Assembly: GCA_017457295.1 (NCBI GenBank) | Contig: JAFTHS010000050.1 | Span: forward strand, 1-59,986 | Length of the DNA: 59,986 nucleotides | DNA from: Paludibacteraceae bacterium | Lineage (GTDB): Bacteria > Bacteroidota > Bacteroidia > Bacteroidales > Paludibacteraceae | Direction: 5' to 3' | Part shown: positions 1-59,986 of the stretch, piece by piece | How positions within the stretch are numbered: the first letter of the stretch is position 1 | Layout of the letters: the number at the start of each line of letters is the position of its first letter | Notes under the pieces: model-generated | Told to the model about the DNA's origin: nothing | The model's input: the letters and a program-made list of their open reading frames with translations, nothing else | The model's database searches: none | Translations under genes and position numbers: made by a program

Positions 1-85
1 AGCGAACAAACTCATTCGTCAAGCATTTGCAGTTGTCACATCTAATCGACCATATATTGATGGATATGTATCAACTTTTGCATAA
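1..85 (+). CDS. C-terminal end of a probable transposase (partial, cut by window edge)
   Basis: Frame 2 is open from the left edge to a TAA at 83-85 and encodes about 27 residues, including NKLIRQAFAVVTSNRPY. The pattern of a basic residue plus KLI/LR, a small hydrophobic stretch and a short tail recalls the end of IS110-family (DEDD) transposases. So little is visible that this is a guess from memory of the family. No other gene occupies the first 490 bases. The adjacent 85-170 stretch could be the right end of the element, but I see no clear terminal repeat. Confidence 0.4.
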   Translation, partial: ANKLIRQAFAVVTSNRPYIDGYVSTFA

Positions 86-170
86 AAAGCATTTTTTTTG
101 TTAAAAATTTATTATAGTTCGTCCTATGGTGGTCGCCTAACCCGAGGGGAATTTGATATACTGACAAGCA

Positions 171-293
171 TGTCAGCATTGTCCTTTCGCGAACAGAGAT
201 AATTGTCCAAATGGATACACGCATTTGCCCTTTGACGGAAAACAACTGTCATGGGGCTTTTTAATGACCTTTTGGCACAGTTTTCGCCTATAA
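171..293 (+). repeat. 123-bp upstream element, copy A
   Basis: This block aligns without gaps to 3428-3550. It runs from TGTCAGCATTGTC to TTTTCGCCTATAA. Conserved cores include AATTGTCCAAATGGATA, TTTGCCCTTTGACGGAAAA and TGACCTTTTGGCAC. The left edge overlaps a perfect inverted repeat, CTGACA-4-TGTCAG, at 161-176. It lies upstream of a rightward two-gene unit, so a shared cis-regulatory role is likelier than a coding one. Confidence 0.85.
273..287 (+). promoter_or_regulatory. sigma54-like −24/−12 promoter, copy A
   Basis: TGGCACAGTTTTCGC has GG and GC separated by exactly 10 bases, as in the sigma54 consensus TGGCACG-N4-TTGC. It closes the 123-bp repeat, and the same box is kept in copy B. 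The inverted repeat about 100 bp upstream sits where an enhancer-binding activator would bind. No −33/−7 promoter was found between here and the gene at 494. The assignment rests on the motif only. Confidence 0.5.
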
Positions 294-305
294 GTTAGTG
301 ATAAT

Positions 306-400
306 CTCTTTTTCGTAATCTCCCGCTGCGAGTATTGTAGGTGGACAGCTATAGCAAAATATGCAATATTCGGTCAAACAGCGGGAACTACGGAAAAAGG
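306..400 (+). repeat. Long imperfect inverted repeat in the leader of the J-domain gene
   Basis: The arms pair as CTTTTTCGTA near 308-317 with TACGGAAAAAG at 389-399, CCCGCTG (322-328) with CAGCGGG (379-385), and CGAGTATTG (329-337) with CAATATTCG (363-371, one mismatch). It lies between the sigma54-like box and the heptad repeats and is absent from copy B. It could be an RNA hairpin in the 5' leader or a small palindromic insertion. Confidence 0.6.
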
Positions 401-405
401 GAAAA

Positions 406-489
406 GTGAAAACTGAAAACGGAAAAGTGAAAACTGAAAAGTGAAAACTGAAAACGGAAAAGTGAAAACTGAAAAGTGAAAACTGAAAG
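406..489 (+). repeat. 12 tandem 7-bp repeats (GTGAAAA / CTGAAAA / CGGAAAA)
   Basis: Twelve consecutive heptamers of the form nnGAAAA fill 406-489 and end in CTGAAAG, four bases before the ATG at 494. The final GAAAGG-like unit may act as the ribosome-binding region. A shorter array of the same heptamers precedes the gene at 3581. Confidence 0.9.
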
Positions 490-493
490 GTAA

Positions 494-895
494 ATGGCAA
501 TTATCATCTGTGTATTATTAGGTTGGCTATGGGCAGGTCCAGTGGGCTTGTTTATGGGGTTGCAATTGGGCTGTGTGATTTATTTCTTCCAACGCCTCAT
601 GAAGCGTTTGGCAGGTGCACAAAGCACATTCCAGCACGCCGAATCATTCTACGAACAATATACTCCGCCCAAACGGGAGCCCGCATACGATATGCCCACT
701 GCTTATACGACCTTAGGTATATCGCCCAACGCCACCGATGACGAAGTGAAAAAGGCATACCGCAGAATGGCGATGGAGTATCATCCCGACAAACAGGTCA
801 ATGCTTCCGAGCAAGAAAAACAAGCAGCTGCCGAGAAGTTCCGCGCTGCCAACAAAGCATACGAACATATCAAACAACAACGAAACATAAAGTAA
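494..895 (+). CDS. Membrane-anchored J-domain (DnaJ-like) protein
   Basis: The 133-residue protein has an N-terminal hydrophobic segment (about residues 1-32) and a C-terminal J domain (about 69-130) with the HPD motif at 97-99 in YHPDK. J domains stimulate the ATPase of Hsp70 (DnaK). The anchor would place this activity at the membrane. The layout resembles the end of DjlA-type co-chaperones but lacks a TerB domain. The gene is led by the duplicated 123-bp element and heptad repeats. The next gene starts 9 bases after its stop, so the two are probably co-transcribed. Its client is unknown. Confidence 0.85.
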   Translation: MAIIICVLLGWLWAGPVGLFMGLQLGCVIYFFQRLMKRLAGAQSTFQHAESFYEQYTPPKREPAYDMPTAYTTLGISPNATDDEVKKAYRRMAMEYHPDKQVNASEQEKQAAAEKFRAANKAYEHIKQQRNIK

Positions 896-904
896 TTATT
901 AACT

Positions 905-1429
905 ATGAAATCCAATATTGTTATCACGCACCAAGGGCTAAGCGTAGGGCGTCGCTATGAAATTGTGGTTAATGGACGGTTGGTAGGCATGATGTCAACA
1001 CCGCAAGCACGCTTTACGCTCCCTCGTGGTGCGTATTTCTTAACCATTCGTAGTGGCAAATACCTGCCAATAGGCAAAAAAGGCAAGACGCTCGATTTTA
1101 CTGTGTCTACGAGTACCACCTTTCTGTCAGAAGACAATGCTTACACGCATATCACCTTCTCGCGCTCGTGGCTATGGTGGATATACCGTATCTTCAAACG
1201 CAAGAGCTACTATGATGTGACGGTCACTAATACGCAAGAAGCACCTGCCGTAGTCCGTCCGCGCAAGACTTGGTTACAACAGTATATGGAGAAGCATCAA
1301 GATGAGATTCAAGCACGCCAAGAGGCAATGTGGAAGCAACACCAAGAGCGTGCCTTAGAACACCAACGCCGTGCATACCAGCGCCAACTGCGCCGCGAAG
1401 AACGAAAGAAGCGAAAGAGTCAGAAATAG
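905..1429 (+). CDS. Hypothetical basic protein with beta-rich N-terminus and charged coiled-coil tail
   Basis: The 174-residue protein is not recognised. Residues 1-90 alternate short hydrophobic strands (IVITHQGL, RYEIVVNG, YFLTIRSG), which resembles a small beta-sandwich or PEGA-like domain. A tryptophan-rich patch (WLWWIYRIF, about 89-97) could touch the membrane. From about residue 125 the sequence is a helix rich in Arg, Lys, Gln and Glu and ends in RREERKKRKSQK, suited to binding nucleic acid or acidic lipid. It follows the J-domain gene closely and converges on the leftward YjdF-like gene with one base between the stops. Confidence 0.6.
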   Translation: MKSNIVITHQGLSVGRRYEIVVNGRLVGMMSTPQARFTLPRGAYFLTIRSGKYLPIGKKGKTLDFTVSTSTTFLSEDNAYTHITFSRSWLWWIYRIFKRKSYYDVTVTNTQEAPAVVRPRKTWLQQYMEKHQDEIQARQEAMWKQHQERALEHQRRAYQRQLRREERKKRKSQK

Positions 1430-1430
1430 C

Positions 1431-2144
1431 TCACTCTTCCTCTATTGCCGACTGATGCATGTCCATCAGTTTATCATAGCGAAGAAAGACAAAAATAGCC
1501 ACCAACAGACTGCCCACCAAGTTCAGTATCATGTCGCCCATGGTGTCGCGCAGTGCCTCGTGACCGCATAGTGGCACATCTTCCGCCGAAACAATAGAGG
1601 CAGTAGTGGTGGCCATGAACTGCTGCGTATTCGTGCCAGCAATAGCATCATACGCATACTCGCACACCTCCCAAACAGCGCCACAACTCAAGCCAAAGAG
1701 CAATACATAAAACGCGAGAAACGCCTTGTTTCTCAGTACCACCTGACTGCTGTTTTCAAACATTATACTGATTATCCACAAGCCCACAAACGCCAACACG
1801 CTGCCAGAAAACAGATGTAGCACAGAGTCCCACCAAGTGAAGCGACCGTAGAAGTTTAGTCCGTCGCCCATAATCATTGTCACAAAGCCAAAGAGCGCAC
1901 ACACTACAGTTATCAGTAGCGGAATGTGAATCATAAATCGCTTACGCAGTAGCACAGGGATTGTGAGAATAGCCAATATTACGACATACTGTATCGCGCA
2001 GAAAAACAATGCATTAGCCGTAACATCTGGTTGATGCCACAGATATACTATATTGCCTGCGCCAAAACCAATGGTCAAAACAAATAGCACCGTATAAATG
2101 CGTTTTAAACTATCGTGCAATGTGCGTTGTTTCTTATTCTTCAT
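1431..2144 (-). CDS. YjdF-like (DUF2238) integral membrane protein
   Basis: The 237-residue protein has about six hydrophobic helices. It carries the family hallmarks WWDSVLHLFSG (about 104-114), a GAVWEVCEYAYD segment, and DTMGDMILNLVGS (about 200-212). The acidic and histidine residues repeated in membrane segments are characteristic of YjdF/DUF2238 proteins, whose biochemical role is not known. The start overlaps the end of the upstream glycosyltransferase by 11 bases, which indicates translational coupling and suggests a role near envelope lipids. Confidence 0.75.
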   Translation of the reverse strand: MKNKKQRTLHDSLKRIYTVLFVLTIGFGAGNIVYLWHQPDVTANALFFCAIQYVVILAILTIPVLLRKRFMIHIPLLITVVCALFGFVTMIMGDGLNFYGRFTWWDSVLHLFSGSVLAFVGLWIISIMFENSSQVVLRNKAFLAFYVLLFGLSCGAVWEVCEYAYDAIAGTNTQQFMATTTASIVSAEDVPLCGHEALRDTMGDMILNLVGSLLVAIFVFLRYDKLMDMHQSAIEEE

Positions 2145-3288
2145 ATACTATTTCTTGTTTGTTCAATATCAAATCTATCACATCATCCGAAGTATGCGGA
2201 TTGCTATTCAAGCGTTGCTGCTGCAACATCCTATTTCTAAATGCTTTATCTTCACATAATCGCATAGCCACTGCCACTTGTTGGCTGATGTCAGTTGTGT
2301 GGTAAGACAAGCCATGATTATGAAAAAACTGCGCATTGTAGTTCTCTAGACCAGGAATAGGAGCGGTGTGAATCATTGGGATATTCTTGACTATTGCCTC
2401 GGTGGAGGTGATGCCACCGGGCTTAGTAAATATCACATCCGAAGCATCCATCAATAGCGACACTTGATCGGTGAAACCCAATAAACAGAGTTGTTTATTG
2501 TTGGCAAAGGTTGTTTGCAGGTTGTCATACATCTGTTGGTTGCGACCACAAACGCAAACCACCTTATCTTCCTTACGGATACGCATCAACAACTGATGCA
2601 TCAGCGCGTCAAGATTGCCATATCCCATAGAGCCAGACATGATTAAATACCAATGTCCACTATTCGTAGTCCAATCATGCAGTCCGAGCGTATCTGCCAA
2701 CTGTTGGCGTGCTTGACGTTTGGGCTTCCGAGTGATGAATTTCTGCTCATCTACAGGAATACCTATCGGTACCAACTTCTCGCGAGGCACACCTTTCTCC
2801 ACAAACTCCTCCACCAAATGCTCGTGCGGAATAATGTAGTAGTCCAAGTCTGTTTCTGCTAAGAAAGGGATGCAGGTATAGTCGGTCATTACGAAATAAG
2901 TAGGAATCTGCAACATGGCGTTGCGACGCAGAGCAGTCATCGCTTCGGCGGGAAAAAGGTGTACGCACACTACCACATCATACGCACCATCACGAATATG
3001 TTCGTACAAGGTATTAGCATATAAACGATTGACACCATAAACGAGCGATTGATGGAAGTCAATATTATCGCTCACGAAACCACCAATCTTATACACCGTT
3101 TCAAATAATGCACCTTGTGTAGAAGATACGTAGGCATTAGCTACGCGCTGCGATAGTTCGTCGCTCACCAATGCCAATGTATCTTGGATATCGCACACTA
3201 TACCGCGCCTATCCATGGCTATCTTCAGTGCCTTTGCACAGGAATTGTGCCCCTCTCCTGTATTGCATGAAAGAATTAAAATTTTCAT
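2134..3288 (-). CDS. MGDG-synthase/UgtP-type glycosyltransferase
   Basis: The 384-residue protein begins MKILILSCNTGEGHN, the N-terminal signature of the MGDG synthase / processive diacylglycerol glucosyltransferase family (GT28). The middle has an SGSMGYGNLDAL loop (about 219-230). The C-terminal half has KPGGITSTEAIVKNIPMI, the donor-binding segment of GT-B enzymes. By family it moves a hexose from a UDP-sugar to a lipid acceptor at the cytoplasmic face. Nearby phospholipid genes support a glycolipid role, but the acceptor is inferred. It diverges from the PLD-family gene at 3581, with the second 123-bp element between them. Confidence 0.8.
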   Translation of the reverse strand: MKILILSCNTGEGHNSCAKALKIAMDRRGIVCDIQDTLALVSDELSQRVANAYVSSTQGALFETVYKIGGFVSDNIDFHQSLVYGVNRLYANTLYEHIRDGAYDVVVCVHLFPAEAMTALRRNAMLQIPTYFVMTDYTCIPFLAETDLDYYIIPHEHLVEEFVEKGVPREKLVPIGIPVDEQKFITRKPKRQARQQLADTLGLHDWTTNSGHWYLIMSGSMGYGNLDALMHQLLMRIRKEDKVVCVCGRNQQMYDNLQTTFANNKQLCLLGFTDQVSLLMDASDVIFTKPGGITSTEAIVKNIPMIHTAPIPGLENYNAQFFHNHGLSYHTTDISQQVAVAMRLCEDKAFRNRMLQQQRLNSNPHTSDDVIDLILNKQEIVYEE

Positions 3289-3427
3289 AGTTAATAATGA
3301 ATAGTACTACACATTGTAGAACAAAACCCGTGCCGTACGATGTGCGTGCTTCTTTTGTTAATAGATTTGTCGCCATTTGAACAATACTTGTTGCCATATA
3401 CTGCTAAAGGCATTGTCATTCCCAACC

Positions 3428-3550
3428 TGTCAGCATTGTCATTTTGCGAATAGCGGTAATTGTCCAAATGGATATACGTATTTGCCCTTTGACGGAAAAT
3501 AGTTATCAATGTATGCTCCATTGACCTTTTGGCACGGTTTTCGCCTATAA
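3428..3550 (+). repeat. 123-bp upstream element, copy B
   Basis: This is the same length as copy A at 171-293, is collinear with it, and differs by scattered substitutions only. A second GCATTGTCATT lies just upstream near 3414 and repeats the one inside the element, so this copy has a direct rather than an inverted arrangement of the TGTCA half-sites. It fills most of the 292-bp gap between the divergent glycosyltransferase and PLD-family genes. Confidence 0.85.
3530..3544 (+). promoter_or_regulatory. sigma54-like −24/−12 promoter, copy B
   Basis: TGGCACGGTTTTCGC keeps GG-N10-GC and matches the consensus TGGCACG exactly at −24. The predicted start of transcription lies about 25 bases before the GTG at 3581. 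Confidence 0.5.
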
Positions 3551-3552
3551 CA

Positions 3553-3587
3553 GTGAAAAGTAAAAACGGAAAACTGAAAGGTGAAAA
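3553..3587 (+). repeat. Five heptamer repeats including the start codon of the PLD-family gene
   Basis: The units GTGAAAA, GTAAAAA, CGGAAAA, CTGAAAG and GTGAAAA run without a gap. The GTG of the last unit is the apparent start codon, and the preceding CTGAAAG is the only Shine-Dalgarno-like sequence. Confidence 0.8.
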
Positions 3588-4861
3588 CGAGTCATTTAAT
3601 CATTATCATATGCACCATTGCTGTCATCGGCGCAATTGTGTGTGATATTGTTCGCAGAAAGCAATACAAACCTTCTGCGCAACTCCGTGAAATAAAGCAA
3701 TCACTATCCATTGAGCACGCCACACAAGGCAATAGCATAGAGACATACACCAATATCTCCCAACTTATTCCTTCCCTCTTACGCGATATTGACCGTGCGA
3801 AAGAATATGTGCTGTTTCAGTTCTTTAAGTTTGAGAAGGATTCGTTGGGTATGGTGGTGCGAGAGGCATTAATAAAAAAAGCCAACGAGGGTGTTCCTGT
3901 GTTGGTTATTTACGATGCATTTCCTGGCAGCATAGTCAATCATTCTTTCTTTCGCGAGATGAAACTATACGGTGTAGAAGTACATCGTTACAACCCCGTA
4001 TTGCCTATACCGTCTGCCTACTCTAACAATCGCAACCACCGCAAGATTGTAGTCATTGACGGGCATATTGGTTATATGGGCGGAATGAATATCGCCGAGC
4101 GTTACCTAAAGGGCGTACACAATGGCGATTGGCGCGATACACACTTGCGTATTGAGGGCGCGGCGTGCCAACAATTGCAACAAGTATTCATGGATGATTG
4201 GCGCAAGCAATCTTCTGCTACCGATATAGACTTTCCTACTCTCCACCTCGGCAACGCCGACATAACTTCGGTAGCCCCGACACAACCCGCCGAAGGCGCA
4301 CAACCGAAGCAAAATGCCATCCAAATCATCGCTTCCGACCCAGAGGACAGCACGCCATCTATTCTGCAAGCCATGATACAGATGGCGGACGCTGCGAAGC
4401 AATACTTGTATATCCAATCTCCCTATTTCTTGCCACCAAAGCAGCTACAAGAGGCATTATGCGAAGCTGCTAAACGCGGGGTAGATGTGCGACTGATGAT
4501 TCCGCAACGAGGTGATCGCTCCATATTCATCTCCTACGCTTCGCGCTCCTATCTCAAACCACTACTGGCAGCTGGAGTGAAAGTCTATTTCCATACCTTT
4601 GGTTTTATCCACGCCAAAACCTGGGTAGCAGATGATAAGATAGCCACGGTAGGTTCTTCAAACATAGATTTCCGCAGTTTTACGCAAAGTTCCGAAGTCA
4701 ACGCATTTGTTTATGACACAACTTTTGCTCAACAAATGCGGCAGATATTCGAACAAGACATACAGCACTGCAACCATATCCCGCAGGACTGGTGGCAACA
4801 ACGCTCCATCAAAGAGCGATTGCTGCAAGTAATCGTTAAACCCTTTGCACATTTCATGTAA
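3581..4861 (+). CDS. cls: Cardiolipin synthase-like phospholipase D protein
   Basis: The 426-residue protein has an N-terminal membrane segment (about 5-23) and two PLD domains with HKD motifs: H153-K155-D160 (HRKIVVID) and H344-K346-D351 (HAKTWVAD). The motifs are followed by GGMN and GSSNID, as expected for bacterial cardiolipin synthases, which join two phosphatidylglycerols or exchange lipid head groups. I use the GTG at 3581 because no methionine codon occurs before the first domain. The gene is led by the copy B element. The CDP-alcohol phosphatidyltransferase gene starts 20 bases after it, which supports phospholipid synthesis as the shared job. Confidence 0.88.
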   Translation: MKTSHLIIIICTIAVIGAIVCDIVRRKQYKPSAQLREIKQSLSIEHATQGNSIETYTNISQLIPSLLRDIDRAKEYVLFQFFKFEKDSLGMVVREALIKKANEGVPVLVIYDAFPGSIVNHSFFREMKLYGVEVHRYNPVLPIPSAYSNNRNHRKIVVIDGHIGYMGGMNIAERYLKGVHNGDWRDTHLRIEGAACQQLQQVFMDDWRKQSSATDIDFPTLHLGNADITSVAPTQPAEGAQPKQNAIQIIASDPEDSTPSILQAMIQMADAAKQYLYIQSPYFLPPKQLQEALCEAAKRGVDVRLMIPQRGDRSIFISYASRSYLKPLLAAGVKVYFHTFGFIHAKTWVADDKIATVGSSNIDFRSFTQSSEVNAFVYDTTFAQQMRQIFEQDIQHCNHIPQDWWQQRSIKERLLQVIVKPFAHFM

Positions 4862-4881
4862 CCTAAATAAACATCACAACT

Positions 4882-5604
4882 ATGACAACTTCTACCTCTC
4901 AGCCTGAAATCAAGCAGGCACATCGTATTCAAACATCTGTGCTCAATGGCATAGAAAAGAAAGTACTTGTCAAAATGGCAAATCATCTTCCCTCGTGGGT
5001 CACATCGGATATGCTCACCTTGATAGGCGTATTCGGTGCGTTACTCACTGGCACGGGGTTCGTACTAACCTATTTTAGTTACCAATGGCTATGGCTGTCC
5101 TCGTTTGGACTGATAGTCAATTGGTTTGGCGACTCGTTGGATGGCACTCTGGCTCGTGTGCGCAACACGCAACGCCCCATTTATGGCTATTACCTCGACC
5201 ATAACACCGACCTACTTTGCCAATTAGCCATCTTCGGTGGTATTGGACTATCACCAATGATGAATATGGGCGTAGCTATGCTGGTACTGGTGATGTATTT
5301 GATGTTGGAAGTCTATGTGTCTATCAATGCGCACTTAAAGAGTGAGTTCCGATTGACATACGCCAAGATGGGACCTACAGAGTTTCGGCTATTGGTGATT
5401 ATTCTCAATACCATAGTTATTTGCTCTCCTCATCTGCAAACGTTTAGCCGTACACATGTTATTCTTGGCGTAGAAACTACCTGCCGTTTTATGGACTATG
5501 TGGGTTGCATTGTAGCAGCGATTATGTTCGTAATGTATCTATTCTGCTTTATCAAAGATGCACGTTATTTCGCTAAGATTGATCCCCTGAAGAAGCAAGA
5601 GTAG
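4882..5604 (+). CDS. CDP-alcohol phosphatidyltransferase family protein
   Basis: The 240-residue protein has several membrane helices. It carries the CDP-alcohol motif as DGTLAR (about 87-92) followed by G-x3-D-x3-D in GYYLDHNTD. These enzymes replace CMP on a CDP-lipid or CDP-alcohol with an acceptor hydroxyl. The substrate cannot be told from the motif: PG-phosphate, PI-type or alcohol phosphotransfer are all possible. It is the last gene of the unit driven by copy B and ends before a strong hairpin at 5653-5685. Confidence 0.82.
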   Translation: MTTSTSQPEIKQAHRIQTSVLNGIEKKVLVKMANHLPSWVTSDMLTLIGVFGALLTGTGFVLTYFSYQWLWLSSFGLIVNWFGDSLDGTLARVRNTQRPIYGYYLDHNTDLLCQLAIFGGIGLSPMMNMGVAMLVLVMYLMLEVYVSINAHLKSEFRLTYAKMGPTEFRLLVIILNTIVICSPHLQTFSRTHVILGVETTCRFMDYVGCIVAAIMFVMYLFCFIKDARYFAKIDPLKKQE

Positions 5605-5652
5605 ATTATATATCCATTTGAAATCAACTATGTGTAATCTACTAAAAATGAA

Positions 5653-5685
5653 TTAGCCAACAGAGAGCAATCCCTGTTGGCTAAT
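5653..5685. terminator. Bidirectional hairpin terminator
   Basis: TTAGCCAACAG and CTGTTGGCTAA form a perfect stem around a 10-base loop, flanked by A-rich and T-rich sequence. It lies between convergent genes (stops at 5604 and 5733) and probably serves both. Confidence 0.8.
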
Positions 5686-5732
5686 TTGTAAAATTTGTGT
5701 TGTGTAATGCTTTATTGGCTAAAGCATGTGTA

Positions 5733-7427
5733 TTACTCTACCACCAATTGTTTGAACTTAGCATGACGTTTCTCGTCTTGCATCAGCAAGTTCATTTTGA
5801 ATTGTCCATCACGAGCGCCTTCGGCTATACATTGTGCCTTGAACTTCTCAAATGATTGCTCCACCAAACGATGTGTGATAGGGTCTTTCACGCGGAAAGA
5901 GGCACGCTTGGCTTCGTACTCTATATTCATCTGTTTCAACTCCTCATCTACCAACTTGGTAAAGTTCTCCGCTTGCTCTTGGGTAGTGGATTGGTCTGCA
6001 AACTCGTAGTAGAAATGATACGCAGACTTCTCCATATCGGCAAAGCCAACGAAGAACTTAGTCATCAACCCACTCTTCTCCTCAGCTGCATGTACTGCCT
6101 CAATGAATTGACGCTCATGCAGTTTCTCGCCTGTCATGGTAACAATACCATTCACCTTCTGAATCATGTGTACAGTAGGCGTGTTGCAGAAGGAAGGTCC
6201 CACCTCCAACAGGTCATTCATATTGTAACGATACAAGCCCGCAAAAGTGGTCACATATGGACAATATCGCTTGCCCGATCGCAGCTCGTGGAGTTGCAGA
6301 TAATGTTTGTTCTCGCTCTCCAGTTCTTCCTCTGCTACAAACTCGTAGTAATGGAAATGTGGGAAAAGTACCGTATTTACTGTATCATCAAGCACCAAGC
6401 CGAAGCGACACTCCGACGCGAAATAACCAAACTCTTGGTGCAACATCTGCTCGGGGAAAGAGCCATTAATCTTGTCCAGATACACAGCCGTGTTGCCGCA
6501 CTTCCATGTGTTGAGAATCTGCATGTTAGGCCAATAGTGCTTAGGCAGTACAGTGCCATATTTTGCTTTCAGCGCGCGCAATTCAGCCGCACGCTCTGGA
6601 TTGGGTTTCAGATATGGCTGAATATCTTCGCGAATCCATTGTGGGATGTTCAGTTGCGCATTCAGCGTACCATGCTCAATATCAGCGCAATAGTCATCAA
6701 AATACTCATTGACATTATTTTGCATCTCTACGATGGTCGATGGGTTGGCAGTCACCACAAGGGTGATATTACGCTCAATACCCATACGCATCAATGTGTA
6801 ATAGCGAGCTGTATAATCCTCAATGGAGAAGACTGATGCTGGCGAAGCGTAGAGTTTCTTGACAAAGCCAGGGCAGTCGCGCTGCGTAACACCACTGACC
6901 GAGCCAAACATTGTGCCATCGGGTGCTTCGCCCTCTTTCACTTTACCAACAATCGAAACAATCTTGCCTGTAAACACTTCTGGTCGATTTTTAATAAAGT
7001 TAAAGAGCCAGACTTTGGTCATCTTACCATAGATATTATGCAAATACTCCTTGGTAATTGGCACCCATTTTGGCTCTTTAGTCGTTCCCGAAGTAGTGGC
7101 ATACAATACTGGTTTGCCAGGGAACAGGATATTCGATGCACCATGCTTGTGTTTCTCCACATATGGGCGAAGCTCCTCGTAATCATTCAGTTGTACATAC
7201 TTTTGATAGCGAGCATAGAGTTCGATATCAGTTTTTGCTTCTAAGATTTCAGAGAAATGATGCTCCTTACCATATTCTGTATCGCGTGCGTATGTAAGGA
7301 TTTCTCGAAGTGTTTTCTCTTGTGCTTTGCGTGGATTCTTAGATGCACGCTTGAGCGATAAATACTGGATACCTCCAGCGCAACCTAACAAAAAATTAGG
7401 CACAAATGGACATGATTTTGATTCCAT
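5733..7427 (-). CDS. GH3-like acyl-adenylating family protein
   Basis: The 564-residue protein matches the GH3 auxin-responsive family in its bacterial form. It has the ATP/AMP motif TTSGTTKEPKWVPIT (about 111-125), a central acidic and tyrosine-rich core (YYEFVAEEE, YRYNMNDLLEVG) and a C-terminal cap. Plant members conjugate amino acids to acyl hormones via acyl-adenylates. The substrate in Bacteroidota is unknown. It has its own promoter (7516-7547) and a leader hairpin, so it is probably expressed apart from the upstream exopolysaccharide genes. Confidence 0.82.
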   Translation of the reverse strand: MESKSCPFVPNFLLGCAGGIQYLSLKRASKNPRKAQEKTLREILTYARDTEYGKEHHFSEILEAKTDIELYARYQKYVQLNDYEELRPYVEKHKHGASNILFPGKPVLYATTSGTTKEPKWVPITKEYLHNIYGKMTKVWLFNFIKNRPEVFTGKIVSIVGKVKEGEAPDGTMFGSVSGVTQRDCPGFVKKLYASPASVFSIEDYTARYYTLMRMGIERNITLVVTANPSTIVEMQNNVNEYFDDYCADIEHGTLNAQLNIPQWIREDIQPYLKPNPERAAELRALKAKYGTVLPKHYWPNMQILNTWKCGNTAVYLDKINGSFPEQMLHQEFGYFASECRFGLVLDDTVNTVLFPHFHYYEFVAEEELESENKHYLQLHELRSGKRYCPYVTTFAGLYRYNMNDLLEVGPSFCNTPTVHMIQKVNGIVTMTGEKLHERQFIEAVHAAEEKSGLMTKFFVGFADMEKSAYHFYYEFADQSTTQEQAENFTKLVDEELKQMNIEYEAKRASFRVKDPITHRLVEQSFEKFKAQCIAEGARDGQFKMNLLMQDEKRHAKFKQLVVE

Positions 7428-7468
7428 AATAGTATAAATTTGAGTTCATAATTTTTATCATTCACAGT

Positions 7469-7508
7469 TTGAGGCTGTATGTTGCTTTACAGCAATTTAC
7501 AACCTCAA
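7469..7508 (-). promoter_or_regulatory. Stem-loop at the 5' end of the GH3-like gene's leader
   Basis: TTGAGGCTGTA (7469-7479) pairs with TACAACCTCAA (7498-7508) with one mismatch, and an inner TTGCT/AGCAA stem sits in the loop. It begins where transcription from the adjacent −7 box should start. Neither side has a T-run, so it may be a leader structure and not a terminator. Confidence 0.4.
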
Positions 7509-7515
7509 TACTACA

Positions 7516-7547
7516 CAAAATTATTAAAAATGTTTCGAACAAACAAA
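7516..7547 (-). promoter_or_regulatory. −33/−7 promoter for the GH3-like gene
   Basis: On the minus strand TTTG (7544-7547) and TAATTTTG (7516-7523) are separated by 20 bases, the Bacteroidota pattern. Confidence 0.65.
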
Positions 7548-7645
7548 TTTTATACCATATATTACGCTTTTTATTAATAAATGTGCTAATTTTCCAAACA
7601 AACAACTATTGCATTCTTAATAATAGTATACTCATAAATTCTTAT

Positions 7646-10123
7646 TTATGCCTCATCGTCATCATCAATATATTTGTAAGGATCTTGATTCTCTGTTTTA
7701 GAGAATTTATGGCGATAGTAGTCCACTAAACGACCATATTTATGCGATTTCTTATTCTTGCCATAGCCATAAGATCCATAACCGTAACCGTATCCATAAC
7801 CTGAGCCATAATTATACCCGTAACTGCCATAACCATAGCCATAACTGAAGCGTGATTTCTTAGTTGGAATATCCGATAGAACAAGATTTATCTTGTTGCT
7901 ATGGTTAAGTGCCAATGACTCTAACGTTTGCTTAGCAAAAACCTTATTGGTTTGCATACAACGGACAATAAATAGCGTTGTATCAGTTTGTTCAATCAAA
8001 GATAAAGCATCGGGGACAATACCTACAGGCGATGTATCTATTACAATAAAATCATAACGCTGACGCATAGTTTCCAACAACTCAGTTAGCTTCTCACTAC
8101 GAATCAATTCACCTGGGTTAGGTGGAATAGTGCCCGCAGGGATAAAATCAAATCCAAATGATGGATGCTTCACAATGATATCATCCATCAAGCAATCACC
8201 GATTATGTAATTGGTAACACCATTCTTTGATTCAATACCCAATTTCTCATGCACATTCGGTTTACGAACATCTAAATCTATCAATAAGGTTGGACGTCCA
8301 GTCATCGCATACAACGCAGCAAAATTGGTACTCATAAACGTCTTACCATCACCCGATTGAGTAGAAGTAATGGTGATTGCTATCTTTGATTTGCGTTGAA
8401 CTATAAATTCGATGCGCATACGAATATTGCGCAACATTTCAGCAAAACTAGATCGAGGATGTTGCTGTACAAACAAAGGATTCTGTGATGCCACATGGCG
8501 CGTATTACCCAACACGTCAAAGTCGCTAAGTTTCTCTGCTTCTTTAGGTGTACGCACTTTATTATTTAGCAATTCAGATAATACAATGATTAAAAGCGGA
8601 ATTACCATACCTATAATTAGATAGGTAGTCATATTCTTGCGCTTTTCTTTTGTATTCATTGCATACGTTGTTCGCGCACGCTCCATCACCTCGCTATCTG
8701 GTGTGTTACGAGCTTTTTGAATCTCGGCTTCAGCACGCTTTTGCAAAAAGAATGTATAATAGTTGTCATCTATTCGATAGTTACGTTCAATGGCTACCAT
8801 CTCCAATTCTTTTGCAGGAAGGTGTTGTATTTCGTTTTCAACATCCTGAGTACGCTGCTTCAAATCTGATTTCTCAATAGCCAGTGACACACGCATCGAA
8901 TTCACAGATTCTGCAATAGCTGCTTTCACATTATTGATATCTGTTGTATACTTTGCGTAATATACATTCTTCTCACTTAGTTCTCCACGCTGGATTTGCA
9001 AGTCATTTAGTTGTTGTACCAATTGCATCAACATCGGCTCGTTCAAGCCCAAAGACGAAGGCACAATCACAGAGCCCTGTTCAATCTTTTGATTTAAATA
9101 ATCCGTCAAATAATCCAAATAAGTTTCCTTCAAACGCAATGCCAATGCTTGTTGATCATATTGACTTACTTTTTTCATCAATTCTCCAGCATAAGACCCC
9201 ACATCCACAAATTTATTCTCTTGGCGGAAGTCTGTCATAGCGCTTTCACTTCGCGATAAACTTATTTGGAGTGACATCAACTGTTCATTGATAAACTGAA
9301 TGGTCTTATCTGCCACCATATTTTTGCGTTCCACGCTTTGCAATAGATAAATATCCGACAACTTGTTGATAAAATCACGATCACGCTCTGGTGTAACACC
9401 TACAAGACTAATACTCAGCACTGTACTTTGCTCCGTCACAAAACGCAATTGCAAACGACTAGAAAACTCCTGGGTTAAATCTCCCTTGCTTCTAAATCGA
9501 AAATATATATGTTGTCCTTCGCTCATTGACAAGGCAGTTGGCCATATGGTAGCTTTGAAAAAAGGAGTATGAAGTTCTTGACCGTAATGAGCAACATATC
9601 GAAAATCCGCTTCATCATCTCCATCTGTAATCAGCAACGATCCATCTTGTTGCACCGAACACTTGAACAGATATTGATACGCCATAGGATCAAGCCACGA
9701 ATAATCAACATTGATTGGAGTATTTCTGTAGATATTACGTGTTTTAAACCGACCTCGCGTGATATATTCCACATTCATAAATGGCAACGAATCCACAGTA
9801 CGAGCAATCAAATCATAACTACCGAGAATAATCAATTGATTATTCACATTTTTGTATCCTGCATCCACTCCAAATCCTTGCATCAAAGCAGACGCTCCAT
9901 AGTTGGAGTTAGTAGGTTCCTGAATAATCATTGTTCCTGTAGTCAGATACGATGCTATCACTCGCTTATTCTTGATAAAAGCTAATGAGAAAGCTAAAAT
10001 ACCAGCAATAACAAACAAATACCAATAATGGAGAATACGAAACACCCACTCCATTATATCAAAATTTGATTTCTCTTCGTCTGGCAAAATAATGTTATTT
10101 TGTAGTATATCTTCTTGTGCCAT
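7646..10123 (-). CDS. Wzc-type polysaccharide chain-length regulator / BY-kinase
   Basis: The 825-residue protein has an N-terminal Wzz domain with a membrane helix near residues 31-50, a long coiled coil (about 270-450), a second helix near 500, and a cytoplasmic BY-kinase domain. Walker A is SGDGKT (about 590-595), followed by LLIDLDVRKP and DFIVIDTSP. The C-terminal tail (about 760-825) contains 17 tyrosines, mostly as YG repeats, which is the usual autophosphorylation cluster but unusually regular. Such proteins control polymerisation and export of capsule or exopolysaccharide together with an OPX outer-membrane partner, and two OPX genes lie just upstream. Confidence 0.93.
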   Translation of the reverse strand: MAQEDILQNNIILPDEEKSNFDIMEWVFRILHYWYLFVIAGILAFSLAFIKNKRVIASYLTTGTMIIQEPTNSNYGASALMQGFGVDAGYKNVNNQLIILGSYDLIARTVDSLPFMNVEYITRGRFKTRNIYRNTPINVDYSWLDPMAYQYLFKCSVQQDGSLLITDGDDEADFRYVAHYGQELHTPFFKATIWPTALSMSEGQHIYFRFRSKGDLTQEFSSRLQLRFVTEQSTVLSISLVGVTPERDRDFINKLSDIYLLQSVERKNMVADKTIQFINEQLMSLQISLSRSESAMTDFRQENKFVDVGSYAGELMKKVSQYDQQALALRLKETYLDYLTDYLNQKIEQGSVIVPSSLGLNEPMLMQLVQQLNDLQIQRGELSEKNVYYAKYTTDINNVKAAIAESVNSMRVSLAIEKSDLKQRTQDVENEIQHLPAKELEMVAIERNYRIDDNYYTFFLQKRAEAEIQKARNTPDSEVMERARTTYAMNTKEKRKNMTTYLIIGMVIPLLIIVLSELLNNKVRTPKEAEKLSDFDVLGNTRHVASQNPLFVQQHPRSSFAEMLRNIRMRIEFIVQRKSKIAITITSTQSGDGKTFMSTNFAALYAMTGRPTLLIDLDVRKPNVHEKLGIESKNGVTNYIIGDCLMDDIIVKHPSFGFDFIPAGTIPPNPGELIRSEKLTELLETMRQRYDFIVIDTSPVGIVPDALSLIEQTDTTLFIVRCMQTNKVFAKQTLESLALNHSNKINLVLSDIPTKKSRFSYGYGYGSYGYNYGSGYGYGYGYGSYGYGKNKKSHKYGRLVDYYRHKFSKTENQDPYKYIDDDDEA

Positions 10124-10161
10124 ATTAGAATATATTTTTCAATTTTAATCTATCGTTATTT

Positions 10162-10920
10162 TTACCACAATCCAGGAATATAATTAAGCACCGTTATCAG
10201 CAACGATACGGAACTAGTAATAAGTGCCAAGAATCCACTGTAACTAGTCTGTTTATAGAAACTTGCAGGATCACGACTCACATAAATCAAATCGTTTGGA
10301 TATACGTAGTAGTACTTCGAATCTATAATTGTATTAGTTCGAATATCAAACTCCAACACCTCAGGTTCTTCGTTGCCATGAGGACGTATAATACGCACAT
10401 GACGTCTATCTCCTGCGTTACGTAAATCACCAGATAATGCCAATGCTTGGAAAATTGTCATACGTTCTTTATATATATAATAGGTACCTGAATTGGCATC
10501 ACCCAATACTGTAAAACGCTTGTTATACATTGATAATTTCACATCTGCATCTGGTATAATTTCTCGCATTGCTGCACGCAAGGTATCTCTCGCCTCTAGT
10601 TCTGTTAACCCAGCCAACTTAATCGGAGGCAAAAATGGCAAATCCACTGTACCATCCGAATATATACGATATGAGTTTGCGTATTGTCCTGTACTAGTAT
10701 TATTGGTAGATAAGGTCTTCGCTATCGTTTGATCCATCGTAATTACACGATATACAATCTCGTCATTCACCTGCAAACGATATGGTTCGTATGCTATAGA
10801 ATCATATTGTGGTAAATCTTCACGTTCTTGCAATAATCCCACTTGACGATAACTATAACAGCTATTCAAGGCAACAAGTAACAGAGCAAAGACTATAATC
10901 TGAAAATATTTTATTCGCAT
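10162..10920 (-). CDS. Polysaccharide export (Wza/OPX) lipoprotein, second copy
   Basis: The protein of about 252 residues has a signal peptide ending in the lipobox LNSC, a polysaccharide-export domain (YRLQVNDEIVYRV) and SLBB-type repeats (KRFTVLGDANSGTYY). A hydrophobic segment lies near the C-terminus (about 225-250). I choose the ATG at 10920 over the ATG at 10926 because the AGGAGG at 10928-10933 leaves seven bases to the former and one to the latter. That Shine-Dalgarno sequence is strong for this phylum and overlaps the stop of the upstream paralogue. It should form the outer-membrane export channel used by the BY-kinase system. Confidence 0.87.
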   Translation of the reverse strand: MRIKYFQIIVFALLLVALNSCYSYRQVGLLQEREDLPQYDSIAYEPYRLQVNDEIVYRVITMDQTIAKTLSTNNTSTGQYANSYRIYSDGTVDLPFLPPIKLAGLTELEARDTLRAAMREIIPDADVKLSMYNKRFTVLGDANSGTYYIYKERMTIFQALALSGDLRNAGDRRHVRIIRPHGNEEPEVLEFDIRTNTIIDSKYYYVYPNDLIYVSRDPASFYKQTSYSGFLALITSSVSLLITVLNYIPGLW

Positions 10921-10931
10921 AGCCATTCCTC

Positions 10932-11777
10932 CTAATTATGTTCATTTACAGAATTCATTATTCTAACTACTAAACCGTATACAAAACCGCCGAAGGCCAA
11001 TGTGGTAGCCACTACGCTTATGGTGGTTGTTACCGAATTTATTCCAAAACTTTGACCTTTTATCTTTTGAATATAGATTACATCATTAGGCTCAATATAA
11101 TAGAATTCTGAATTTATAATGTCCTCAGAGCGCACATCAAATACTTTTATTTCAGTCACTCCCTCTTTCTCTCGAACAATGCGTACTTTGCTTCTATCAC
11201 CAAAATCACCAATATCGCCCGCCATTGCTAATGCCTCGAAGATAGTTACCTTTTCTTTTTGAAGTGTGAAAGTGCCACTTCCTCGGTCGCTAATTACGCT
11301 AAACATACGTTGCACAATATTCACCTCCACCGAAAGCAATTTATGTTCAGCATAGCCATGCACATAACTACTCAATGTATCCTCCAAAATATGCTTTACC
11401 TCACGCGTTGTCTTGCCTCGTGCAGGAATGCGACCTACCATCGGAAAATCTATCATCCCATCATCTTGCACCAAATATGTATACAAGTCATACGAACCAG
11501 TTGTTCTGCCTGTTGCTAATTGATAACGTATTTGAGCAGATGAGGCACCCGAAGACGACACATTAAACATGTTGCTTATCCGCTCATCTACAGAATAAAC
11601 ATAAATATACAATCGATCTCCTATGCGCAATTGGTAATCCTCATATGATAACGTATCCGTATATTGAGGAATACCTTTCACACCTGCTTCTTGCATCAAG
11701 TTCACCTTACGACTTGTCACGCAAGATGCCATCAGCAAAGGTAACATGAGAAACAAATATTTTTTTAGCAATCTCAT
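10932..11777 (-). CDS. Polysaccharide export (Wza/OPX) lipoprotein, first copy
   Basis: The protein of about 281 residues has a lipoprotein signal ending in MASC, then a polysaccharide-export domain (YQLRIGDRLYIYV) and an SLBB repeat (RMFSVISDRGSGTFTL). A C-terminal hydrophobic span is near 250-272. It is clearly paralogous to the next gene, with shared KVTIFEALAMAGD/RMTIFQALALSGD and IYIQK/IYVSR ends. The ATG at 11777 is preferred to an in-frame TTG nine bases upstream. Two tandem copies suggest hetero-oligomeric channels or two assembly states, which is inference. Confidence 0.87.
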   Translation of the reverse strand: MRLLKKYLFLMLPLLMASCVTSRKVNLMQEAGVKGIPQYTDTLSYEDYQLRIGDRLYIYVYSVDERISNMFNVSSSGASSAQIRYQLATGRTTGSYDLYTYLVQDDGMIDFPMVGRIPARGKTTREVKHILEDTLSSYVHGYAEHKLLSVEVNIVQRMFSVISDRGSGTFTLQKEKVTIFEALAMAGDIGDFGDRSKVRIVREKEGVTEIKVFDVRSEDIINSEFYYIEPNDVIYIQKIKGQSFGINSVTTTISVVATTLAFGGFVYGLVVRIMNSVNEHN

Positions 11778-11792
11778 CGCAATCAAAAATTA

Positions 11793-12785
11793 TTATCGTT
11801 TTTCATCCCAACCAAATGGGTGTGCAATCAGTGGCAATTTCGCTAATGGGTGGTAATCTCCTATCAAGCCAATTGGTTCTGCACGACGAATTTCACTCAC
11901 GATCTCTATGCATGGTCTTGCTTCTGCAATGCGGAATCCATTGCCTTGAAGTATGCGTTTGTAACTTTCTGTATGTAATTCAGTAAATCCTTGGCTAAAT
12001 TCAAACTCCTCACCATCAATTGATAAAGTGCGGTATGTTTTCTTCTCACCCTCTACTGCATTCTCTGGCAAACATTGCGAACTGATACTCAAGAAATAAC
12101 GCACCCTAGCTCGCTCTAAGTCCAAATATCCAGCCACACGATCAAAGGACATCACATGCACAATATTTCTCTTCACTGGACCAAAAATCCACTGAAGCAT
12201 ATCATAAAAATGCACACCAATATTAGTTGCTATACCACCTGATTTATGCACATCTCCTTTCCAAGAACTATAGTACCATTTTCCGCGACTTGTGATATAG
12301 GTCAAATCCACATCATATATCTTGTCTTTTGGCCCATTTTGCACTTTCTCACGCAATGCTGCAATCTTGTCATGCAAGCGCAGTTGCAGAATCGTATAAG
12401 CATTATGTCCTGTTTCTTTTTCCAATTCCACTAGGTTGTCAATATTATATGGATTCAACACCAATGGTTTCTCACATATCACATCACATCCCAAGCGCAA
12501 ACCATATCGAATAAATGCATCATGAGTGTAATTCGGAGTACAAATACTCATCCACGACAATGGATCATCCGTACGCATTTGCTTCGAGCAGAAACGATCA
12601 AACTGCTCATTCTCAGTAAAAAATGAACATTCTGGAAAACTAGAATCCAAACGTCCTACCGAATCAAATCGGTCATACGCAACCATCAAATTATTATTGG
12701 TATCTGCTATGGCTTTAATATGGCGTGGTGCTATATATCCAGCTGCACCTATCAACGCAAAATTTAATTTCTTATCTGCTAACAT
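11793..12785 (-). CDS. Gfo/Idh/MocA oxidoreductase, WlbA-like UDP-sugar 3-dehydrogenase
   Basis: The 330-residue protein starts with a Rossmann fold (FALIGAAGYIAPRHIKAI, about 9-26). It has the family motif CEKPLVLNP (about 102-110) and a catalytic-region pattern KSGGIATNIGVHFYDML. The overall pattern matches WlbA/WbpB enzymes, which oxidise UDP-N-acetylglucosaminuronate at C3 on the route to 2,3-diacetamido sugars. It precedes the OPX genes in the same direction, so the exported polymer may contain such a sugar. The partner aminotransferase and acetyltransferase are not in this window. Confidence 0.82.
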   Translation of the reverse strand: MLADKKLNFALIGAAGYIAPRHIKAIADTNNNLMVAYDRFDSVGRLDSSFPECSFFTENEQFDRFCSKQMRTDDPLSWMSICTPNYTHDAFIRYGLRLGCDVICEKPLVLNPYNIDNLVELEKETGHNAYTILQLRLHDKIAALREKVQNGPKDKIYDVDLTYITSRGKWYYSSWKGDVHKSGGIATNIGVHFYDMLQWIFGPVKRNIVHVMSFDRVAGYLDLERARVRYFLSISSQCLPENAVEGEKKTYRTLSIDGEEFEFSQGFTELHTESYKRILQGNGFRIAEARPCIEIVSEIRRAEPIGLIGDYHPLAKLPLIAHPFGWDEKR

Positions 12786-12828
12786 CTCTGCTTATTTTTT
12801 CTAATTAGTATCCACCTTACAAGAGTGA

Positions 12829-13872
12829 TTAACAACCTTCAAACTGTTGCAAGAAACGTACATCATTCTCCGAGAATAATCGAAGGTCTTTTACTCTATA
12901 TTTCAAATTTGTAATACGCTCTACACCTAAGCCGAACGCATATCCAGTATACACCTTAGAATCAATACCACAAGATTCCAGCACATTTGGATCCACCATA
13001 CCGCAACCCAAAATCTCTACCCAACCTGTTCCTTTGCAGAATGAACATCCTTTACCGCCGCACAAATCGCACGAAATATCCATCTCAGCAGAAGGCTCCG
13101 TAAATGGGAAATAACTTGGACGAAGACGAATTTGAGTCTCAGGACCAAACATTTCTTTCGCAAAATACAACAACACCTCGCGCAAGTCCGCAAAAGATAC
13201 ATTTTTATCTATATACAATCCCTCCACTTGATGGAAGAAGCAGTGTGCACGAGCTGATATTGCTTCATTTCGATACACTCTACCTGGACACAAAACACGA
13301 ATTGGAGGTTGTTGACTCAGCATCACGCGAGTTTGTACGCTTGAGGTATGCGATCGAAGCAATATGTCGCTTGGTTTTTGTACACCAATTTCTTTTTCTA
13401 TAAAGAATGTATCTTGCATATCACGTGCAGGATGTTCTGGAGCAAAATTCAAAAGCGAATAAACATGGTTATCATCTTCCACTTCAGGACCTTCAGCCAC
13501 AGTAAATCCTACGCGTGAAAAAATATCAATAATTTGCTCACGCACTAACGACAACGGATGACGTGTACCCAATCCTATTGGGTCGGGAGTACGCGTCAAG
13601 TCCGCCACATCAGCTGACTTAGCCGCAGCACCACTTTCTGCTAATGCCTCACGCATGCCATTGATTTTCGACTCAGCTGCCTGACGCAGACAATTCAATG
13701 CCTGACCAATCTGTGCCTTTTCTTCCTTTGGTACAGAGCGAAACTCGTTGAATAATTCGGTAATAATACCTTTCTTTGAAAGAAACTTAATACGCAAACC
13801 TTCCACCTCTTCAAGCGTACATGCTTGCAGAGTTTCCACTTGTTGCATTAATTCTTGAATACGATTTATCAT
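12829..13872 (-). CDS. pheS: Phenylalanyl-tRNA synthetase alpha subunit
   Basis: The 347-residue protein has an N-terminal coiled coil and a class II core with GTRHPLS, FFHQVEGLYIDKNVSF, and the C-terminal motif GYAFGLGVERI. A zinc-ribbon-like CDLCGGKGCSFCKGTGW segment precedes LGCGMVDPNVL, as in Firmicutes-type PheS. It charges tRNA-Phe as an alpha2-beta2 complex with PheT, which is not in this window. Its promoter is at 13944-13975. No promoter is evident between it and the WlbA-like gene 43 bases downstream, so the polysaccharide genes may be partly read through from here. Confidence 0.97.
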   Translation of the reverse strand: MINRIQELMQQVETLQACTLEEVEGLRIKFLSKKGIITELFNEFRSVPKEEKAQIGQALNCLRQAAESKINGMREALAESGAAAKSADVADLTRTPDPIGLGTRHPLSLVREQIIDIFSRVGFTVAEGPEVEDDNHVYSLLNFAPEHPARDMQDTFFIEKEIGVQKPSDILLRSHTSSVQTRVMLSQQPPIRVLCPGRVYRNEAISARAHCFFHQVEGLYIDKNVSFADLREVLLYFAKEMFGPETQIRLRPSYFPFTEPSAEMDISCDLCGGKGCSFCKGTGWVEILGCGMVDPNVLESCGIDSKVYTGYAFGLGVERITNLKYRVKDLRLFSENDVRFLQQFEGC

Positions 13873-13943
13873 ATCTATAATGTAGTTTTTCTCTTATGTT
13901 TCGGATTTTGCAATGACATTTCACAATAATCCACAATTGCCTG

Positions 13944-13975
13944 CAAAGGTACAAAAAAAAATAGAAATATGCAAG
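13944..13975 (-). promoter_or_regulatory. −33/−7 promoter for pheS
   Basis: On the minus strand CTTG (13972-13975) and TACCTTTG (13944-13951) are 20 bases apart. The leader to the ATG at 13872 is about 65 bases. Confidence 0.75.
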
Positions 13976-14057
13976 TAAAATACACTTTTTCATCCAGATT
14001 GGCGAAAAAATTGTATTTATTCGCATATTTTCCTCTACCAAGTGACTATTATATACC

Positions 14058-15020
14058 CTATTTTCCTTTTATAGTATCAAATCCTTGACCGAATACCCCA
14101 TTCACATTTGCTTGGCTCACAAACGCATTAGGGTCTATCGATTTTATGATATGAAAGATCAGTTGGCTTTCCTGTTTTCTTGCCAATACGGTCACTATAT
14201 GAATTGGTTGCTGACTATACCACCCTTTTCCATCTAGCACGGTCACTCCACGATGCACAGTTTGGTTTATGGCAGTCGCTATCTCCGAATATTTGCTGCT
14301 AAAGATAAAGAATTGCACCGACTGGCGCATGCGCGACATTATCCAATCCAATGCTGCTGTATAGCTAATTGTCATACACAAACCATACAAAATACGCTTG
14401 ATTTTAAAATCCACAACATCCATTCCCTCCACATAAAACTGCTCTGGGATAGGCAAAAAATAGCTACTTGCAATAATCACCGCATCGCATATTACCATCA
14501 CACGACCCAACGATACATCTTTGTAGTGATTCACTATCATCGCCACAATATCAGTACCACCCGAAGAACCATTATTGAGCATCACAATGCCTAAACTCAT
14601 TCCAAACACCACTCCACCCACTATACAAGCTGTCACAGGGTCTGTTATCAGTGGCTCCACGCGCATAGGTATCACGCGATACCAAAACGCCAATGCCAAT
14701 GCGCCAACCAAAGTTCGCACACAAAAGCGCCACCCTACAGTAAGCATAGCAATAATTAGCAGCAAAGCATTGATTGACAACGAACTTAACCACAGCGGGA
14801 TAGCACCACCATATTCAGGAAAAAACTCGGGAAAGAAGCCTTGCGTTGCGTAATAAATCAGCGAACAAATACCTGTCAATCCTGCACCTACCACATTATG
14901 CGGCACAAAAATCCAGTTCACCATCAGCGCAAATGGAAAAAGTCCAAGAATAATAAGTACATATTCTCGAACCACTTTGCCCACGGGGTATTGCATGTAT
15001 TTGAGAGAAGCGATATCCAT
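14058..15020 (-). CDS. YitT family membrane protein, second copy
   Basis: The protein of about 320 residues has five to six membrane helices in the YitT core (FVPHNVVGAGLTGICSLIYYAT, NNGSSGGTDIVAMIVN split over helices) and a soluble C-terminal DUF2179 domain that ends VSQANVNGVFGQGFD. I start at the ATG at 15020. The open frame extends to 15107 but would overlap the upstream gene by 68 bases with non-conserved sequence. Function is unknown. Transport or signalling at the inner membrane is usually suggested. It is a tandem paralogue of the next gene. Confidence 0.85.
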   Translation of the reverse strand: MDIASLKYMQYPVGKVVREYVLIILGLFPFALMVNWIFVPHNVVGAGLTGICSLIYYATQGFFPEFFPEYGGAIPLWLSSLSINALLLIIAMLTVGWRFCVRTLVGALALAFWYRVIPMRVEPLITDPVTACIVGGVVFGMSLGIVMLNNGSSGGTDIVAMIVNHYKDVSLGRVMVICDAVIIASSYFLPIPEQFYVEGMDVVDFKIKRILYGLCMTISYTAALDWIMSRMRQSVQFFIFSSKYSEIATAINQTVHRGVTVLDGKGWYSQQPIHIVTVLARKQESQLIFHIIKSIDPNAFVSQANVNGVFGQGFDTIKGK

Positions 15021-15039
15021 TTTTTTCGGCAAATCTATT

Positions 15040-15945
15040 TTACTTCGCCATGGGGTCAAATCCTTGTCCAAATACACCTCGCACTTGGCTTTGACTGACA
15101 AAAGCATTTGGGTCTATTGAGTGAACCAGTCGAAATATCTTCGACGATTCGTATTGGCGAGCTATCACCGTAATCACTTTGCCCGGATTTTTCGTATACC
15201 CACCTTGTGCTTCCAAGAACGTCACACCACGTGGTACTTGTGTCATAATTGCTTCTGCAATTTCTTCGTACTTGCCGCTAAAAATAAAGAATTGTACTGA
15301 TTGACGAGTACGATTAATCACCCAATCCACAGCTGTCGAAGCCATAAAGGTATAGCAAAAGCCAAACAATATCTTCTCTATACTATGCACTTCTGGCAAG
15401 AAATACGCGCACAATATCACCACGATATCACAAGCCATCAGCACGCGTCCCATAGGCAAGTGATGATATTTATTGACTATCATTGCCACTATATCTACTC
15501 CACCCGTACTTCCATTGTTTAGGAACACAACTCCTAGAAACACACCCATAAACAATCCACCCAGTATTACTGCCATAAAAGGATCAGAGATTACGGGTAC
15601 ATCAGGTATATCTACCACTCTCAGCCATATCGTATAGCACAATACGCCCCACAGCGTACGCACACAATATCGCCAACCTACGGTAAAGAAGGCAGCCACC
15701 AACAAGGCCAAGTTCAGCACAAACGAACTCAGCCAAATTGGGATAAAAGTATCGGTTGCAAAGTATATAATCTCACACAAACCAGTCAGTCCTCCACCCA
15801 CTATCGCATGTGGTACAAGAATCCAATTGACGGCCAAAGCATATGGAATGGTGCTTATAGCAATCATGAAATATTCCTTAATCGTTACCAACGGTTTCAT
15901 GCGCTGATACTCTTTGAGCAGTTCGCGTAATTTTATCTTCGACAT
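15040..15945 (-). CDS. YitT family membrane protein, first copy
   Basis: The 301-residue protein has the same layout as its neighbour: NWILVPHAIVGGGLTGL, a glycine-rich re-entrant NNGSTGGVDIVAMIVN (about 141-156), and a DUF2179 C-terminus ending VSQSQVRGVFGQGFD. Strong motif identity along the length points to a local duplication. It sits 55 bases after gcvP with no promoter visible, so it may be co-transcribed with it. Confidence 0.87.
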   Translation of the reverse strand: MSKIKLRELLKEYQRMKPLVTIKEYFMIAISTIPYALAVNWILVPHAIVGGGLTGLCEIIYFATDTFIPIWLSSFVLNLALLVAAFFTVGWRYCVRTLWGVLCYTIWLRVVDIPDVPVISDPFMAVILGGLFMGVFLGVVFLNNGSTGGVDIVAMIVNKYHHLPMGRVLMACDIVVILCAYFLPEVHSIEKILFGFCYTFMASTAVDWVINRTRQSVQFFIFSGKYEEIAEAIMTQVPRGVTFLEAQGGYTKNPGKVITVIARQYESSKIFRLVHSIDPNAFVSQSQVRGVFGQGFDPMAK

Positions 15946-16000
15946 AAATTTTTGCCTTTTATTTTTCTAATTTAACCATTAGACTTCCAGCTTTCACCTA

Positions 16001-18826
16001 TCAAAATCTCGCCACAAGGTTTCTATCACCCCAACCATTATCTACGCGGGATACTGGTATCCAGAACTTGTTGGCTTTCACCCACTCTGCTGGATAGGCT
16101 GCTTTCTGACGGCTGTATGGGTGGTTCCACTCATCAGCCACTACTTCATACTCTGGGTGTGGTGCATTGAGTAGCACATTATCTTTCTTATCCACCTCGC
16201 CACGCTCTACCTCGGCAATCTCCTCGCGGATAGTGAGCAGCGCGTCAATGAATTGATCCAACTCATGCAAACTCTCGCTCTCGGTTGGCTCTACCATCAA
16301 TGTGCCATGCACAGGGAAAGAGAGTGTAGGCGCGTGATAACCGAAGTCCATCAAGCGTTTAGCAATATCTGATTCGGTGATACCGATGCTATGGAACTGA
16401 CGGCAATCCAATATCAACTCATGCCCCACTCTTCCGTTCACACCCGTATATACAATGCCGTAGGCATCTTTCAATTTCTCTGCCATATAGTTCGCACTCA
16501 CGATAGCGGCTGCTGTCGATTCGCGCAAACCCTCTTCGCCCATCATACGGATATAGCCATAGGAGATGAGTGCCATGTTCGCATTGCCATAGAGCGCGCT
16601 TGATACGCGGTTGTTCTCCGCTTGAGGCATAGCGTCCACCATGTGTGCAGCGCAGCATATTGCACCTACACCAGGTCCGCCACCGCCGTGAGGGCTGGCA
16701 AACGACTTGTGTAAATTCAAGTGGCACACATCTGCGCCGATAAAGCCAGGATTGGTATAGCCAATTTGTGCATTCATGTTCGCACCGTCCATATATACTT
16801 GTCCACCGCAGTCATGTACGATTTGGCACATCTCGCGGATAGCCATCTCAAAGATACCATGCGTGGATGGATAGGTAATCATACAACCCGCCAAGTTATC
16901 CTTGTGTTGCTCGGCTTTCTCGCGCCAGTCGGCAAGGTCAGTGTTGCCATTCTCATCGCATTTCACCACCACAGGCACCATGCCCGCTTGTGCACAAGAC
17001 GCAGGGTTAGTACCGTGTGCCGATGCAGGGATTAGGAGAATATTGCGATGGTCTTGACCTTGTTGGTGGAGATACTCGCGAATAGTCACCAGACCTGCAT
17101 ACTCGCCTGCTGCACCTGAAGTAGGTTGCAGGTTGCATGCTGCAAAGCCCGTGATAGTTGCCAATTGTTGCTCCAAGTCTTCCATCACCTCCATATATCC
17201 AGCCACTTGCTCAGCAGGTGCCAATGGATGAACGCCCATATAACTAGGATAGGTCACAGGAATCATCGCCGCCGCAGGGTTGAGCTTCATGGTGCAAGAG
17301 CCCAATGGAATCATTGTATGCGTCAAACTTATATCCTTGCGCTCCAAGCGTTTCAAATAGCGCATCATCTCTGTCTCGGTGTGATATAGTTTGAATACCT
17401 CCTCTTGCAGGTAATCTACCTCGCGAATACGGTCTTCGTTGATTGCCCAAAGTCCCTCGAATGCTTCCTCTGCGTTCTCATATTGTGCCATATTGTCCGA
17501 TGCCTCTGCAAAGAGTTCTATCAGGTCATTCATATCATCCACGGTCACGCTTTCATCTATGCTCAATCCTATCCAACCCTCCTCATCGTAGTAGAGGTTG
17601 ATACCCACTTCCTCTGCGGCTTCGCGCACTGCTTCCACGCCATTTTGAGGACGGATTTTCAGCGTATCAAAAAACTCGGTATTCTCTTGCTCATAGCCAT
17701 ACGCTTGTAGCATCTCATTCATATACACGGCCTTACCATGAATACCTTCGGCTATTTCACGAATACCCTCAGCACCATGATATACGCCATACATACCTGC
17801 CATCACAGCCGACAATGCTTCTGCGGTACAGATATTCGACGTCGCTTTCTCGCGTTTGATATGTTGCTCGCGTGTTTGCAAAGCAAGGCGGAAAGCAGGT
17901 TTCTCATAGGTGTCTTTGCTCAATCCGATGATACGACCTGGCATATCGCGTTTGTACTCCTCGCGAGTCGCCATATATCCCGCAGTTGGACCGCCAAAGC
18001 CCATTGGCAAACCAAAGCGTTGTGCTGTACCGCACATAATATCTGCGTTGAGTGGCTTGAGCAATGCCAATGCCATAAGGTCGGCAATCACTGTCACTTT
18101 CATGCCTGCGGCGTGGCAGTCATCAATGAAGGCGGTGTAGTCTTCAATCGCACCATCTGCATTTGGCCATTGTACGATTGCGCCAAAGAACGGACCGTTC
18201 GCTGCGAGCCAATCGCTTGTCACCATCGCATAATCCACCATCACGAGCTCGATGTCTTGTCCCTTCGCGCGTGTGCGCATTACGTTTAAGGTGTTGGCAA
18301 AGATTTTCTTCTCCACCAATACCTTCTTCACGCCTGCTTTCACCATATCGCGGCTACGCAGGTTACGCATCATCGTTACGGCTTCTGCCGCAGCGGTCGC
18401 CTCATCCAGCAGACTGCAATTGGCTAATGGCAAACCAGTTAGGTCGCTAATCATCGTTTGATATACAAACAATGCCTCCAAACGGCCTTGGCTCACTTCG
18501 GCTTGATATGGGGTGTAAGAGGTGTACCAAACGGGGTTCTCCAATATATTGCGTTGAATCACAGCAGGCGTATTGGTGCCATACCATCCGCGACCGATAT
18601 AGGAGCGATAGAGTTGGTTCTTCGCTGCCATTTGGTGCATGGTGTTGAGGTGCTCTTGCTCGGTGAGTGGCTCATCGAGGTCAAGTGGCTCTTCCAGAAG
18701 GATATCCGCTGGCATGGTTTGTGCGATGAGTTCATCCACACTTTTCACTCCGATTACTTCCAACATCTGCTGTTGGTCTTGCTCTGTCAGACCAATATGT
18801 CTGCTTTTCAAGTAGTTAGTTTTCAC
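16001..18826 (-). CDS. gcvP: Glycine dehydrogenase (glycine cleavage P protein), fused single-chain form
   Basis: The 941-residue protein spans both halves of the P protein (N-terminal EVSQGRLEALF, YQT; C-terminal half with the PLP site). The PLP lysine is in HLNLHKSFASPHGGGGPG. It decarboxylates glycine and passes the aminomethyl group to GcvH. The T, H and L partners are not in this window. The start is 39 bases after the −7 box, leaving a leader of about 32 bases, which is too short for a glycine riboswitch. Confidence 0.97.
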   Translation of the reverse strand: MKTNYLKSRHIGLTEQDQQQMLEVIGVKSVDELIAQTMPADILLEEPLDLDEPLTEQEHLNTMHQMAAKNQLYRSYIGRGWYGTNTPAVIQRNILENPVWYTSYTPYQAEVSQGRLEALFVYQTMISDLTGLPLANCSLLDEATAAAEAVTMMRNLRSRDMVKAGVKKVLVEKKIFANTLNVMRTRAKGQDIELVMVDYAMVTSDWLAANGPFFGAIVQWPNADGAIEDYTAFIDDCHAAGMKVTVIADLMALALLKPLNADIMCGTAQRFGLPMGFGGPTAGYMATREEYKRDMPGRIIGLSKDTYEKPAFRLALQTREQHIKREKATSNICTAEALSAVMAGMYGVYHGAEGIREIAEGIHGKAVYMNEMLQAYGYEQENTEFFDTLKIRPQNGVEAVREAAEEVGINLYYDEEGWIGLSIDESVTVDDMNDLIELFAEASDNMAQYENAEEAFEGLWAINEDRIREVDYLQEEVFKLYHTETEMMRYLKRLERKDISLTHTMIPLGSCTMKLNPAAAMIPVTYPSYMGVHPLAPAEQVAGYMEVMEDLEQQLATITGFAACNLQPTSGAAGEYAGLVTIREYLHQQGQDHRNILLIPASAHGTNPASCAQAGMVPVVVKCDENGNTDLADWREKAEQHKDNLAGCMITYPSTHGIFEMAIREMCQIVHDCGGQVYMDGANMNAQIGYTNPGFIGADVCHLNLHKSFASPHGGGGPGVGAICCAAHMVDAMPQAENNRVSSALYGNANMALISYGYIRMMGEEGLRESTAAAIVSANYMAEKLKDAYGIVYTGVNGRVGHELILDCRQFHSIGITESDIAKRLMDFGYHAPTLSFPVHGTLMVEPTESESLHELDQFIDALLTIREEIAEVERGEVDKKDNVLLNAPHPEYEVVADEWNHPYSRQKAAYPAEWVKANKFWIPVSRVDNGWGDRNLVARF

Positions 18827-18864
18827 AATATATTGTTTTTAGAGTTATATGCACAATTGACCTG

Positions 18865-18896
18865 CAAAGTTACACAAAATTTCCGACATGCACAAG
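18865..18896 (-). promoter_or_regulatory. −33/−7 promoter for gcvP
   Basis: On the minus strand CTTG (18893-18896) and TAACTTTG (18865-18872) are 20 bases apart. Confidence 0.75.
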
Positions 18897-19196
18897 CGAA
18901 TATCTATTTTTTCTTACAAAAAGTATCTTTCTTTTCGCATTTTTCTTCTCTTCCACTTCTCCGTTCTTCCCATTTTTACCTTTCTATTCAAACTCTTCCA
19001 CGCAACTTTACCGCTACAAACGCAACTATGCAGCTCTAACGCGTCATCGAAACTATAAAATCGCCTTCCTTTTCATTTGCTTTCTTTAATTAGTGATTAA
19101 TTAGTGATTAATTAGTTATTAATTAGTGATTAGTTAGTGATTAATGAACCTTTATCCTATGAAAACCCTATTATCTCTCTACTTTTCTACTTTTCT
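18897..19196. other. Intergenic region between divergent gcvP and YigZ-like promoters
   Basis: This gap holds no supported gene. It contains pyrimidine-rich sequence at 18900-19085, then the five-unit 11-bp repeat and its conserved tail at 19088-19173. The upstream extension of the YigZ reading frame to 19137 runs through the repeat tail and is not coding. Confidence 0.7.
19088..19173 (+). repeat. 11-bp tandem repeat (AATTAGTGATT), five units plus conserved tail
   Basis: Five head-to-tail units fill 19088-19142 with single-base variants (AATTAGTTATT, AGTTAGTGATT). They are followed by GAACCTTTATCCTATGAAAA and CCCTA. The same array and tail recur at 37889-37996, and a two-unit copy is at 53702-53723. 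Each array is preceded by a CTTT stretch. Confidence 0.9.
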
Positions 19197-19228
19197 CTTG
19201 CGTATTTCCAAAAATTATTGTACCTTTG
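19197..19228 (+). promoter_or_regulatory. −33/−7 promoter for the YigZ-like gene
   Basis: CTTG (19197-19200) and TACCTTTG (19221-19228) are 20 bases apart. This fixes the start codon downstream of 19235. Confidence 0.75.
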
Positions 19229-19253
19229 CACGTTGAACGTATATTGGAGTAAT

Positions 19254-19643
19254 ATGTCCGAAACAAAATCAACCATAACAGGCCTCGCCAAGGGAATCTT
19301 CAAGGACCGCGGAAGCAAGTTCCTCGCCTTCGCAGAACCCATCGCCAATGAAGATGAAGCCAAAGCACGCATAGCATGGTACAAAAAGAAATACCACGAT
19401 GCACGCCACGTGTGCTATGCCTATCGCTTGGGCGAGAACCTATGGCGTACCAAAGATGACGGCGAACCCCACGGCACAGCAGGAATGCCCATTCTCCGCA
19501 GCATTGATGCCCAGAAGCTCGACAATATCCTCGTGGTAGTAGTCCGCTATTTCGGTGGCACACTGCTCGGCACTGGCGGACTGATGGTCGCCTACCGAGA
19601 AGCCACCAAAGAGGCCCTAAAAAACGCTGAAATCAACGCATAA
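19254..19643 (+). CDS. YigZ/IMPACT (UPF0029) family protein, single-domain form
   Basis: The 129-residue protein is an UPF0029 domain with SKFLAFAEPI, DGEPHGTAGMPIL (about 72-84) and VVVVRYFGGTLLGTGGL (about 97-113). I start at the ATG at 19254, preceded by TTGGAG, because the longer frame would begin upstream of the promoter. YigZ proteins are usually about 200 residues with a second DUF1949 domain, which is missing here. Eukaryotic IMPACT regulates GCN2. The bacterial role is unclear. coaD follows 59 bases later. Confidence 0.87.
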   Translation: MSETKSTITGLAKGIFKDRGSKFLAFAEPIANEDEAKARIAWYKKKYHDARHVCYAYRLGENLWRTKDDGEPHGTAGMPILRSIDAQKLDNILVVVVRYFGGTLLGTGGLMVAYREATKEALKNAEINA

Positions 19644-19702
19644 GCCATCAACGTGAAACCAACAATGCAAAGCCACCAACGTGAGCAAAGCAAACAAATA
19701 AC

Positions 19703-20152
19703 GTGAACGAAGTGAACAAAATAGCTATTTTCCCAGGGAGTTTTGATCCCTTTACGATTGGGCATTACGATATTGTAATGCGCGGACTGGATATTTTCGA
19801 CAAAGTTGTCATTGGTATTGGTATCAATTGCACCAAGCAAGAATCGTTTCCGCTTCACCAACGCTTGAATGCCATACAGCAGTATTTTGCCAACGAACCT
19901 CGTGTGCAAGTGCACCCATACGATTGCCTAACTGTCGATTTCGCAGCGCAGCACAAAGCCCAGTTCATTCTGCGTGGAGTACGTTCAGCGCAAGACTTTG
20001 AGTATGAGCGAAGTATGGCTGAAGCCAACAAGCAGTTATCGGGGATTGAAACCATCCTGCTCTATACGCGACCAGAGTACGCACACATTTCTTCTACGCT
20101 TGTGCGCGACCTACACTCGCATGGAAAAGATATTTCAGTATATTTGCCTTAG
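19703..20152 (+). CDS. coaD: Phosphopantetheine adenylyltransferase
   Basis: The 149-residue protein begins with the nucleotidyltransferase signature IAIFPGSFDPFTIGH (about 7-21) and has the second motif RPEYAHISSTLVRD. It transfers AMP from ATP to 4'-phosphopantetheine in the fourth step of coenzyme A synthesis. The start is a GTG at 19703 or a second in-frame GTG at 19712. No ATG is available before the signature and no clear Shine-Dalgarno is present. Confidence 0.95.
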   Translation: MNEVNKIAIFPGSFDPFTIGHYDIVMRGLDIFDKVVIGIGINCTKQESFPLHQRLNAIQQYFANEPRVQVHPYDCLTVDFAAQHKAQFILRGVRSAQDFEYERSMAEANKQLSGIETILLYTRPEYAHISSTLVRDLHSHGKDISVYLP

Positions 20153-20187
20153 AAACGTCTTCAAAGTCCTTTAAAACCTCCACAACA

Positions 20188-21747
20188 ATGAAAAGAATTT
20201 TCTTCACAATCCCTCTCTTGCTTCTGACAATCAATATGTTGGCAGACACGCAAACCACTCGAATCAATAAAAACCTAACCATATACACCGATGTCATGCG
20301 TCAGCTTGATATCAATTATGTGGACACCCTCAACTACGACGACCTTATCGAAACGAGCATCAACCAAATGCTCCACAAGATTGACCCATATACTACGTAT
20401 ATCCCCAAGCGCGAGGACGATGAACTCCGCCGAATGACGCAAGGCAAGTACGGAGGGGTGGGATCGCTTATCATGTACCGCGACAGCAATGTTTATGTCA
20501 ACGAACTCTACGAAGGAATGCCTGCACAGCAAGGCGGACTACTCCCAGGCGACCGCTTTGTTACGGTCAATGGCATGGACTGTAGTGGCAAGACCACCAA
20601 GGAGGTTTCCGACCAACTACGTGGCAAATCGGGCTCTACGGTCAGTATCACCATAGAACGCGATAGCCAACTGATTACCAAGCAACTAACACGACGCGAC
20701 ATTCACCTTCCTGCTGTCGGATGTGCTGAGGTCCTTCACGACTCTATTGGCTATATTTTCTTCAACGAGTTCACCACCAATTCTGCACAAGAGTTTCTTA
20801 TGGCACTTGACAGCATGGTACAAGCCAATCACATCACTCGCCTCATCATCGACCTGCGAGGCAACGGAGGCGGACTCATCGACGAGGCCATACAAATGGT
20901 AGGATTCTTTGTGCCTAAGGGTACGGAGGTGGTTTCCACCAAAGGCCAAATCGAACGCAGCAACCACACCTATACTACCCAAACTTCACCTATCTTCCCC
21001 GATATGCCACTGGTTGTGCTCGTGAATGGGCAATCGGCTTCCGCCAGCGAGATTGTAGCAGGTGCCTTACAGGATCTCAAGCGAGCAACCATCGTGGGCG
21101 AACGCACGTTCGGCAAAGGACTAGTGCAGAACATCCGTCCTATCGCCTACGGCGGACACCTCAAGGTTACTACTTCCAAGTACTATCTTCCTTCGGGACG
21201 TTGTATCCAAGCCATCGATTATGCTGAGCGCCAACGCGGACACCAATTGCATCGCGACACGGCTGGAGGTATCTTACCCGACGTTGTTCTCACTGATTCT
21301 CAAAAACTTGACATCACCTACAACCTCTATCGCGACCACCTGTTCTTCGACTACGCTACGCGCTACTACCGCCAGCACCCTGCTATCGCATCGCCCACCG
21401 AGTTCCAACTCACCGATAGCGACATCGAAGATTTTTGCCAATTCCTCGACGAGAAGCACTTCTCCTACGAAACTGAAACAGGACGCTATCTTGGCGAACT
21501 CATCAAAATGGCCAAGCAAGAGGATATCGACTCCACCACTCTTGCCGCCCTTGAGGCTTTCAAACCACGACTCACGGGTGATTATCGTGCTGCTATCCAG
21601 CGAAACAGACAAGAGGTGGAAGAGATGTTAGGGGGCGAAATCATCAAACGCTATTACTATCACCGCGGCTACTACACCTACCTACTAAAATCGGATAAAT
21701 ACATCAGCAGAGCAGTAGAAGAGACAAAAAATAGCCACAAGCACTAA
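20188..21747 (+). CDS. CtpA-type S41 carboxy-terminal processing protease
   Basis: The 519-residue protein has a signal peptide (about 1-20), a PDZ domain (about 85-160) and the S41 core. LIIDLRGNGGGL (about 219-230), NGQSASASEIVAG (catalytic serine within 283-287) and TFGKGLVQ (lysine 310) give the Ser-Lys dyad. These periplasmic proteases trim or degrade proteins from the C-terminus. The C-terminal 150 residues are charged and helical. It follows coaD by 35 bases in the same direction. Confidence 0.93.
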   Translation: MKRIFFTIPLLLLTINMLADTQTTRINKNLTIYTDVMRQLDINYVDTLNYDDLIETSINQMLHKIDPYTTYIPKREDDELRRMTQGKYGGVGSLIMYRDSNVYVNELYEGMPAQQGGLLPGDRFVTVNGMDCSGKTTKEVSDQLRGKSGSTVSITIERDSQLITKQLTRRDIHLPAVGCAEVLHDSIGYIFFNEFTTNSAQEFLMALDSMVQANHITRLIIDLRGNGGGLIDEAIQMVGFFVPKGTEVVSTKGQIERSNHTYTTQTSPIFPDMPLVVLVNGQSASASEIVAGALQDLKRATIVGERTFGKGLVQNIRPIAYGGHLKVTTSKYYLPSGRCIQAIDYAERQRGHQLHRDTAGGILPDVVLTDSQKLDITYNLYRDHLFFDYATRYYRQHPAIASPTEFQLTDSDIEDFCQFLDEKHFSYETETGRYLGELIKMAKQEDIDSTTLAALEAFKPRLTGDYRAAIQRNRQEVEEMLGGEIIKRYYYHRGYYTYLLKSDKYISRAVEETKNSHKH

Positions 21748-21772
21748 AAAAAGATAAAAAAGTTTAATAAAA

Positions 21773-21804
21773 TTTGCAAATATGACAAATATTTGCTACC
21801 TTTG
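21773..21804 (+). promoter_or_regulatory. −33/−7 promoter for the first surface-protein cassette
   Basis: TTTG (21773-21776) and TACCTTTG (21797-21804) are 20 bases apart. The leader to the ATG at 21974 is about 160 bases, long for this window, with GC-rich blocks (TTGGGG, GGCCC) near 21886-21910 that could fold. Confidence 0.75.
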
Positions 21805-21973
21805 TGCGTCTATTCGTAAAGAAGGGAAAAGACACTATTTGATATTTTAAGGTAACATTATCTTATTGATTAGATTTTTTAGGCAATTGGGGTTTCTATG
21901 GAGGCCCTAACCATTGTGTTATTAATACAAATACTACAACAAAAAACTATCTACTTACTACGCATCGTTTGAC

Positions 21974-23410
21974 ATGAAAAGGTTTATTGTTTTTCGTTTC
22001 AATACGCAATTCATTCGCCTCGCTATAGTATGCATAATGCTACTCTCTGCTATTGGGCAAGCCTACGCTGCTGATGCCATCATCGATGACAGCGAATGTA
22101 CTTGGCGTCTTGTCAGCAGCACATACGCCCTCAAGGTGGGCGATGAAGTTGTCATTGCTGCCAGCGATTACGATTTTGCTATCGACACCACTCACAACGA
22201 CAACAAACGAGGGCAAGCCAGCATCACCAGAGATGGCAATACTATCACTTTCGGCGAAGACGTCCAGATTTTCACTCTTCAATCAGGCACTGCAAATGGC
22301 ACTTTGGCCTTCTACACTGGTAGAGGTTATCTTTATGCCGAATCCAACAGTAGCGATCATCTGAAGACGGAGGCAAACGTTGATGGCGAAGGAAATAGTA
22401 ATTGGCAGGTTTCCATATCCAACAATATTGCCACCATCATCGCACAAGGAAACAAGACGCACAATGTCATACAATATTTCCAAGACGCAGAACAATCACA
22501 TTGTTATTTCACTTGCTACAATGCGGCTTTGCACCATACCTTGGCTATCTATAAAAAAGTATGTCCCCGCAGTGTTGGCGATGCGGGCTATGCTATCTCC
22601 GTATCTAATGATATTGTGCATGGCCAAGTCTCTGTATCCACACCACAAGCCCCCGCGGGCACCCAAGTCACCCTCACTGCCACACCTCAAGCAGAATATG
22701 TCTTTGATAGTTGGTTGGTAGTAGATGAACTTGGCACATCCATCCCTGTTACCAACAACGCTTTCATTATGCCCGAATCCGATGTGGTCATATTCGCCAC
22801 ATTCAAAAAAGATAGTCGATACAAATGGATACTTGTTACCGAGGCCGATTCGCTTAAGGTAGGCGACAAAGTGGTTATTGCTGCCTACGATTTCGATTAT
22901 GCTATCAGCACCACCCAGAATAATAGCACAAGAGGACAAGCTACCATTATCCGAGATGGCAATGGTATTCTGTTTGACGATGACGTACAGGTGTTCACCC
23001 TCCAGCAGGGAACTGCCGAAGGCACTTTTGCTTTCTACACAGGCACTGGCTACCTTTACGCAGGATCAAGTAGTAGCAACCAACTAAAAACAGAAGCCAA
23101 CATGGATGCCCATGGCAATAGCAATTGGAATATATCTATCTCTAACGACATCGCTACTATTGTTGCACAAGGCAATCATTCCCATAATACAATGCAGTAT
23201 TATCACGATCCCACCCACTACCATTTTGCTTGTTATCTTGAGCACACACAATCTGCCTTAGCTATCTACAAGCAATATACTCCTGACTATACACCCGAAA
23301 TCAACTACTCTGTCACCTACTATGGCTTTACTACCATGTGCGATGGCAATCCTGCAACAGCCAAGTATCAAAAGGTGCCACACACACTATTCCTACTTGC
23401 ACATCATTAG
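21974..23410 (+). CDS. Secreted repeat surface protein, N-terminal part of a frameshifted gene
   Basis: The 478-residue frame begins with a long signal peptide (to about residue 32). It carries two tandem units of about 155 residues (about 42-196 and 283-440), each starting LKVGDEVVIAA/LKVGDKVVIAA and ending LAIYK. Between them is a bacterial repeat domain (about 205-275; VTLTATPQAEYVFDSW). An InlB-like domain starts near 447, but the frame breaks after AKYQK and runs out of frame to a stop. The continuation lies in the −1 frame from about 23374. It is probably an exported adhesin-like or cell-surface protein of unknown ligand. Confidence 0.8.
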   Translation: MKRFIVFRFNTQFIRLAIVCIMLLSAIGQAYAADAIIDDSECTWRLVSSTYALKVGDEVVIAASDYDFAIDTTHNDNKRGQASITRDGNTITFGEDVQIFTLQSGTANGTLAFYTGRGYLYAESNSSDHLKTEANVDGEGNSNWQVSISNNIATIIAQGNKTHNVIQYFQDAEQSHCYFTCYNAALHHTLAIYKKVCPRSVGDAGYAISVSNDIVHGQVSVSTPQAPAGTQVTLTATPQAEYVFDSWLVVDELGTSIPVTNNAFIMPESDVVIFATFKKDSRYKWILVTEADSLKVGDKVVIAAYDFDYAISTTQNNSTRGQATIIRDGNGILFDDDVQVFTLQQGTAEGTFAFYTGTGYLYAGSSSSNQLKTEANMDAHGNSNWNISISNDIATIVAQGNHSHNTMQYYHDPTHYHFACYLEHTQSALAIYKQYTPDYTPEINYSVTYYGFTTMCDGNPATAKYQKVPHTLFLLAHH

Positions 23411-24978
23411 CAGACCCAAAAGGTTTAGAACGCACATTCAATGGCACTTGGAACACTCACCCCAACGGAACAGGCATGTCATACACCCCTGGCGATAGCT
23501 TCACTGTCACAGAGAATGTGACACTCTATGCTCAATGGTCAATGAATATTACCAACAACATTACCCTGCCCAACAATGTCATTGATATGTCAAGCACAGA
23601 TGTCATTGTATATGGCGGCACTACATTATCTCTACCCGAAGAAGGGACTATCACCATCCGTTCGCTCACGCTCAAAGCAGGCATACAAAGCTATGGCCAA
23701 TATGCTATGCCCACGGTGTATATACCTAAAAAAGCGAACTTGGTAAGAAACCAACCCAATATCATTCTCGATTTGGTAGTCAACAACCAATCTTTCTATT
23801 CTTTCGCTGTACCATTTGCGGTGGAAAATACCGACAACAATATCCATTATCTCAACCCTATACTCAAGAATGCAGCTAAATACGGCACCCATTTCTGCAT
23901 CTACACCTACGATGGCGAATTACGAGCCCAATCGGGCGTACAAGACAACAATTGGGTAGCCATACCACGTGGCACTACGCTTCAGCCTGGCACAGGATAC
24001 ATCATTTCTGCCGTACCTGCAGGAGGTCAAGACACCACCACCATTCGCATCACCCTACCTGATATAGACAACGCATGGACTGCAGAAGGAGAACAAACCT
24101 CTGTTAACAAAGTCAAACGCCATGAGGTATCGGTCAAAGCACATACTGGTGCTGCTGCCAAAGCGGAATTGCATCATGCGGGATGGAATTATATAGCCAA
24201 CCCCTATATGGCCCATTTCGAAGGCAACAAAATCAGCGATAAAGTATCCTACGCCACTATTCCTGCACCTAATTTTGCATACTACACGCAAACACCTCTT
24301 AGCGAGACCACATTGAGTCCTTTGTATGGCTTCTTCGTACAAGTCGAATCGGATAGCAAAATATCGTTCTCTGCTGATGGACGTCAGCAACTTCCCAAAT
24401 CCCTTCGAGCAGTTGCAGCCAACGACCTCCATGCCACCATCACTATTCAAGGAAATAACCAAAGCGATAAAACGGGTATTATCGTGGGCAACGACTACAT
24501 AACGGATTATGAAATCGGAGCCGACTTAGAAAAGATGTTTGGCTATGGCAACACTACTTCTATCTACACACTTAGCCATAATATCCGTATGGCATACAAT
24601 GCACTACCCTATGCCGATGCCACGCAATCCATACCATTAGGATTCAACGCACCAAAAGCAGGAGAATATACCATCTCACTCAGCCACATTACCAATCTTA
24701 CGAATAGCGCACTACTACTCCACGACCGCACTACCCAAACCACCACCAACCTTCTGCATATGGACTATACTTTCCAAGCCACCAAAGGTCAATACGACAG
24801 CCGCTTTGTCATCTATCTCGCTGCAGAAGATAATTGCCCAACCCACATCTCAAATAGCCACTTATCTACTAAGCAAACAACCCAAAAGATTATTCACAAC
24901 AACAAATTGTACATTATTCACAACGGACAGCTATACAACAACGCAGGACAATTGATAAAACATAATGCAGGCTACTAA
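23338..24978 (+). CDS. Surface protein, C-terminal part of the frameshifted gene
   Basis: The open frame is 546 residues, but the real continuation starts with KGATHTIP at residue 12. It completes the InlB-like repeat ending VTLYAQW and then carries a module of about 450 residues shared with the second cassette protein (AVPFAVEN, LQPGTGYIISA, HAGWNYIANPYMA, ADLEKMFGYGNTTSIYTL, SIPLGFNAP). The C-terminus, NNKLYIIHNGQLYNNAGQ, matches the ends of the proteins at 25564 and 54500 and resembles a secretion or sorting tail. It overlaps the next small gene by 14 bases. Confidence 0.78.
   Translation: MRWQSCNSQVSKGATHTIPTCTSLADPKGLERTFNGTWNTHPNGTGMSYTPGDSFTVTENVTLYAQWSMNITNNITLPNNVIDMSSTDVIVYGGTTLSLPEEGTITIRSLTLKAGIQSYGQYAMPTVYIPKKANLVRNQPNIILDLVVNNQSFYSFAVPFAVENTDNNIHYLNPILKNAAKYGTHFCIYTYDGELRAQSGVQDNNWVAIPRGTTLQPGTGYIISAVPAGGQDTTTIRITLPDIDNAWTAEGEQTSVNKVKRHEVSVKAHTGAAAKAELHHAGWNYIANPYMAHFEGNKISDKVSYATIPAPNFAYYTQTPLSETTLSPLYGFFVQVESDSKISFSADGRQQLPKSLRAVAANDLHATITIQGNNQSDKTGIIVGNDYITDYEIGADLEKMFGYGNTTSIYTLSHNIRMAYNALPYADATQSIPLGFNAPKAGEYTISLSHITNLTNSALLLHDRTTQTTTNLLHMDYTFQATKGQYDSRFVIYLAAEDNCPTHISNSHLSTKQTTQKIIHNNKLYIIHNGQLYNNAGQLIKHNAGY
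23370..23375 (+). other. Frameshift site AAAAGG
   Basis: Reading ..CAA AAG GTG.. in frame one and ..AAA GGT GCC.. in the −1 frame joins the two halves as AKYQ-KGATHTIP. One extra G (or one slip) in the AAAAGG run restores a protein of about 1000 residues. Confidence 0.8.
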
Positions 24979-25426
24979 GTACATATCAATTGCTATTCTT
25001 GGCATATGTGGCATGCTATCCAATGCTTCATATGCCACAGACAGAACCACAGACGATGTGTTCTCTGCCTATTCCGCGTCAAATATATCTTCCACCCACA
25101 TCTATTCTACATACCATACCTCTACATACCATACTTCTACGTACCATACCTCCACGTACCATACCTCCACACCCCTATCACCTATAGCATCCACTACTGC
25201 TCCTCAACTGACCAGCACCATGTCTGACACCCAAGACCAGAGCGACATTCGTGGTAGAATGAACGCAAATAGCAATGATCCTTTCGGCGGAGGCACATTA
25301 CCCAACCTACCCTACCAACCAGGCGCAGTTCCTACAGGAGATATACCTATGGGATTTCTTCTACTGCTCCTAACTATATACATATTGTCCATCACTCGCA
25401 AACAACACACCATTTCTTCCAAATAA
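24965..25426 (+). CDS. Small exported protein with DPFGGG and GDxPxxF membrane tail, cassette 1
   Basis: The 153-residue protein has a signal peptide (about 1-24), a Ser/Thr/Tyr/His-rich region with four STYHT-type pentapeptide repeats (about 46-68), then NDPFGGG (about 101-107), a Pro/Gly linker, GDIPMGFLLLLLTIY and a short basic end (TRKQ). This motif, hydrophobic span and basic tail resembles a C-terminal sorting signal. The gene at 27910 has the same ending. It overlaps the large surface-protein gene, so their expression is coupled. I do not recognise a named family. Confidence 0.72.
   Translation: MQATKYISIAILGICGMLSNASYATDRTTDDVFSAYSASNISSTHIYSTYHTSTYHTSTYHTSTYHTSTPLSPIASTTAPQLTSTMSDTQDQSDIRGRMNANSNDPFGGGTLPNLPYQPGAVPTGDIPMGFLLLLLTIYILSITRKQHTISSK
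25106..25165 (+). repeat. Four tandem 15-bp repeats in coding sequence
   Basis: Units of the form TCTACATACCATACC (25106-25120, 25121-25135, 25136-25150, 25151-25165) encode STYHT repeats. Units differ only at synonymous or third positions, so the protein repeat is being maintained. Confidence 0.9.
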
Positions 25427-25488
25427 TACCACTAAACCTTTAATTTTTCTAAAAAACACACTATTTTCTACAGAAAATAACTACTTTT

Positions 25489-25520
25489 CTTGTACAATTC
25501 AAAAAAAAGTAGTAACTTTG
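25489..25520 (+). promoter_or_regulatory. −33/−7 promoter for the second cassette
   Basis: CTTG (25489-25492) and TAACTTTG (25513-25520) are 20 bases apart. The ATG at 25564 gives a leader of about 37 bases. Confidence 0.75.
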
Positions 25521-25563
25521 TGCGCTGGTTATAATGTTCATTATAAAATGCGTTCGTTGTGAT

Positions 25564-27891
25564 ATGAATAGAAGACTGTTTATACTCGGATTAGTATTGC
25601 TTTGTTTTTGTGCTCTCCAAGCACAAGATTGGACTGTTACATGGAAAGTAAACGGATTTGCATATACAACAGGTAATCCAACAGTAGCAGTTCAAAACGG
25701 GAAAAAAGTAGTTAAATTGCCTACTGCTCCTTCTATTGATTGTGGCAAAGAATTTGTTGGTTGGACTATACAAGAATATGACAATCTTACAGTTCCAGAT
25801 GTCTTATTCCAAAAACGAGCGGATGCGCCTGAAGTAACATCTAACGTTACATATTATGCTGTATTTGCAGACAAAGACGATAGTGATAATTATTTTGATT
25901 ACACAACGAATTGTTGTATTGAAATCGTTTTTTTAGATGGTGTAGTTAGTCTTTCTGAAGCAGAAAATGGAGAAGTATTGTTCATTAAGAACCCAGATCC
26001 TAACAAGGATATTTTCAATTCGTTAATTGTAAAAGAACAAAATGCAAATGCTAACTGGCACAATAATCACCCTGTCATATTCTATGAAAATGGCGGCATT
26101 TACATTAAAGTTGATAAAGCTGCCGTTTATTTAGTAGAAGTATCACGCCCCGCAGATGGAACATATTGCGAAGTAAATCAATATGTTCAATTTACTGTAG
26201 CAGATTCATGTACCATAGAATACGTTGGATTTGACGATGATTGGTGTGCTACCATTGCTCCCGCATCTCAAGGAGGACGTCACAAAATTGGAGATTCATT
26301 TGTAATTCCACAAGAAAGACCTGCTGATCCTGAAGGATTAGGAAGAAGTTTAATTCATTGGAACACATCAAATTACTTAAGAGAAGATGGTGAAACATAT
26401 CAATTAGGAGATACAATTATCATCAAAGAAGATATTTCTTTATACCCTCAATGGCGTTGGGATATTAAGGATGATACAGAAGCACCATACTATGATCTTC
26501 CAAATACAGATATCGTAATATATCCTGGAAAAACACTATCAATAATGGATTATTACGAAGCAAATACAATCATGTTAAAAGGAGGATTAGACGAATCTAA
26601 AACGTCTTACGCAATGCCAGGATTGTATATTGATGAGTATGGACTATTGTTAAAATACAATCCTGATAACATTGTTCATTTCGACCTATCAATCAATAAA
26701 GATAACTACTACCCCTTTGCTGTTCCATTCCCAGTATCGGTTAGCGATATTGATTATGCAGACCCCACACTCGCTGCCGCTTCCACATACGGTACACATT
26801 ATGTTATTAAGCGGTACGACGGAGCTAAACGAGCAGAAGATGGTGTCAACAAAGACGTAAACTGGGTTGTTGTAGAAACTGACGAAACCCTGCAACCAGG
26901 TGTAGGATATATCATCACAGCCTTACCTGTTGATGGCAAAGCGGTTATTCGTATTCCACTTGAATTTACAAATGATTGGACCATAGATGGAGAGCAATCT
27001 GCGGAGGAAGCGCCTAACGGAGATTGGCTAGAACGTAATATCATCTCTACTACAGCCTATTCTGGCACAGCTGCCACTGCCGCCCCTATTCATGCGGGTT
27101 GGAACTTTATAGCCAATCCATATTTAGCAAAATACAAATACGACGGCAACAATATCACCAACGCACCAGAATACGCAAATATTCCTCGCTACGACTTCTC
27201 TGCATATGATCAAGTGCCATTAGAGACTGCCACCCTCAGTCCAGAGTATCCATTCTTTGTACAAGTAGATGACGACGCCACTTTGAATTTCGCCACTACA
27301 GGGCGCCGTCAAGCACCTGCTTCGCTTCGTTCTACAACCAATACTACGCTTCAGGCTACGCTTTCACTCACTCCACAAGACAACCAAACTGCAGACCATA
27401 CCACCATACTCATCAACGACACATACACACCTGCTTACGAAATCAATGCCGACCTCGAGAAGATGTTCGGCTCCGCTTATACTACCGCACTCTACACACT
27501 CAGCCAAGAGCATCGATTGGCTTACAACGCCCTTTCGCCACAAGATGCCATTACCCCAATTCCACTCGGTTTCCGAGCTGCACAAGAGGGAGAATATACC
27601 ATTACATTGGATAATCCTAATGATTTAGACGATATCGAGAGTATCAACCTTTTCGATGCTCATACCAACCAGACCATCAATCTCCTCCACTTCGACTATA
27701 CATTCACCACAACTCGCACCCAAGACGATGCTCGTTTCACTATCAATTTCGTATCTCGCAGCAATACCGCCACCAATATCACAGACATCCCTTCTCCTAC
27801 TACATCTACTACGAAATTCATCCACAGCAACCAACTATATATCCTTAAGCACGGCAACATTTACAACGCCCAAGGGCAACAAATACAATAA
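25564..27891 (+). CDS. Secreted InlB-repeat surface protein, cassette 2
   Basis: The protein of about 775 residues starts at the ATG at 25564. The open frame extends ten codons further, but the signal peptide MNRRLFILGLVLLCFCALQAQ begins here. It has a Listeria-Bacteroides type repeat (about 22-95), a second one ending ISLYPQW (near 300), and the C-terminal module shared with the first cassette (HAGWNFIANPYLA, INADLEKMFG, PIPLGFRAA). The end is SNQLYILKHGNIYNAQG. The 5' half is visibly A+T-richer than the 3' half. It is probably exposed on the cell surface through a type IX-like route, which is inferred from the tail. Confidence 0.83.
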   Translation: MNRRLFILGLVLLCFCALQAQDWTVTWKVNGFAYTTGNPTVAVQNGKKVVKLPTAPSIDCGKEFVGWTIQEYDNLTVPDVLFQKRADAPEVTSNVTYYAVFADKDDSDNYFDYTTNCCIEIVFLDGVVSLSEAENGEVLFIKNPDPNKDIFNSLIVKEQNANANWHNNHPVIFYENGGIYIKVDKAAVYLVEVSRPADGTYCEVNQYVQFTVADSCTIEYVGFDDDWCATIAPASQGGRHKIGDSFVIPQERPADPEGLGRSLIHWNTSNYLREDGETYQLGDTIIIKEDISLYPQWRWDIKDDTEAPYYDLPNTDIVIYPGKTLSIMDYYEANTIMLKGGLDESKTSYAMPGLYIDEYGLLLKYNPDNIVHFDLSINKDNYYPFAVPFPVSVSDIDYADPTLAAASTYGTHYVIKRYDGAKRAEDGVNKDVNWVVVETDETLQPGVGYIITALPVDGKAVIRIPLEFTNDWTIDGEQSAEEAPNGDWLERNIISTTAYSGTAATAAPIHAGWNFIANPYLAKYKYDGNNITNAPEYANIPRYDFSAYDQVPLETATLSPEYPFFVQVDDDATLNFATTGRRQAPASLRSTTNTTLQATLSLTPQDNQTADHTTILINDTYTPAYEINADLEKMFGSAYTTALYTLSQEHRLAYNALSPQDAITPIPLGFRAAQEGEYTITLDNPNDLDDIESINLFDAHTNQTINLLHFDYTFTTTRTQDDARFTINFVSRSNTATNITDIPSPTTSTTKFIHSNQLYILKHGNIYNAQGQQIQ

Positions 27892-27909
27892 CCATCCACA
27901 ATACAACAA

Positions 27910-28692
27910 ATGAGATCATTCCGATACATACCACTTATCTTTGCACTCATGTGCTTGGTATCGCTCTTCTTCTTGCTCATTCAGCCAGAACAAGAGGATA
28001 GTATGTATTTGGACCAACCATTAATGGGTATTAGCAGTCGTCAAGACAATATTTGGACATTGCCTTCTTCTGCACAATGGAATACCACTTCCGATTACTT
28101 CACCTCCTCATCTCAACAATCAACCTACACCCCTACTTCACAACGCAGTACTACCTACTCTACGGCACACCAGCATACAGCACCTGCCATATATCAAACT
28201 AGCAATCATTCCATGCAGCACTTTGGCGGTGGCAATACTGCTCTATCTATGCAGCACTTCAATGTCTTCCATCCTAATCAAAGTGCTAATCATTCTACTT
28301 TCTCCAATACAATCCAATATCAGGCAGTACAACCATCTCAACATACTAGTGATGTCAGCAAAGCATTGGCCATGTCGCAATCATCTGCTGCTATGAGCAG
28401 AGTGGCAATGAAAACCACTACCAATGCTGTACTAGCCACCTCACAAGCCCCCATTGCTCACGTATCACAAATGGCTATCACCACTTTCGATGCCAACTAT
28501 AGTGTCAATGGCATACGCAACAAAATGGCTGCTGACGACCCATTCGGTGGTGGCGATATTGGTGGTACTCCCAATCCTATCGAACCGGGTCAAGACCTAC
28601 CACTCGGCGATACTCCTATCCTATTCATACTATTGATGGCACTCTCCTATATGGCATATGTGCGCTTTCATCAAGCACAAGCAAAGTCATAA
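27910..28692 (+). CDS. Small exported protein with DPFGGG and GDxPxxF membrane tail, cassette 2
   Basis: The 260-residue protein has an N-terminal hydrophobic segment (about 7-24), a long Ser/Thr/Gln/His-rich low-complexity region with two MQHF motifs, then DDPFGGG (about 213-219), a Pro/Gly linker, GDTPILFILLMALSY and a basic tail. The last 50 residues align with those of the gene at 24965 while the middle does not, as expected of a conserved processing or anchoring signal on variable cargo. It follows the large surface-protein gene by 18 bases and ends before a terminator. Confidence 0.72.
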   Translation: MRSFRYIPLIFALMCLVSLFFLLIQPEQEDSMYLDQPLMGISSRQDNIWTLPSSAQWNTTSDYFTSSSQQSTYTPTSQRSTTYSTAHQHTAPAIYQTSNHSMQHFGGGNTALSMQHFNVFHPNQSANHSTFSNTIQYQAVQPSQHTSDVSKALAMSQSSAAMSRVAMKTTTNAVLATSQAPIAHVSQMAITTFDANYSVNGIRNKMAADDPFGGGDIGGTPNPIEPGQDLPLGDTPILFILLMALSYMAYVRFHQAQAKS

Positions 28693-28712
28693 CACACATA
28701 AACAATCACTCT

Positions 28713-28736
28713 AGACTGCCAATTTGGCAGTCTTTT
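28713..28736 (+). terminator. Rho-independent terminator after cassette 2
   Basis: AGACTGCC (28713-28720) pairs with GGCAGTCT (28726-28733) around AATTT and is followed by TTTT. Confidence 0.8.
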
Positions 28737-28763
28737 AGTATATAATCTATTTATATCAGTATT

Positions 28764-28798
28764 TGGCACAGACTTTCTGTATTTGGCACGAACTTTGT
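28764..28798 (+). promoter_or_regulatory. Tandem sigma54-like boxes before groES
   Basis: Two direct copies of a 20-bp unit beginning GTATTTGGCAC lie at 28759-28798. The second, TGGCACGAACTTTGT (28784-28798), matches TGGCACG-N4-TTGC except for GT in place of GC at −12. No CIRCE inverted repeat and no −33/−7 pair were seen in this gap. Confidence 0.4.
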
Positions 28799-28854
28799 AT
28801 TGAATACTTACGATGTATATCAACTGATAACTATTAATTATTAACTATACTATT

Positions 28855-29130
28855 ATGAGCAAAATCCAACCATTAGCAGACCGTGTACTAGTCAAGCCCA
28901 TGGCTGCAGAAGAAAAGACTATCGGCGGAATCATCATTCCAGATAGCGCAAAAGAGAAGCCACTGCGTGGCGAAGTCATCGCTGTTGGTGAAGGCACCAA
29001 AGATGAAAAAATGTTGCTTTCCGAAGGCGACACCGTATTATATGGCAAGTATGCAGGCACCGAACTCGAATACGATGGCGAGAAGTACCTCATCATGCGC
29101 CAAAGCGACGTGTTAGCAATTTTGAAATAA
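28855..29130 (+). CDS. groES: Co-chaperonin GroES
   Basis: The 91-residue protein has the whole GroES sequence: [17 protein letters not shown] at the start, the mobile loop with [11 protein letters not shown] (about 21-31), and [23 protein letters not shown] at the end. It caps the GroEL cavity. groEL follows after 36 bases. Confidence 0.98.
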
Positions 29131-29166
29131 CTGACAACTTAAACTTTTAAACTCTGAAACAAAAAT

Positions 29167-30795
29167 ATGGCTAAAAACATTTCTTATAACGTAGAGGCGC
29201 GTGATGCCCTCAAACGTGGCGTTGACCAATTGGCAAACGCAGTTAAAGTTACCCTCGGTCCTAAAGGTCGCAATGTAATTATCGATAAGAAGTTCGGTGC
29301 TCCACATATCACCAAAGATGGTGTATCAGTGGCTAAAGAGATTGAACTTGCAGATGCAGCTGAGAACCTCGGTGCACAACTCGTAAAAGAAGTTGCCAGC
29401 AAAACTGGCGACCAAGCGGGTGATGGTACTACTACTGCTACTGTGCTCACACAGGCAATCGTCAGTGTAGGACTCAAGAATGTAACTGCAGGGGCTAATC
29501 CTATGGACCTCAAGCGCGGTATGGACAAAGCTGTCAACGCAATTGTTTCCAATATCAAAGCGCAAAGTGAGATGGTAGGCAACGATTTTGACAAGATTGA
29601 GCAAGTGGCTACCGTATCTGCTAACAATGATGCAGAAATTGGCAAACTTATTGCTGACGCAATGCGCATGGTGAGCAAAGACGGTGTTATCACCATTGGT
29701 GAAGCAAAAGGTATGGACACTACTATCGACGTAGTACAAGGTATGCAATTCGATCGTGGTTACATCAGCCCATATTTTGTCACCAACACCGAGACTATGG
29801 AAGTAGAGATGGACCGTCCATATATTCTTCTTCATGATAAAAAAATCAGCAATCTCAAAGAGTTACTCCCTGTATTAGAGCCTGCAGTACAAAGCGGTCG
29901 TCCTCTACTCGTAATTGCGGAGGATGTAGATAGCGAGGCACTCACTACTCTCGTTGTCAATCGCTTGCGTGCACAACTCAAGATTTGTGCAGTTAAAGCT
30001 CCTGGCTTCGGCGACCGTCGCAAAGAGATGCTCGAAGACATTGCTATCCTTACTGGCGGTACTGTCATCAGCGAAGAGAAAGGCATCAAACTGGAGAGTG
30101 CTACCCTTGATATGCTTGGTACTGCTGAGAGTATCACTGTCAACAAGGATAATACTACCATTGTCAATGGCGCAGGCGACAAAGATGCTATCGCTGCTCG
30201 TGTGGGACAAATCAAAGCGCAAATCGCTACCACCAAGTCCACCTATGATAAGGAGAAACTACAAGAACGTCTTGCTAAACTCGCAGGTGGTGTAGCCCAA
30301 CTCAACGTAGGTGCCGCTTCCGAAGTAGAAATGAAGGAGAAGAAAGACCGTGTAGACGATGCCCTCAGTGCCACCCGCGCTGCTATCGAAGAAGGTATTG
30401 TAGCCGGTGGTGGTGTAGCATATATCCGCGCACAAGCTGCTTTAGAGGGCCTCAAAGGCGAGAACGAAGACGAGCAAACTGGTATTGAGATCATCCGCCG
30501 TGCAGTTGAAGAACCTCTACGCCAAATCGTGGCTAACGCAGGCAAAGAAGGGGCTGTAGTTGTAGATAAGGTACGTGCAGGTGAAGGCGACTTTGGTTAC
30601 AACGCCCGCAAGGATATCTATGAAAACCTCAAAGCTGCAGGTGTAGTAGACCCTGCCAAAGTAACGCGCGTAGCATTAGAGAACGCCGCCAGCATCGCAG
30701 GCATGTTCCTCACTACCGAGTGTGTAATCACCGATATCAAAGAGGAAAATCCTGCTCCTGCAATGCCTGCAGGTGGCATGGGCGGAATGATGTAA
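29167..30795 (+). CDS. groEL: Chaperonin GroEL
   Basis: The 542-residue protein is full length, with [25 protein letters not shown] (ATP site, about 85-94), and the C-terminal tail [10 protein letters not shown]. It forms the double-ring folding chamber used with GroES. A single copy and the standard groES-groEL order are seen. It ends before a strong terminator. Confidence 0.99.
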
Positions 30796-30819
30796 TCCCC
30801 AACATCATATATTATACAA

Positions 30820-30848
30820 AACTAAGGCTCCTTCACGGAGCCTTAGTT
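30820..30848 (+). terminator. Rho-independent terminator after groEL
   Basis: AACTAAGGCTCC and GGAGCCTTAGTT form a perfect 12-bp stem around TTCAC, followed by ATTTTCTT. Confidence 0.88.
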
Positions 30849-30928
30849 ATTTTCTTATATATCCTTTATTATGTGTTAAGGTACAAGGAATTATATTAAG
30901 GTATAAGGATATGATTGCGGTCCATCAC

Positions 30929-32077
30929 CTACTTCACCGGATTATCTTGCAATCCCCAGCCCGTAATAGTAGCCACATATGGAATATATGCGTACGAGAA
31001 CTTTTGATGACCAATATAGTTAGGATGCATACTTGCGCCAAGATCCTCATCGGTAGAAAGGTGCAAGGTTGGGCAACAAGCCATGAAATGTACATTAGGC
31101 ATTGGGCAGAACTTTACCATGTCCCGCATATAGTCTAACAAGGTACTATGTGCCTTCGACGACACGCATAGTATAGGATGATCTTCTCCGTAGTTATCTT
31201 TGATATAGCGAATTAGGCGATAGTATCCATCGCGGAATTTCTCATATGACGGTTGCAGTGATATCGAGAAATCATTTCCTCCCAAGTATATAAGTGTCAG
31301 TGCAGGACGTATGTCCGACTCTGCAGCGTTCCAACGTGTATCTTGTGCAGAATCCATATCAAAGGTCTGCAGATAACGGTCTGGCATATGATACCCATCA
31401 AACTTCGAGTTATAATTGCGTGCTGCACCCATACCCGAGTGCGCCACTACCACATAATCCGCATCAAAATAGCGAGAAATAATGGCTGGGAACGAACGAG
31501 AAGCATTCTCAGTTTCGGGGGTAAACTTAGCCAAACGACTACTATCATCCACACCATAACCACAATCATAACTTGCGCCTATAAATTCCAATTGACGCTT
31601 GCGAATAGGCTCCGCTTGCAAAAATTGCCCTTTTGCATCGGTCGCAAACTCATGGATAATTGTCTTACCCTGCTCTCCCTCAGTACGTTTCTGCACTATC
31701 ACTTGATGTACTTTTACTTTAGAATTCTTCAAATACACAGGGTCTATCAACTCAATTATAGTGTCCATACTTGCCACCTCAATGATACGATGCGGCTCTG
31801 CACTCATTGGTGCATCAATCCATACATTAAAATAGTTGTGGCGAGTAGCCGCCATCTCAATTGTAGTATCCCACTTTATATCCGATGCACGCATGCTCAA
31901 CGACTTTCCCGTAAAAGCAATACGAAAATACACTCCCGTCCAGTCGAAAGACACATCTCCATTTTCTACTAATGTACGACCTACAAAAGTCACACGAGAA
32001 TCTGCAGCAGGTATCACTTCTGCCACCATATTGCTTGCTAGCAGCACCATCGCTACCATAAATAATATCTTTTTCAT
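30929..32077 (-). CDS. CE2-like SGNH esterase, third copy, with altered GDS motif
   Basis: The 382-residue protein has a signal peptide (about 1-19), an N-terminal beta-sandwich (about 25-165) and an SGNH hydrolase domain, the layout of CE2 carbohydrate acetyl esterases. Block I reads FIGASYDCGYG (GAS at 167-169) where its two paralogues have GDSYTCGYG, so the serine is kept and the aspartate is lost. Block III is GGNDFS in place of LGTNDFS or LGANDFS. The distal histidine region, HPNYIGHQ, is kept. Reduced or altered activity is possible. It is last in a tandem array of three. Confidence 0.83.
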   Translation of the reverse strand: MKKILFMVAMVLLASNMVAEVIPAADSRVTFVGRTLVENGDVSFDWTGVYFRIAFTGKSLSMRASDIKWDTTIEMAATRHNYFNVWIDAPMSAEPHRIIEVASMDTIIELIDPVYLKNSKVKVHQVIVQKRTEGEQGKTIIHEFATDAKGQFLQAEPIRKRQLEFIGASYDCGYGVDDSSRLAKFTPETENASRSFPAIISRYFDADYVVVAHSGMGAARNYNSKFDGYHMPDRYLQTFDMDSAQDTRWNAAESDIRPALTLIYLGGNDFSISLQPSYEKFRDGYYRLIRYIKDNYGEDHPILCVSSKAHSTLLDYMRDMVKFCPMPNVHFMACCPTLHLSTDEDLGASMHPNYIGHQKFSYAYIPYVATITGWGLQDNPVK

Positions 32078-32106
32078 ATTCTAATCTCTAAATTCTAAAC
32101 ACTATA

Positions 32107-33210
32107 CTACTTCACTGGCATATCTTGCAATCCCCAACCAGTAATAGTCGCTATATAAGGAATGATTGAATAAGCTATTTTCTGTTGACCATTATAGTTC
32201 GGATGCCATCCTGCACCCAAGTCCTCATCAGTACCCAAATGTTGCGATGGGAAGTAACCCAAATAATGCACATTCTTCAATCCGCAGTTATTTACTACAT
32301 TGCGCACATACACAAACTGATAATCAGATACTTTCGATGCCACACATAGTATAGGATGGTCTTCTCCATAATTAGCTTTCACCTCTGCTAACATACGCAT
32401 ATACCCCTTACGAAACTTATTGAAATCAGGCATCATATATGATGAGAAATCATTAGTCCCCAAGTAAATCACTGTTATATCGGGGCGAAATTCCGACTGC
32501 TCCACACTCCAGCGAGTAGTAGAGTCGCGGTCAATAGTATATTCATATAAATCTGGCATTACCTCCCATGGAATATTCGAACCTGCATTGCGGCATATTC
32601 CGCGTCCCGAGTGTGCTATAGCCATATAGTCTGCATCAAAATAGCGCGATACAATGCTAGCGTATGTACGCGACGCATTTTCTGTCTCATCCGTAAAGGG
32701 GTCACGACGACTCAGTGCATCCACACCATAGCCACATGTGTAACTATCACCTATAAACTCTATCTGACGCTCTTTCATAGGCGTTGCTTGTACAAACCTA
32801 CCATCAGTCATAAATGCATGTACAGTCGTAGTACCACAACCCGCTTCGGTTCGTTTCTGTATAACCACCTGATGCTCTTTCACTTTCGATTTCTTCACAT
32901 CTGCAGCTAACACTAGATCTATAATAGTATCATTACCTTTCACTTCCACAATACGCGTTGGTTCTGCACTCGTTGGCATGTCCACCCACACAGCATAGTA
33001 GTTGCGCTTATTGTCCGACACACGCATTGCCAATGATTTTCCTGTGAATGCTACGCGAAAATACGTAGCAGGCCAATCAAAGCGCAATGAGCCGTCTTCC
33101 ACCTCCGCACGTCCCACAAAAGTCACACGCGAATCGGTAGCTGCTATTGTCTCAGCCATTATATTGCTTGTCAACAGCACCATCGCTACCAAAAATAACA
33201 TCTTTCTCAT
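32107..33210 (-). CDS. CE2-like SGNH esterase, second copy
   Basis: The 367-residue protein has a signal peptide, a beta-sandwich and an SGNH domain with intact FIGDSYTCGYGVD, IAHSGRGICRN, YLGTNDFS and HPNYNGQQ. These carry the catalytic serine and histidine expected of secreted acetyl-esterases acting on plant or host glycans. It is shorter than its neighbours because of a gap near residue 70 in the first domain. It lies 29 bases from the third copy and 42 from the first, which suggests one operon. Confidence 0.86.
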   Translation of the reverse strand: MRKMLFLVAMVLLTSNIMAETIAATDSRVTFVGRAEVEDGSLRFDWPATYFRVAFTGKSLAMRVSDNKRNYYAVWVDMPTSAEPTRIVEVKGNDTIIDLVLAADVKKSKVKEHQVVIQKRTEAGCGTTTVHAFMTDGRFVQATPMKERQIEFIGDSYTCGYGVDALSRRDPFTDETENASRTYASIVSRYFDADYMAIAHSGRGICRNAGSNIPWEVMPDLYEYTIDRDSTTRWSVEQSEFRPDITVIYLGTNDFSSYMMPDFNKFRKGYMRMLAEVKANYGEDHPILCVASKVSDYQFVYVRNVVNNCGLKNVHYLGYFPSQHLGTDEDLGAGWHPNYNGQQKIAYSIIPYIATITGWGLQDMPVK

Positions 33211-33252
33211 CTTTAATCTCTAAACTCTAATCACTAAACACTAAACTCTAAA

Positions 33253-34401
33253 CTACTTCACTGGCATATCTTGCAGTCCCCAGCCCGTAATAGTTGCTAT
33301 ATAAGGGATGATAGAATATGCTTTCTTTTGTTGTCCATTATAGTTTGGATGTACATCCGCGCCCAAATCCTCATCGGTATGCAGGTGTTGTGCAGGGCAA
33401 TAACCCAGATAATGCACATTCTCCATACCACAGTTATTCACCAAGTCACGCACGTAGTTGAAGAGGTACTCATGTGTTTTAGTTGCCACACACAAGATTG
33501 GATGCTCTTCACCATAGTTTGCCTTGATATATTTAAACAAACGATAGTAGTGTTTACGAAAATCCTCGTATTTGGGGGCTAAAGCAGTAGAGAAGTCATT
33601 TGCACCCAAATAAACGATAGTCATTGCTGGATGAAAATCTGATTTGGTTGCATCCCAACGTGTTACGGCAGTAGAATCCTCATCAAATGTTTGCAAATAA
33701 CGGTCTGGCATCCACCAACCTTTGAACTTGCTATTATAGTTACGAGCAATACCCATACCTGAGTGAGCAATTGCCACATAATCAGCACCAAAATAGCGCG
33801 ACACGATACCTGCATAACTGCGTGATGCATTTTCTGTTTCTGGTGTAAAACGCTCTTTACGGCTTTTTGCATCAATTCCATAACCACAAGTATAGCTATC
33901 GCCAATAAATTCCAACTGACGTGCTCTCAACTGCTCCGCTTGCACAAACTTACCTTGAGCATCAGTAGCAAACTCATGAATAGTAGTCTTTCCTTGCTCA
34001 CCTTCTGTACGTTTTTGCACAATCACTTCGTGTACTGCACGACGCGATTTCTTCAAGTATGCAGGATCCACCAGTTCTATCACGGTATCTTTGCCACTTA
34101 CTTCTATTATGCGATGAGGTTCAGCGCTAGTTGGAGAATCAATCCAGACATTGTAGTAGTTATGTCGCGTAGCGGCCTTCTCTGCATCTGCATCCCACTT
34201 TGTTTCACTAGCTTTCATTGTCAGCGATTTGCCTGAAAAAGCAATACGAAAATAGGTAGCAGTCCAGTCAAACGACACATCATTACCTTCTACCCAAGTA
34301 CGACCTACATAAGTTACACGCGCATCATTTGCAGGAATCACTTCTGCAAACGCACTCATTGTCAGCAGCATAGATGCTGCTAGAAAAAAAATTTTCTTCA
34401 T
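33253..34401 (-). CDS. CE2-like SGNH esterase, first copy
   Basis: The 382-residue protein has a signal peptide (about 1-19), a beta-sandwich domain and an SGNH domain with GDS at 167-169 (FIGDSYTCGYGID), IAHSGMGIARN, YLGANDFS and HPNYNGQQ. It is the closest in layout to the third copy, with the same TRHNYYNVWID and QKRTEGEQGKT segments. No glycoside hydrolase, SusC/D pair or regulator flanks the three genes, so the substrate cannot be read from context. Confidence 0.86.
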   Translation of the reverse strand: MKKIFFLAASMLLTMSAFAEVIPANDARVTYVGRTWVEGNDVSFDWTATYFRIAFSGKSLTMKASETKWDADAEKAATRHNYYNVWIDSPTSAEPHRIIEVSGKDTVIELVDPAYLKKSRRAVHEVIVQKRTEGEQGKTTIHEFATDAQGKFVQAEQLRARQLEFIGDSYTCGYGIDAKSRKERFTPETENASRSYAGIVSRYFGADYVAIAHSGMGIARNYNSKFKGWWMPDRYLQTFDEDSTAVTRWDATKSDFHPAMTIVYLGANDFSTALAPKYEDFRKHYYRLFKYIKANYGEEHPILCVATKTHEYLFNYVRDLVNNCGMENVHYLGYCPAQHLHTDEDLGADVHPNYNGQQKKAYSIIPYIATITGWGLQDMPVK

Positions 34402-34442
34402 GATATTATAATTTTAGTTGTATTATTTTCCTAAAAAAGCAA

Positions 34443-34470
34443 GGGGCGCAAAGCCAGTACTTTCCGCCCC
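34443..34470 (-). terminator. Terminator after rluB
   Basis: On the minus strand GGGGCG and CGCCCC form the stem, followed by TTGCTTTTTT. Confidence 0.75.
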
Positions 34471-34477
34471 TACTCTA

Positions 34478-35530
34478 TTACTCAAATGCACCCATTTGCA
34501 GCATCGCTACCTCTTTTGGAGTCAAAAAGCGATATTTGCCACGTGCCACATTCTTCTTTGTCAGTCCCGCAAACGACACACGGTCCAATTTCGTCACGCG
34601 GTAGCCCACTTTCTCAAACATTCGGCGTACCACACGATTCTGACCCGAATGGATTTCTATACCTAGATGTTTGCGATCTTCTTGTGGGAACTCCAACGCA
34701 TCTGGAGTCACTTTCTCGTTATCTATCATCACGCCGTCGCGCAATACTGCTTCATCTGCTTCATCCAGATCACGATCAAGTGTTACAGCATATATTTTCT
34801 TCTTACCAAATTTTGGGTGTGTCAGTTTTGCTGCCAAATCGCCATCGTTGGTCAACAGGAGCACACCTGTGGTATTGCGGTCCAAACGACCTACTGGATA
34901 TATACGCTCCGCGCACGCATTGCGCACGATATCCAATACGGTGTGACGCTCTTGTGGGTCATCGGTTGTGGTCACCGTGTTCTTTGGTTTGTTGAGCAGA
35001 ATATACACTTTGCGCTCACGGCGAACTGGCTGATTATGAAACATCACCTTATCCGTTGGCAACACTTTTGCGCCCAAGTTATCCACCACTTCGCCATTCA
35101 CCGAGATCACGCCTGCCAAGATAAAGTCATCTGCTTCACGGCGCGAGCATATACCTGCATTTGCCAGATATTTGTTCAAGCGGATTGGCTTTGTAGGGTC
35201 TTCGTAGTTCTTGATATACTCTTGACGTTTACGTTGCGAATATACGTTTGGATTATGCTTCTGTTTCGGACGGAAACTGCGCTCTGTATTGTCTGCACTC
35301 TCTGGTCTAAACGCGGAGCGACGCGGTTCCACTTTCTCCGCGCGTACAGCACCTGCGGTGCGGGTAAAGCGTTGACGTTGGCGTCCACCTTCGCGTGCGG
35401 AACGATCGGGAGCATTAAAACGGGGACGGATAGATGCACCATCCGAATTGAATACGCCATTGCGCTCACGCGGATTCGCATCTTGCGAGTAGCCACCCTG
35501 ACGTGGGGTGCGGTTGTTTGAATCAAACAT
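34478..35530 (-). CDS. rluB: RluB/RsuA-type 23S rRNA pseudouridine synthase with disordered N-terminus
   Basis: The 350-residue protein has an Arg-rich, low-complexity N-terminus (about 1-110), an S4 RNA-binding domain (RLNKYLANAGICSRREADD, about 117-135) and a pseudouridine synthase domain with the catalytic GRLDRNTTGVLLL (aspartate in GRLD). By family it converts a uridine to pseudouridine in 23S rRNA. The basic extension is common in this phylum. It lies downstream of yceD-rpmF in the same direction. Confidence 0.9.
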   Translation of the reverse strand: MFDSNNRTPRQGGYSQDANPRERNGVFNSDGASIRPRFNAPDRSAREGGRQRQRFTRTAGAVRAEKVEPRRSAFRPESADNTERSFRPKQKHNPNVYSQRKRQEYIKNYEDPTKPIRLNKYLANAGICSRREADDFILAGVISVNGEVVDNLGAKVLPTDKVMFHNQPVRRERKVYILLNKPKNTVTTTDDPQERHTVLDIVRNACAERIYPVGRLDRNTTGVLLLTNDGDLAAKLTHPKFGKKKIYAVTLDRDLDEADEAVLRDGVMIDNEKVTPDALEFPQEDRKHLGIEIHSGQNRVVRRMFEKVGYRVTKLDRVSFAGLTKKNVARGKYRFLTPKEVAMLQMGAFE

Positions 35531-35625
35531 AGTCCTAATAGATTAATGGTTTTGGGTTAGTTAATTTTTCTTTTCCTAAGGTCTTGGTCTTCAGTACTTA
35601 CTATATATCCATAGTCGTTGTTCAT

Positions 35626-35660
35626 AGCATGGGCTCCGAGTGTTGCTCAGAGCCCATGCT
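35626..35660. terminator. Long hairpin between rpmF and rluB
   Basis: AGCATGGGCTC (35626-35636) pairs perfectly with GAGCCCATGCT (35650-35660). It lies after rpmF on the minus strand but has no T-run on that side. The plus side continues GTTTTGG. It could be a terminator, an attenuator or a processing signal. Confidence 0.55.
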
Positions 35661-35713
35661 GTTTTGGTTCATTGACGCGTGCATCTCTCGACGTACTCGC
35701 CGAATCGCCACAC

Positions 35714-35899
35714 TTAGGCCTCTGCAGCTTGCTCTACTGCCAATTTACCACGATAGTATCCGCAAGTTGGGCAGATAGTGTGGTAGATGTAATGAGCGCC
35801 ACAGTTTGGGCAAAGTGCCAATGCAGGCATTTTTGCTTTGTCGTGGGTACGACGTTTCGCTTGTCTGGTGTGCGATTGTCTTCTTTTTGGATGTGCCAT
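35714..35899 (-). CDS. rpmF: 50S ribosomal protein L32
   Basis: The 61-residue protein begins MAHPKRRQSHTRQAKRR and has a four-cysteine zinc ribbon, CPNCG (about 30-34) and CPTCG (about 43-47). The order yceD-rpmF is conserved in many bacteria. The usual fatty-acid genes downstream are absent here. Confidence 0.98.
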   Translation of the reverse strand: MAHPKRRQSHTRQAKRRTHDKAKMPALALCPNCGAHYIYHTICPTCGYYRGKLAVEQAAEA

Positions 35900-36006
35900 A
35901 ATTCTTTTATTGTTTTATTAGTTTATTTTAGTAGTTATTTTCGGGTTCCATTCTTTTGGTATAGCCACGCAGAACGACTATCCTCCATCCTTTTAGCCCG
36001 TTTATA

Positions 36007-36435
36007 TCATTCTTCCTCATCCAACGCGGTGCAGAGGTGGTCTTGGAGAAGCGCAGCCATTTCAGGGTTGCAACCACCATCTTGGTGACTATGCACCAGC
36101 GGGAGATTCACTATGATCAATTCATATGCCAACCATGCCAAGTCCAGTGTCTTTGGGTCTTCATCCAGGTCCACATCTTCCTCATACACATCCACCTCCA
36201 CGTCCATTGGCTCCAAGCATCGGTCGCAGGTCACTTGCACTGTGCCACACACATCCACATCCACTGCAACGCTATCCTCACCTACTATCAAACGCACTTT
36301 CGCATCCACATCTCCGCCCAACAATTCGCTAGCTTCTATAGTCGAAAAATAGGAGTTATCCAACTGAAAATCAAACAGGTGCTCTCCCAGTTCCAACTTC
36401 TCAATCTCTACAATATGCGGCGTTTGTGTATTCAT
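36007..36435 (-). CDS. yceD: YceD/DUF177 family protein
   Basis: The protein of about 142 residues has the family motif VTCDRCLEPMDV (about 70-81) and an acidic C-terminus. I start at the ATG at 36435. The open frame reaches 36456, but that would place the start codon inside the −7 box at 36454-36461. YceD proteins are linked to 23S rRNA or ribosome assembly, in keeping with rpmF downstream. Confidence 0.88.
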   Translation of the reverse strand: MNTQTPHIVEIEKLELGEHLFDFQLDNSYFSTIEASELLGGDVDAKVRLIVGEDSVAVDVDVCGTVQVTCDRCLEPMDVEVDVYEEDVDLDEDPKTLDLAWLAYELIIVNLPLVHSHQDGGCNPEMAALLQDHLCTALDEEE

Positions 36436-36453
36436 TTTCCCACAATTGGCGTG

Positions 36454-36485
36454 CAAAGGTACTACATTTTTCTGAAATACGCAAA
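36454..36485 (-). promoter_or_regulatory. −33/−7 promoter for yceD-rpmF
   Basis: On the minus strand TTTG (36482-36485) and TACCTTTG (36454-36461) are 20 bases apart. The leader is about 12 bases. Confidence 0.75.
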
Positions 36486-36507
36486 TCTTTCTGCTTTTTT
36501 TTGAAAA

Positions 36508-37740
36508 TTATTTCTCAATTGCCAAATACGGTTGAAAAATCTCGTAGTATTTGCCCATCCATTTCTCTGCCACGTCATCATACGCTTGCCAAAAGGCCTT
36601 ATTGCTCAATTCGCCCTGTGTCCATTGCATGTACAATGGTGCAAAATCCTCCACGATGGCTTTCTCCACTGTATCTGTGCATGCGAGCATCGATGGCTTG
36701 CCTTCGCTTCCGCGCAATATGTTTTGCATATTCACATAGCGCTTGCCATTGCTTATTTTCAGAGGAAACGCCCATTCATTTTTTATTTTCAGCGAAGCGT
36801 CGCACATCTCGCTATGCAGTCCTTCTCCTTCCGTTGCTTTGGCATCGCGCGCAAGCATGTATCCTGGCAAATGTTTCTTATCCATTAATAGCGGAATAGC
36901 CACTGCGCATGCAGGGTAACCCAACGCAGTCCACATCACGGTATGCAACGGATTACCACCCTCTTTCACGCCTTCAAAATACACTACTGCCGAAGTTATT
37001 CGACGAGGTATAAAATCCTGATCTACTGTATATTCTGGTGCATTCTCCGCATCATAATCCACACCCAGCACCTCATGACGATATTGTCGTGAGAACAGGT
37101 TCAGTGCATCCATAGCAGTCATCTCTTTCTCCTTTGAAAAGGCCTCTTTCATGATGGCGGTTGCTGTCTGATAACGCTCCCATCCTTCATAATCTTCGTA
37201 TCTTCCTGCCTGACTAAAGTTAGTCACCACGCGGTATCCTTCGGGGATCGTATTCACATCATATTTGATATAGCGCGAGTTATTCATCTCGTAGTACGCG
37301 GCTCCACCTTGTGCGTCAATAATGCCAAAGTTTGCTTCCACGCCCCATGGCTGTGGATAGGTCATCAGCCACGCCTCAAAGTCGGCTATGGTAGCGCAGT
37401 TGCCTAGTGCGTGATACATCAGTTCGCCTTCTCTATCCATCTGACAATCCAGTTTATCTTCGCGCAGGTTGTATGATGCCGTATTCATTATACACAGTCC
37501 TGCTTCATTCATGCCCGACCACACTTCGCCGTCCAGCATGGGCGAGTTCATCAGTCCAATAAACGCATATTTCTTACCTTGAAAATAGGCAATACGATTA
37601 TTCAGTTCGCCTGTATCGCGATGTTTAAACATGGCGGGTTTACCCGAAGGAGTAGCTTTACCGCTAATGATAAATGATGTGCAGGCCCAACTGCTGAGCA
37701 CCACCCATGGCGCTAGCAATATAAATACAATTCGTTTCAT
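36508..37740 (-). CDS. Secreted C45/choloylglycine-hydrolase-like Ntn hydrolase
   Basis: The 410-residue protein has a signal peptide ending just before Cys20 in SSWACTSFIISG. A cysteine exposed at the mature N-terminus followed by TSF is the nucleophile arrangement of Ntn hydrolases of the penicillin-acylase-V / C45 / linear amide hydrolase group. MFKHRDTGE and GMNEAGLCIMNTA (about 77-89) fit the fold. The substrate (bile salt, N-acyl amino acid or another amide) cannot be assigned. Its own promoter is at 37787-37818. Confidence 0.8.
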   Translation of the reverse strand: MKRIVFILLAPWVVLSSWACTSFIISGKATPSGKPAMFKHRDTGELNNRIAYFQGKKYAFIGLMNSPMLDGEVWSGMNEAGLCIMNTASYNLREDKLDCQMDREGELMYHALGNCATIADFEAWLMTYPQPWGVEANFGIIDAQGGAAYYEMNNSRYIKYDVNTIPEGYRVVTNFSQAGRYEDYEGWERYQTATAIMKEAFSKEKEMTAMDALNLFSRQYRHEVLGVDYDAENAPEYTVDQDFIPRRITSAVVYFEGVKEGGNPLHTVMWTALGYPACAVAIPLLMDKKHLPGYMLARDAKATEGEGLHSEMCDASLKIKNEWAFPLKISNGKRYVNMQNILRGSEGKPSMLACTDTVEKAIVEDFAPLYMQWTQGELSNKAFWQAYDDVAEKWMGKYYEIFQPYLAIEK

Positions 37741-37786
37741 AGCTTCATATATTGATTTCGAGTATCTCTTTTTCCTAATTTCTCCG

Positions 37787-37818
37787 CAAATGTACTACTT
37801 TTTTCGCAAATATGCAAA
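37787..37818 (-). promoter_or_regulatory. −33/−7 promoter for the Ntn hydrolase gene
   Basis: On the minus strand TTTG (37815-37818) and TACATTTG (37787-37794) are 20 bases apart. Confidence 0.7.
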
Positions 37819-37888
37819 TTCTCTGCAAAAATTCCCCTTTTTTCTCCGAACACCCCACCCGACACTTTCCTAATTCTTTCACGACTTT

Positions 37889-37996
37889 AATTAGTGATTA
37901 ATTAGTGATTAATTAGTGATTAGTTAGTGATTAGTTAGTGATTAGTTAGTGATTAATTAGTTATTATCGAACCTTCATCATATGAAAACCCTACTT
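37889..37996 (+). repeat. 11-bp tandem repeat (AATTAGTGATT), seven units plus conserved tail
   Basis: The units are at 37889-37965: three AATTAGTGATT, three AGTTAGTGATT and one AATTAGTTATT. The tail GAACCTTCATCATATGAAAA plus CCCTA matches the tail of the array at 19088. Copy number differs between the two sites (seven against five). Confidence 0.9.
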
Positions 37997-38061
37997 TTCA
38001 CCACACCTTATGTTTCCTATGGTTATCTTCCACTTTTCTTTCTCCTACTTTCCTACAAAAA

Positions 38062-38089
38062 CAGGGCGTACCCACACGGGATACGCCCT
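38062..38089 (-). terminator. Terminator of the split-domain operon
   Basis: AGGGCGTACCC and GGGATACGCCCT pair with one bulge. On the minus strand the stem is followed by GTTTTTG. Confidence 0.75.
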
Positions 38090-38118
38090 ATTACTTTTAT
38101 CTCGAAACAATTCAGGAA

Positions 38119-39000
38119 TTACTCTTCTTTTTTTCCCAAATTGAATGCGTAATACACTTTCACACCAAATTCCAGTGGAATAGAATTAGAAGCTACGATC
38201 TCATACACATTGGCTGTAGCAACCGTTGACACTTCTTCAGAGATATGTGCAGGTGGAGTTACTTGTATGATTGGGCTATCGTATTCTGTTCTCATATTAT
38301 TCCAGCAACCTACATGGAAATACCCCAACACACCTACCATCTGATTCCATTCATAGCCAATCTCCGTCCCTACATAAATGTCGAATCGTGCTTTTGGCTT
38401 GGTCAAGGATATGGGTTGTACCATTTGTTCTTCTGCCAGCACTCCGGTGATGATTTCGTTAGGCACTTCCACGCCGTAAGCAGGATAATATGCCACCACC
38501 ATAGGATCCACGAAGCCTTGCTGACCGCTTCTATGCACGGCTACACGAAACATCGGACCTATATCAAAAATCACACCTTTGGCTCTTAGAGCAAACATCA
38601 GAGGCACTTCGGCTGTCACTTGGTTGCATTTCACTTGGCATTCTCCCGACGTAGTATAATCGATGATATTATCCAAGTAATCGCGTGTAGTGTAGTGGTC
38701 AGAGAACCCTAAGTTGTACTTAGCATTTTGGTATCCAATGTTCACACCCAAACGCACACCCAAATCTATAGATGTAGATGCCGAATCTGCGGGAGTTGAC
38801 ATATAGAACACACAATCCATACCTACCGAACCAGCGAATCCCACTTTATTAGGAACGAGTTTCTCGTATTGCGCCACATTGTATTGCCCTCCGCCTTTCA
38901 GCCCGAAGCGCATCATATGATGCTGGGCATGTATCAGCGACGAGCATACCATGAAGAGCGATAGCAATAGTGAATATTTATATACTTGCTTAGTCATCAT
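38119..39000 (-). CDS. Outer-membrane beta-barrel protein
   Basis: The 293-residue protein has a signal peptide (about 1-25), repeated amphipathic strands (FGLKGGGQYNVA, GVRLGVNIGYQ, FGVKVYYAFNLG) and an end typical of OMP_b-brl_2 barrels. It is the last gene of a four-gene leftward operon and overlaps the gene for the sorting-tail protein by 11 bases. By analogy with SprF/PorP-type partners of secreted Bacteroidota adhesins it may anchor or export the upstream products. That role is inference. Confidence 0.75.
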   Translation of the reverse strand: MMTKQVYKYSLLLSLFMVCSSLIHAQHHMMRFGLKGGGQYNVAQYEKLVPNKVGFAGSVGMDCVFYMSTPADSASTSIDLGVRLGVNIGYQNAKYNLGFSDHYTTRDYLDNIIDYTTSGECQVKCNQVTAEVPLMFALRAKGVIFDIGPMFRVAVHRSGQQGFVDPMVVAYYPAYGVEVPNEIITGVLAEEQMVQPISLTKPKARFDIYVGTEIGYEWNQMVGVLGYFHVGCWNNMRTEYDSPIIQVTPPAHISEEVSTVATANVYEIVASNSIPLEFGVKVYYAFNLGKKEE

Positions 39001-39784
39001 TCACAATATAACGCATGGTTTGATTGATTGTTTCCGACACCACTTTCACCTGATAGCAGCCTGCCATAGGTACAGGATCCAACATATATGTACTCTCTTT
39101 GTTAGCTTGCAGTGTTTGAACCAGTTGTCCGGTCATACTATATACATATATATGTGTATCCTCTTCTGGATTCAGACCGGTCAATTTCATTTGTTGCCCA
39201 ACCACCACAGAGTTTGGTAGCAGAGCCACTCTTGCTGCTTGACTTGCGCCCGAATAGCATACGATCTCTGACCGCATCAATCCGTCGCATATCAAGCCAC
39301 GCACATCGCTAACATCCACCACAGCGTAGTAGTTACCCGTTCCTTTCAGACTCTTGTCTAAGGTGAGATAGTAACTATTCTCCCCTACCAACTGATCATC
39401 CAGGGGGAACATGCCATGCATATCATCGGGTTCATCTACCACGCGATACCATGTCACATCCTCGGGATCGAAATAGTACCCTTGCTCATTGATTGCACGC
39501 ACGTTTATCATTAGCAACCAATCATATAGCGCCACTACGGGCCAATTGGCATACTCTTCACAGTTCGATGCAAAATAAGCAATAAATGTAAGATCTTCGG
39601 TAACTTCAATTAGTCGAATCGCTTCTTCATTACCATCATTCCAACGAACGAAGTGGTAATCTTCATACGGATTCGCAGAAATTTCTATCCACGTACCACA
39701 AGGTATGCCCTTATATTCCTCTGCCCGAGTTGGGCAGAAGAACATAAGTAGCATAATCAGTGTATAGGATAGCTTTGATCTCAT
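38990..39784 (-). CDS. Secreted protein beginning with a half repeat domain and ending in a T9SS-like tail
   Basis: The 264-residue protein has a signal peptide (about 1-21). It then opens directly with the second half of a bacterial repeat domain (about 27-73: CGTWIEISANP, YHFVRWNDGNEE, FIAYFA). An immunoglobulin-like region follows (about 80-180). The last 80 residues (VALLPNSVVVG, IYVYSMTGQLV, GCYQVKV) look like a type IX sorting domain. No first half of the repeat precedes it. The missing half is found at the end of the upstream gene's product. It is the third gene of the operon. Confidence 0.78.
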   Translation of the reverse strand: MRSKLSYTLIMLLMFFCPTRAEEYKGIPCGTWIEISANPYEDYHFVRWNDGNEEAIRLIEVTEDLTFIAYFASNCEEYANWPVVALYDWLLMINVRAINEQGYYFDPEDVTWYRVVDEPDDMHGMFPLDDQLVGENSYYLTLDKSLKGTGNYYAVVDVSDVRGLICDGLMRSEIVCYSGASQAARVALLPNSVVVGQQMKLTGLNPEEDTHIYVYSMTGQLVQTLQANKESTYMLDPVPMAGCYQVKVVSETINQTMRYIVNDD

Positions 39785-39821
39785 TTTCTGTTCCTATAGG
39801 TTCGAAACTATGGTTATTGCC

Positions 39822-41207
39822 TTAGAGTTTCTCAATAGTTACAGTACCCATTGTCTCGTCCGCAGACTCAACTGTGATAGTGTACTTCCTAACTTCGAAG
39901 GTTGCAATGAGTTCAACATTGCCAGTTACCTTAAACGTTAAGGATTCTTCTTTATCACCATTACTCCATTGCTTGAATTTGTAGCAGCCGTCAGGTGTTG
40001 CTATAACAGTAACTTCTTCTCCGTACTCATACGTACCTGCACCAGTAACTGTACCATGCTCAGGATCATCGACCTTAACGGTTACTGTATATCTATTCTT
40101 AGTAGCCTTGTAAGTTGCTGTGTATACTTGAGTTTCAATCTTCTCTGTTACTGGAGTAATTGATGGATCTGATGTAGCCCAACCATCAAATGTATATGTC
40201 CATTGTCCTGTGGTGTCAACTCTCTCTGGTACTGGTATATTTTGAGCCATCTTACCATATTCCACATCCTCTGTGTGTAGTATAGTTCCATCATGATCCT
40301 TGAAGGTTACAGTATATACTTGTTTAATAGCCTTAAAGTTTGCTTCGTATACTGCAGGTCCTGTTACCGTTACTAAATCAGGTTTCCATGTTCCATCCCA
40401 CTCATATTTATATTCATATGTCTCAGCTTTTGTAGGAATTACCTCAGAGTCATATACTGGTTTTTCGCCATATGCAACCCCTTTCTCATAAATTATTGTA
40501 CCATTACCATCTTTGAAGGTAATTGTATATTCCTTAGCAGTATGTTTATATTGAGCTATATAAGTATGAGTCTCAGGTTTTTCTGTTACAGGCACAAGTT
40601 CTTTAGGGTTCCAACCTATAAATTCCCAAGTATAATGCTGATCGTTTTCATCTACTTGTATTCTCTCTGGATTTTTACTTGGGAAAGTTGGGTAGCCACC
40701 ATATGGAACTTGCTCTGATTTTATTGGTGTGCCGTCATTATTATAGAATGTAACAGTATACATTGTAGGTATTTCCTTAAATACTGCAGTAAAAGATTGA
40801 GCATGTGCAGGAACTGTAGGTACCGCTTCTAAACTTGGCTCCCAGCCTATAAATTCCCATGTTGATTTATTTGGATCAACTTCTTTCTCTGGAACAGCAC
40901 CTTTGTAAGTAATAGCAGAACCATATGGCAGTTTCTCTGCAGCGAGAAGTAACTCACCATTCCAGTTTTTAAAACTAATCTCATAGAGATTTGGAGCAAA
41001 TGTCGCAACATACTTCTTCAAATTTTCATTAACCTCAACTACGCGAGTGGAGTCTGTATTACCATCTGACCATTGTACAAAGTGATAACCTTCCTTAGGA
41101 GTTGCAGTAATTTTAACTAGACTACCGCAATCGCACGTTTCCGTAGCAGCTTGCGCTGTTATGGCGATTGAGCAGAACATCGCCAAAAAGAATAAAAGTT
41201 TTTTCAT
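39822..41207 (-). CDS. Secreted InlB-repeat protein flanked by two half repeat domains
   Basis: The 461-residue protein has a signal peptide (about 1-20), then a C-terminal half bacterial repeat (about 22-72: CGSLVKITATP, YHFVQWSDGNTD). Four InlB/Listeria-Bacteroides type repeats follow (about 73-145, 148-222, 226-292 and 296-368), then one complete bacterial repeat (372-438), and finally an N-terminal half repeat that stops at GTVTIEKL (441-461). There is no sorting tail. Both ends are therefore incomplete domains. It is the second gene of the operon. Confidence 0.8.
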   Translation of the reverse strand: MKKLLFFLAMFCSIAITAQAATETCDCGSLVKITATPKEGYHFVQWSDGNTDSTRVVEVNENLKKYVATFAPNLYEISFKNWNGELLLAAEKLPYGSAITYKGAVPEKEVDPNKSTWEFIGWEPSLEAVPTVPAHAQSFTAVFKEIPTMYTVTFYNNDGTPIKSEQVPYGGYPTFPSKNPERIQVDENDQHYTWEFIGWNPKELVPVTEKPETHTYIAQYKHTAKEYTITFKDGNGTIIYEKGVAYGEKPVYDSEVIPTKAETYEYKYEWDGTWKPDLVTVTGPAVYEANFKAIKQVYTVTFKDHDGTILHTEDVEYGKMAQNIPVPERVDTTGQWTYTFDGWATSDPSITPVTEKIETQVYTATYKATKNRYTVTVKVDDPEHGTVTGAGTYEYGEEVTVIATPDGCYKFKQWSNGDKEESLTFKVTGNVELIATFEVRKYTITVESADETMGTVTIEKL

Positions 41208-41317
41208 AATAATAAAATTTTTAAGTGTTTGTTATTATTTTTCTAATTTAATGGTTACTACTATTCACTTGGTTGTTATCCTTCATAAATAACCCCTTGA
41301 TATACCTAATGTAAATA

Positions 41318-41725
41318 CTATAACTTCTCAATACCAACCGTTCCTTTGGCAGGATCAGAGGTATCCACTGTGATTGTAAATTGCTTTATTTCAAAGATAG
41401 CGGAAATAGTAAAATTGCCATGTACTTGTATCGATCGATGCTTATCAGTTATACCATCCGACCACTTTACAAATTCAAGACAATCATCTGATGGAGTTCC
41501 TACCGAGAAGGTAATAGATTCTCCCGCTTCCACCAAATATTCCTTACTAACGCTTCCATTATCAATAGTGACCTTGTACATCACAGGGTCAGAAGCAGCA
41601 GATGGTTCAGCAGAAACAGAAGAAAGTTGGCTATTAGACGGCACACGAACTGTAGAGCCCAAAGCGGGCAGTACATACAACATAAAAGAAAGCAGCAAAA
41701 CAATATGTGCAAGCCGTGTTTTCAC
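41318..41725 (-). CDS. Small secreted protein ending in a half repeat domain
   Basis: The 135-residue protein has a signal peptide (about 1-23), a Ser/Pro linker, one complete bacterial repeat domain (about 49-112: VTIDNGSVSKEY, FVKWSDGITD, ISAIFE) and then the first half of another (115-135), ending GTVGIEKL at the stop. The end is cut at the same point of the fold as the next gene's product. It is the first gene of the operon, behind the promoter at 41773-41804. Confidence 0.75.
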   Translation of the reverse strand: MKTRLAHIVLLLSFMLYVLPALGSTVRVPSNSQLSSVSAEPSAASDPVMYKVTIDNGSVSKEYLVEAGESITFSVGTPSDDCLEFVKWSDGITDKHRSIQVHGNFTISAIFEIKQFTITVDTSDPAKGTVGIEKL

Positions 41726-41772
41726 TATACTATTTTTTCCAAAACATCCTAACGCATAGGATATTCGGGTCG

Positions 41773-41804
41773 CAAAATTACTACATTATTTCCAATATAA
41801 CAAA
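41773..41804 (-). promoter_or_regulatory. −33/−7 promoter of the split-domain operon
   Basis: On the minus strand TTTG (41801-41804) and TAATTTTG (41773-41780) are 20 bases apart. Confidence 0.7.
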
Positions 41805-42076
41805 ACTTAACAGCATTTTATTAACAAAAGTGCTCTTTTTCTTAATAAATAACCTATAGTTTAATCTTTTAACTATAGTTTATTACAAATTTTCTATAGT
41901 ATATACAATAATTATAAATATATATTAGCATATTTATTAATAATAGTAAATGAATTGCAGGTTTCTGATGATAGAATATACTCTCTAAAACCATCGAACT
42001 ACAGGCTTTTTTTTACATAAAAACGCGCTATATACTGAGTGCAAAACATCTCTTTTTCAAAAAAAGCACACTTATT
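41805..42076. other. A+T-rich divergent intergenic region
   Basis: No gene is seen. It contains an inverted repeat CTATAGTT (41854-41861) / AACTATAG (41871-41878) and a further CTATAG near 41894. These could be operator sites for either divergent promoter. I see no DnaA boxes. Confidence 0.5.
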
Positions 42077-42108
42077 CTTGCATATGTCCATTATTTTTCG
42101 TACCTTTG
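42077..42108 (+). promoter_or_regulatory. −33/−7 promoter for rel
   Basis: CTTG (42077-42080) and TACCTTTG (42101-42108) are 20 bases apart. The leader to the ATG at 42149 is about 35 bases. Confidence 0.75.
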
Positions 42109-42148
42109 CAGGCTAATTGTTGTTTGCATTGGAAAACTCAAACTAATT

Positions 42149-43915
42149 ATGGTAGTCAGCGATTTCACTCCACAGGAAGAACAACTCATCGAGAGCGAAT
42201 TTCAGGCGCTCTTGGCAGACTATGCACGTACACGCCACCACCAGAAGGTCGAGCTTATCACACGTGCATACCACCTGGCTAAGCAGGCGCACAATGGGGT
42301 ACGCCGCTTGTCGGGCGAGCCATACATGATGCACCCGCTATCTGTAGCTCGCATCGTGGTCAAGGAGATTGGACTCGGCAGCACAAGTATCTGTGCCGCT
42401 TTATTGCACGATGTGGTGGAAGACACCGACTATACGGTGGAGGATATTGCTCACCAATTTGGTGATAAGATTGCTAGCATTGTAGATGGACTCACCAAAA
42501 TCTCTGGTGGCGTATTTGTGGACCAAGCAGTAAAGCAAGCCGAGAATGTCCGCAAACTCTTACTCACAATGTCCGACGATATTCGCGTCATGTTGGTCAA
42601 GCTTGCCGACCGATTACACAACATGCGCACGTTGGCTGCACAACGCCCAGAGAAACAACGCAAGATTGCTATCGAAACGCAATATATCTATGCTCCTATG
42701 GCGCACCGACTCGGACTATTCCCTATCAAAACCGAGTTAGAGAATCTCAGTTTCAAATACGAAAAGCCAGAACTCTATGCCGAGATAGAAGCCAAGCTGC
42801 TTGCCAATAAAGATGCTCAGTTAGAGAACTTCGAAGAGTTTGCTGCGCCCATTCGCAAGCACCTGACCATGATGGGCTATGAGTTCAAGCTATATGCCCG
42901 CACCAAGTCCGTATATTCCATCTACAAAAAGATGGTCACCAAGGGTATTCCTTTTGAGCAAGTTTACGACCTATTGGCTGCACGTATTGTCTTCGAACCT
43001 AACTCGCAGTTCTCCGAGAAAGACCAATGTTGGATGATCTATTCCGCTATTACCGAAATCTATCGTCCACACCCAGAGCGTATTCGCGACTGGATTTCCA
43101 CACCAAAAGCCAATGGATACGAGGCTTTGCATGTCACTGTCATGGGCAATCACGGTCAGTGGATTGAGGTGCAAATTCGTACTGAACGTATGCACGAACT
43201 CGCGGAGCACGGATTAGCTGCACATTGGAGATACAAAGCAGGCGAACAAAGCGAAAACGAATTAGACAAGTGGCTGCGCGACATCAAAGATGTATTAGCC
43301 AACCCTGACCCTGATGCTATTGCCTTCTTAGACACATTCAAACTCAATCTATATCACCACGAAGTCTTTGTCTTCACGCCTCGTGGCGATATTCGCACGA
43401 TGGCGCAAGGTTCTACTGTATTGGACTTTGCTTACCAGTTGCATACCGAGTTGGGTGAGCATTGTATCGGAGCCAATGTCAATCGTACTACACGTACCAT
43501 CGGATATATTTTGCAGAGTGGTGACCAAGTCGAGATTCTTACATCCGACAAGCAGCAACCTGAGCCAGAATGGCTAGAAATAGCAGTAACTGCTAAAGCA
43601 AAGGACTGCCTCAAAAAGTATTTCCGCAAGACGGCTATCGAAGAGCGCGAACAGACCGATTATACCACAGCCAAGACTATCAGTCTATTTATCAAGGGCT
43701 CCGACACATTTGGCGTCATGATGCGCATACTCCAAATCATGAGCGAAGAATATCGCATCAATATCAGCGACCTGCATGTCACATCCGATGGCGACCATTT
43801 CACTTGTACCATCGATGCCATGATATTCGACCTCAAGAAGTTAGGAGCCATGTGCATGCAGTTGCGCAATATCGGTGGCATCAATACCGTAAACGTAGTT
43901 AACGCAGTTGAGTAA
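42149..43915 (+). CDS. RelA/SpoT-type (p)ppGpp synthetase/hydrolase, short form
   Basis: The 588-residue protein has an HD hydrolase domain (HPLSVARIV, LLHDVVEDTDYT), the synthetase domain (YARTKSVYSIYKKM; IEVQIRTERMHELAEHGLAAHW), a TGS domain (VFVFTPRGDIRTM) and an ACT-like end (about 510-588). Rel proteins are usually about 730 residues. The region between TGS and ACT is largely missing here. It makes or breaks the stringent-response alarmone. It heads the long rightward run. Confidence 0.93.
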   Translation: MVVSDFTPQEEQLIESEFQALLADYARTRHHQKVELITRAYHLAKQAHNGVRRLSGEPYMMHPLSVARIVVKEIGLGSTSICAALLHDVVEDTDYTVEDIAHQFGDKIASIVDGLTKISGGVFVDQAVKQAENVRKLLLTMSDDIRVMLVKLADRLHNMRTLAAQRPEKQRKIAIETQYIYAPMAHRLGLFPIKTELENLSFKYEKPELYAEIEAKLLANKDAQLENFEEFAAPIRKHLTMMGYEFKLYARTKSVYSIYKKMVTKGIPFEQVYDLLAARIVFEPNSQFSEKDQCWMIYSAITEIYRPHPERIRDWISTPKANGYEALHVTVMGNHGQWIEVQIRTERMHELAEHGLAAHWRYKAGEQSENELDKWLRDIKDVLANPDPDAIAFLDTFKLNLYHHEVFVFTPRGDIRTMAQGSTVLDFAYQLHTELGEHCIGANVNRTTRTIGYILQSGDQVEILTSDKQQPEPEWLEIAVTAKAKDCLKKYFRKTAIEEREQTDYTTAKTISLFIKGSDTFGVMMRILQIMSEEYRINISDLHVTSDGDHFTCTIDAMIFDLKKLGAMCMQLRNIGGINTVNVVNAVE

Positions 43916-43944
43916 AACAGAACAGAACAAAATAAAAATAATAT

Positions 43945-45033
43945 ATGAAAAAGATTTTAAGTATCGCAGCATTTACTTGTATTGCAATGCTTGCTTTGGG
44001 TCAAGACCCTGTTATCACATTCACCAAGACCACTCATGACTTCGGCAAAATCAACGAAGCAGATGGCAGGGTAACCACTATCTTCGAGTTCAAAAACGAG
44101 GGAATGACACCGCTTGTTCTCACTAACGTGCGTGCCAGTTGCGGTTGCACTACTCCCAAGTGGACACACGAACCTATCGAACCCGGACAAATCGGACAAA
44201 TCACAGTCACCTACAACCCTAGTGGTCGTCCAGGTCGATTCCAAAAGACTGTCACTGTCACCAGCAACGCCACTGTTGCCACTACCAAGTTGTACATCAA
44301 AGGCGAGGTTATTCCTAAGCCAGCCAAGCCTATTGACCAGTATCCTATCAAGATGGGTGAACTCAATCTGAAACGCCGTACTGTAAGCTATGGCACAGTC
44401 ATACAAGGCACCAACAAGGTATTGGAAGTTGAATACACCAACCTCACCGACCAACCTATTACAGTGGACCTTCTTATCCGTGAGCAAGATTCATATTTCA
44501 AACCTAATGTTACGCTCAAGACCGTTGCACCTAAGGAAACAGGCAAATTTCAATTCGCGCTTCAATCCGATGAAGCACCTATGTTAGGCCCTATAAATGC
44601 CAAAGCATATGTAATGGTTAACGGAAAACGCAATCTATCTGACACTTACGCCCTTACTTTATCGGCTAACATCCGCGAAGACTTCTCCAAGCTGACTATT
44701 GAAGAGCGTCAGCAAGCTCCTATTTTGGAGATTCAACGCGAAATCAATTTAGGAGAAATCGTGGCTGGCAAAAAGTCCACTCATAAGATTTCTATTGGCA
44801 ATGCAGGAGTCAATCCTTTAATGATTAGACGACTAATCTCTAATGACCAACAACTCCTTCTCACAGCCCCCAAAAGTGCCATCCGTGGAGGAAAGAAAGC
44901 AGATATCAAGCTGGATATCACTTCTAAAGCCACAGCCGAACCTGCTCAATATTCTCGCAGTATAACCATCATTACCAACGATCCAAATACGCCTATCATC
45001 AACGTTAAACTCAATTGGACCGTAGTAAAATAA
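43945..45033 (+). CDS. Secreted DUF1573 protein
   Basis: The 362-residue protein has a signal peptide (about 1-19) and a DUF1573 Ig-like domain with the cysteine motif SCGCTTPKW (about 65-73) and a YNPSGRPGRFQKTVTV strand. A second, more diverged Ig-like domain sits at the C-terminus (about 265-362). DUF1573 proteins are abundant periplasmic or surface proteins of this phylum with no known function. It follows rel by 29 bases. Confidence 0.87.
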   Translation: MKKILSIAAFTCIAMLALGQDPVITFTKTTHDFGKINEADGRVTTIFEFKNEGMTPLVLTNVRASCGCTTPKWTHEPIEPGQIGQITVTYNPSGRPGRFQKTVTVTSNATVATTKLYIKGEVIPKPAKPIDQYPIKMGELNLKRRTVSYGTVIQGTNKVLEVEYTNLTDQPITVDLLIREQDSYFKPNVTLKTVAPKETGKFQFALQSDEAPMLGPINAKAYVMVNGKRNLSDTYALTLSANIREDFSKLTIEERQQAPILEIQREINLGEIVAGKKSTHKISIGNAGVNPLMIRRLISNDQQLLLTAPKSAIRGGKKADIKLDITSKATAEPAQYSRSITIITNDPNTPIINVKLNWTVVK

Positions 45034-45064
45034 CCCAAGCCATTACAACAACCATACAACACAC

Positions 45065-46156
45065 ATGGAACATCCTGAAAACAATGCCAAATACAAAGGA
45101 TTAACTGTCAATGCAGGAGTAGAAAATCTGCCCAGTGTAAATCCCTACTCCACTTTTCGTCGTCGCAAGCCCACACTGACTGCCGATGACTATGTGGAGG
45201 GGATCTTGCGTGGTGACATGCGCCTTCTAAGTCAAGCGGTTACGTTGGTCGAAAGCCATTTACCTAGCGACCAAGTCATTGCTCAGCAGGTGATTGAGCG
45301 TTGCCTTCCGCACGCAGGCAATGCTGTGCGATTAGGCATCACTGGCGTACCAGGAGCTGGTAAATCCACCTTCATCGAGGCATTAGGCACACTGCTCTGC
45401 CAGCAAGGCAAGCACCTAGCCGTATTGGCTATCGACCCTTCATCAGAGCGTAGCAAAGGTAGTATCCTTGGCGATAAAACGCGTATGAATCATCTCTCCA
45501 CCGAAGCCAATGCTTTTATTCGACCTAGTCCATCTGCTGGTAGTTTAGGTGGTGTGGCGCGCAAGACACGCGAAACTATCGTGCTATGCGAAGCAGCAGG
45601 ATTCGATACTATCATCGTAGAAACAGTCGGCGTAGGTCAATCAGAAACTGCTGCGCACTCAATGGTCGATTTCTTCCTCCTTCTACAAGTCACAGGTACG
45701 GGCGATGAATTGCAAGGTATCAAACGAGGCATCATGGAGATGGCTGACGGTATTGCTATCAACAAATGCGATGGCAACAATGTGGAGCGTGCCGAAGCTG
45801 CTAAAGTTAGTTTCAAAAATGCTTTGTCACTCTTCCCTCCTACCGAATCTGGATGGAAACCATATGCTGTCACCTGTTCGGCTATTGAAGGCAATGGCAT
45901 ACAAGATGTGTGGAATATGGTAGAAGAATATGTCACTTTTGCGCGCGAAAATGGCTATCTCAACCACTTGCGAACCCAGCAAGCCAAGTATTGGATGTAC
46001 GAAACCATCAACCAAAATCTCTTGGATGGGTTCTACAAATCCCCAGCTATGGAATCTATCATTCAGCAAACAGAAGCGCGTGTACTAAACAATGAGCTCA
46101 GCAGTTTTACTGCAGCATACAACCTACTACAACAATATGGCAACCTCAACAAATAA
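45065..46156 (+). CDS. meaB: MeaB/ArgK-type G protein chaperone of methylmalonyl-CoA mutase
   Basis: The 363-residue protein has the P-loop GVPGAGKSTFIEALG (about 96-110), the switch region IVETVGVGQSE (about 183-193) and the base-recognition NKCD. MeaB loads and protects the cobalamin cofactor of methylmalonyl-CoA mutase. The mutase subunits are not in this window. It overlaps the dnaB start by 20 bases. Confidence 0.93.
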   Translation: MEHPENNAKYKGLTVNAGVENLPSVNPYSTFRRRKPTLTADDYVEGILRGDMRLLSQAVTLVESHLPSDQVIAQQVIERCLPHAGNAVRLGITGVPGAGKSTFIEALGTLLCQQGKHLAVLAIDPSSERSKGSILGDKTRMNHLSTEANAFIRPSPSAGSLGGVARKTRETIVLCEAAGFDTIIVETVGVGQSETAAHSMVDFFLLLQVTGTGDELQGIKRGIMEMADGIAINKCDGNNVERAEAAKVSFKNALSLFPPTESGWKPYAVTCSAIEGNGIQDVWNMVEEYVTFARENGYLNHLRTQQAKYWMYETINQNLLDGFYKSPAMESIIQQTEARVLNNELSSFTAAYNLLQQYGNLNK

Positions 46157-47681
46157 TCGCAAACGCACTACTACCCCTACTCTCGCTAAAGTAGGAGCAA
46201 ACGAGTTTGGCAAACTACCACCTCAAGCTCCCGAATTGGAAGAATCTGTCTTGGGAGCACTGATGATTGAGAAAGATGCCTATGCCACGATTGCTGACTT
46301 ATTACGTCCAGAGTCTTTTTATTCTGACCGCAATAGTTTAATCTTCGAGGCCATCCGTTCTCTAGCTGCAATAGAGGCTCCTATCGATGTTCTATCAGTG
46401 GTGGAACAACTCAAGACTATGGGAGCTTTGGAGAAGGCAGGAGGAGTTACATATCTCAGCGAACTCACCCGTCGTGTAGCATCTGCGGCGCACTTGCGCT
46501 ACCATGCGCAAATCGTGGCGCAGAAAGCCACCGCACGCGACCTAATCTCCATGGCTTGCCAAATTGAGGAGAAGGGATACGATGAAACGCAAGACATCGA
46601 TGTGCTAATGCAAGAAGCCGAGGCAGGCATTTTCGAAATATCGCAGCGCGCACAGAAGCGCGACGTTACCCAAATCGACCCTGTCATAGAAGAGGCTTTC
46701 GAGCGTATGCGTAAGGCTGCTAAGAACGAAGGTAATATATCAGGTGTACCAAGCGGTATTACCGAACTCGATAAAATCACTTCTGGTTGGCAAAAATCCG
46801 ACCTTATTATCATTGCTGCGCGTCCTGCTATGGGTAAGACTGCTTTCGTGCTATCCATGGCAAAGAATATTGCAGTGAATTTCAAACGTCCTGTAGCAAT
46901 GTTCTCGCTTGAGATGTCCAACGTACAGTTGGTTAATCGTTTGATTATGAATGTATGCGAGATTGAGGGTGATAAGATTAAGAACGGACGCCTCTCCAAA
47001 CAAGAGTGGAACAAGATGGAGAGCAAGATCAACGAACTTATGGGTGCTCCCATCTATATTGATGATACACCGGGTTTGAGTATCTTCGAATTGCAAAGCA
47101 AGGCGCGCAAACTCGTGCGCGAGAAAAAAGTCGAACTCATTATCATCGACTATCTCCAACTCATGAATGCCAACGGTGCTAATTTCGGTAGCCGTGAACA
47201 GGAGGTTAGTATTATTTCTCGCCGCTTAAAGTGGATTGCCAAGGAATTGGATATACCTGTGATTGCATTGAGTCAGCTCAACCGTAACGTAGAAAAACGC
47301 GACTCCAGCAATAGCAATGTTGAAGGCAAGAAACCTCAATTGTCCGACCTTCGTGAGTCTGGTGCTATTGAGCAAGATGCTGATATGGTATGTTTCATTC
47401 ACCGACCAGAATACTATCGTATCTACAACGATGAGAAAACTGGCAAGGACTTGCGCGGATTGGGGCAGATTATCGTAGCAAAACACCGTAATGGTGCCAC
47501 CGATGAGGTATGGATGCGTTTTATTGGCAAGTATGCTAAATTCCAAAACGAAAACGAGGCATTTGATGAAAGTATCTACGACACAGTTACCCCTACCGCA
47601 AGTGCCACTTTCCAAAGCAAGATGAACAGTATACCAGATGCTAATGGCGCAAAGTTAGATGACGATATCGAACCATTCTAA
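46137..47681 (+). CDS. dnaB: Replicative DNA helicase DnaB
   Basis: The protein of about 514 residues has the N-terminal primase-interacting domain (PQAPELEESVLGALMIE) and a RecA-like helicase core: Walker A ARPAMGKTAF, Walker B LIIIDYLQLM, the arginine-finger region and QLSDLRESGAIEQDADMV. I use the ATG at 46137 over the one at 46092, which would overlap meaB by 65 bases with no conserved sequence gained. No intein is present. Confidence 0.96.
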   Translation: MATSTNNRKRTTTPTLAKVGANEFGKLPPQAPELEESVLGALMIEKDAYATIADLLRPESFYSDRNSLIFEAIRSLAAIEAPIDVLSVVEQLKTMGALEKAGGVTYLSELTRRVASAAHLRYHAQIVAQKATARDLISMACQIEEKGYDETQDIDVLMQEAEAGIFEISQRAQKRDVTQIDPVIEEAFERMRKAAKNEGNISGVPSGITELDKITSGWQKSDLIIIAARPAMGKTAFVLSMAKNIAVNFKRPVAMFSLEMSNVQLVNRLIMNVCEIEGDKIKNGRLSKQEWNKMESKINELMGAPIYIDDTPGLSIFELQSKARKLVREKKVELIIIDYLQLMNANGANFGSREQEVSIISRRLKWIAKELDIPVIALSQLNRNVEKRDSSNSNVEGKKPQLSDLRESGAIEQDADMVCFIHRPEYYRIYNDEKTGKDLRGLGQIIVAKHRNGATDEVWMRFIGKYAKFQNENEAFDESIYDTVTPTASATFQSKMNSIPDANGAKLDDDIEPF

Positions 47682-47716
47682 CCAGACGCATTTGCGCTAC
47701 CTTTGCGCTAGCCATG

Positions 47717-47760
47717 GATAAGCCAAAGATAAGCGGAAGATAAGCTAAAGATAAGCTAAA
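47717..47760 (+). repeat. Four tandem 11-bp repeats (GATAAGCyAAA)
   Basis: The units GATAAGCCAAA, GATAAGCGGAA, GATAAGCTAAA and GATAAGCTAAA follow dnaB. The period is the same as in the AATTAGTGATT arrays but the sequence is different. Confidence 0.9.
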
Positions 47761-47801
47761 GATATTAGAAAACAACAACGAATAATATATACAAAATTAT
47801 A

Positions 47802-49199
47802 ATGAAAAGAACAGAAATCATCAATGCCCTGCAACTTGCAGGCGAAGGACAACTCATCAACGTGCGTGGATGGGTTCGTAGCCGTCGAGGCAACAAAAAT
47901 GTCAGTTTCATTGCCCTCAACGACGGTTCTACAATCAAGAATATCCAAATCGTAGTAGATTTGGCTGTATTCCCAGAGGAGCAACTCAAACCTATTACTA
48001 CAGGTTCATGTATCTCTGCCACAGGTCATCTCGTTGCCAGCCAAGGTAGTGGGCAAGCAGTCGAAATCCAGTTGACCGAACTCGAAGTATATGGTACTGC
48101 CGATCCTGAGCAATATCCATTGCAAAAGAAAGGACTAAGTATGGAGTACTTGCGCACCATCGCGCACCTACGCCCACGTACCAATACATTTGGTGCGGTA
48201 TTCCGTATTCGCCATAATATGGCTATGGCTATCCACCAATATTTCCACGAGCACGGCTTCTTCTATTTCCACACTCCTATTATCACAGCTTCCGACTGTG
48301 AGGGTGCTGGTCAAATGTTCCAAGTTACCACCAAGAACCTCTACAACCTCAAAAAAGATGAGGAAGGCAAGATAGACTACTCCGATGACTTCTTCGGCAA
48401 ACAAACCAGTCTGACCGTATCTGGTCAGTTAGAGGGCGAGTTGGCAGCTATGGCATTGGGTAAAATATACACCTTTGGTCCTACATTCCGTGCAGAGAAT
48501 AGCAATACTCCACGCCACTTGGCTGAGTTCTGGATGATCGAACCAGAGGTGGCATTTATCCAAAAAGACGAACTCATGGATCTCGAAGAGGACTTCATTA
48601 AGTACTGCGTTCGTTGGGCTTTGGAGAAGTGTCAGGATGATTTGCAATTCCTCAACCAATTTGTGGACAAGGGGCTAATTGCTCGCCTTGAGTCAGTAGT
48701 CAATACAGAATTTGTTCGCCTCACCTACACCGAGGGTATTGAGATTCTCCAAGAGGCAGTAAAGAACGGCAAGAAGTTTGAGTTCCCATGCTCATGGGGC
48801 GAGGATTTGGCTTCCGAGCATGAGCGTTACTTGGTAGAGGAACACTTTGGTAAACCAGTCATCATGTCTGACTATCCAAAAGACATCAAGGCCTTCTATA
48901 TGAAGATCAACGAGGACGACCGCACCGTACAAGGTACCGACGTACTCTTCCCACAAATTGGTGAGATCATTGGAGGTAGCGTACGCGAAGAAAGTCTTGA
49001 TAAACTCAACGCAGAAATAGCACGCCGCGAGATACCAATGAAAGATATGTGGTGGTATTTGGACACCCGCCGCTTTGGTGCAGCACCTCACGCAGGTTTC
49101 GGATTGGGCTTTGAGCGACTGCTGCTCTTCGTTACGGGTATGCAGAACATACGTGACGTCATTCCTTTCCCACGCACACCTAAAACAGCTGAATTCTAA
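47802..49199 (+). CDS. asnS: Asparaginyl-tRNA synthetase
   Basis: The 465-residue protein has an N-terminal OB-fold ([19 protein letters not shown]) and a class IIb core with [21 protein letters not shown] (read in two overlapping parts) and the motif 3 end [16 protein letters not shown]. The HLAEFWM pattern favours AsnRS over AspRS. It charges tRNA-Asn. Confidence 0.96.
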
Positions 49200-49222
49200 A
49201 AACAACTACAATAACTACAATT

Positions 49223-52200
49223 ATGATGCGCAAAACATTTTTCGCTATCCTCCTTACCTTCGTTACTTTTGTTTGTGTAGATGCACAAACACGATTGGTA
49301 GGACGACTTATATCAGTCGAAGAGCAAGCGATTGAGGGAGCTACCATCACATTGGCTAATCAGAGCATTTCTACTACCACCAATGCCGAAGGTCAGTTCT
49401 CACTCACCTATCTTGAGGCTATTGATGAAGAAGTAATCATCGAAGCATATGGATATATGTCTGATATTCTGTTGGTTCAACTCGTTGAGAACCAAACAAC
49501 AGACTTGGGAAATATCACTCTTCAACCCGACCTAATGGTTGAGATGAAAGAGGAAGTAGTATTGAATCTTGCAGAAATGGACCTCAACGACGATGAGGGT
49601 AAAAGCCAATCCATGGCATCCGCTTCTAGTGCAAGTCAAGATGTATTCAACTCCACCATCTCCTATGCTTGGTCCAATGCCCGCTATCGCGGTCGTGGCT
49701 ACGAGCAAATCTACGAGCAAAACTACATCGAAGGTATATCCTTCAACTCTGCAGAGCGTGGACAATTCAATTTCTCCGCTATGGGTGGCCTAAACGATGC
49801 TACACGTTATCGCGAAGTAGTAGAGGGTATTGAAGCCAACAACTTCACTTTCGGTTCTTTGGGCTTATCCACCAACTATCTGCAATCTGCCACCAACTAT
49901 GCACAAGGTTGGAAGGTGGGCTTGGCAGGCACCAACCGCAACTACAAGGGTGCTGCACGTGCCACTTACTCCAGCGGACTCATGGAAAATGGTTGGGCAT
50001 TCACTGCACAACTCGCATGGCGCTATACACCATACATCGATGTAAAAGGCCAGATTGGTGAAGGTATTGCCTATAACTCCTTTGGCTACTTCTTAACTGC
50101 TGAAAAGCAATGGGGTAAAGACAAACGCCTATCGCTCATCACCTTTGGTGCACCTACTCGCCGTGGTCAATCGGCTGCAGTTACCCAAGAGACCTACGAC
50201 CTCACCAATCAATACAACAAAACCTCGTGGGGGCACAACAACTACAACCCTTATTGGGGATACCAAGCTGGCAAGGTGCGCAACTCACGTATTGTAGAGA
50301 CATACGATCCTACAGTAATTGCCAGCTTCGATTGGCAAATTGATGAGGACAACTTCTTGAAAGCAGGTGTAGGTTATCACTATTCTATGTATTCCAACTC
50401 TGCACTCACTTTCTACAACGCTCCTGACCCACGTCCCGACTACTACCGCAATATGCCATCTTTCCTCTTCGACGGACAAATCGACAAGGATGGATATTAT
50501 ATCGAGGAAGATCTCAATGGAAAGAATATGGGACAAGGAGGATATTACAATGGTGCATATGTTGGTCCTTCCGTGAATATGGATACCTACTCCACTTTGG
50601 TTGACTTATGGACAAGCCGCGATGATAATGCCACCCAAATTAATTGGGATGCACTTTATGCTGCCAACTATGCCAATAATACCAATAATCCTGCTGGATC
50701 TGCACGCTATATCGTAGAGCGTCGCCACAACGATATCCAAGAAGGTATGATCAACCTCAACTATCGCAACACTGCAGTTGACCATCTCACCACAACCGTA
50801 GGGCTTGAGCTCAAAGGATCACAAGGTATTCATTTCAAGACGGTTGACGACTTGCTCGGTGGTAATCAGTGGATTGATGTGGACCCATTCGCAGAGCGTG
50901 ATATCAAAGAGTTGGCTACGAATATTGGACTTACTCAAGCCGACATCGCCAACGTGAAACAAAACGACCTGCGTAACCCTAATGCTGCTATCACCACAGA
51001 CGGACGTTTCGGTTATGACTACCGCATCAATATGATGAACGCAAAGCTTTGGGCACAAAACGAATGGAACTGGAATAATCTAGATTTGTACTATGCGTTG
51101 CAAATCACTTATTCCTCTATCCAACGTACAACCGACATGATCAATGGTCGTGCTTGGTACTTGGCTAAATTAAATCCAGATAATGCTACATATTATCTAG
51201 CAAGTAATGCAGATGCAGTACTTGCCCTCGGAGAGGATATTTCGAATAATACAGAGCGTATGGTTATGATTCCAAAACGTCTAGCTGGTTATACCCACCA
51301 CTTCATTGACCCTGCGTTCAAGATTGGAGCAAAGTATAAGATTGACGGACGCAACCAAATCAAAATCAATGCTATAGCAGAAACAAAAGCTCCTTTAGCA
51401 CGTGATGCTTATATCTCTCCACGTGTACACGATCGTGCAGTAGAGAATATCTATCGCCATGATTTGGCTTCAGCTTTTGCTAAACGCGACGGCACATCTT
51501 GGCTTAAAGAGTATTATGGTGCAAGTCAAAAGATTGTAGGTGGTGATCTCACTTACAATTTCAACTATCCTCTTGTTCGTGGTCGTGTTACTGGATTCTT
51601 CACACAATTCTGGAATGGCACTGAACTCAATGGCTACTATGATGATGAAGCACGTACATTCGTTAACCAATCACTAACGGGTATCAGTCGTCGCCATATG
51701 GGTGTTGAGGCTGCTGCTGCTGTCAAACTAGGTCTATATTTCACACTCACTGGCGTACTCAGCGTAGGCGACTATCGCTATACAAACAATGCCTATGCTA
51801 TTACCTCTGCAGAGAATGGTATGGCATTAGCAGAGAACGTGGATGGTCCTATCTACGAATTGCGAGACAGTGTGCTCATCAAGGGATTACGTGTATCTAC
51901 AGGTCCACAAGTCAACTCTAGTCTCAAACTCAGTTTCTTCCACCCAGATATGTGGTTTGCTGATATTACCGTCAACTATTTTGATTGGAGTTATCTCGAC
52001 TATGCACCTGCTCGTCGTATGAAAGGCCTATTTACTGGCGTACGCGCTGATGGTAGTGCTGTCAACGGTTGGTATGGCGATCAAGACCCAAGAACGACGG
52101 ATTATAACATCAATACAAGCGCTATTGAAACTATTGATAACAAACCAGTTAACGTTGTAGATGGCGTTCCAACTAATGCGATAGTAGACCAATATGGTGT

Positions 52201-52537
52201 ACCTACTTTGAAATATCCTTATAGTCTGCTTTCCAACCAAGAAATGCTGACTGCAAGCAACCCACTCCATCGTTTCCTTGTAGATGTAAGTGTAGGTAAA
52301 TTGATTTATCTCAAGGATCGTCAGTCTATATCTATCAACCTGACTGTAAACAACATTCTCAACAACACCCACTTCAAGACAGGTGGCTACCAACAAGCAC
52401 GTTTGCCACGTCAAACTCGTCAAGGAGTGGACGACCGTGAGAACTCTGTTATCAGTCCAAACGCATGGAAATTCCCTGCGAAGTACTACTATGCTTGGGG
52501 AACCAACTTCTATCTTAATATTCAATACAAATTCTAA
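49223..52537 (+). CDS. TonB-dependent receptor-like outer-membrane protein with carboxypeptidase-regulatory domain
   Basis: The 1104-residue protein has a signal peptide (about 1-22), a CarboxypepD_reg-like domain (about 24-100; GATITLANQSISTTTNAEGQF) and a diverged plug-like region (about 125-230). A long barrel with Tyr/Asn-rich strands ends in a terminal aromatic, FYLNIQYKF. No TonB box is obvious. It lies five bases before the DUF5689 lipoprotein gene, so the two probably form an outer-membrane uptake or binding pair. The substrate is unknown. Confidence 0.83.
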   Translation: MMRKTFFAILLTFVTFVCVDAQTRLVGRLISVEEQAIEGATITLANQSISTTTNAEGQFSLTYLEAIDEEVIIEAYGYMSDILLVQLVENQTTDLGNITLQPDLMVEMKEEVVLNLAEMDLNDDEGKSQSMASASSASQDVFNSTISYAWSNARYRGRGYEQIYEQNYIEGISFNSAERGQFNFSAMGGLNDATRYREVVEGIEANNFTFGSLGLSTNYLQSATNYAQGWKVGLAGTNRNYKGAARATYSSGLMENGWAFTAQLAWRYTPYIDVKGQIGEGIAYNSFGYFLTAEKQWGKDKRLSLITFGAPTRRGQSAAVTQETYDLTNQYNKTSWGHNNYNPYWGYQAGKVRNSRIVETYDPTVIASFDWQIDEDNFLKAGVGYHYSMYSNSALTFYNAPDPRPDYYRNMPSFLFDGQIDKDGYYIEEDLNGKNMGQGGYYNGAYVGPSVNMDTYSTLVDLWTSRDDNATQINWDALYAANYANNTNNPAGSARYIVERRHNDIQEGMINLNYRNTAVDHLTTTVGLELKGSQGIHFKTVDDLLGGNQWIDVDPFAERDIKELATNIGLTQADIANVKQNDLRNPNAAITTDGRFGYDYRINMMNAKLWAQNEWNWNNLDLYYALQITYSSIQRTTDMINGRAWYLAKLNPDNATYYLASNADAVLALGEDISNNTERMVMIPKRLAGYTHHFIDPAFKIGAKYKIDGRNQIKINAIAETKAPLARDAYISPRVHDRAVENIYRHDLASAFAKRDGTSWLKEYYGASQKIVGGDLTYNFNYPLVRGRVTGFFTQFWNGTELNGYYDDEARTFVNQSLTGISRRHMGVEAAAAVKLGLYFTLTGVLSVGDYRYTNNAYAITSAENGMALAENVDGPIYELRDSVLIKGLRVSTGPQVNSSLKLSFFHPDMWFADITVNYFDWSYLDYAPARRMKGLFTGVRADGSAVNGWYGDQDPRTTDYNINTSAIETIDNKPVNVVDGVPTNAIVDQYGVPTLKYPYSLLSNQEMLTASNPLHRFLVDVSVGKLIYLKDRQSISINLTVNNILNNTHFKTGGYQQARLPRQTRQGVDDRENSVISPNAWKFPAKYYYAWGTNFYLNIQYKF

Positions 52538-52542
52538 ACTTT

Positions 52543-53691
52543 ATGAAGAAGATTATATATATAGCTTTCGCAGTGTTGTGCGCAGCATGTACACCTAATC
52601 CACTAGATGAGAGCAAACTCTTCCTCACTGAGGACCAAGCCAACGAACTCGTTGCTCAAGGTACGTTACTTACTTTGCAAGAGTTTAAAAACACCTATAT
52701 GACCGAGAAGGGTAATTACCTAAGTGACACCACATTGTATCGTACTCGTGCGACCAAAGATGGTGTAAACTACCTCTTCTCAATTGATACAATCCCTGCC
52801 TCAGCCACTCCTGTATATATCCGCGGGCGCGTAACAACAGATGACTATGCAGGTAACTTCTACAAAGCCATGTGCATTCAGCAAATTGTAGATGGCAAGC
52901 AACAAGCCTTGCGTTTGTCTGTAGATGCAGGTTCTGTAGGCGGATTATACCAAATCGGTCAAGAGATTCTCATTCGCGTAGATGGTTTGGCCATTGGCCG
53001 CTATGCCAACCAACCGCAATTGTGTCTGCCATCATACAACAACAATATCTACGCCAACAATGCTGAACAAAAGATTGGTTGGGCTCCAGGACGTATTCCA
53101 ATGGCTATCTTCAATGCTCGTACACAGTGCATTGGCAAGCCTGATACTAGCAAATTGGTGTATGATGAATACAAGATTTCTGACTTCACTTCTGTGCTCA
53201 ACCTGCAAGAAACACGCGAATGGGATGCTAAGTTGGTTCGCATCAAAAACGTACACTATACAGGCTATTATTTCGCTACCAGTGGAACAGCCAAATGCAC
53301 AACGGGCAACCCAGAAGATGATACAAATGCCAATGTTTTTGCTCCAACCACAGAAAATATCGGATATCCCCAAAGTCGCGTGATTGAAGATGCCAATGGC
53401 AATAAAACTGCTGTTTCATCCTCTGAATATGCTAAGTTTGCACATTTCTATATTCCTGGTGCAGATAAGAATGGCGTAACTAATTGTGCAAACTATGTAG
53501 GCGATGTGGTTGGTATTCTTGGTTTCTATAGCGACAATGCAAAGTACAACCCAGCTTCGGACGATTGGTCTATCTCTATTCGTTCGTTAGATGACTTGCA
53601 ATTGTACCAAGATCTCAATAGCAATAAAATGCTTGATGAGAACGAAAAAATAGACGCTAACCTCTGGCCACGTATCGAATACACCAAGTAA
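52543..53691 (+). CDS. DUF5689 lipoprotein
   Basis: The 382-residue protein has a lipoprotein signal ending in CAAC (about Cys16), a DUF5689-type N-terminal region (LTLQEFKNTYM; VYIRGRVTTDDYAGNFYKAMCIQ) and a C-terminal OB-like beta domain. DUF5689 proteins are common surface lipoproteins in Bacteroidota, often next to TonB-dependent receptors as here. Confidence 0.85.
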   Translation: MKKIIYIAFAVLCAACTPNPLDESKLFLTEDQANELVAQGTLLTLQEFKNTYMTEKGNYLSDTTLYRTRATKDGVNYLFSIDTIPASATPVYIRGRVTTDDYAGNFYKAMCIQQIVDGKQQALRLSVDAGSVGGLYQIGQEILIRVDGLAIGRYANQPQLCLPSYNNNIYANNAEQKIGWAPGRIPMAIFNARTQCIGKPDTSKLVYDEYKISDFTSVLNLQETREWDAKLVRIKNVHYTGYYFATSGTAKCTTGNPEDDTNANVFAPTTENIGYPQSRVIEDANGNKTAVSSSEYAKFAHFYIPGADKNGVTNCANYVGDVVGILGFYSDNAKYNPASDDWSISIRSLDDLQLYQDLNSNKMLDENEKIDANLWPRIEYTK

Positions 53692-53701
53692 TGCTGACTT
53701 T

Positions 53702-53723
53702 AGTTAGTGATTAGTTAGTGATT
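53702..53723 (+). repeat. Two units of the 11-bp repeat (AGTTAGTGATT)
   Basis: These two units match the AGTTAGTGATT variants at 19132 and 37922, again after GACTTT. The conserved tail is absent. In its place are three TATAC/TAGTATA steps up to the CvpA gene. Confidence 0.8.
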
Positions 53724-53750
53724 CGTATACCCTTAGTATACCTTTAGTAT

Positions 53751-54272
53751 ATGACTTGGCTTGATATTCTTATCCTTCTTCCCCTACTCATCGGTCTCGT
53801 AAGAGGTCTGATGAAGGGGTTGATTGTGGAAGTCACTTCCATTGTGGCTATCGTGTTGAGTTTTTTGGGAGCTAGGTTGTGGAGCGGTGCCTTTGCAGCG
53901 TGGCTCATGCAGCAATTTCAGTGGAGCGAAGCTGCATGCATAGTGGTAGCATACGCCTTGCTCTTTGCAGGCATTGCATTGCTACTCAATGTCCTTGCAC
54001 GCCTACTTTCCAAGCTTTTCCAGAAGATTCAGTTGGGTTGGCTCAATCGCCTGCTTGGTGGCATATTCGGTACAGCCAAATGGGGCATTGTAATTGTAGC
54101 TCTCGTGCTATGCGTACATAGTTTGGATAAGCAATTTCAATTCATTAGTCCCGAATTGAAAGAGCAATCGGTAGTATATACTAGTATCACTCCATACGCA
54201 GAGAAAGCATGGAACGAAATCAAAGCACAAGTAGAAACTAGTATTGCTGAAACAAACGAAGAAGAAAAGTAG
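53751..54272 (+). CDS. CvpA family membrane protein
   Basis: The 173-residue protein has four hydrophobic helices and the family start WLDILILLPLLIGLVRGLMKG. The second half has LNVLARLLSKLFQ and LGGIFGTAKW. CvpA-like proteins are linked to colicin V production in E. coli and to envelope stress. The role here is unknown. It ends the rightward run, before a shared terminator. Confidence 0.87.
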   Translation: MTWLDILILLPLLIGLVRGLMKGLIVEVTSIVAIVLSFLGARLWSGAFAAWLMQQFQWSEAACIVVAYALLFAGIALLLNVLARLLSKLFQKIQLGWLNRLLGGIFGTAKWGIVIVALVLCVHSLDKQFQFISPELKEQSVVYTSITPYAEKAWNEIKAQVETSIAETNEEEK

Positions 54273-54295
54273 TTATAGTATCTCCACTAAAGCAA

Positions 54296-54329
54296 CAAAA
54301 AAAGACAACCACTCGGTTGTCTTTTTCTT
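54296..54329. terminator. Bidirectional terminator between the CvpA gene and tRNA-His
   Basis: AAAGACAACC (54301-54310) and GGTTGTCTTT (54315-54324) form a perfect stem around ACTC. It has an A-run before it and TTCTTT after it, so it serves both strands. Confidence 0.85.
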
Positions 54330-54331
54330 TG

Positions 54332-54405
54332 GGTGGATAGTGGGGCTCGAACCCACGACACTCGGAACCACAATCCGATGCTCTGCCAACTGAGCTATAA
54401 CCACC
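54332..54405 (-). tRNA. tRNA-His (GTG)
   Basis: The minus strand folds as a cloverleaf: D arm GCTC/GAGC, anticodon arm TCGGA-TTGTGGT-TCCGA with anticodon GTG at 54369-54371, and T arm GTGGG-TTCGAGC-CCCAC. An extra 5' G (position −1) opposite C73 is the histidine identity mark. The acceptor stem has one T·T mismatch (5:68). CCA is not encoded. Confidence 0.95.
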
Positions 54406-54432
54406 ATGTTGCTCTCTTACCGAAAGCGACTG

Positions 54433-54464
54433 CAAAGGTACTGCTTTTTTTTGAATTGACCAAA
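54433..54464 (-). promoter_or_regulatory. −33/−7 promoter of tRNA-His
   Basis: On the minus strand TTTG (54461-54464) and TACCTTTG (54433-54440) are 20 bases apart, about 28 bases before the tRNA. Confidence 0.78.
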
Positions 54465-54499
54465 TATTTTAGTAAAAAAATTGATATTATACTACTATT

Positions 54500-55390
54500 T
54501 TAGTCAAAACATGCGCCACCAATGGTATATTTCCTTCCATTACGCATAATCAACAATCTGCCATACTGCAATATCTTTGTGGCAATAGAATCAGACATAT
54601 GTACATCTCCGAGTGCTGTGATGGGCTCTGTACTTACTGTCAGAGCATCCAGAGCAAAATAAGCAGGAGTATTCATACCAAACTGCCCCATATCTGTCGT
54701 CTTAAGGCGAAAAGCAAGGCCTACGGCCTTTCCTAAAGACGTTAGAGTCACTTCTTCCCATCCGCTATTCTTCTTTCCATCTACGGCCAAATAATACGTC
54801 AGAGAGGCCGTTTCTTTGAGATTGCTATCTAGTGCACTAATGATTAATGCCAGAGTATCATTCTCCGTAAAGATATTCGCATTAAACACACCGCCATTCG
54901 TAATGGCCTCCATCGTATTACTGTTTTGGCACACACAGACATGGTCAATATAGTACTCTTGGTCAAACAAAATAATATTTGACGAATAGCCCTGTGTCTC
55001 ACTTACCCAATCAGAATAGTAGCCAATCACATAGGGAGTACCTACTCCAGCCAACCCTCCATTGGCTACACAGCCAAATACGTTTGCTGTGTCTTTCGAT
55101 ACCTGCGAAAGGGTAAAACCTTCCCAACTCTGACCTCCATACGAATTTTGGCTTGGTAAATGCGACAAACGGAAGCATCCGCCATTAGTCAGTATCATCT
55201 GATTTCTTCCACTGTCGTTGTAGGTACTATCCCATACATCAGTTAGGTCATAGTAGCCTGTTCCATACGAAGTGCTATATGCTATTGGTTGCAACATACT
55301 ATCAGTAGCGGTGGTTAGGTCCATCGTAATCACTTCGGCAGAAGCAGCCAAAGATAAGCATAGGATAAATATAGAATAGAATCGCTTCAT
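54500..55390 (-). CDS. Secreted DUF4465 protein
   Basis: The 296-residue protein has a signal peptide (about 1-18) and a beta-rich body matching the DUF4465 pattern (GGCFRLSHLPS, SWEGFTLS, YYIDHVCVCQN, SGWEEVTLTSLGKAVGLAF, PAYFALDALTV). The last 25 residues, KILQYGRLLIMRNGRKY, share the pattern seen at the ends of the two large cassette proteins. DUF4465 proteins are found in Bacteroidota and Planctomycetes and have no known activity. It is the last gene of the leftward run. Confidence 0.83.
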   Translation of the reverse strand: MKRFYSIFILCLSLAASAEVITMDLTTATDSMLQPIAYSTSYGTGYYDLTDVWDSTYNDSGRNQMILTNGGCFRLSHLPSQNSYGGQSWEGFTLSQVSKDTANVFGCVANGGLAGVGTPYVIGYYSDWVSETQGYSSNIILFDQEYYIDHVCVCQNSNTMEAITNGGVFNANIFTENDTLALIISALDSNLKETASLTYYLAVDGKKNSGWEEVTLTSLGKAVGLAFRLKTTDMGQFGMNTPAYFALDALTVSTEPITALGDVHMSDSIATKILQYGRLLIMRNGRKYTIGGACFD

Positions 55391-55411
55391 ATCTAATTGG
55401 TAAAAGGTATC

Positions 55412-57073
55412 TTACAAGAATAGTAATATCATCAATTGTCCCGTCAATACGCGTAGGAACATGGTTAGTGGATAAACCGTAGAGTACGCTACTGCCGAAC
55501 GATCGTTGGCAGATGATACTGTAGTGGCATATGCCAATGCTGGTGGGTTAGTTGTACTTCCTGCCAACAATCCCATAAGCGTAAAATAATCCAATTTCAA
55601 CCACATACGTCCAATCACACCAACGATTAATAGTGGCAACAACGTGATTATAACGCCATAGCCAATCCATACATATCCGCCATCTAGCAAGGTAGGAATA
55701 AAAGTTTTGCCTGCTCCAAATCCTACCGCAGCTAAGAACATAGCAATACCTATCTCACGAATCATGAGGTTAGCACTGCTGGTTGTATATGTGATGATGT
55801 GCATTTTTGGGCCAAAGCAACCTAGCAGAATAGCCACAATCAACGAGCCACCTGCAATACCTAGTTTGAAAGGTTGTGACAAACCCGGCAACACAATAGG
55901 CAACATACCAAAGGCCACACCTATAGCTATGCCCAAGAAGATAGATGCCAAGTTAGGTATGTCCAATCGCTTAGCGGAATTACCAAATAATTTTTCCACC
56001 TTATCTACAGCTCGCTCTTCGCCTACTACTGTAATACGGTCGCCCAATTGCAGATAAAGATCGCGCGTAGCTAGCAATTCGATGCCTGCACGACGAATAC
56101 GTGTGATAGACACATGATAGGTAGCACGCACATTCAAATCGCCAATGCGCTTGCCATTCAGTTCGGATTTGGTTACCACTATATGGCGTGATACCAAGTG
56201 TGCTTGTGCCTTATAATCAGTCGGAAGCGAAGTTTCCATACCCAACAGCAGTACGCTTTTCTTATTCTCCATATCCACCACCACACGAATACGGTCACCC
56301 ACATGCAATATAGTATCTACATCTGGCAATTCATCTTCTCCATTTGGGCGAACCAATCTTGATACTATCAGATTCATGTGGCATAATTGGCTCAAATCAC
56401 GAACATGCGCTCCCTCCACTTGCGGATTCGTGAGCAATATATCAATATATTCTATTTCTCTTGGTGCTTCGCTCTCTGCCAGCACGCGTTCTTCTTCTTT
56501 ATCCAAACGTATACGGAACACCCAACGCATGATTAGCAACACCAAGATTATTCCCACTACACCCAGTGGGTATGCCATGGCGTATCCACTAGCTATATTG
56601 GGATTGGTTGCACCAGTAATATCAGAAAATGCCTGCTGCGCAGCACCTAAACCAGGAGTATTGGTCACCGCACCAAACAGCACACCTGTCATCGTGGCTA
56701 TATCTACACCCGAAATACGATGAATAGCGTAGGCAGTAGCACAACTAAGTAGCACAACCGACATCGCAAGCAGATTCAGTTTGATACCTCCTTTGCCAAA
56801 AGAAGAGAAGAAACTTGGCCCTACCTGCAAACCTATAGAATATACAAACAATATCAGTCCAAAATCCTTAGCAAAACTTTCTACCATTGGGTCGATATGC
56901 ATACCAAAATGAGCAAAAGCAATCGCACAAAAGAGTATCCATGTGATTCCCAAAGTAATGCCTTTAAATTTCAAACGATGACTCAAGAATATGCCGCAAG
57001 CTATAGCCAGCGTAAGCACAAATATTGAATGTGGTACTCCCGTACCAAAAAACAGACTATCTAACCAATTCAT
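55412..57073 (-). CDS. AspT/YidE-type putative transporter with TrkA-C domains
   Basis: The 553-residue protein has two membrane halves (about 10-190 and 375-553), each with the AspT-type duplication (GVLFGAVTNTPGLGAAQ; GLLAGSTTNPPALAYA). Between them are two RCK_C/TrkA-C domains (about 205-285 and 290-370). The family exchanges aspartate and alanine in Tetragenococcus. Most members, including YidE and YbjL, have unknown substrates. Confidence 0.9.
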   Translation of the reverse strand: MNWLDSLFFGTGVPHSIFVLTLAIACGIFLSHRLKFKGITLGITWILFCAIAFAHFGMHIDPMVESFAKDFGLILFVYSIGLQVGPSFFSSFGKGGIKLNLLAMSVVLLSCATAYAIHRISGVDIATMTGVLFGAVTNTPGLGAAQQAFSDITGATNPNIASGYAMAYPLGVVGIILVLLIMRWVFRIRLDKEEERVLAESEAPREIEYIDILLTNPQVEGAHVRDLSQLCHMNLIVSRLVRPNGEDELPDVDTILHVGDRIRVVVDMENKKSVLLLGMETSLPTDYKAQAHLVSRHIVVTKSELNGKRIGDLNVRATYHVSITRIRRAGIELLATRDLYLQLGDRITVVGEERAVDKVEKLFGNSAKRLDIPNLASIFLGIAIGVAFGMLPIVLPGLSQPFKLGIAGGSLIVAILLGCFGPKMHIITYTTSSANLMIREIGIAMFLAAVGFGAGKTFIPTLLDGGYVWIGYGVIITLLPLLIVGVIGRMWLKLDYFTLMGLLAGSTTNPPALAYATTVSSANDRSAVAYSTVYPLTMFLRVLTGQLMILLFL

Positions 57074-57089
57074 ACACTAATATCTTATA

Positions 57090-57800
57090 TTATTTACCCA
57101 AAATGAATTGTGGGTCTAAATAGGATTGCTCTATTCTATCTATAGTAGCTATTTCCTGTTCTGTAAGTTCGCGTTGGTACAAGCAGAGCGCATCACTAAG
57201 CCTATTAGCCACTAGCGTTGATGTACGCAGTTGTGGGTTGGTCACTAATCCAGCCAAGTTCGCTACTCGCTGTCTCACCGATTTCACCCCATGCTTAGCC
57301 ATTTTCTCCTTCGACGGCGTGATGGCCTGTTGCAGCATATCCAAATCCACATCTACCAACATCGTACCATGTACAATAGTGCCTGTGGATAGCGCATAAC
57401 ACGCATTGCCTGACACTTTCTTACCCTCTACCATGATATCGTTGTGCTCGCTTTTCACCGCAGGCAATCCCCAGTGTCGTAATACATCAGATATTTTATC
57501 CAAGAACTGCTGAAAGACCACTTCGCTATGCTTATTGGGCGAAATCATACTCATCATCAGATTACCCTCATCCGCATACACACATCCTCCTCCACTCTTT
57601 CGGCGATACATTGCTATACCATTTGCTCGACAAAAATCCACATTCACTTCTGCTTCCATCACCTGATGGCGACCGAAAATCACCGTTGGCGATGCTATCC
57701 AAGTAACGAACAGTTCCTCATCTACTTGCTTGGCTAAGTATTCTTCCATAGCCAAATACCATACAAGGCGTTTATCCGCAGGTGCTTGAATATAAGTCAT
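57090..57800 (-). CDS. lplA: Lipoate-protein ligase A family, single-domain form
   Basis: The protein of about 236 residues carries YRRKSGGGCVYADEGNL (about 65-81), with the lipoyl-AMP binding RRxSGGG, and the catalytic lysine region DIMVEGKKVSGNA. I start at the ATG at 57800. The longer frame to 57845 would overlap the upstream gene and adds no conserved sequence. The accessory C-terminal domain of E. coli LplA is absent, as is usual in short forms. It attaches lipoate to carrier proteins such as the GcvH partner of gcvP. Confidence 0.88.
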   Translation of the reverse strand: MTYIQAPADKRLVWYLAMEEYLAKQVDEELFVTWIASPTVIFGRHQVMEAEVNVDFCRANGIAMYRRKSGGGCVYADEGNLMMSMISPNKHSEVVFQQFLDKISDVLRHWGLPAVKSEHNDIMVEGKKVSGNACYALSTGTIVHGTMLVDVDLDMLQQAITPSKEKMAKHGVKSVRQRVANLAGLVTNPQLRTSTLVANRLSDALCLYQRELTEQEIATIDRIEQSYLDPQFILGK

Positions 57801-57804
57801 AGCA

Positions 57805-58230
57805 TTATTCCTTTTTCTTGGCACGGAAGAATGGTAGCAGTACAAAGTAGTTGAGTACGCCTGCCAACATAATGGCTACAATACCAGCCCACTCTTCGGA
57901 CATAGACAGCCACAGCAGCGCATTCAAGAATAGCATTTGAACGATATAGTTGATGATTCGCCCAAAGATAAACCCGCCTGCATTCTTCCAACTGGGGTGT
58001 GTATGGAAAGTGTAGTAGTTCGTGAGGAAATAATTGACAATCATCTCAATATAAAAACCTATCGAGAACGCCACCGATGCCATGGTATTGGAATCTGGTA
58101 GTGCACGGCGAAATATTTCCAAGAAGAGATAGTATAAACCATACTGCAGTAGCGTTCCAATTATACCTACGCATATGAAACGCACTACACTACGATATTT
58201 AGATGGCAATCGCCGTGATAAGGTCTTCAT
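57805..58230 (-). CDS. GtrA-like membrane protein
   Basis: The 141-residue protein has four membrane helices. It matches GtrA flippase-like proteins (RFICVGIIGTLLQYGLYY; NYFLTNYYTFH; basic C-terminal FRAKKKE). Family members help move lipid-linked sugars. It sits 12 bases after alaS and four bases before lplA. Confidence 0.85.
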   Translation of the reverse strand: MKTLSRRLPSKYRSVVRFICVGIIGTLLQYGLYYLFLEIFRRALPDSNTMASVAFSIGFYIEMIVNYFLTNYYTFHTHPSWKNAGGFIFGRIINYIVQMLFLNALLWLSMSEEWAGIVAIMLAGVLNYFVLLPFFRAKKKE

Positions 58231-58242
58231 TATTTCTAAACA

Positions 58243-59986
58243 CTAAACCAATGCCGCCAGCATTTCCTCCATAGCAGCACCTAATCCTGCTACATTGCGG
58301 CCACCTGCAGTAGCCATCCATGCTTGACCGCCGCCACCGCCTTGGATATGCTTAGCAGCCGACTTGATGATCTGACCTGCGTTCTTGCCTGCATCTACCA
58401 ATGGTTGCGACAGTACCACGGTAATCATTGGTTTGCCTTCCCACTCGGTAGCACCTACTACAGCGAACTTCACATCGGTAAACTTGCCTTTCAGCAACAT
58501 GGGCACATTGCGCAGCAAGTTAGCATCTACGGTGCCTTCTACGCGCACAAGTTTAATGCCATTGTAGTCCTCTGCCTTTGCAATCAGTTCATCACGGAAG
58601 CGTTCTACTTTCTCTGCCATAAAGGCCTCTATCTGCTTCTTCAAGCCCGCGTTTTCATCAATGGCTTTGCGGATAGCACCCACCAAGTCTGGAGCGTTAT
58701 TGAACAGCGCACGCAGACCACCAATCATATCCACTTGCTTGTAGTAGAGTTCATCGGCCTTGGCTGCTGTCACTGCCTCAATACGGCGAATACCCGCAGC
58801 CACACTGGTCTCCATCACAATGCGCACCGCACCAATCTTACCCGTACTTGCCACGTGGCAACCACCGCACAACTCTGCGGATGGGCCGTACTTGATGACA
58901 CGTACCTCATCGCCATATTTCTCGCCAAAGAGTGCCATAGCACCCATTTCTTTGGCTTTCTCTATTGGTGTGTTACGACATTCCTCAAGAGGCAAGTCTT
59001 GGCGAATCATCTCGTTGGCAAGCATCTCCACTTGGCGTAGTTCCTCTGCACTCACTTTCTGGAAGTGTGAGAAGTCAAAGCGCAAGCTGTCTGCCGATAC
59101 GAAACTACCCTTTTGCTCCACATGCTCGCCCAATACTTGGCGCAATGCGTAGTGTATGATATGCGTAGCAGTGTGGTTGCAAGCAATGGCTTGACGGCGA
59201 GCAACATCTACCTCAGCCATCATCTTGCTCTTGATATTCTCAGGTAATTCCGCACAGAGGTGTACTGCCAAATTGTTCTCACGTTTGGTATCCAACACGC
59301 GCACATTGCCCAATGTACCCGAATCGCCTACCTCACCACCCATCTCAGCGTAGAATGGTGTTTGGCTAAGCACTACTTGATAGAGTTCTTTGCCCTTTTG
59401 GTTCACTTTGCGGTAACGCAACACTTGTGTCTCGCATTGCAACATGTCGTATCCATCAAACTCTGTCTCGCCTTCGCTAATCACTACCCAGTCACCCAGT
59501 TCTTGTTTGTTGGCTTGGCGACCCATCTCTTTTTGGTGCTCCAATGCCTTGTTGTACTCTTCCTCATTGGTGGTAAAGCCATTCTCGCTCAAAATCAATT
59601 GAGTAAGGTCGAGAGGGAAACCATATGTATCTTTCAATGTGAACACATCCACACCCGAAATCACTTTACCTTTCGCCTCTTTCATCAGTTTGTCGAGCAA
59701 AGAGATACCCTTGTCCAATGTGCGGAGGAAACCGTCCTCCTCGCTCTTGATTACAGGGGTGATTTGTGCCTCTTGCTTCACCAATTCAGGATATGCTTCG
59801 CCCATGTCGGCAATGAGTTGTGGCACAAGTTTGTACATAAACGCCTCGCGTTGTCCGAGGAAGGTGTAGCCATAGCGCACTGCACGGCGGAGGATTCGGC
59901 GAATCACATAACCTGCCTTCTCGTTGCTTGGCAACTGACCATCAGCAATAGCGAAGGCGATAGTACGGATATGGTCGGCAATCACG
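58243..59986 (-). CDS. alaS: Alanyl-tRNA synthetase, C-terminal two thirds (cut by window edge)
   Basis: About 580 codons are visible and the frame runs off the right edge. The editing domain has [11 protein letters not shown] and the metal site [10 protein letters not shown]. The C-Ala domain ends [16 protein letters not shown]. Upstream, [13 protein letters not shown] marks the end of the catalytic core. The GTG at the edge is an internal valine, not a start. Confidence 0.96.

What the first reader, a model, noticed from the sequence alone, without database searches (positions are those of the whole stretch)
38990..41725. Three consecutive genes split at the same point of one repeat fold
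Seen directly: the 135-residue and 461-residue proteins both stop at GTV(G/T)IEKL, one hairpin into a bacterial repeat domain. The products of the next two genes begin, right after their signal peptides, with the second half of that same fold (CGSLVKITATP.. and CGTWIEISANP..). A complete copy inside the 461-residue protein (372-438) shows that the two halves would join at the loop after GTVT. The cut is the same at both junctions, each gene has its own signal peptide, and only the third product has a sorting-like tail. The fourth gene is an outer-membrane barrel. Inference: the products may join head to tail by intermolecular completion of a beta-domain, with the 264-residue protein as surface anchor, the 461-residue protein as middle unit and the 135-residue protein as tip. 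This would be a donor-strand-like polymer or adhesin stalk. A plainer alternative is fission of one long adhesin gene with loose repeat ends.
Basis: partly seen in the sequence, partly recalled or inferred. Interest (0 to 1): 0.8.

Follow-up and report, generated by a model that had tools for sequence, protein, structure and literature searches.

The report
Snap-together three-protein surface complex
In a family of uncultured gut bacteria, three neighbouring genes make exported proteins that each seem to carry half of a shared fold, so that they probably snap together end to end on the cell surface like plug and socket, letting very different cargo proteins be shown on one standard anchor.

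Summary
The cut is real and not a one-off. The window's 135-, 461- and 264-residue genes are one copy of a recurrent cassette: tip (ends in a beta-hairpin 'plug'), linker (starts with a 'socket', ends with a plug) and anchor (socket plus type IX sorting domain), often followed by a barrel-like gene. I surveyed 57 loci, mostly chosen by their anchors. Of 99 sockets with an upstream gene in view, 97 follow an end that fits a loose plug pattern; a stricter profile scores 76 of 97 upstream ends against 8 of 267 control ends. Of 50 chains, 47 have exactly three genes. All 103 sockets carry a cysteine at the cut and 96 of 97 upstream ends carry one near the plug; in 76 repeats of long proteins of the genus each position is cysteine once. 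Two natural fusions have the whole fold and no cysteine at that place. Plugs of tip and linker in one cassette resemble each other. Tips are unrelated (leucine-rich repeats, endonuclease I). The layout was seen only in one family, Paludibacteraceae by record titles. Best reading: head-to-tail assembly by completion of a split domain, probably disulfide-locked. No structure could be predicted (tool switched off), so pairing is inferred. A longer polymer is possible, not shown.

The parts
41318..41725 (-). tip gene, 135 aa: leader, one complete repeat, C-terminal plug; its only cysteine is C82
41321..41392 (-). plug of the tip (residues 112-135, ..FTITVDTSDPAKGTVGIEKL)
41480..41482 (-). Cys82 in the loop of the tip's complete repeat, proposed disulfide partner of the linker socket cysteine (inference)
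   Evidence: controls
39822..41207 (-). linker gene, 461 aa: leader, socket, List_Bact repeats, one complete PF18998 repeat, plug
40992..41129 (-). socket of the linker (residues 27-72, begins CGSLVKITATP)
39984..39986 (-). Cys408 in the loop of the linker's last complete repeat
39825..39896 (-). plug of the linker (residues 438-461, ..YTITVESADETMGTVTIEKL)
38990..39784 (-). anchor gene, 264 aa: leader, socket, conserved body, T9SS type A sorting domain
39566..39700 (-). socket of the anchor (residues 29-73, begins CGTWIEISANP; Cys29 invariant in 9 of 9 aligned anchors)
39002..39217 (-). T9SS type A sorting domain of the anchor (TIGR04183, residues 190-261)
38119..39000 (-). barrel-like gene, 293 aa, overlapping the anchor gene by 11 bases; possible dedicated carrier (inference; no family match)

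Best explanation
The three genes encode a tip, a linker and an anchor of one cell-surface complex. Each joint is a single InlB-B-repeat-like domain shared between two proteins: the upstream protein ends with the first beta-hairpin (plug) and the downstream protein begins, right after its leader, with the rest of the domain (socket). In the periplasm the plug would enter the socket, completing the sheet. A disulfide between the cysteine at the start of the socket and one beside the plug would lock the joint. Only the anchor carries a type IX sorting domain, so it would carry the joined chain through the outer membrane and hold it at the surface, perhaps with the neighbouring barrel-like protein as carrier. 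Unrelated tips can thus be shown on one standard base. Shown: gene layout, both half-domains, cysteine pattern, selection on both halves, sorting domain, a T9SS translocon gene. Inferred: pairing, disulfide, route and order of assembly.
For: 103 socket ORFs in the survey; of 99 with an upstream ORF in view, 97 follow an end that fits a loose hairpin pattern (null 53 of 268, so that pattern alone is weak). A hairpin profile trained on 83 repeats, nearly all from other families, scores 76 of 97 upstream ends at 2 bits or more against 8 of 267 control ends. 47 of 50 chains are exactly three genes. Cysteine at socket position 1 in 103 of 103, and a Cys near the plug in 96 of 97 distinct upstream ends, against 1 of 76 at each position in repeats of long ORFs of the genus. 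Fusions L116 and L117 have the whole domain without a Cys at the cut. dN/dS about 0.16-0.18 on plugs and 0.12-0.13 on sockets over 13 chosen pairs. Plugs of tip and linker are alike within a cassette: 0.326 vs 0.186, 0 of 10000 permutations, also against other cassettes of the same genome. Tips are unrelated: LRR_5, endonuclease I, others without a match. Anchor T9SS domain; SprA in the genome.
Against: No structure or complex model could be made, and a sequence search found no solved structure of the repeat (one match at E 0.97 to an unrelated protein). No VKOR and no DsbA family match in the 94.8% complete own genome, so how a disulfide would form is unclear. Exceptions: L044 has two sockets and no plug; no ORF lies within 300 bases upstream of the L097 linker; the L280 linker has no plug upstream; the L282 tip plug has no cysteine near it although its linker socket has one. 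Some earlier repeats inside LRR-type tips, and one other repeat in each of the two fusions, also carry a loop Cys, so that Cys is not strictly confined to the last repeat before a plug. The Cys in the 14 LRR-cap ends may simply belong to the cap. 21 of 97 upstream ends fall below 2 bits in the independent profile. The socket profile was seeded with Cys-first sequences, and loci were chosen mostly by their anchors, so the counts are not unbiased. Sockets of linker and anchor in one cassette resemble each other only weakly (0.382 vs 0.343; not significant within genomes).
Confidence: 0.75

Rival explanations
1. The linker polymerises: it has both a socket and a plug, so many linkers could form a shaft between one tip and one anchor, a pilus-like fibre.
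For: Three gene classes match cap, shaft and base. In one cassette the tip plug and the linker plug resemble each other, as expected if both must fit the linker socket.
Against: Linker and anchor sockets tend to differ in type (for example CGxxVxITATPxxGYHF vs CGTWxxL..EDYHF); no usher in the genome (PF00577; chaperones were not searched); nothing shows more than one linker per complex.
Confidence: 0.3
2. Each linker closes on itself, its own plug filling its own socket, and the three proteins do not join.
For: 38 of 47 distinct linkers have exactly two cysteines after residue 20. The solitary protein in L157 has a socket-like start, a plug-like end and no partner gene beside it.
Against: Tips have a plug and no socket, anchors a socket and no plug; the window tip has one cysteine in all; gene order and tip-linker plug similarity would be unexplained.
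Confidence: 0.1
3. Fission of one long adhesin gene with loose repeat ends that do nothing.
For: Fused versions of the anchor exist in the genus.
Against: Same cut in loci of three genera, purifying selection on plug ends, cysteines that go with split copies, unrelated tips with the same plug.
Confidence: 0.08
4. The proteins meet by plug and socket, but the cysteines serve something else (redox, metal or lipid) rather than an inter-subunit disulfide.
For: No VKOR or DsbA match in the genome; L282 plug without Cys.
Against: Inter-protein disulfides are reported for T9SS and gliding parts of Flavobacterium johnsoniae, and a PorG cysteine is reported as needed for export in the anaerobe Porphyromonas gingivalis (PMC12635249, passages); the residue before the socket Cys is D, P, H, N or A in 80 of 103, unlike a lipobox (recalled).
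Confidence: 0.3

Closest known systems
Donor-strand complementation in chaperone-usher pili
   Same: A segment of one subunit would complete the incomplete beta fold of the next; tip, middle and base classes (recalled; search listings)
   Different: Different fold (B repeat, not Ig), donor-like segment is a C-terminal hairpin rather than an N-terminal strand, no usher in the genome, T9SS sorting domain on the anchor
Type V (FimA/Mfa1) fimbriae of Bacteroidales
   Same: Bacteroidales surface assembly for which a donor-strand mechanism is proposed (PMC4789730 and PMC5954841, title and start of abstract in search listings only)
   Different: No FimA-type Pfam match in the four window proteins; leaders do not look like lipoprotein leaders (recalled rule); the repeated unit is a three-gene cassette ending in a T9SS anchor
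SprB adhesin and its carrier SprF (type B T9SS)
   Same: A surface protein and an adjacent outer-membrane-type gene; 13 of 51 complete barrel-like ORFs in the surveyed loci end in a Cys-X-Cys tail like that reported for SprF and PorG (PMC12635249, passages)
   Different: Sorting domain is type A (TIGR04183); the window's barrel has no such tail and matches no family
InlB B repeat / PF18998 tandem-repeat surface proteins
   Same: Same repeat family; the InlB B repeat is described as resembling a beta-grasp fold without its helix (PMC8900821, passages)
   Different: There the domain is whole in one chain; here it is split between two proteins with cysteines at the cut

Membership tests
PF18998 divergent InlB B-repeat | profile match over the curated cut-off | tested here: met
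   461 aa protein 87.1 bits, cut-off 23.6; the socket of the 264 aa protein alone is 14.7 bits, below the cut-off; no match in the 135 aa protein
T9SS type A cargo | TIGR04183 sorting domain | tested here: met
   264 aa protein 29.8 bits, cut-off 23; no match in tip and linker
T9SS type A cargo | T9SS translocon SprA in the genome | tested here: met
   TIGR04189 2657.9 bits in G000
T9SS type B (SprB/SprF) | type B sorting domain | tested here: not met
   only TIGR04183 and one irrelevant weak match listed for the anchor
T9SS type B (SprB/SprF) | dedicated outer-membrane carrier gene beside the cargo | tested here: inconclusive
   barrel-like gene directly downstream of 39 of 53 terminal sockets with room; no family match for the window's; Cys-X-Cys tail in 13 of 51, not in the window's
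chaperone-usher pili | usher gene | tested here: not met
   PF00577 absent in G000
chaperone-usher pili | Ig-like pilin completed by an N-terminal donor strand | tested here: not met
   repeat family is PF18998 and the donor-like segment is at the C-terminus
type V fimbriae | FimA-type family match | tested here: not met
   no such Pfam match at E up to 1 in the four window proteins
type V fimbriae | protease-triggered strand exchange | not testable with these tools
   needs biochemistry
fold complementation between subunits (as a mechanism) | the two half-domains bind and complete one fold | not testable with these tools
   Structure prediction switched off

The most novel reading that the evidence does not exclude
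A new class of self-assembling, disulfide-locked surface fibre: a common plug-and-socket made from a split B-repeat domain lets proteins without a sorting signal, including enzymes such as endonuclease I, join a shared anchor in the periplasm and leave the cell as one type IX cargo, with the linker able to repeat as a shaft and each cassette keeping its own matched plug and socket.
Probability: 0.35. Interest if true: 0.93.

Novelty: new variant of a known kind. Interest (0 to 1): 0.82.

Why it matters
It would be a new way for bacteria to build multi-protein surface structures and to export proteins that have no type IX signal of their own: one sorting domain would serve three proteins. It would extend donor-strand logic to a different fold and a different secretion system. 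The short plug (about 20 residues) and socket (about 45 residues) could be useful as a protein-joining tool, and the matched pairs within cassettes offer a natural data set on binding specificity. It also gives a function to proteins that annotation would call broken or truncated repeats.

Tried and rejected
A loose hairpin pattern was too permissive (53 of 268 controls), so it was replaced by an independent profile (one search stopped with a script error after printing its repeat counts and building the profile, and one search did the scoring). Alignments A4 and A5 put linker-alone rows across the joint, which would have biased a fold towards pairing; they were replaced by A6 and A7 without those rows, which in the end could not be folded. 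A direct test of plug-socket residue covariation was not done; only similarity tests were. Misassembly was rejected because the layout recurs in many genomes. A lipoprotein role for the socket cysteine was rejected from the residues before it. Rows dropped: 4 of 107 socket candidates had no convincing leader, three of them internal repeats and one (L042/L045 type) cut at a contig end; 19 of 47 cassettes were dropped as near duplicates before the similarity test; one of six extra linker loci, L283, proved to be a single-chain protein.

Held-out check: five further linkers found by the linker profile, after L283 was set aside: judged by eye, 4 of 5 have a plug upstream, 3 of those 4 with a nearby Cys; a socket downstream is seen in 3 of 5; in L278 the anchor is in pieces and its socket was not seen, and in L280 the linker itself runs off the contig.
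Full report
What is in the window. On the minus strand, genes of 135, 461, 264 and 293 aa follow each other (41725-41318, 41207-39822, 39784-38990, 39000-38119). The 135 and 461 proteins end one hairpin into a PF18998-type repeat; the 461 and 264 proteins begin, after a leader, where that hairpin would end. Pfam sees a complete PF18998 copy in the 461 protein and only positions 21-68 of 73 in the 264 protein (E 0.031, below the cut-off); TIGR04183, a type IX type A sorting domain, is in the 264 protein and not in the other two.

It recurs. The window lies in a 145-contig genome. Of 15 named relatives found in a genome collection, two are titled Paludibacteraceae and one Candidatus Colicola, the rest Bacteroidales. 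A search with the 264 protein found separate anchors of similar length in several genomes of the genus and long fused forms in others. I fetched stretches around standalone anchors and a few other places and surveyed 57 loci including the window; they were chosen mostly by their anchors, so the survey is not a random sample.

The survey. A half-domain profile gave 107 ORFs whose first copy follows a possible leader; 4 were dropped for want of a real leader, leaving 103 sockets. Of these, 99 have an ORF of 90 aa or more ending close upstream, and 97 of those 99 end in a loose hairpin pattern. The other 4 have none within 300 bases: in L082 a plug lies further off (about 420 bases), L099 starts near a contig end, and L097 and one socket of L044 are exceptions. 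Since 53 of 268 control ORFs also fit the loose pattern, I trained a hairpin profile on 83 repeats from the order and phylum samples (one locus, L245, is from the same family, the rest from others). It scores 76 of 97 distinct upstream ends at 2 bits or more against 8 of 267 control ends, rank test p about 3e-42; 21 upstream ends score lower. Two of the best control hits look like real plugs (L082 and a second tip-like ORF in L095). The two failures of the loose pattern are L044, which has two sockets and no plug, and one cassette of L102, whose tip ends in a longer tail.

Layout. Chains run tip, linker, anchor: 47 of 50 have exactly three genes; 3 show two (L043, L082, L096), and in L082 and L096 an anchor follows that the script did not chain. 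A barrel-like gene follows 39 of 53 terminal sockets that have room downstream; among the 14 others are linkers that the script took for terminal, short anchors with another tail, and several ordinary anchors. The 11 compact linkers aligned (leader, half, full repeat, half) all share Cys27 and Cys114. By my count of the rows, compact linkers occur in 34 of 178 genomes of the genus and longer ones in 9 more. In samples of 295 genomes of the order and 395 of the phylum, no listed hit outside the own genome covers the linker profile from its start in a short ORF; hits there lie in longer repeat proteins (lists capped, best first).

Cysteines. All 103 sockets have Cys at position 1 (CG in 90), and 97 of them have no other Cys in the 46 residues taken. 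Of 97 distinct upstream ends, 64 have a Cys in the loop of the last complete repeat, 18 just before the hairpin, 14 in an LRR cap, and 1 (L044, not a plug) none of these. In 76 repeats of 29 long ORFs of the genus each of the two positions is Cys once, and the loop position is Gly in 61; the one loop Cys is in the tip protein of L034 itself. In 239 repeats of the order and phylum samples the counts are 8 (loop) and 11 (start), and in 5 repeats of long ORFs of the own genome none. The socket profile was built from Cys-first seeds, which favours but does not require Cys. The window's tip has a single cysteine. Two natural fusions, L116 and L117, carry the complete domain joined to the anchor body and have no Cys at the cut. 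On the other side, each of these fusions has another repeat with a loop Cys (next to a second Cys of its own), and some earlier repeats of LRR-type tips have loop Cys too, so the loop Cys is a strong tendency of split copies and not an absolute mark. Against a disulfide: no VKOR or DsbA match in the own genome, and one held-out tip plug without a nearby Cys (L282). For it: inter-protein disulfides of T9SS and gliding parts are reported in Flavobacterium johnsoniae, and a PorG cysteine is reported as needed for export in the anaerobe Porphyromonas gingivalis (PMC12635249, passages).

Selection and matching. Over 13 pairs of related cassettes that I chose, pooled dN/dS is about 0.16 and 0.18 for the two plugs and 0.12-0.13 for sockets; in one pair (first cassettes of L100 and L102) plug changes are nearly as frequent at replacement as at silent sites. 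In 28 dereplicated cassettes of 47, the plugs of tip and linker are more alike within a cassette than between (0.326 vs 0.186, 0 of 10000 permutations; own partner ranks first in 11 and beats the closest relative's in 71%); sockets less so (0.382 vs 0.343, own partner first in 3). In three genomes with two or three cassettes, plugs match within a cassette (mean 0.34) better than across cassettes of the same genome (0.13, p 0.007, 7 vs 10 comparisons; one of the 7 is near zero); sockets do not differ significantly (p 0.21). Permutation does not remove shared ancestry; the within-genome comparison helps but is small.

Tips. Of ten tips scanned with Pfam, two carry endonuclease I (L103, L041), two BspA-type LRR (L035, L112), two a PF18998 repeat (L040, L093), one a weak Ig-like domain (L100) and three nothing. 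Of eight tips scanned with NCBIfam, L094 has a choice-of-anchor J domain and a weak deoxyribonuclease match, L254 LRR adhesin matches, and six nothing; none shows a sorting domain at E up to 0.01. The plug is thus shared by unrelated proteins. Two anchors outside the survey (L281, L282) are little more than socket plus sorting-like tail (by eye).

How it most likely works. The InlB B repeat is described as resembling a beta-grasp fold without its helix (PMC8900821, passages). In such a fold the first strand lies in the middle of the sheet (recalled), so a socket without it should expose its core and a plug should fill it. I infer that the plug of the tip enters the socket of the linker, the linker's plug enters the anchor, a disulfide may lock each joint, and the anchor's sorting domain takes the joined chain out through the T9SS, whose translocon gene is present. 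The barrel-like protein may be a carrier; 13 of 51 complete barrel-like ORFs end in Cys-X-Cys, as reported for SprF and PorG, but the window's does not. Whether one or many linkers are used is open.

Novelty. Nine searches of an open-access library listed nothing that by title or start of abstract describes a split B-repeat joint or a T9SS cargo assembled this way; I saw listings, and passages of two papers, and most subscription papers are missing. The principle resembles donor-strand complementation, so I call it a new variant of a known kind; the fold, the position of the donor, the secretion route and the modular use appear new.

Noticed in passing
L157 (G005:C71), minus strand: A solitary 312-residue ORF begins with a socket-like half without Cys and ends in a plug-like hairpin, with unrelated genes on both sides; it could close on itself or form a homopolymer.
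   Followed up: partly
L038, L039, L083, L085, L087, L096, L099, L100, L102, L105-L107, L113: A barrel-like ORF ends in Cys-X-Cys in 13 of 51 complete ones in the surveyed loci, like the twin-cysteine tail reported for SprF and PorG.
   Followed up: partly
L103, L041, L094: Tips that carry endonuclease I or a weak deoxyribonuclease match, suggesting surface-held nucleases.
   Followed up: no
L044 (G014:C18): Two socket ORFs in a row with no plug upstream; the second ends without a plug.
   Followed up: partly
L100 and L102: Two complete cassettes in tandem; plug signatures are shared by tip and linker within a cassette and differ between neighbours, though the second tip of L102 has a longer tail.
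   Followed up: partly
window 21926-23410 (+) and 23287-24978 (+), stop-to-stop stretches: One stretch with a single-chain repeat lacking the loop cysteine, and a following one with a short tail resembling those of some anchors.
   Followed up: no
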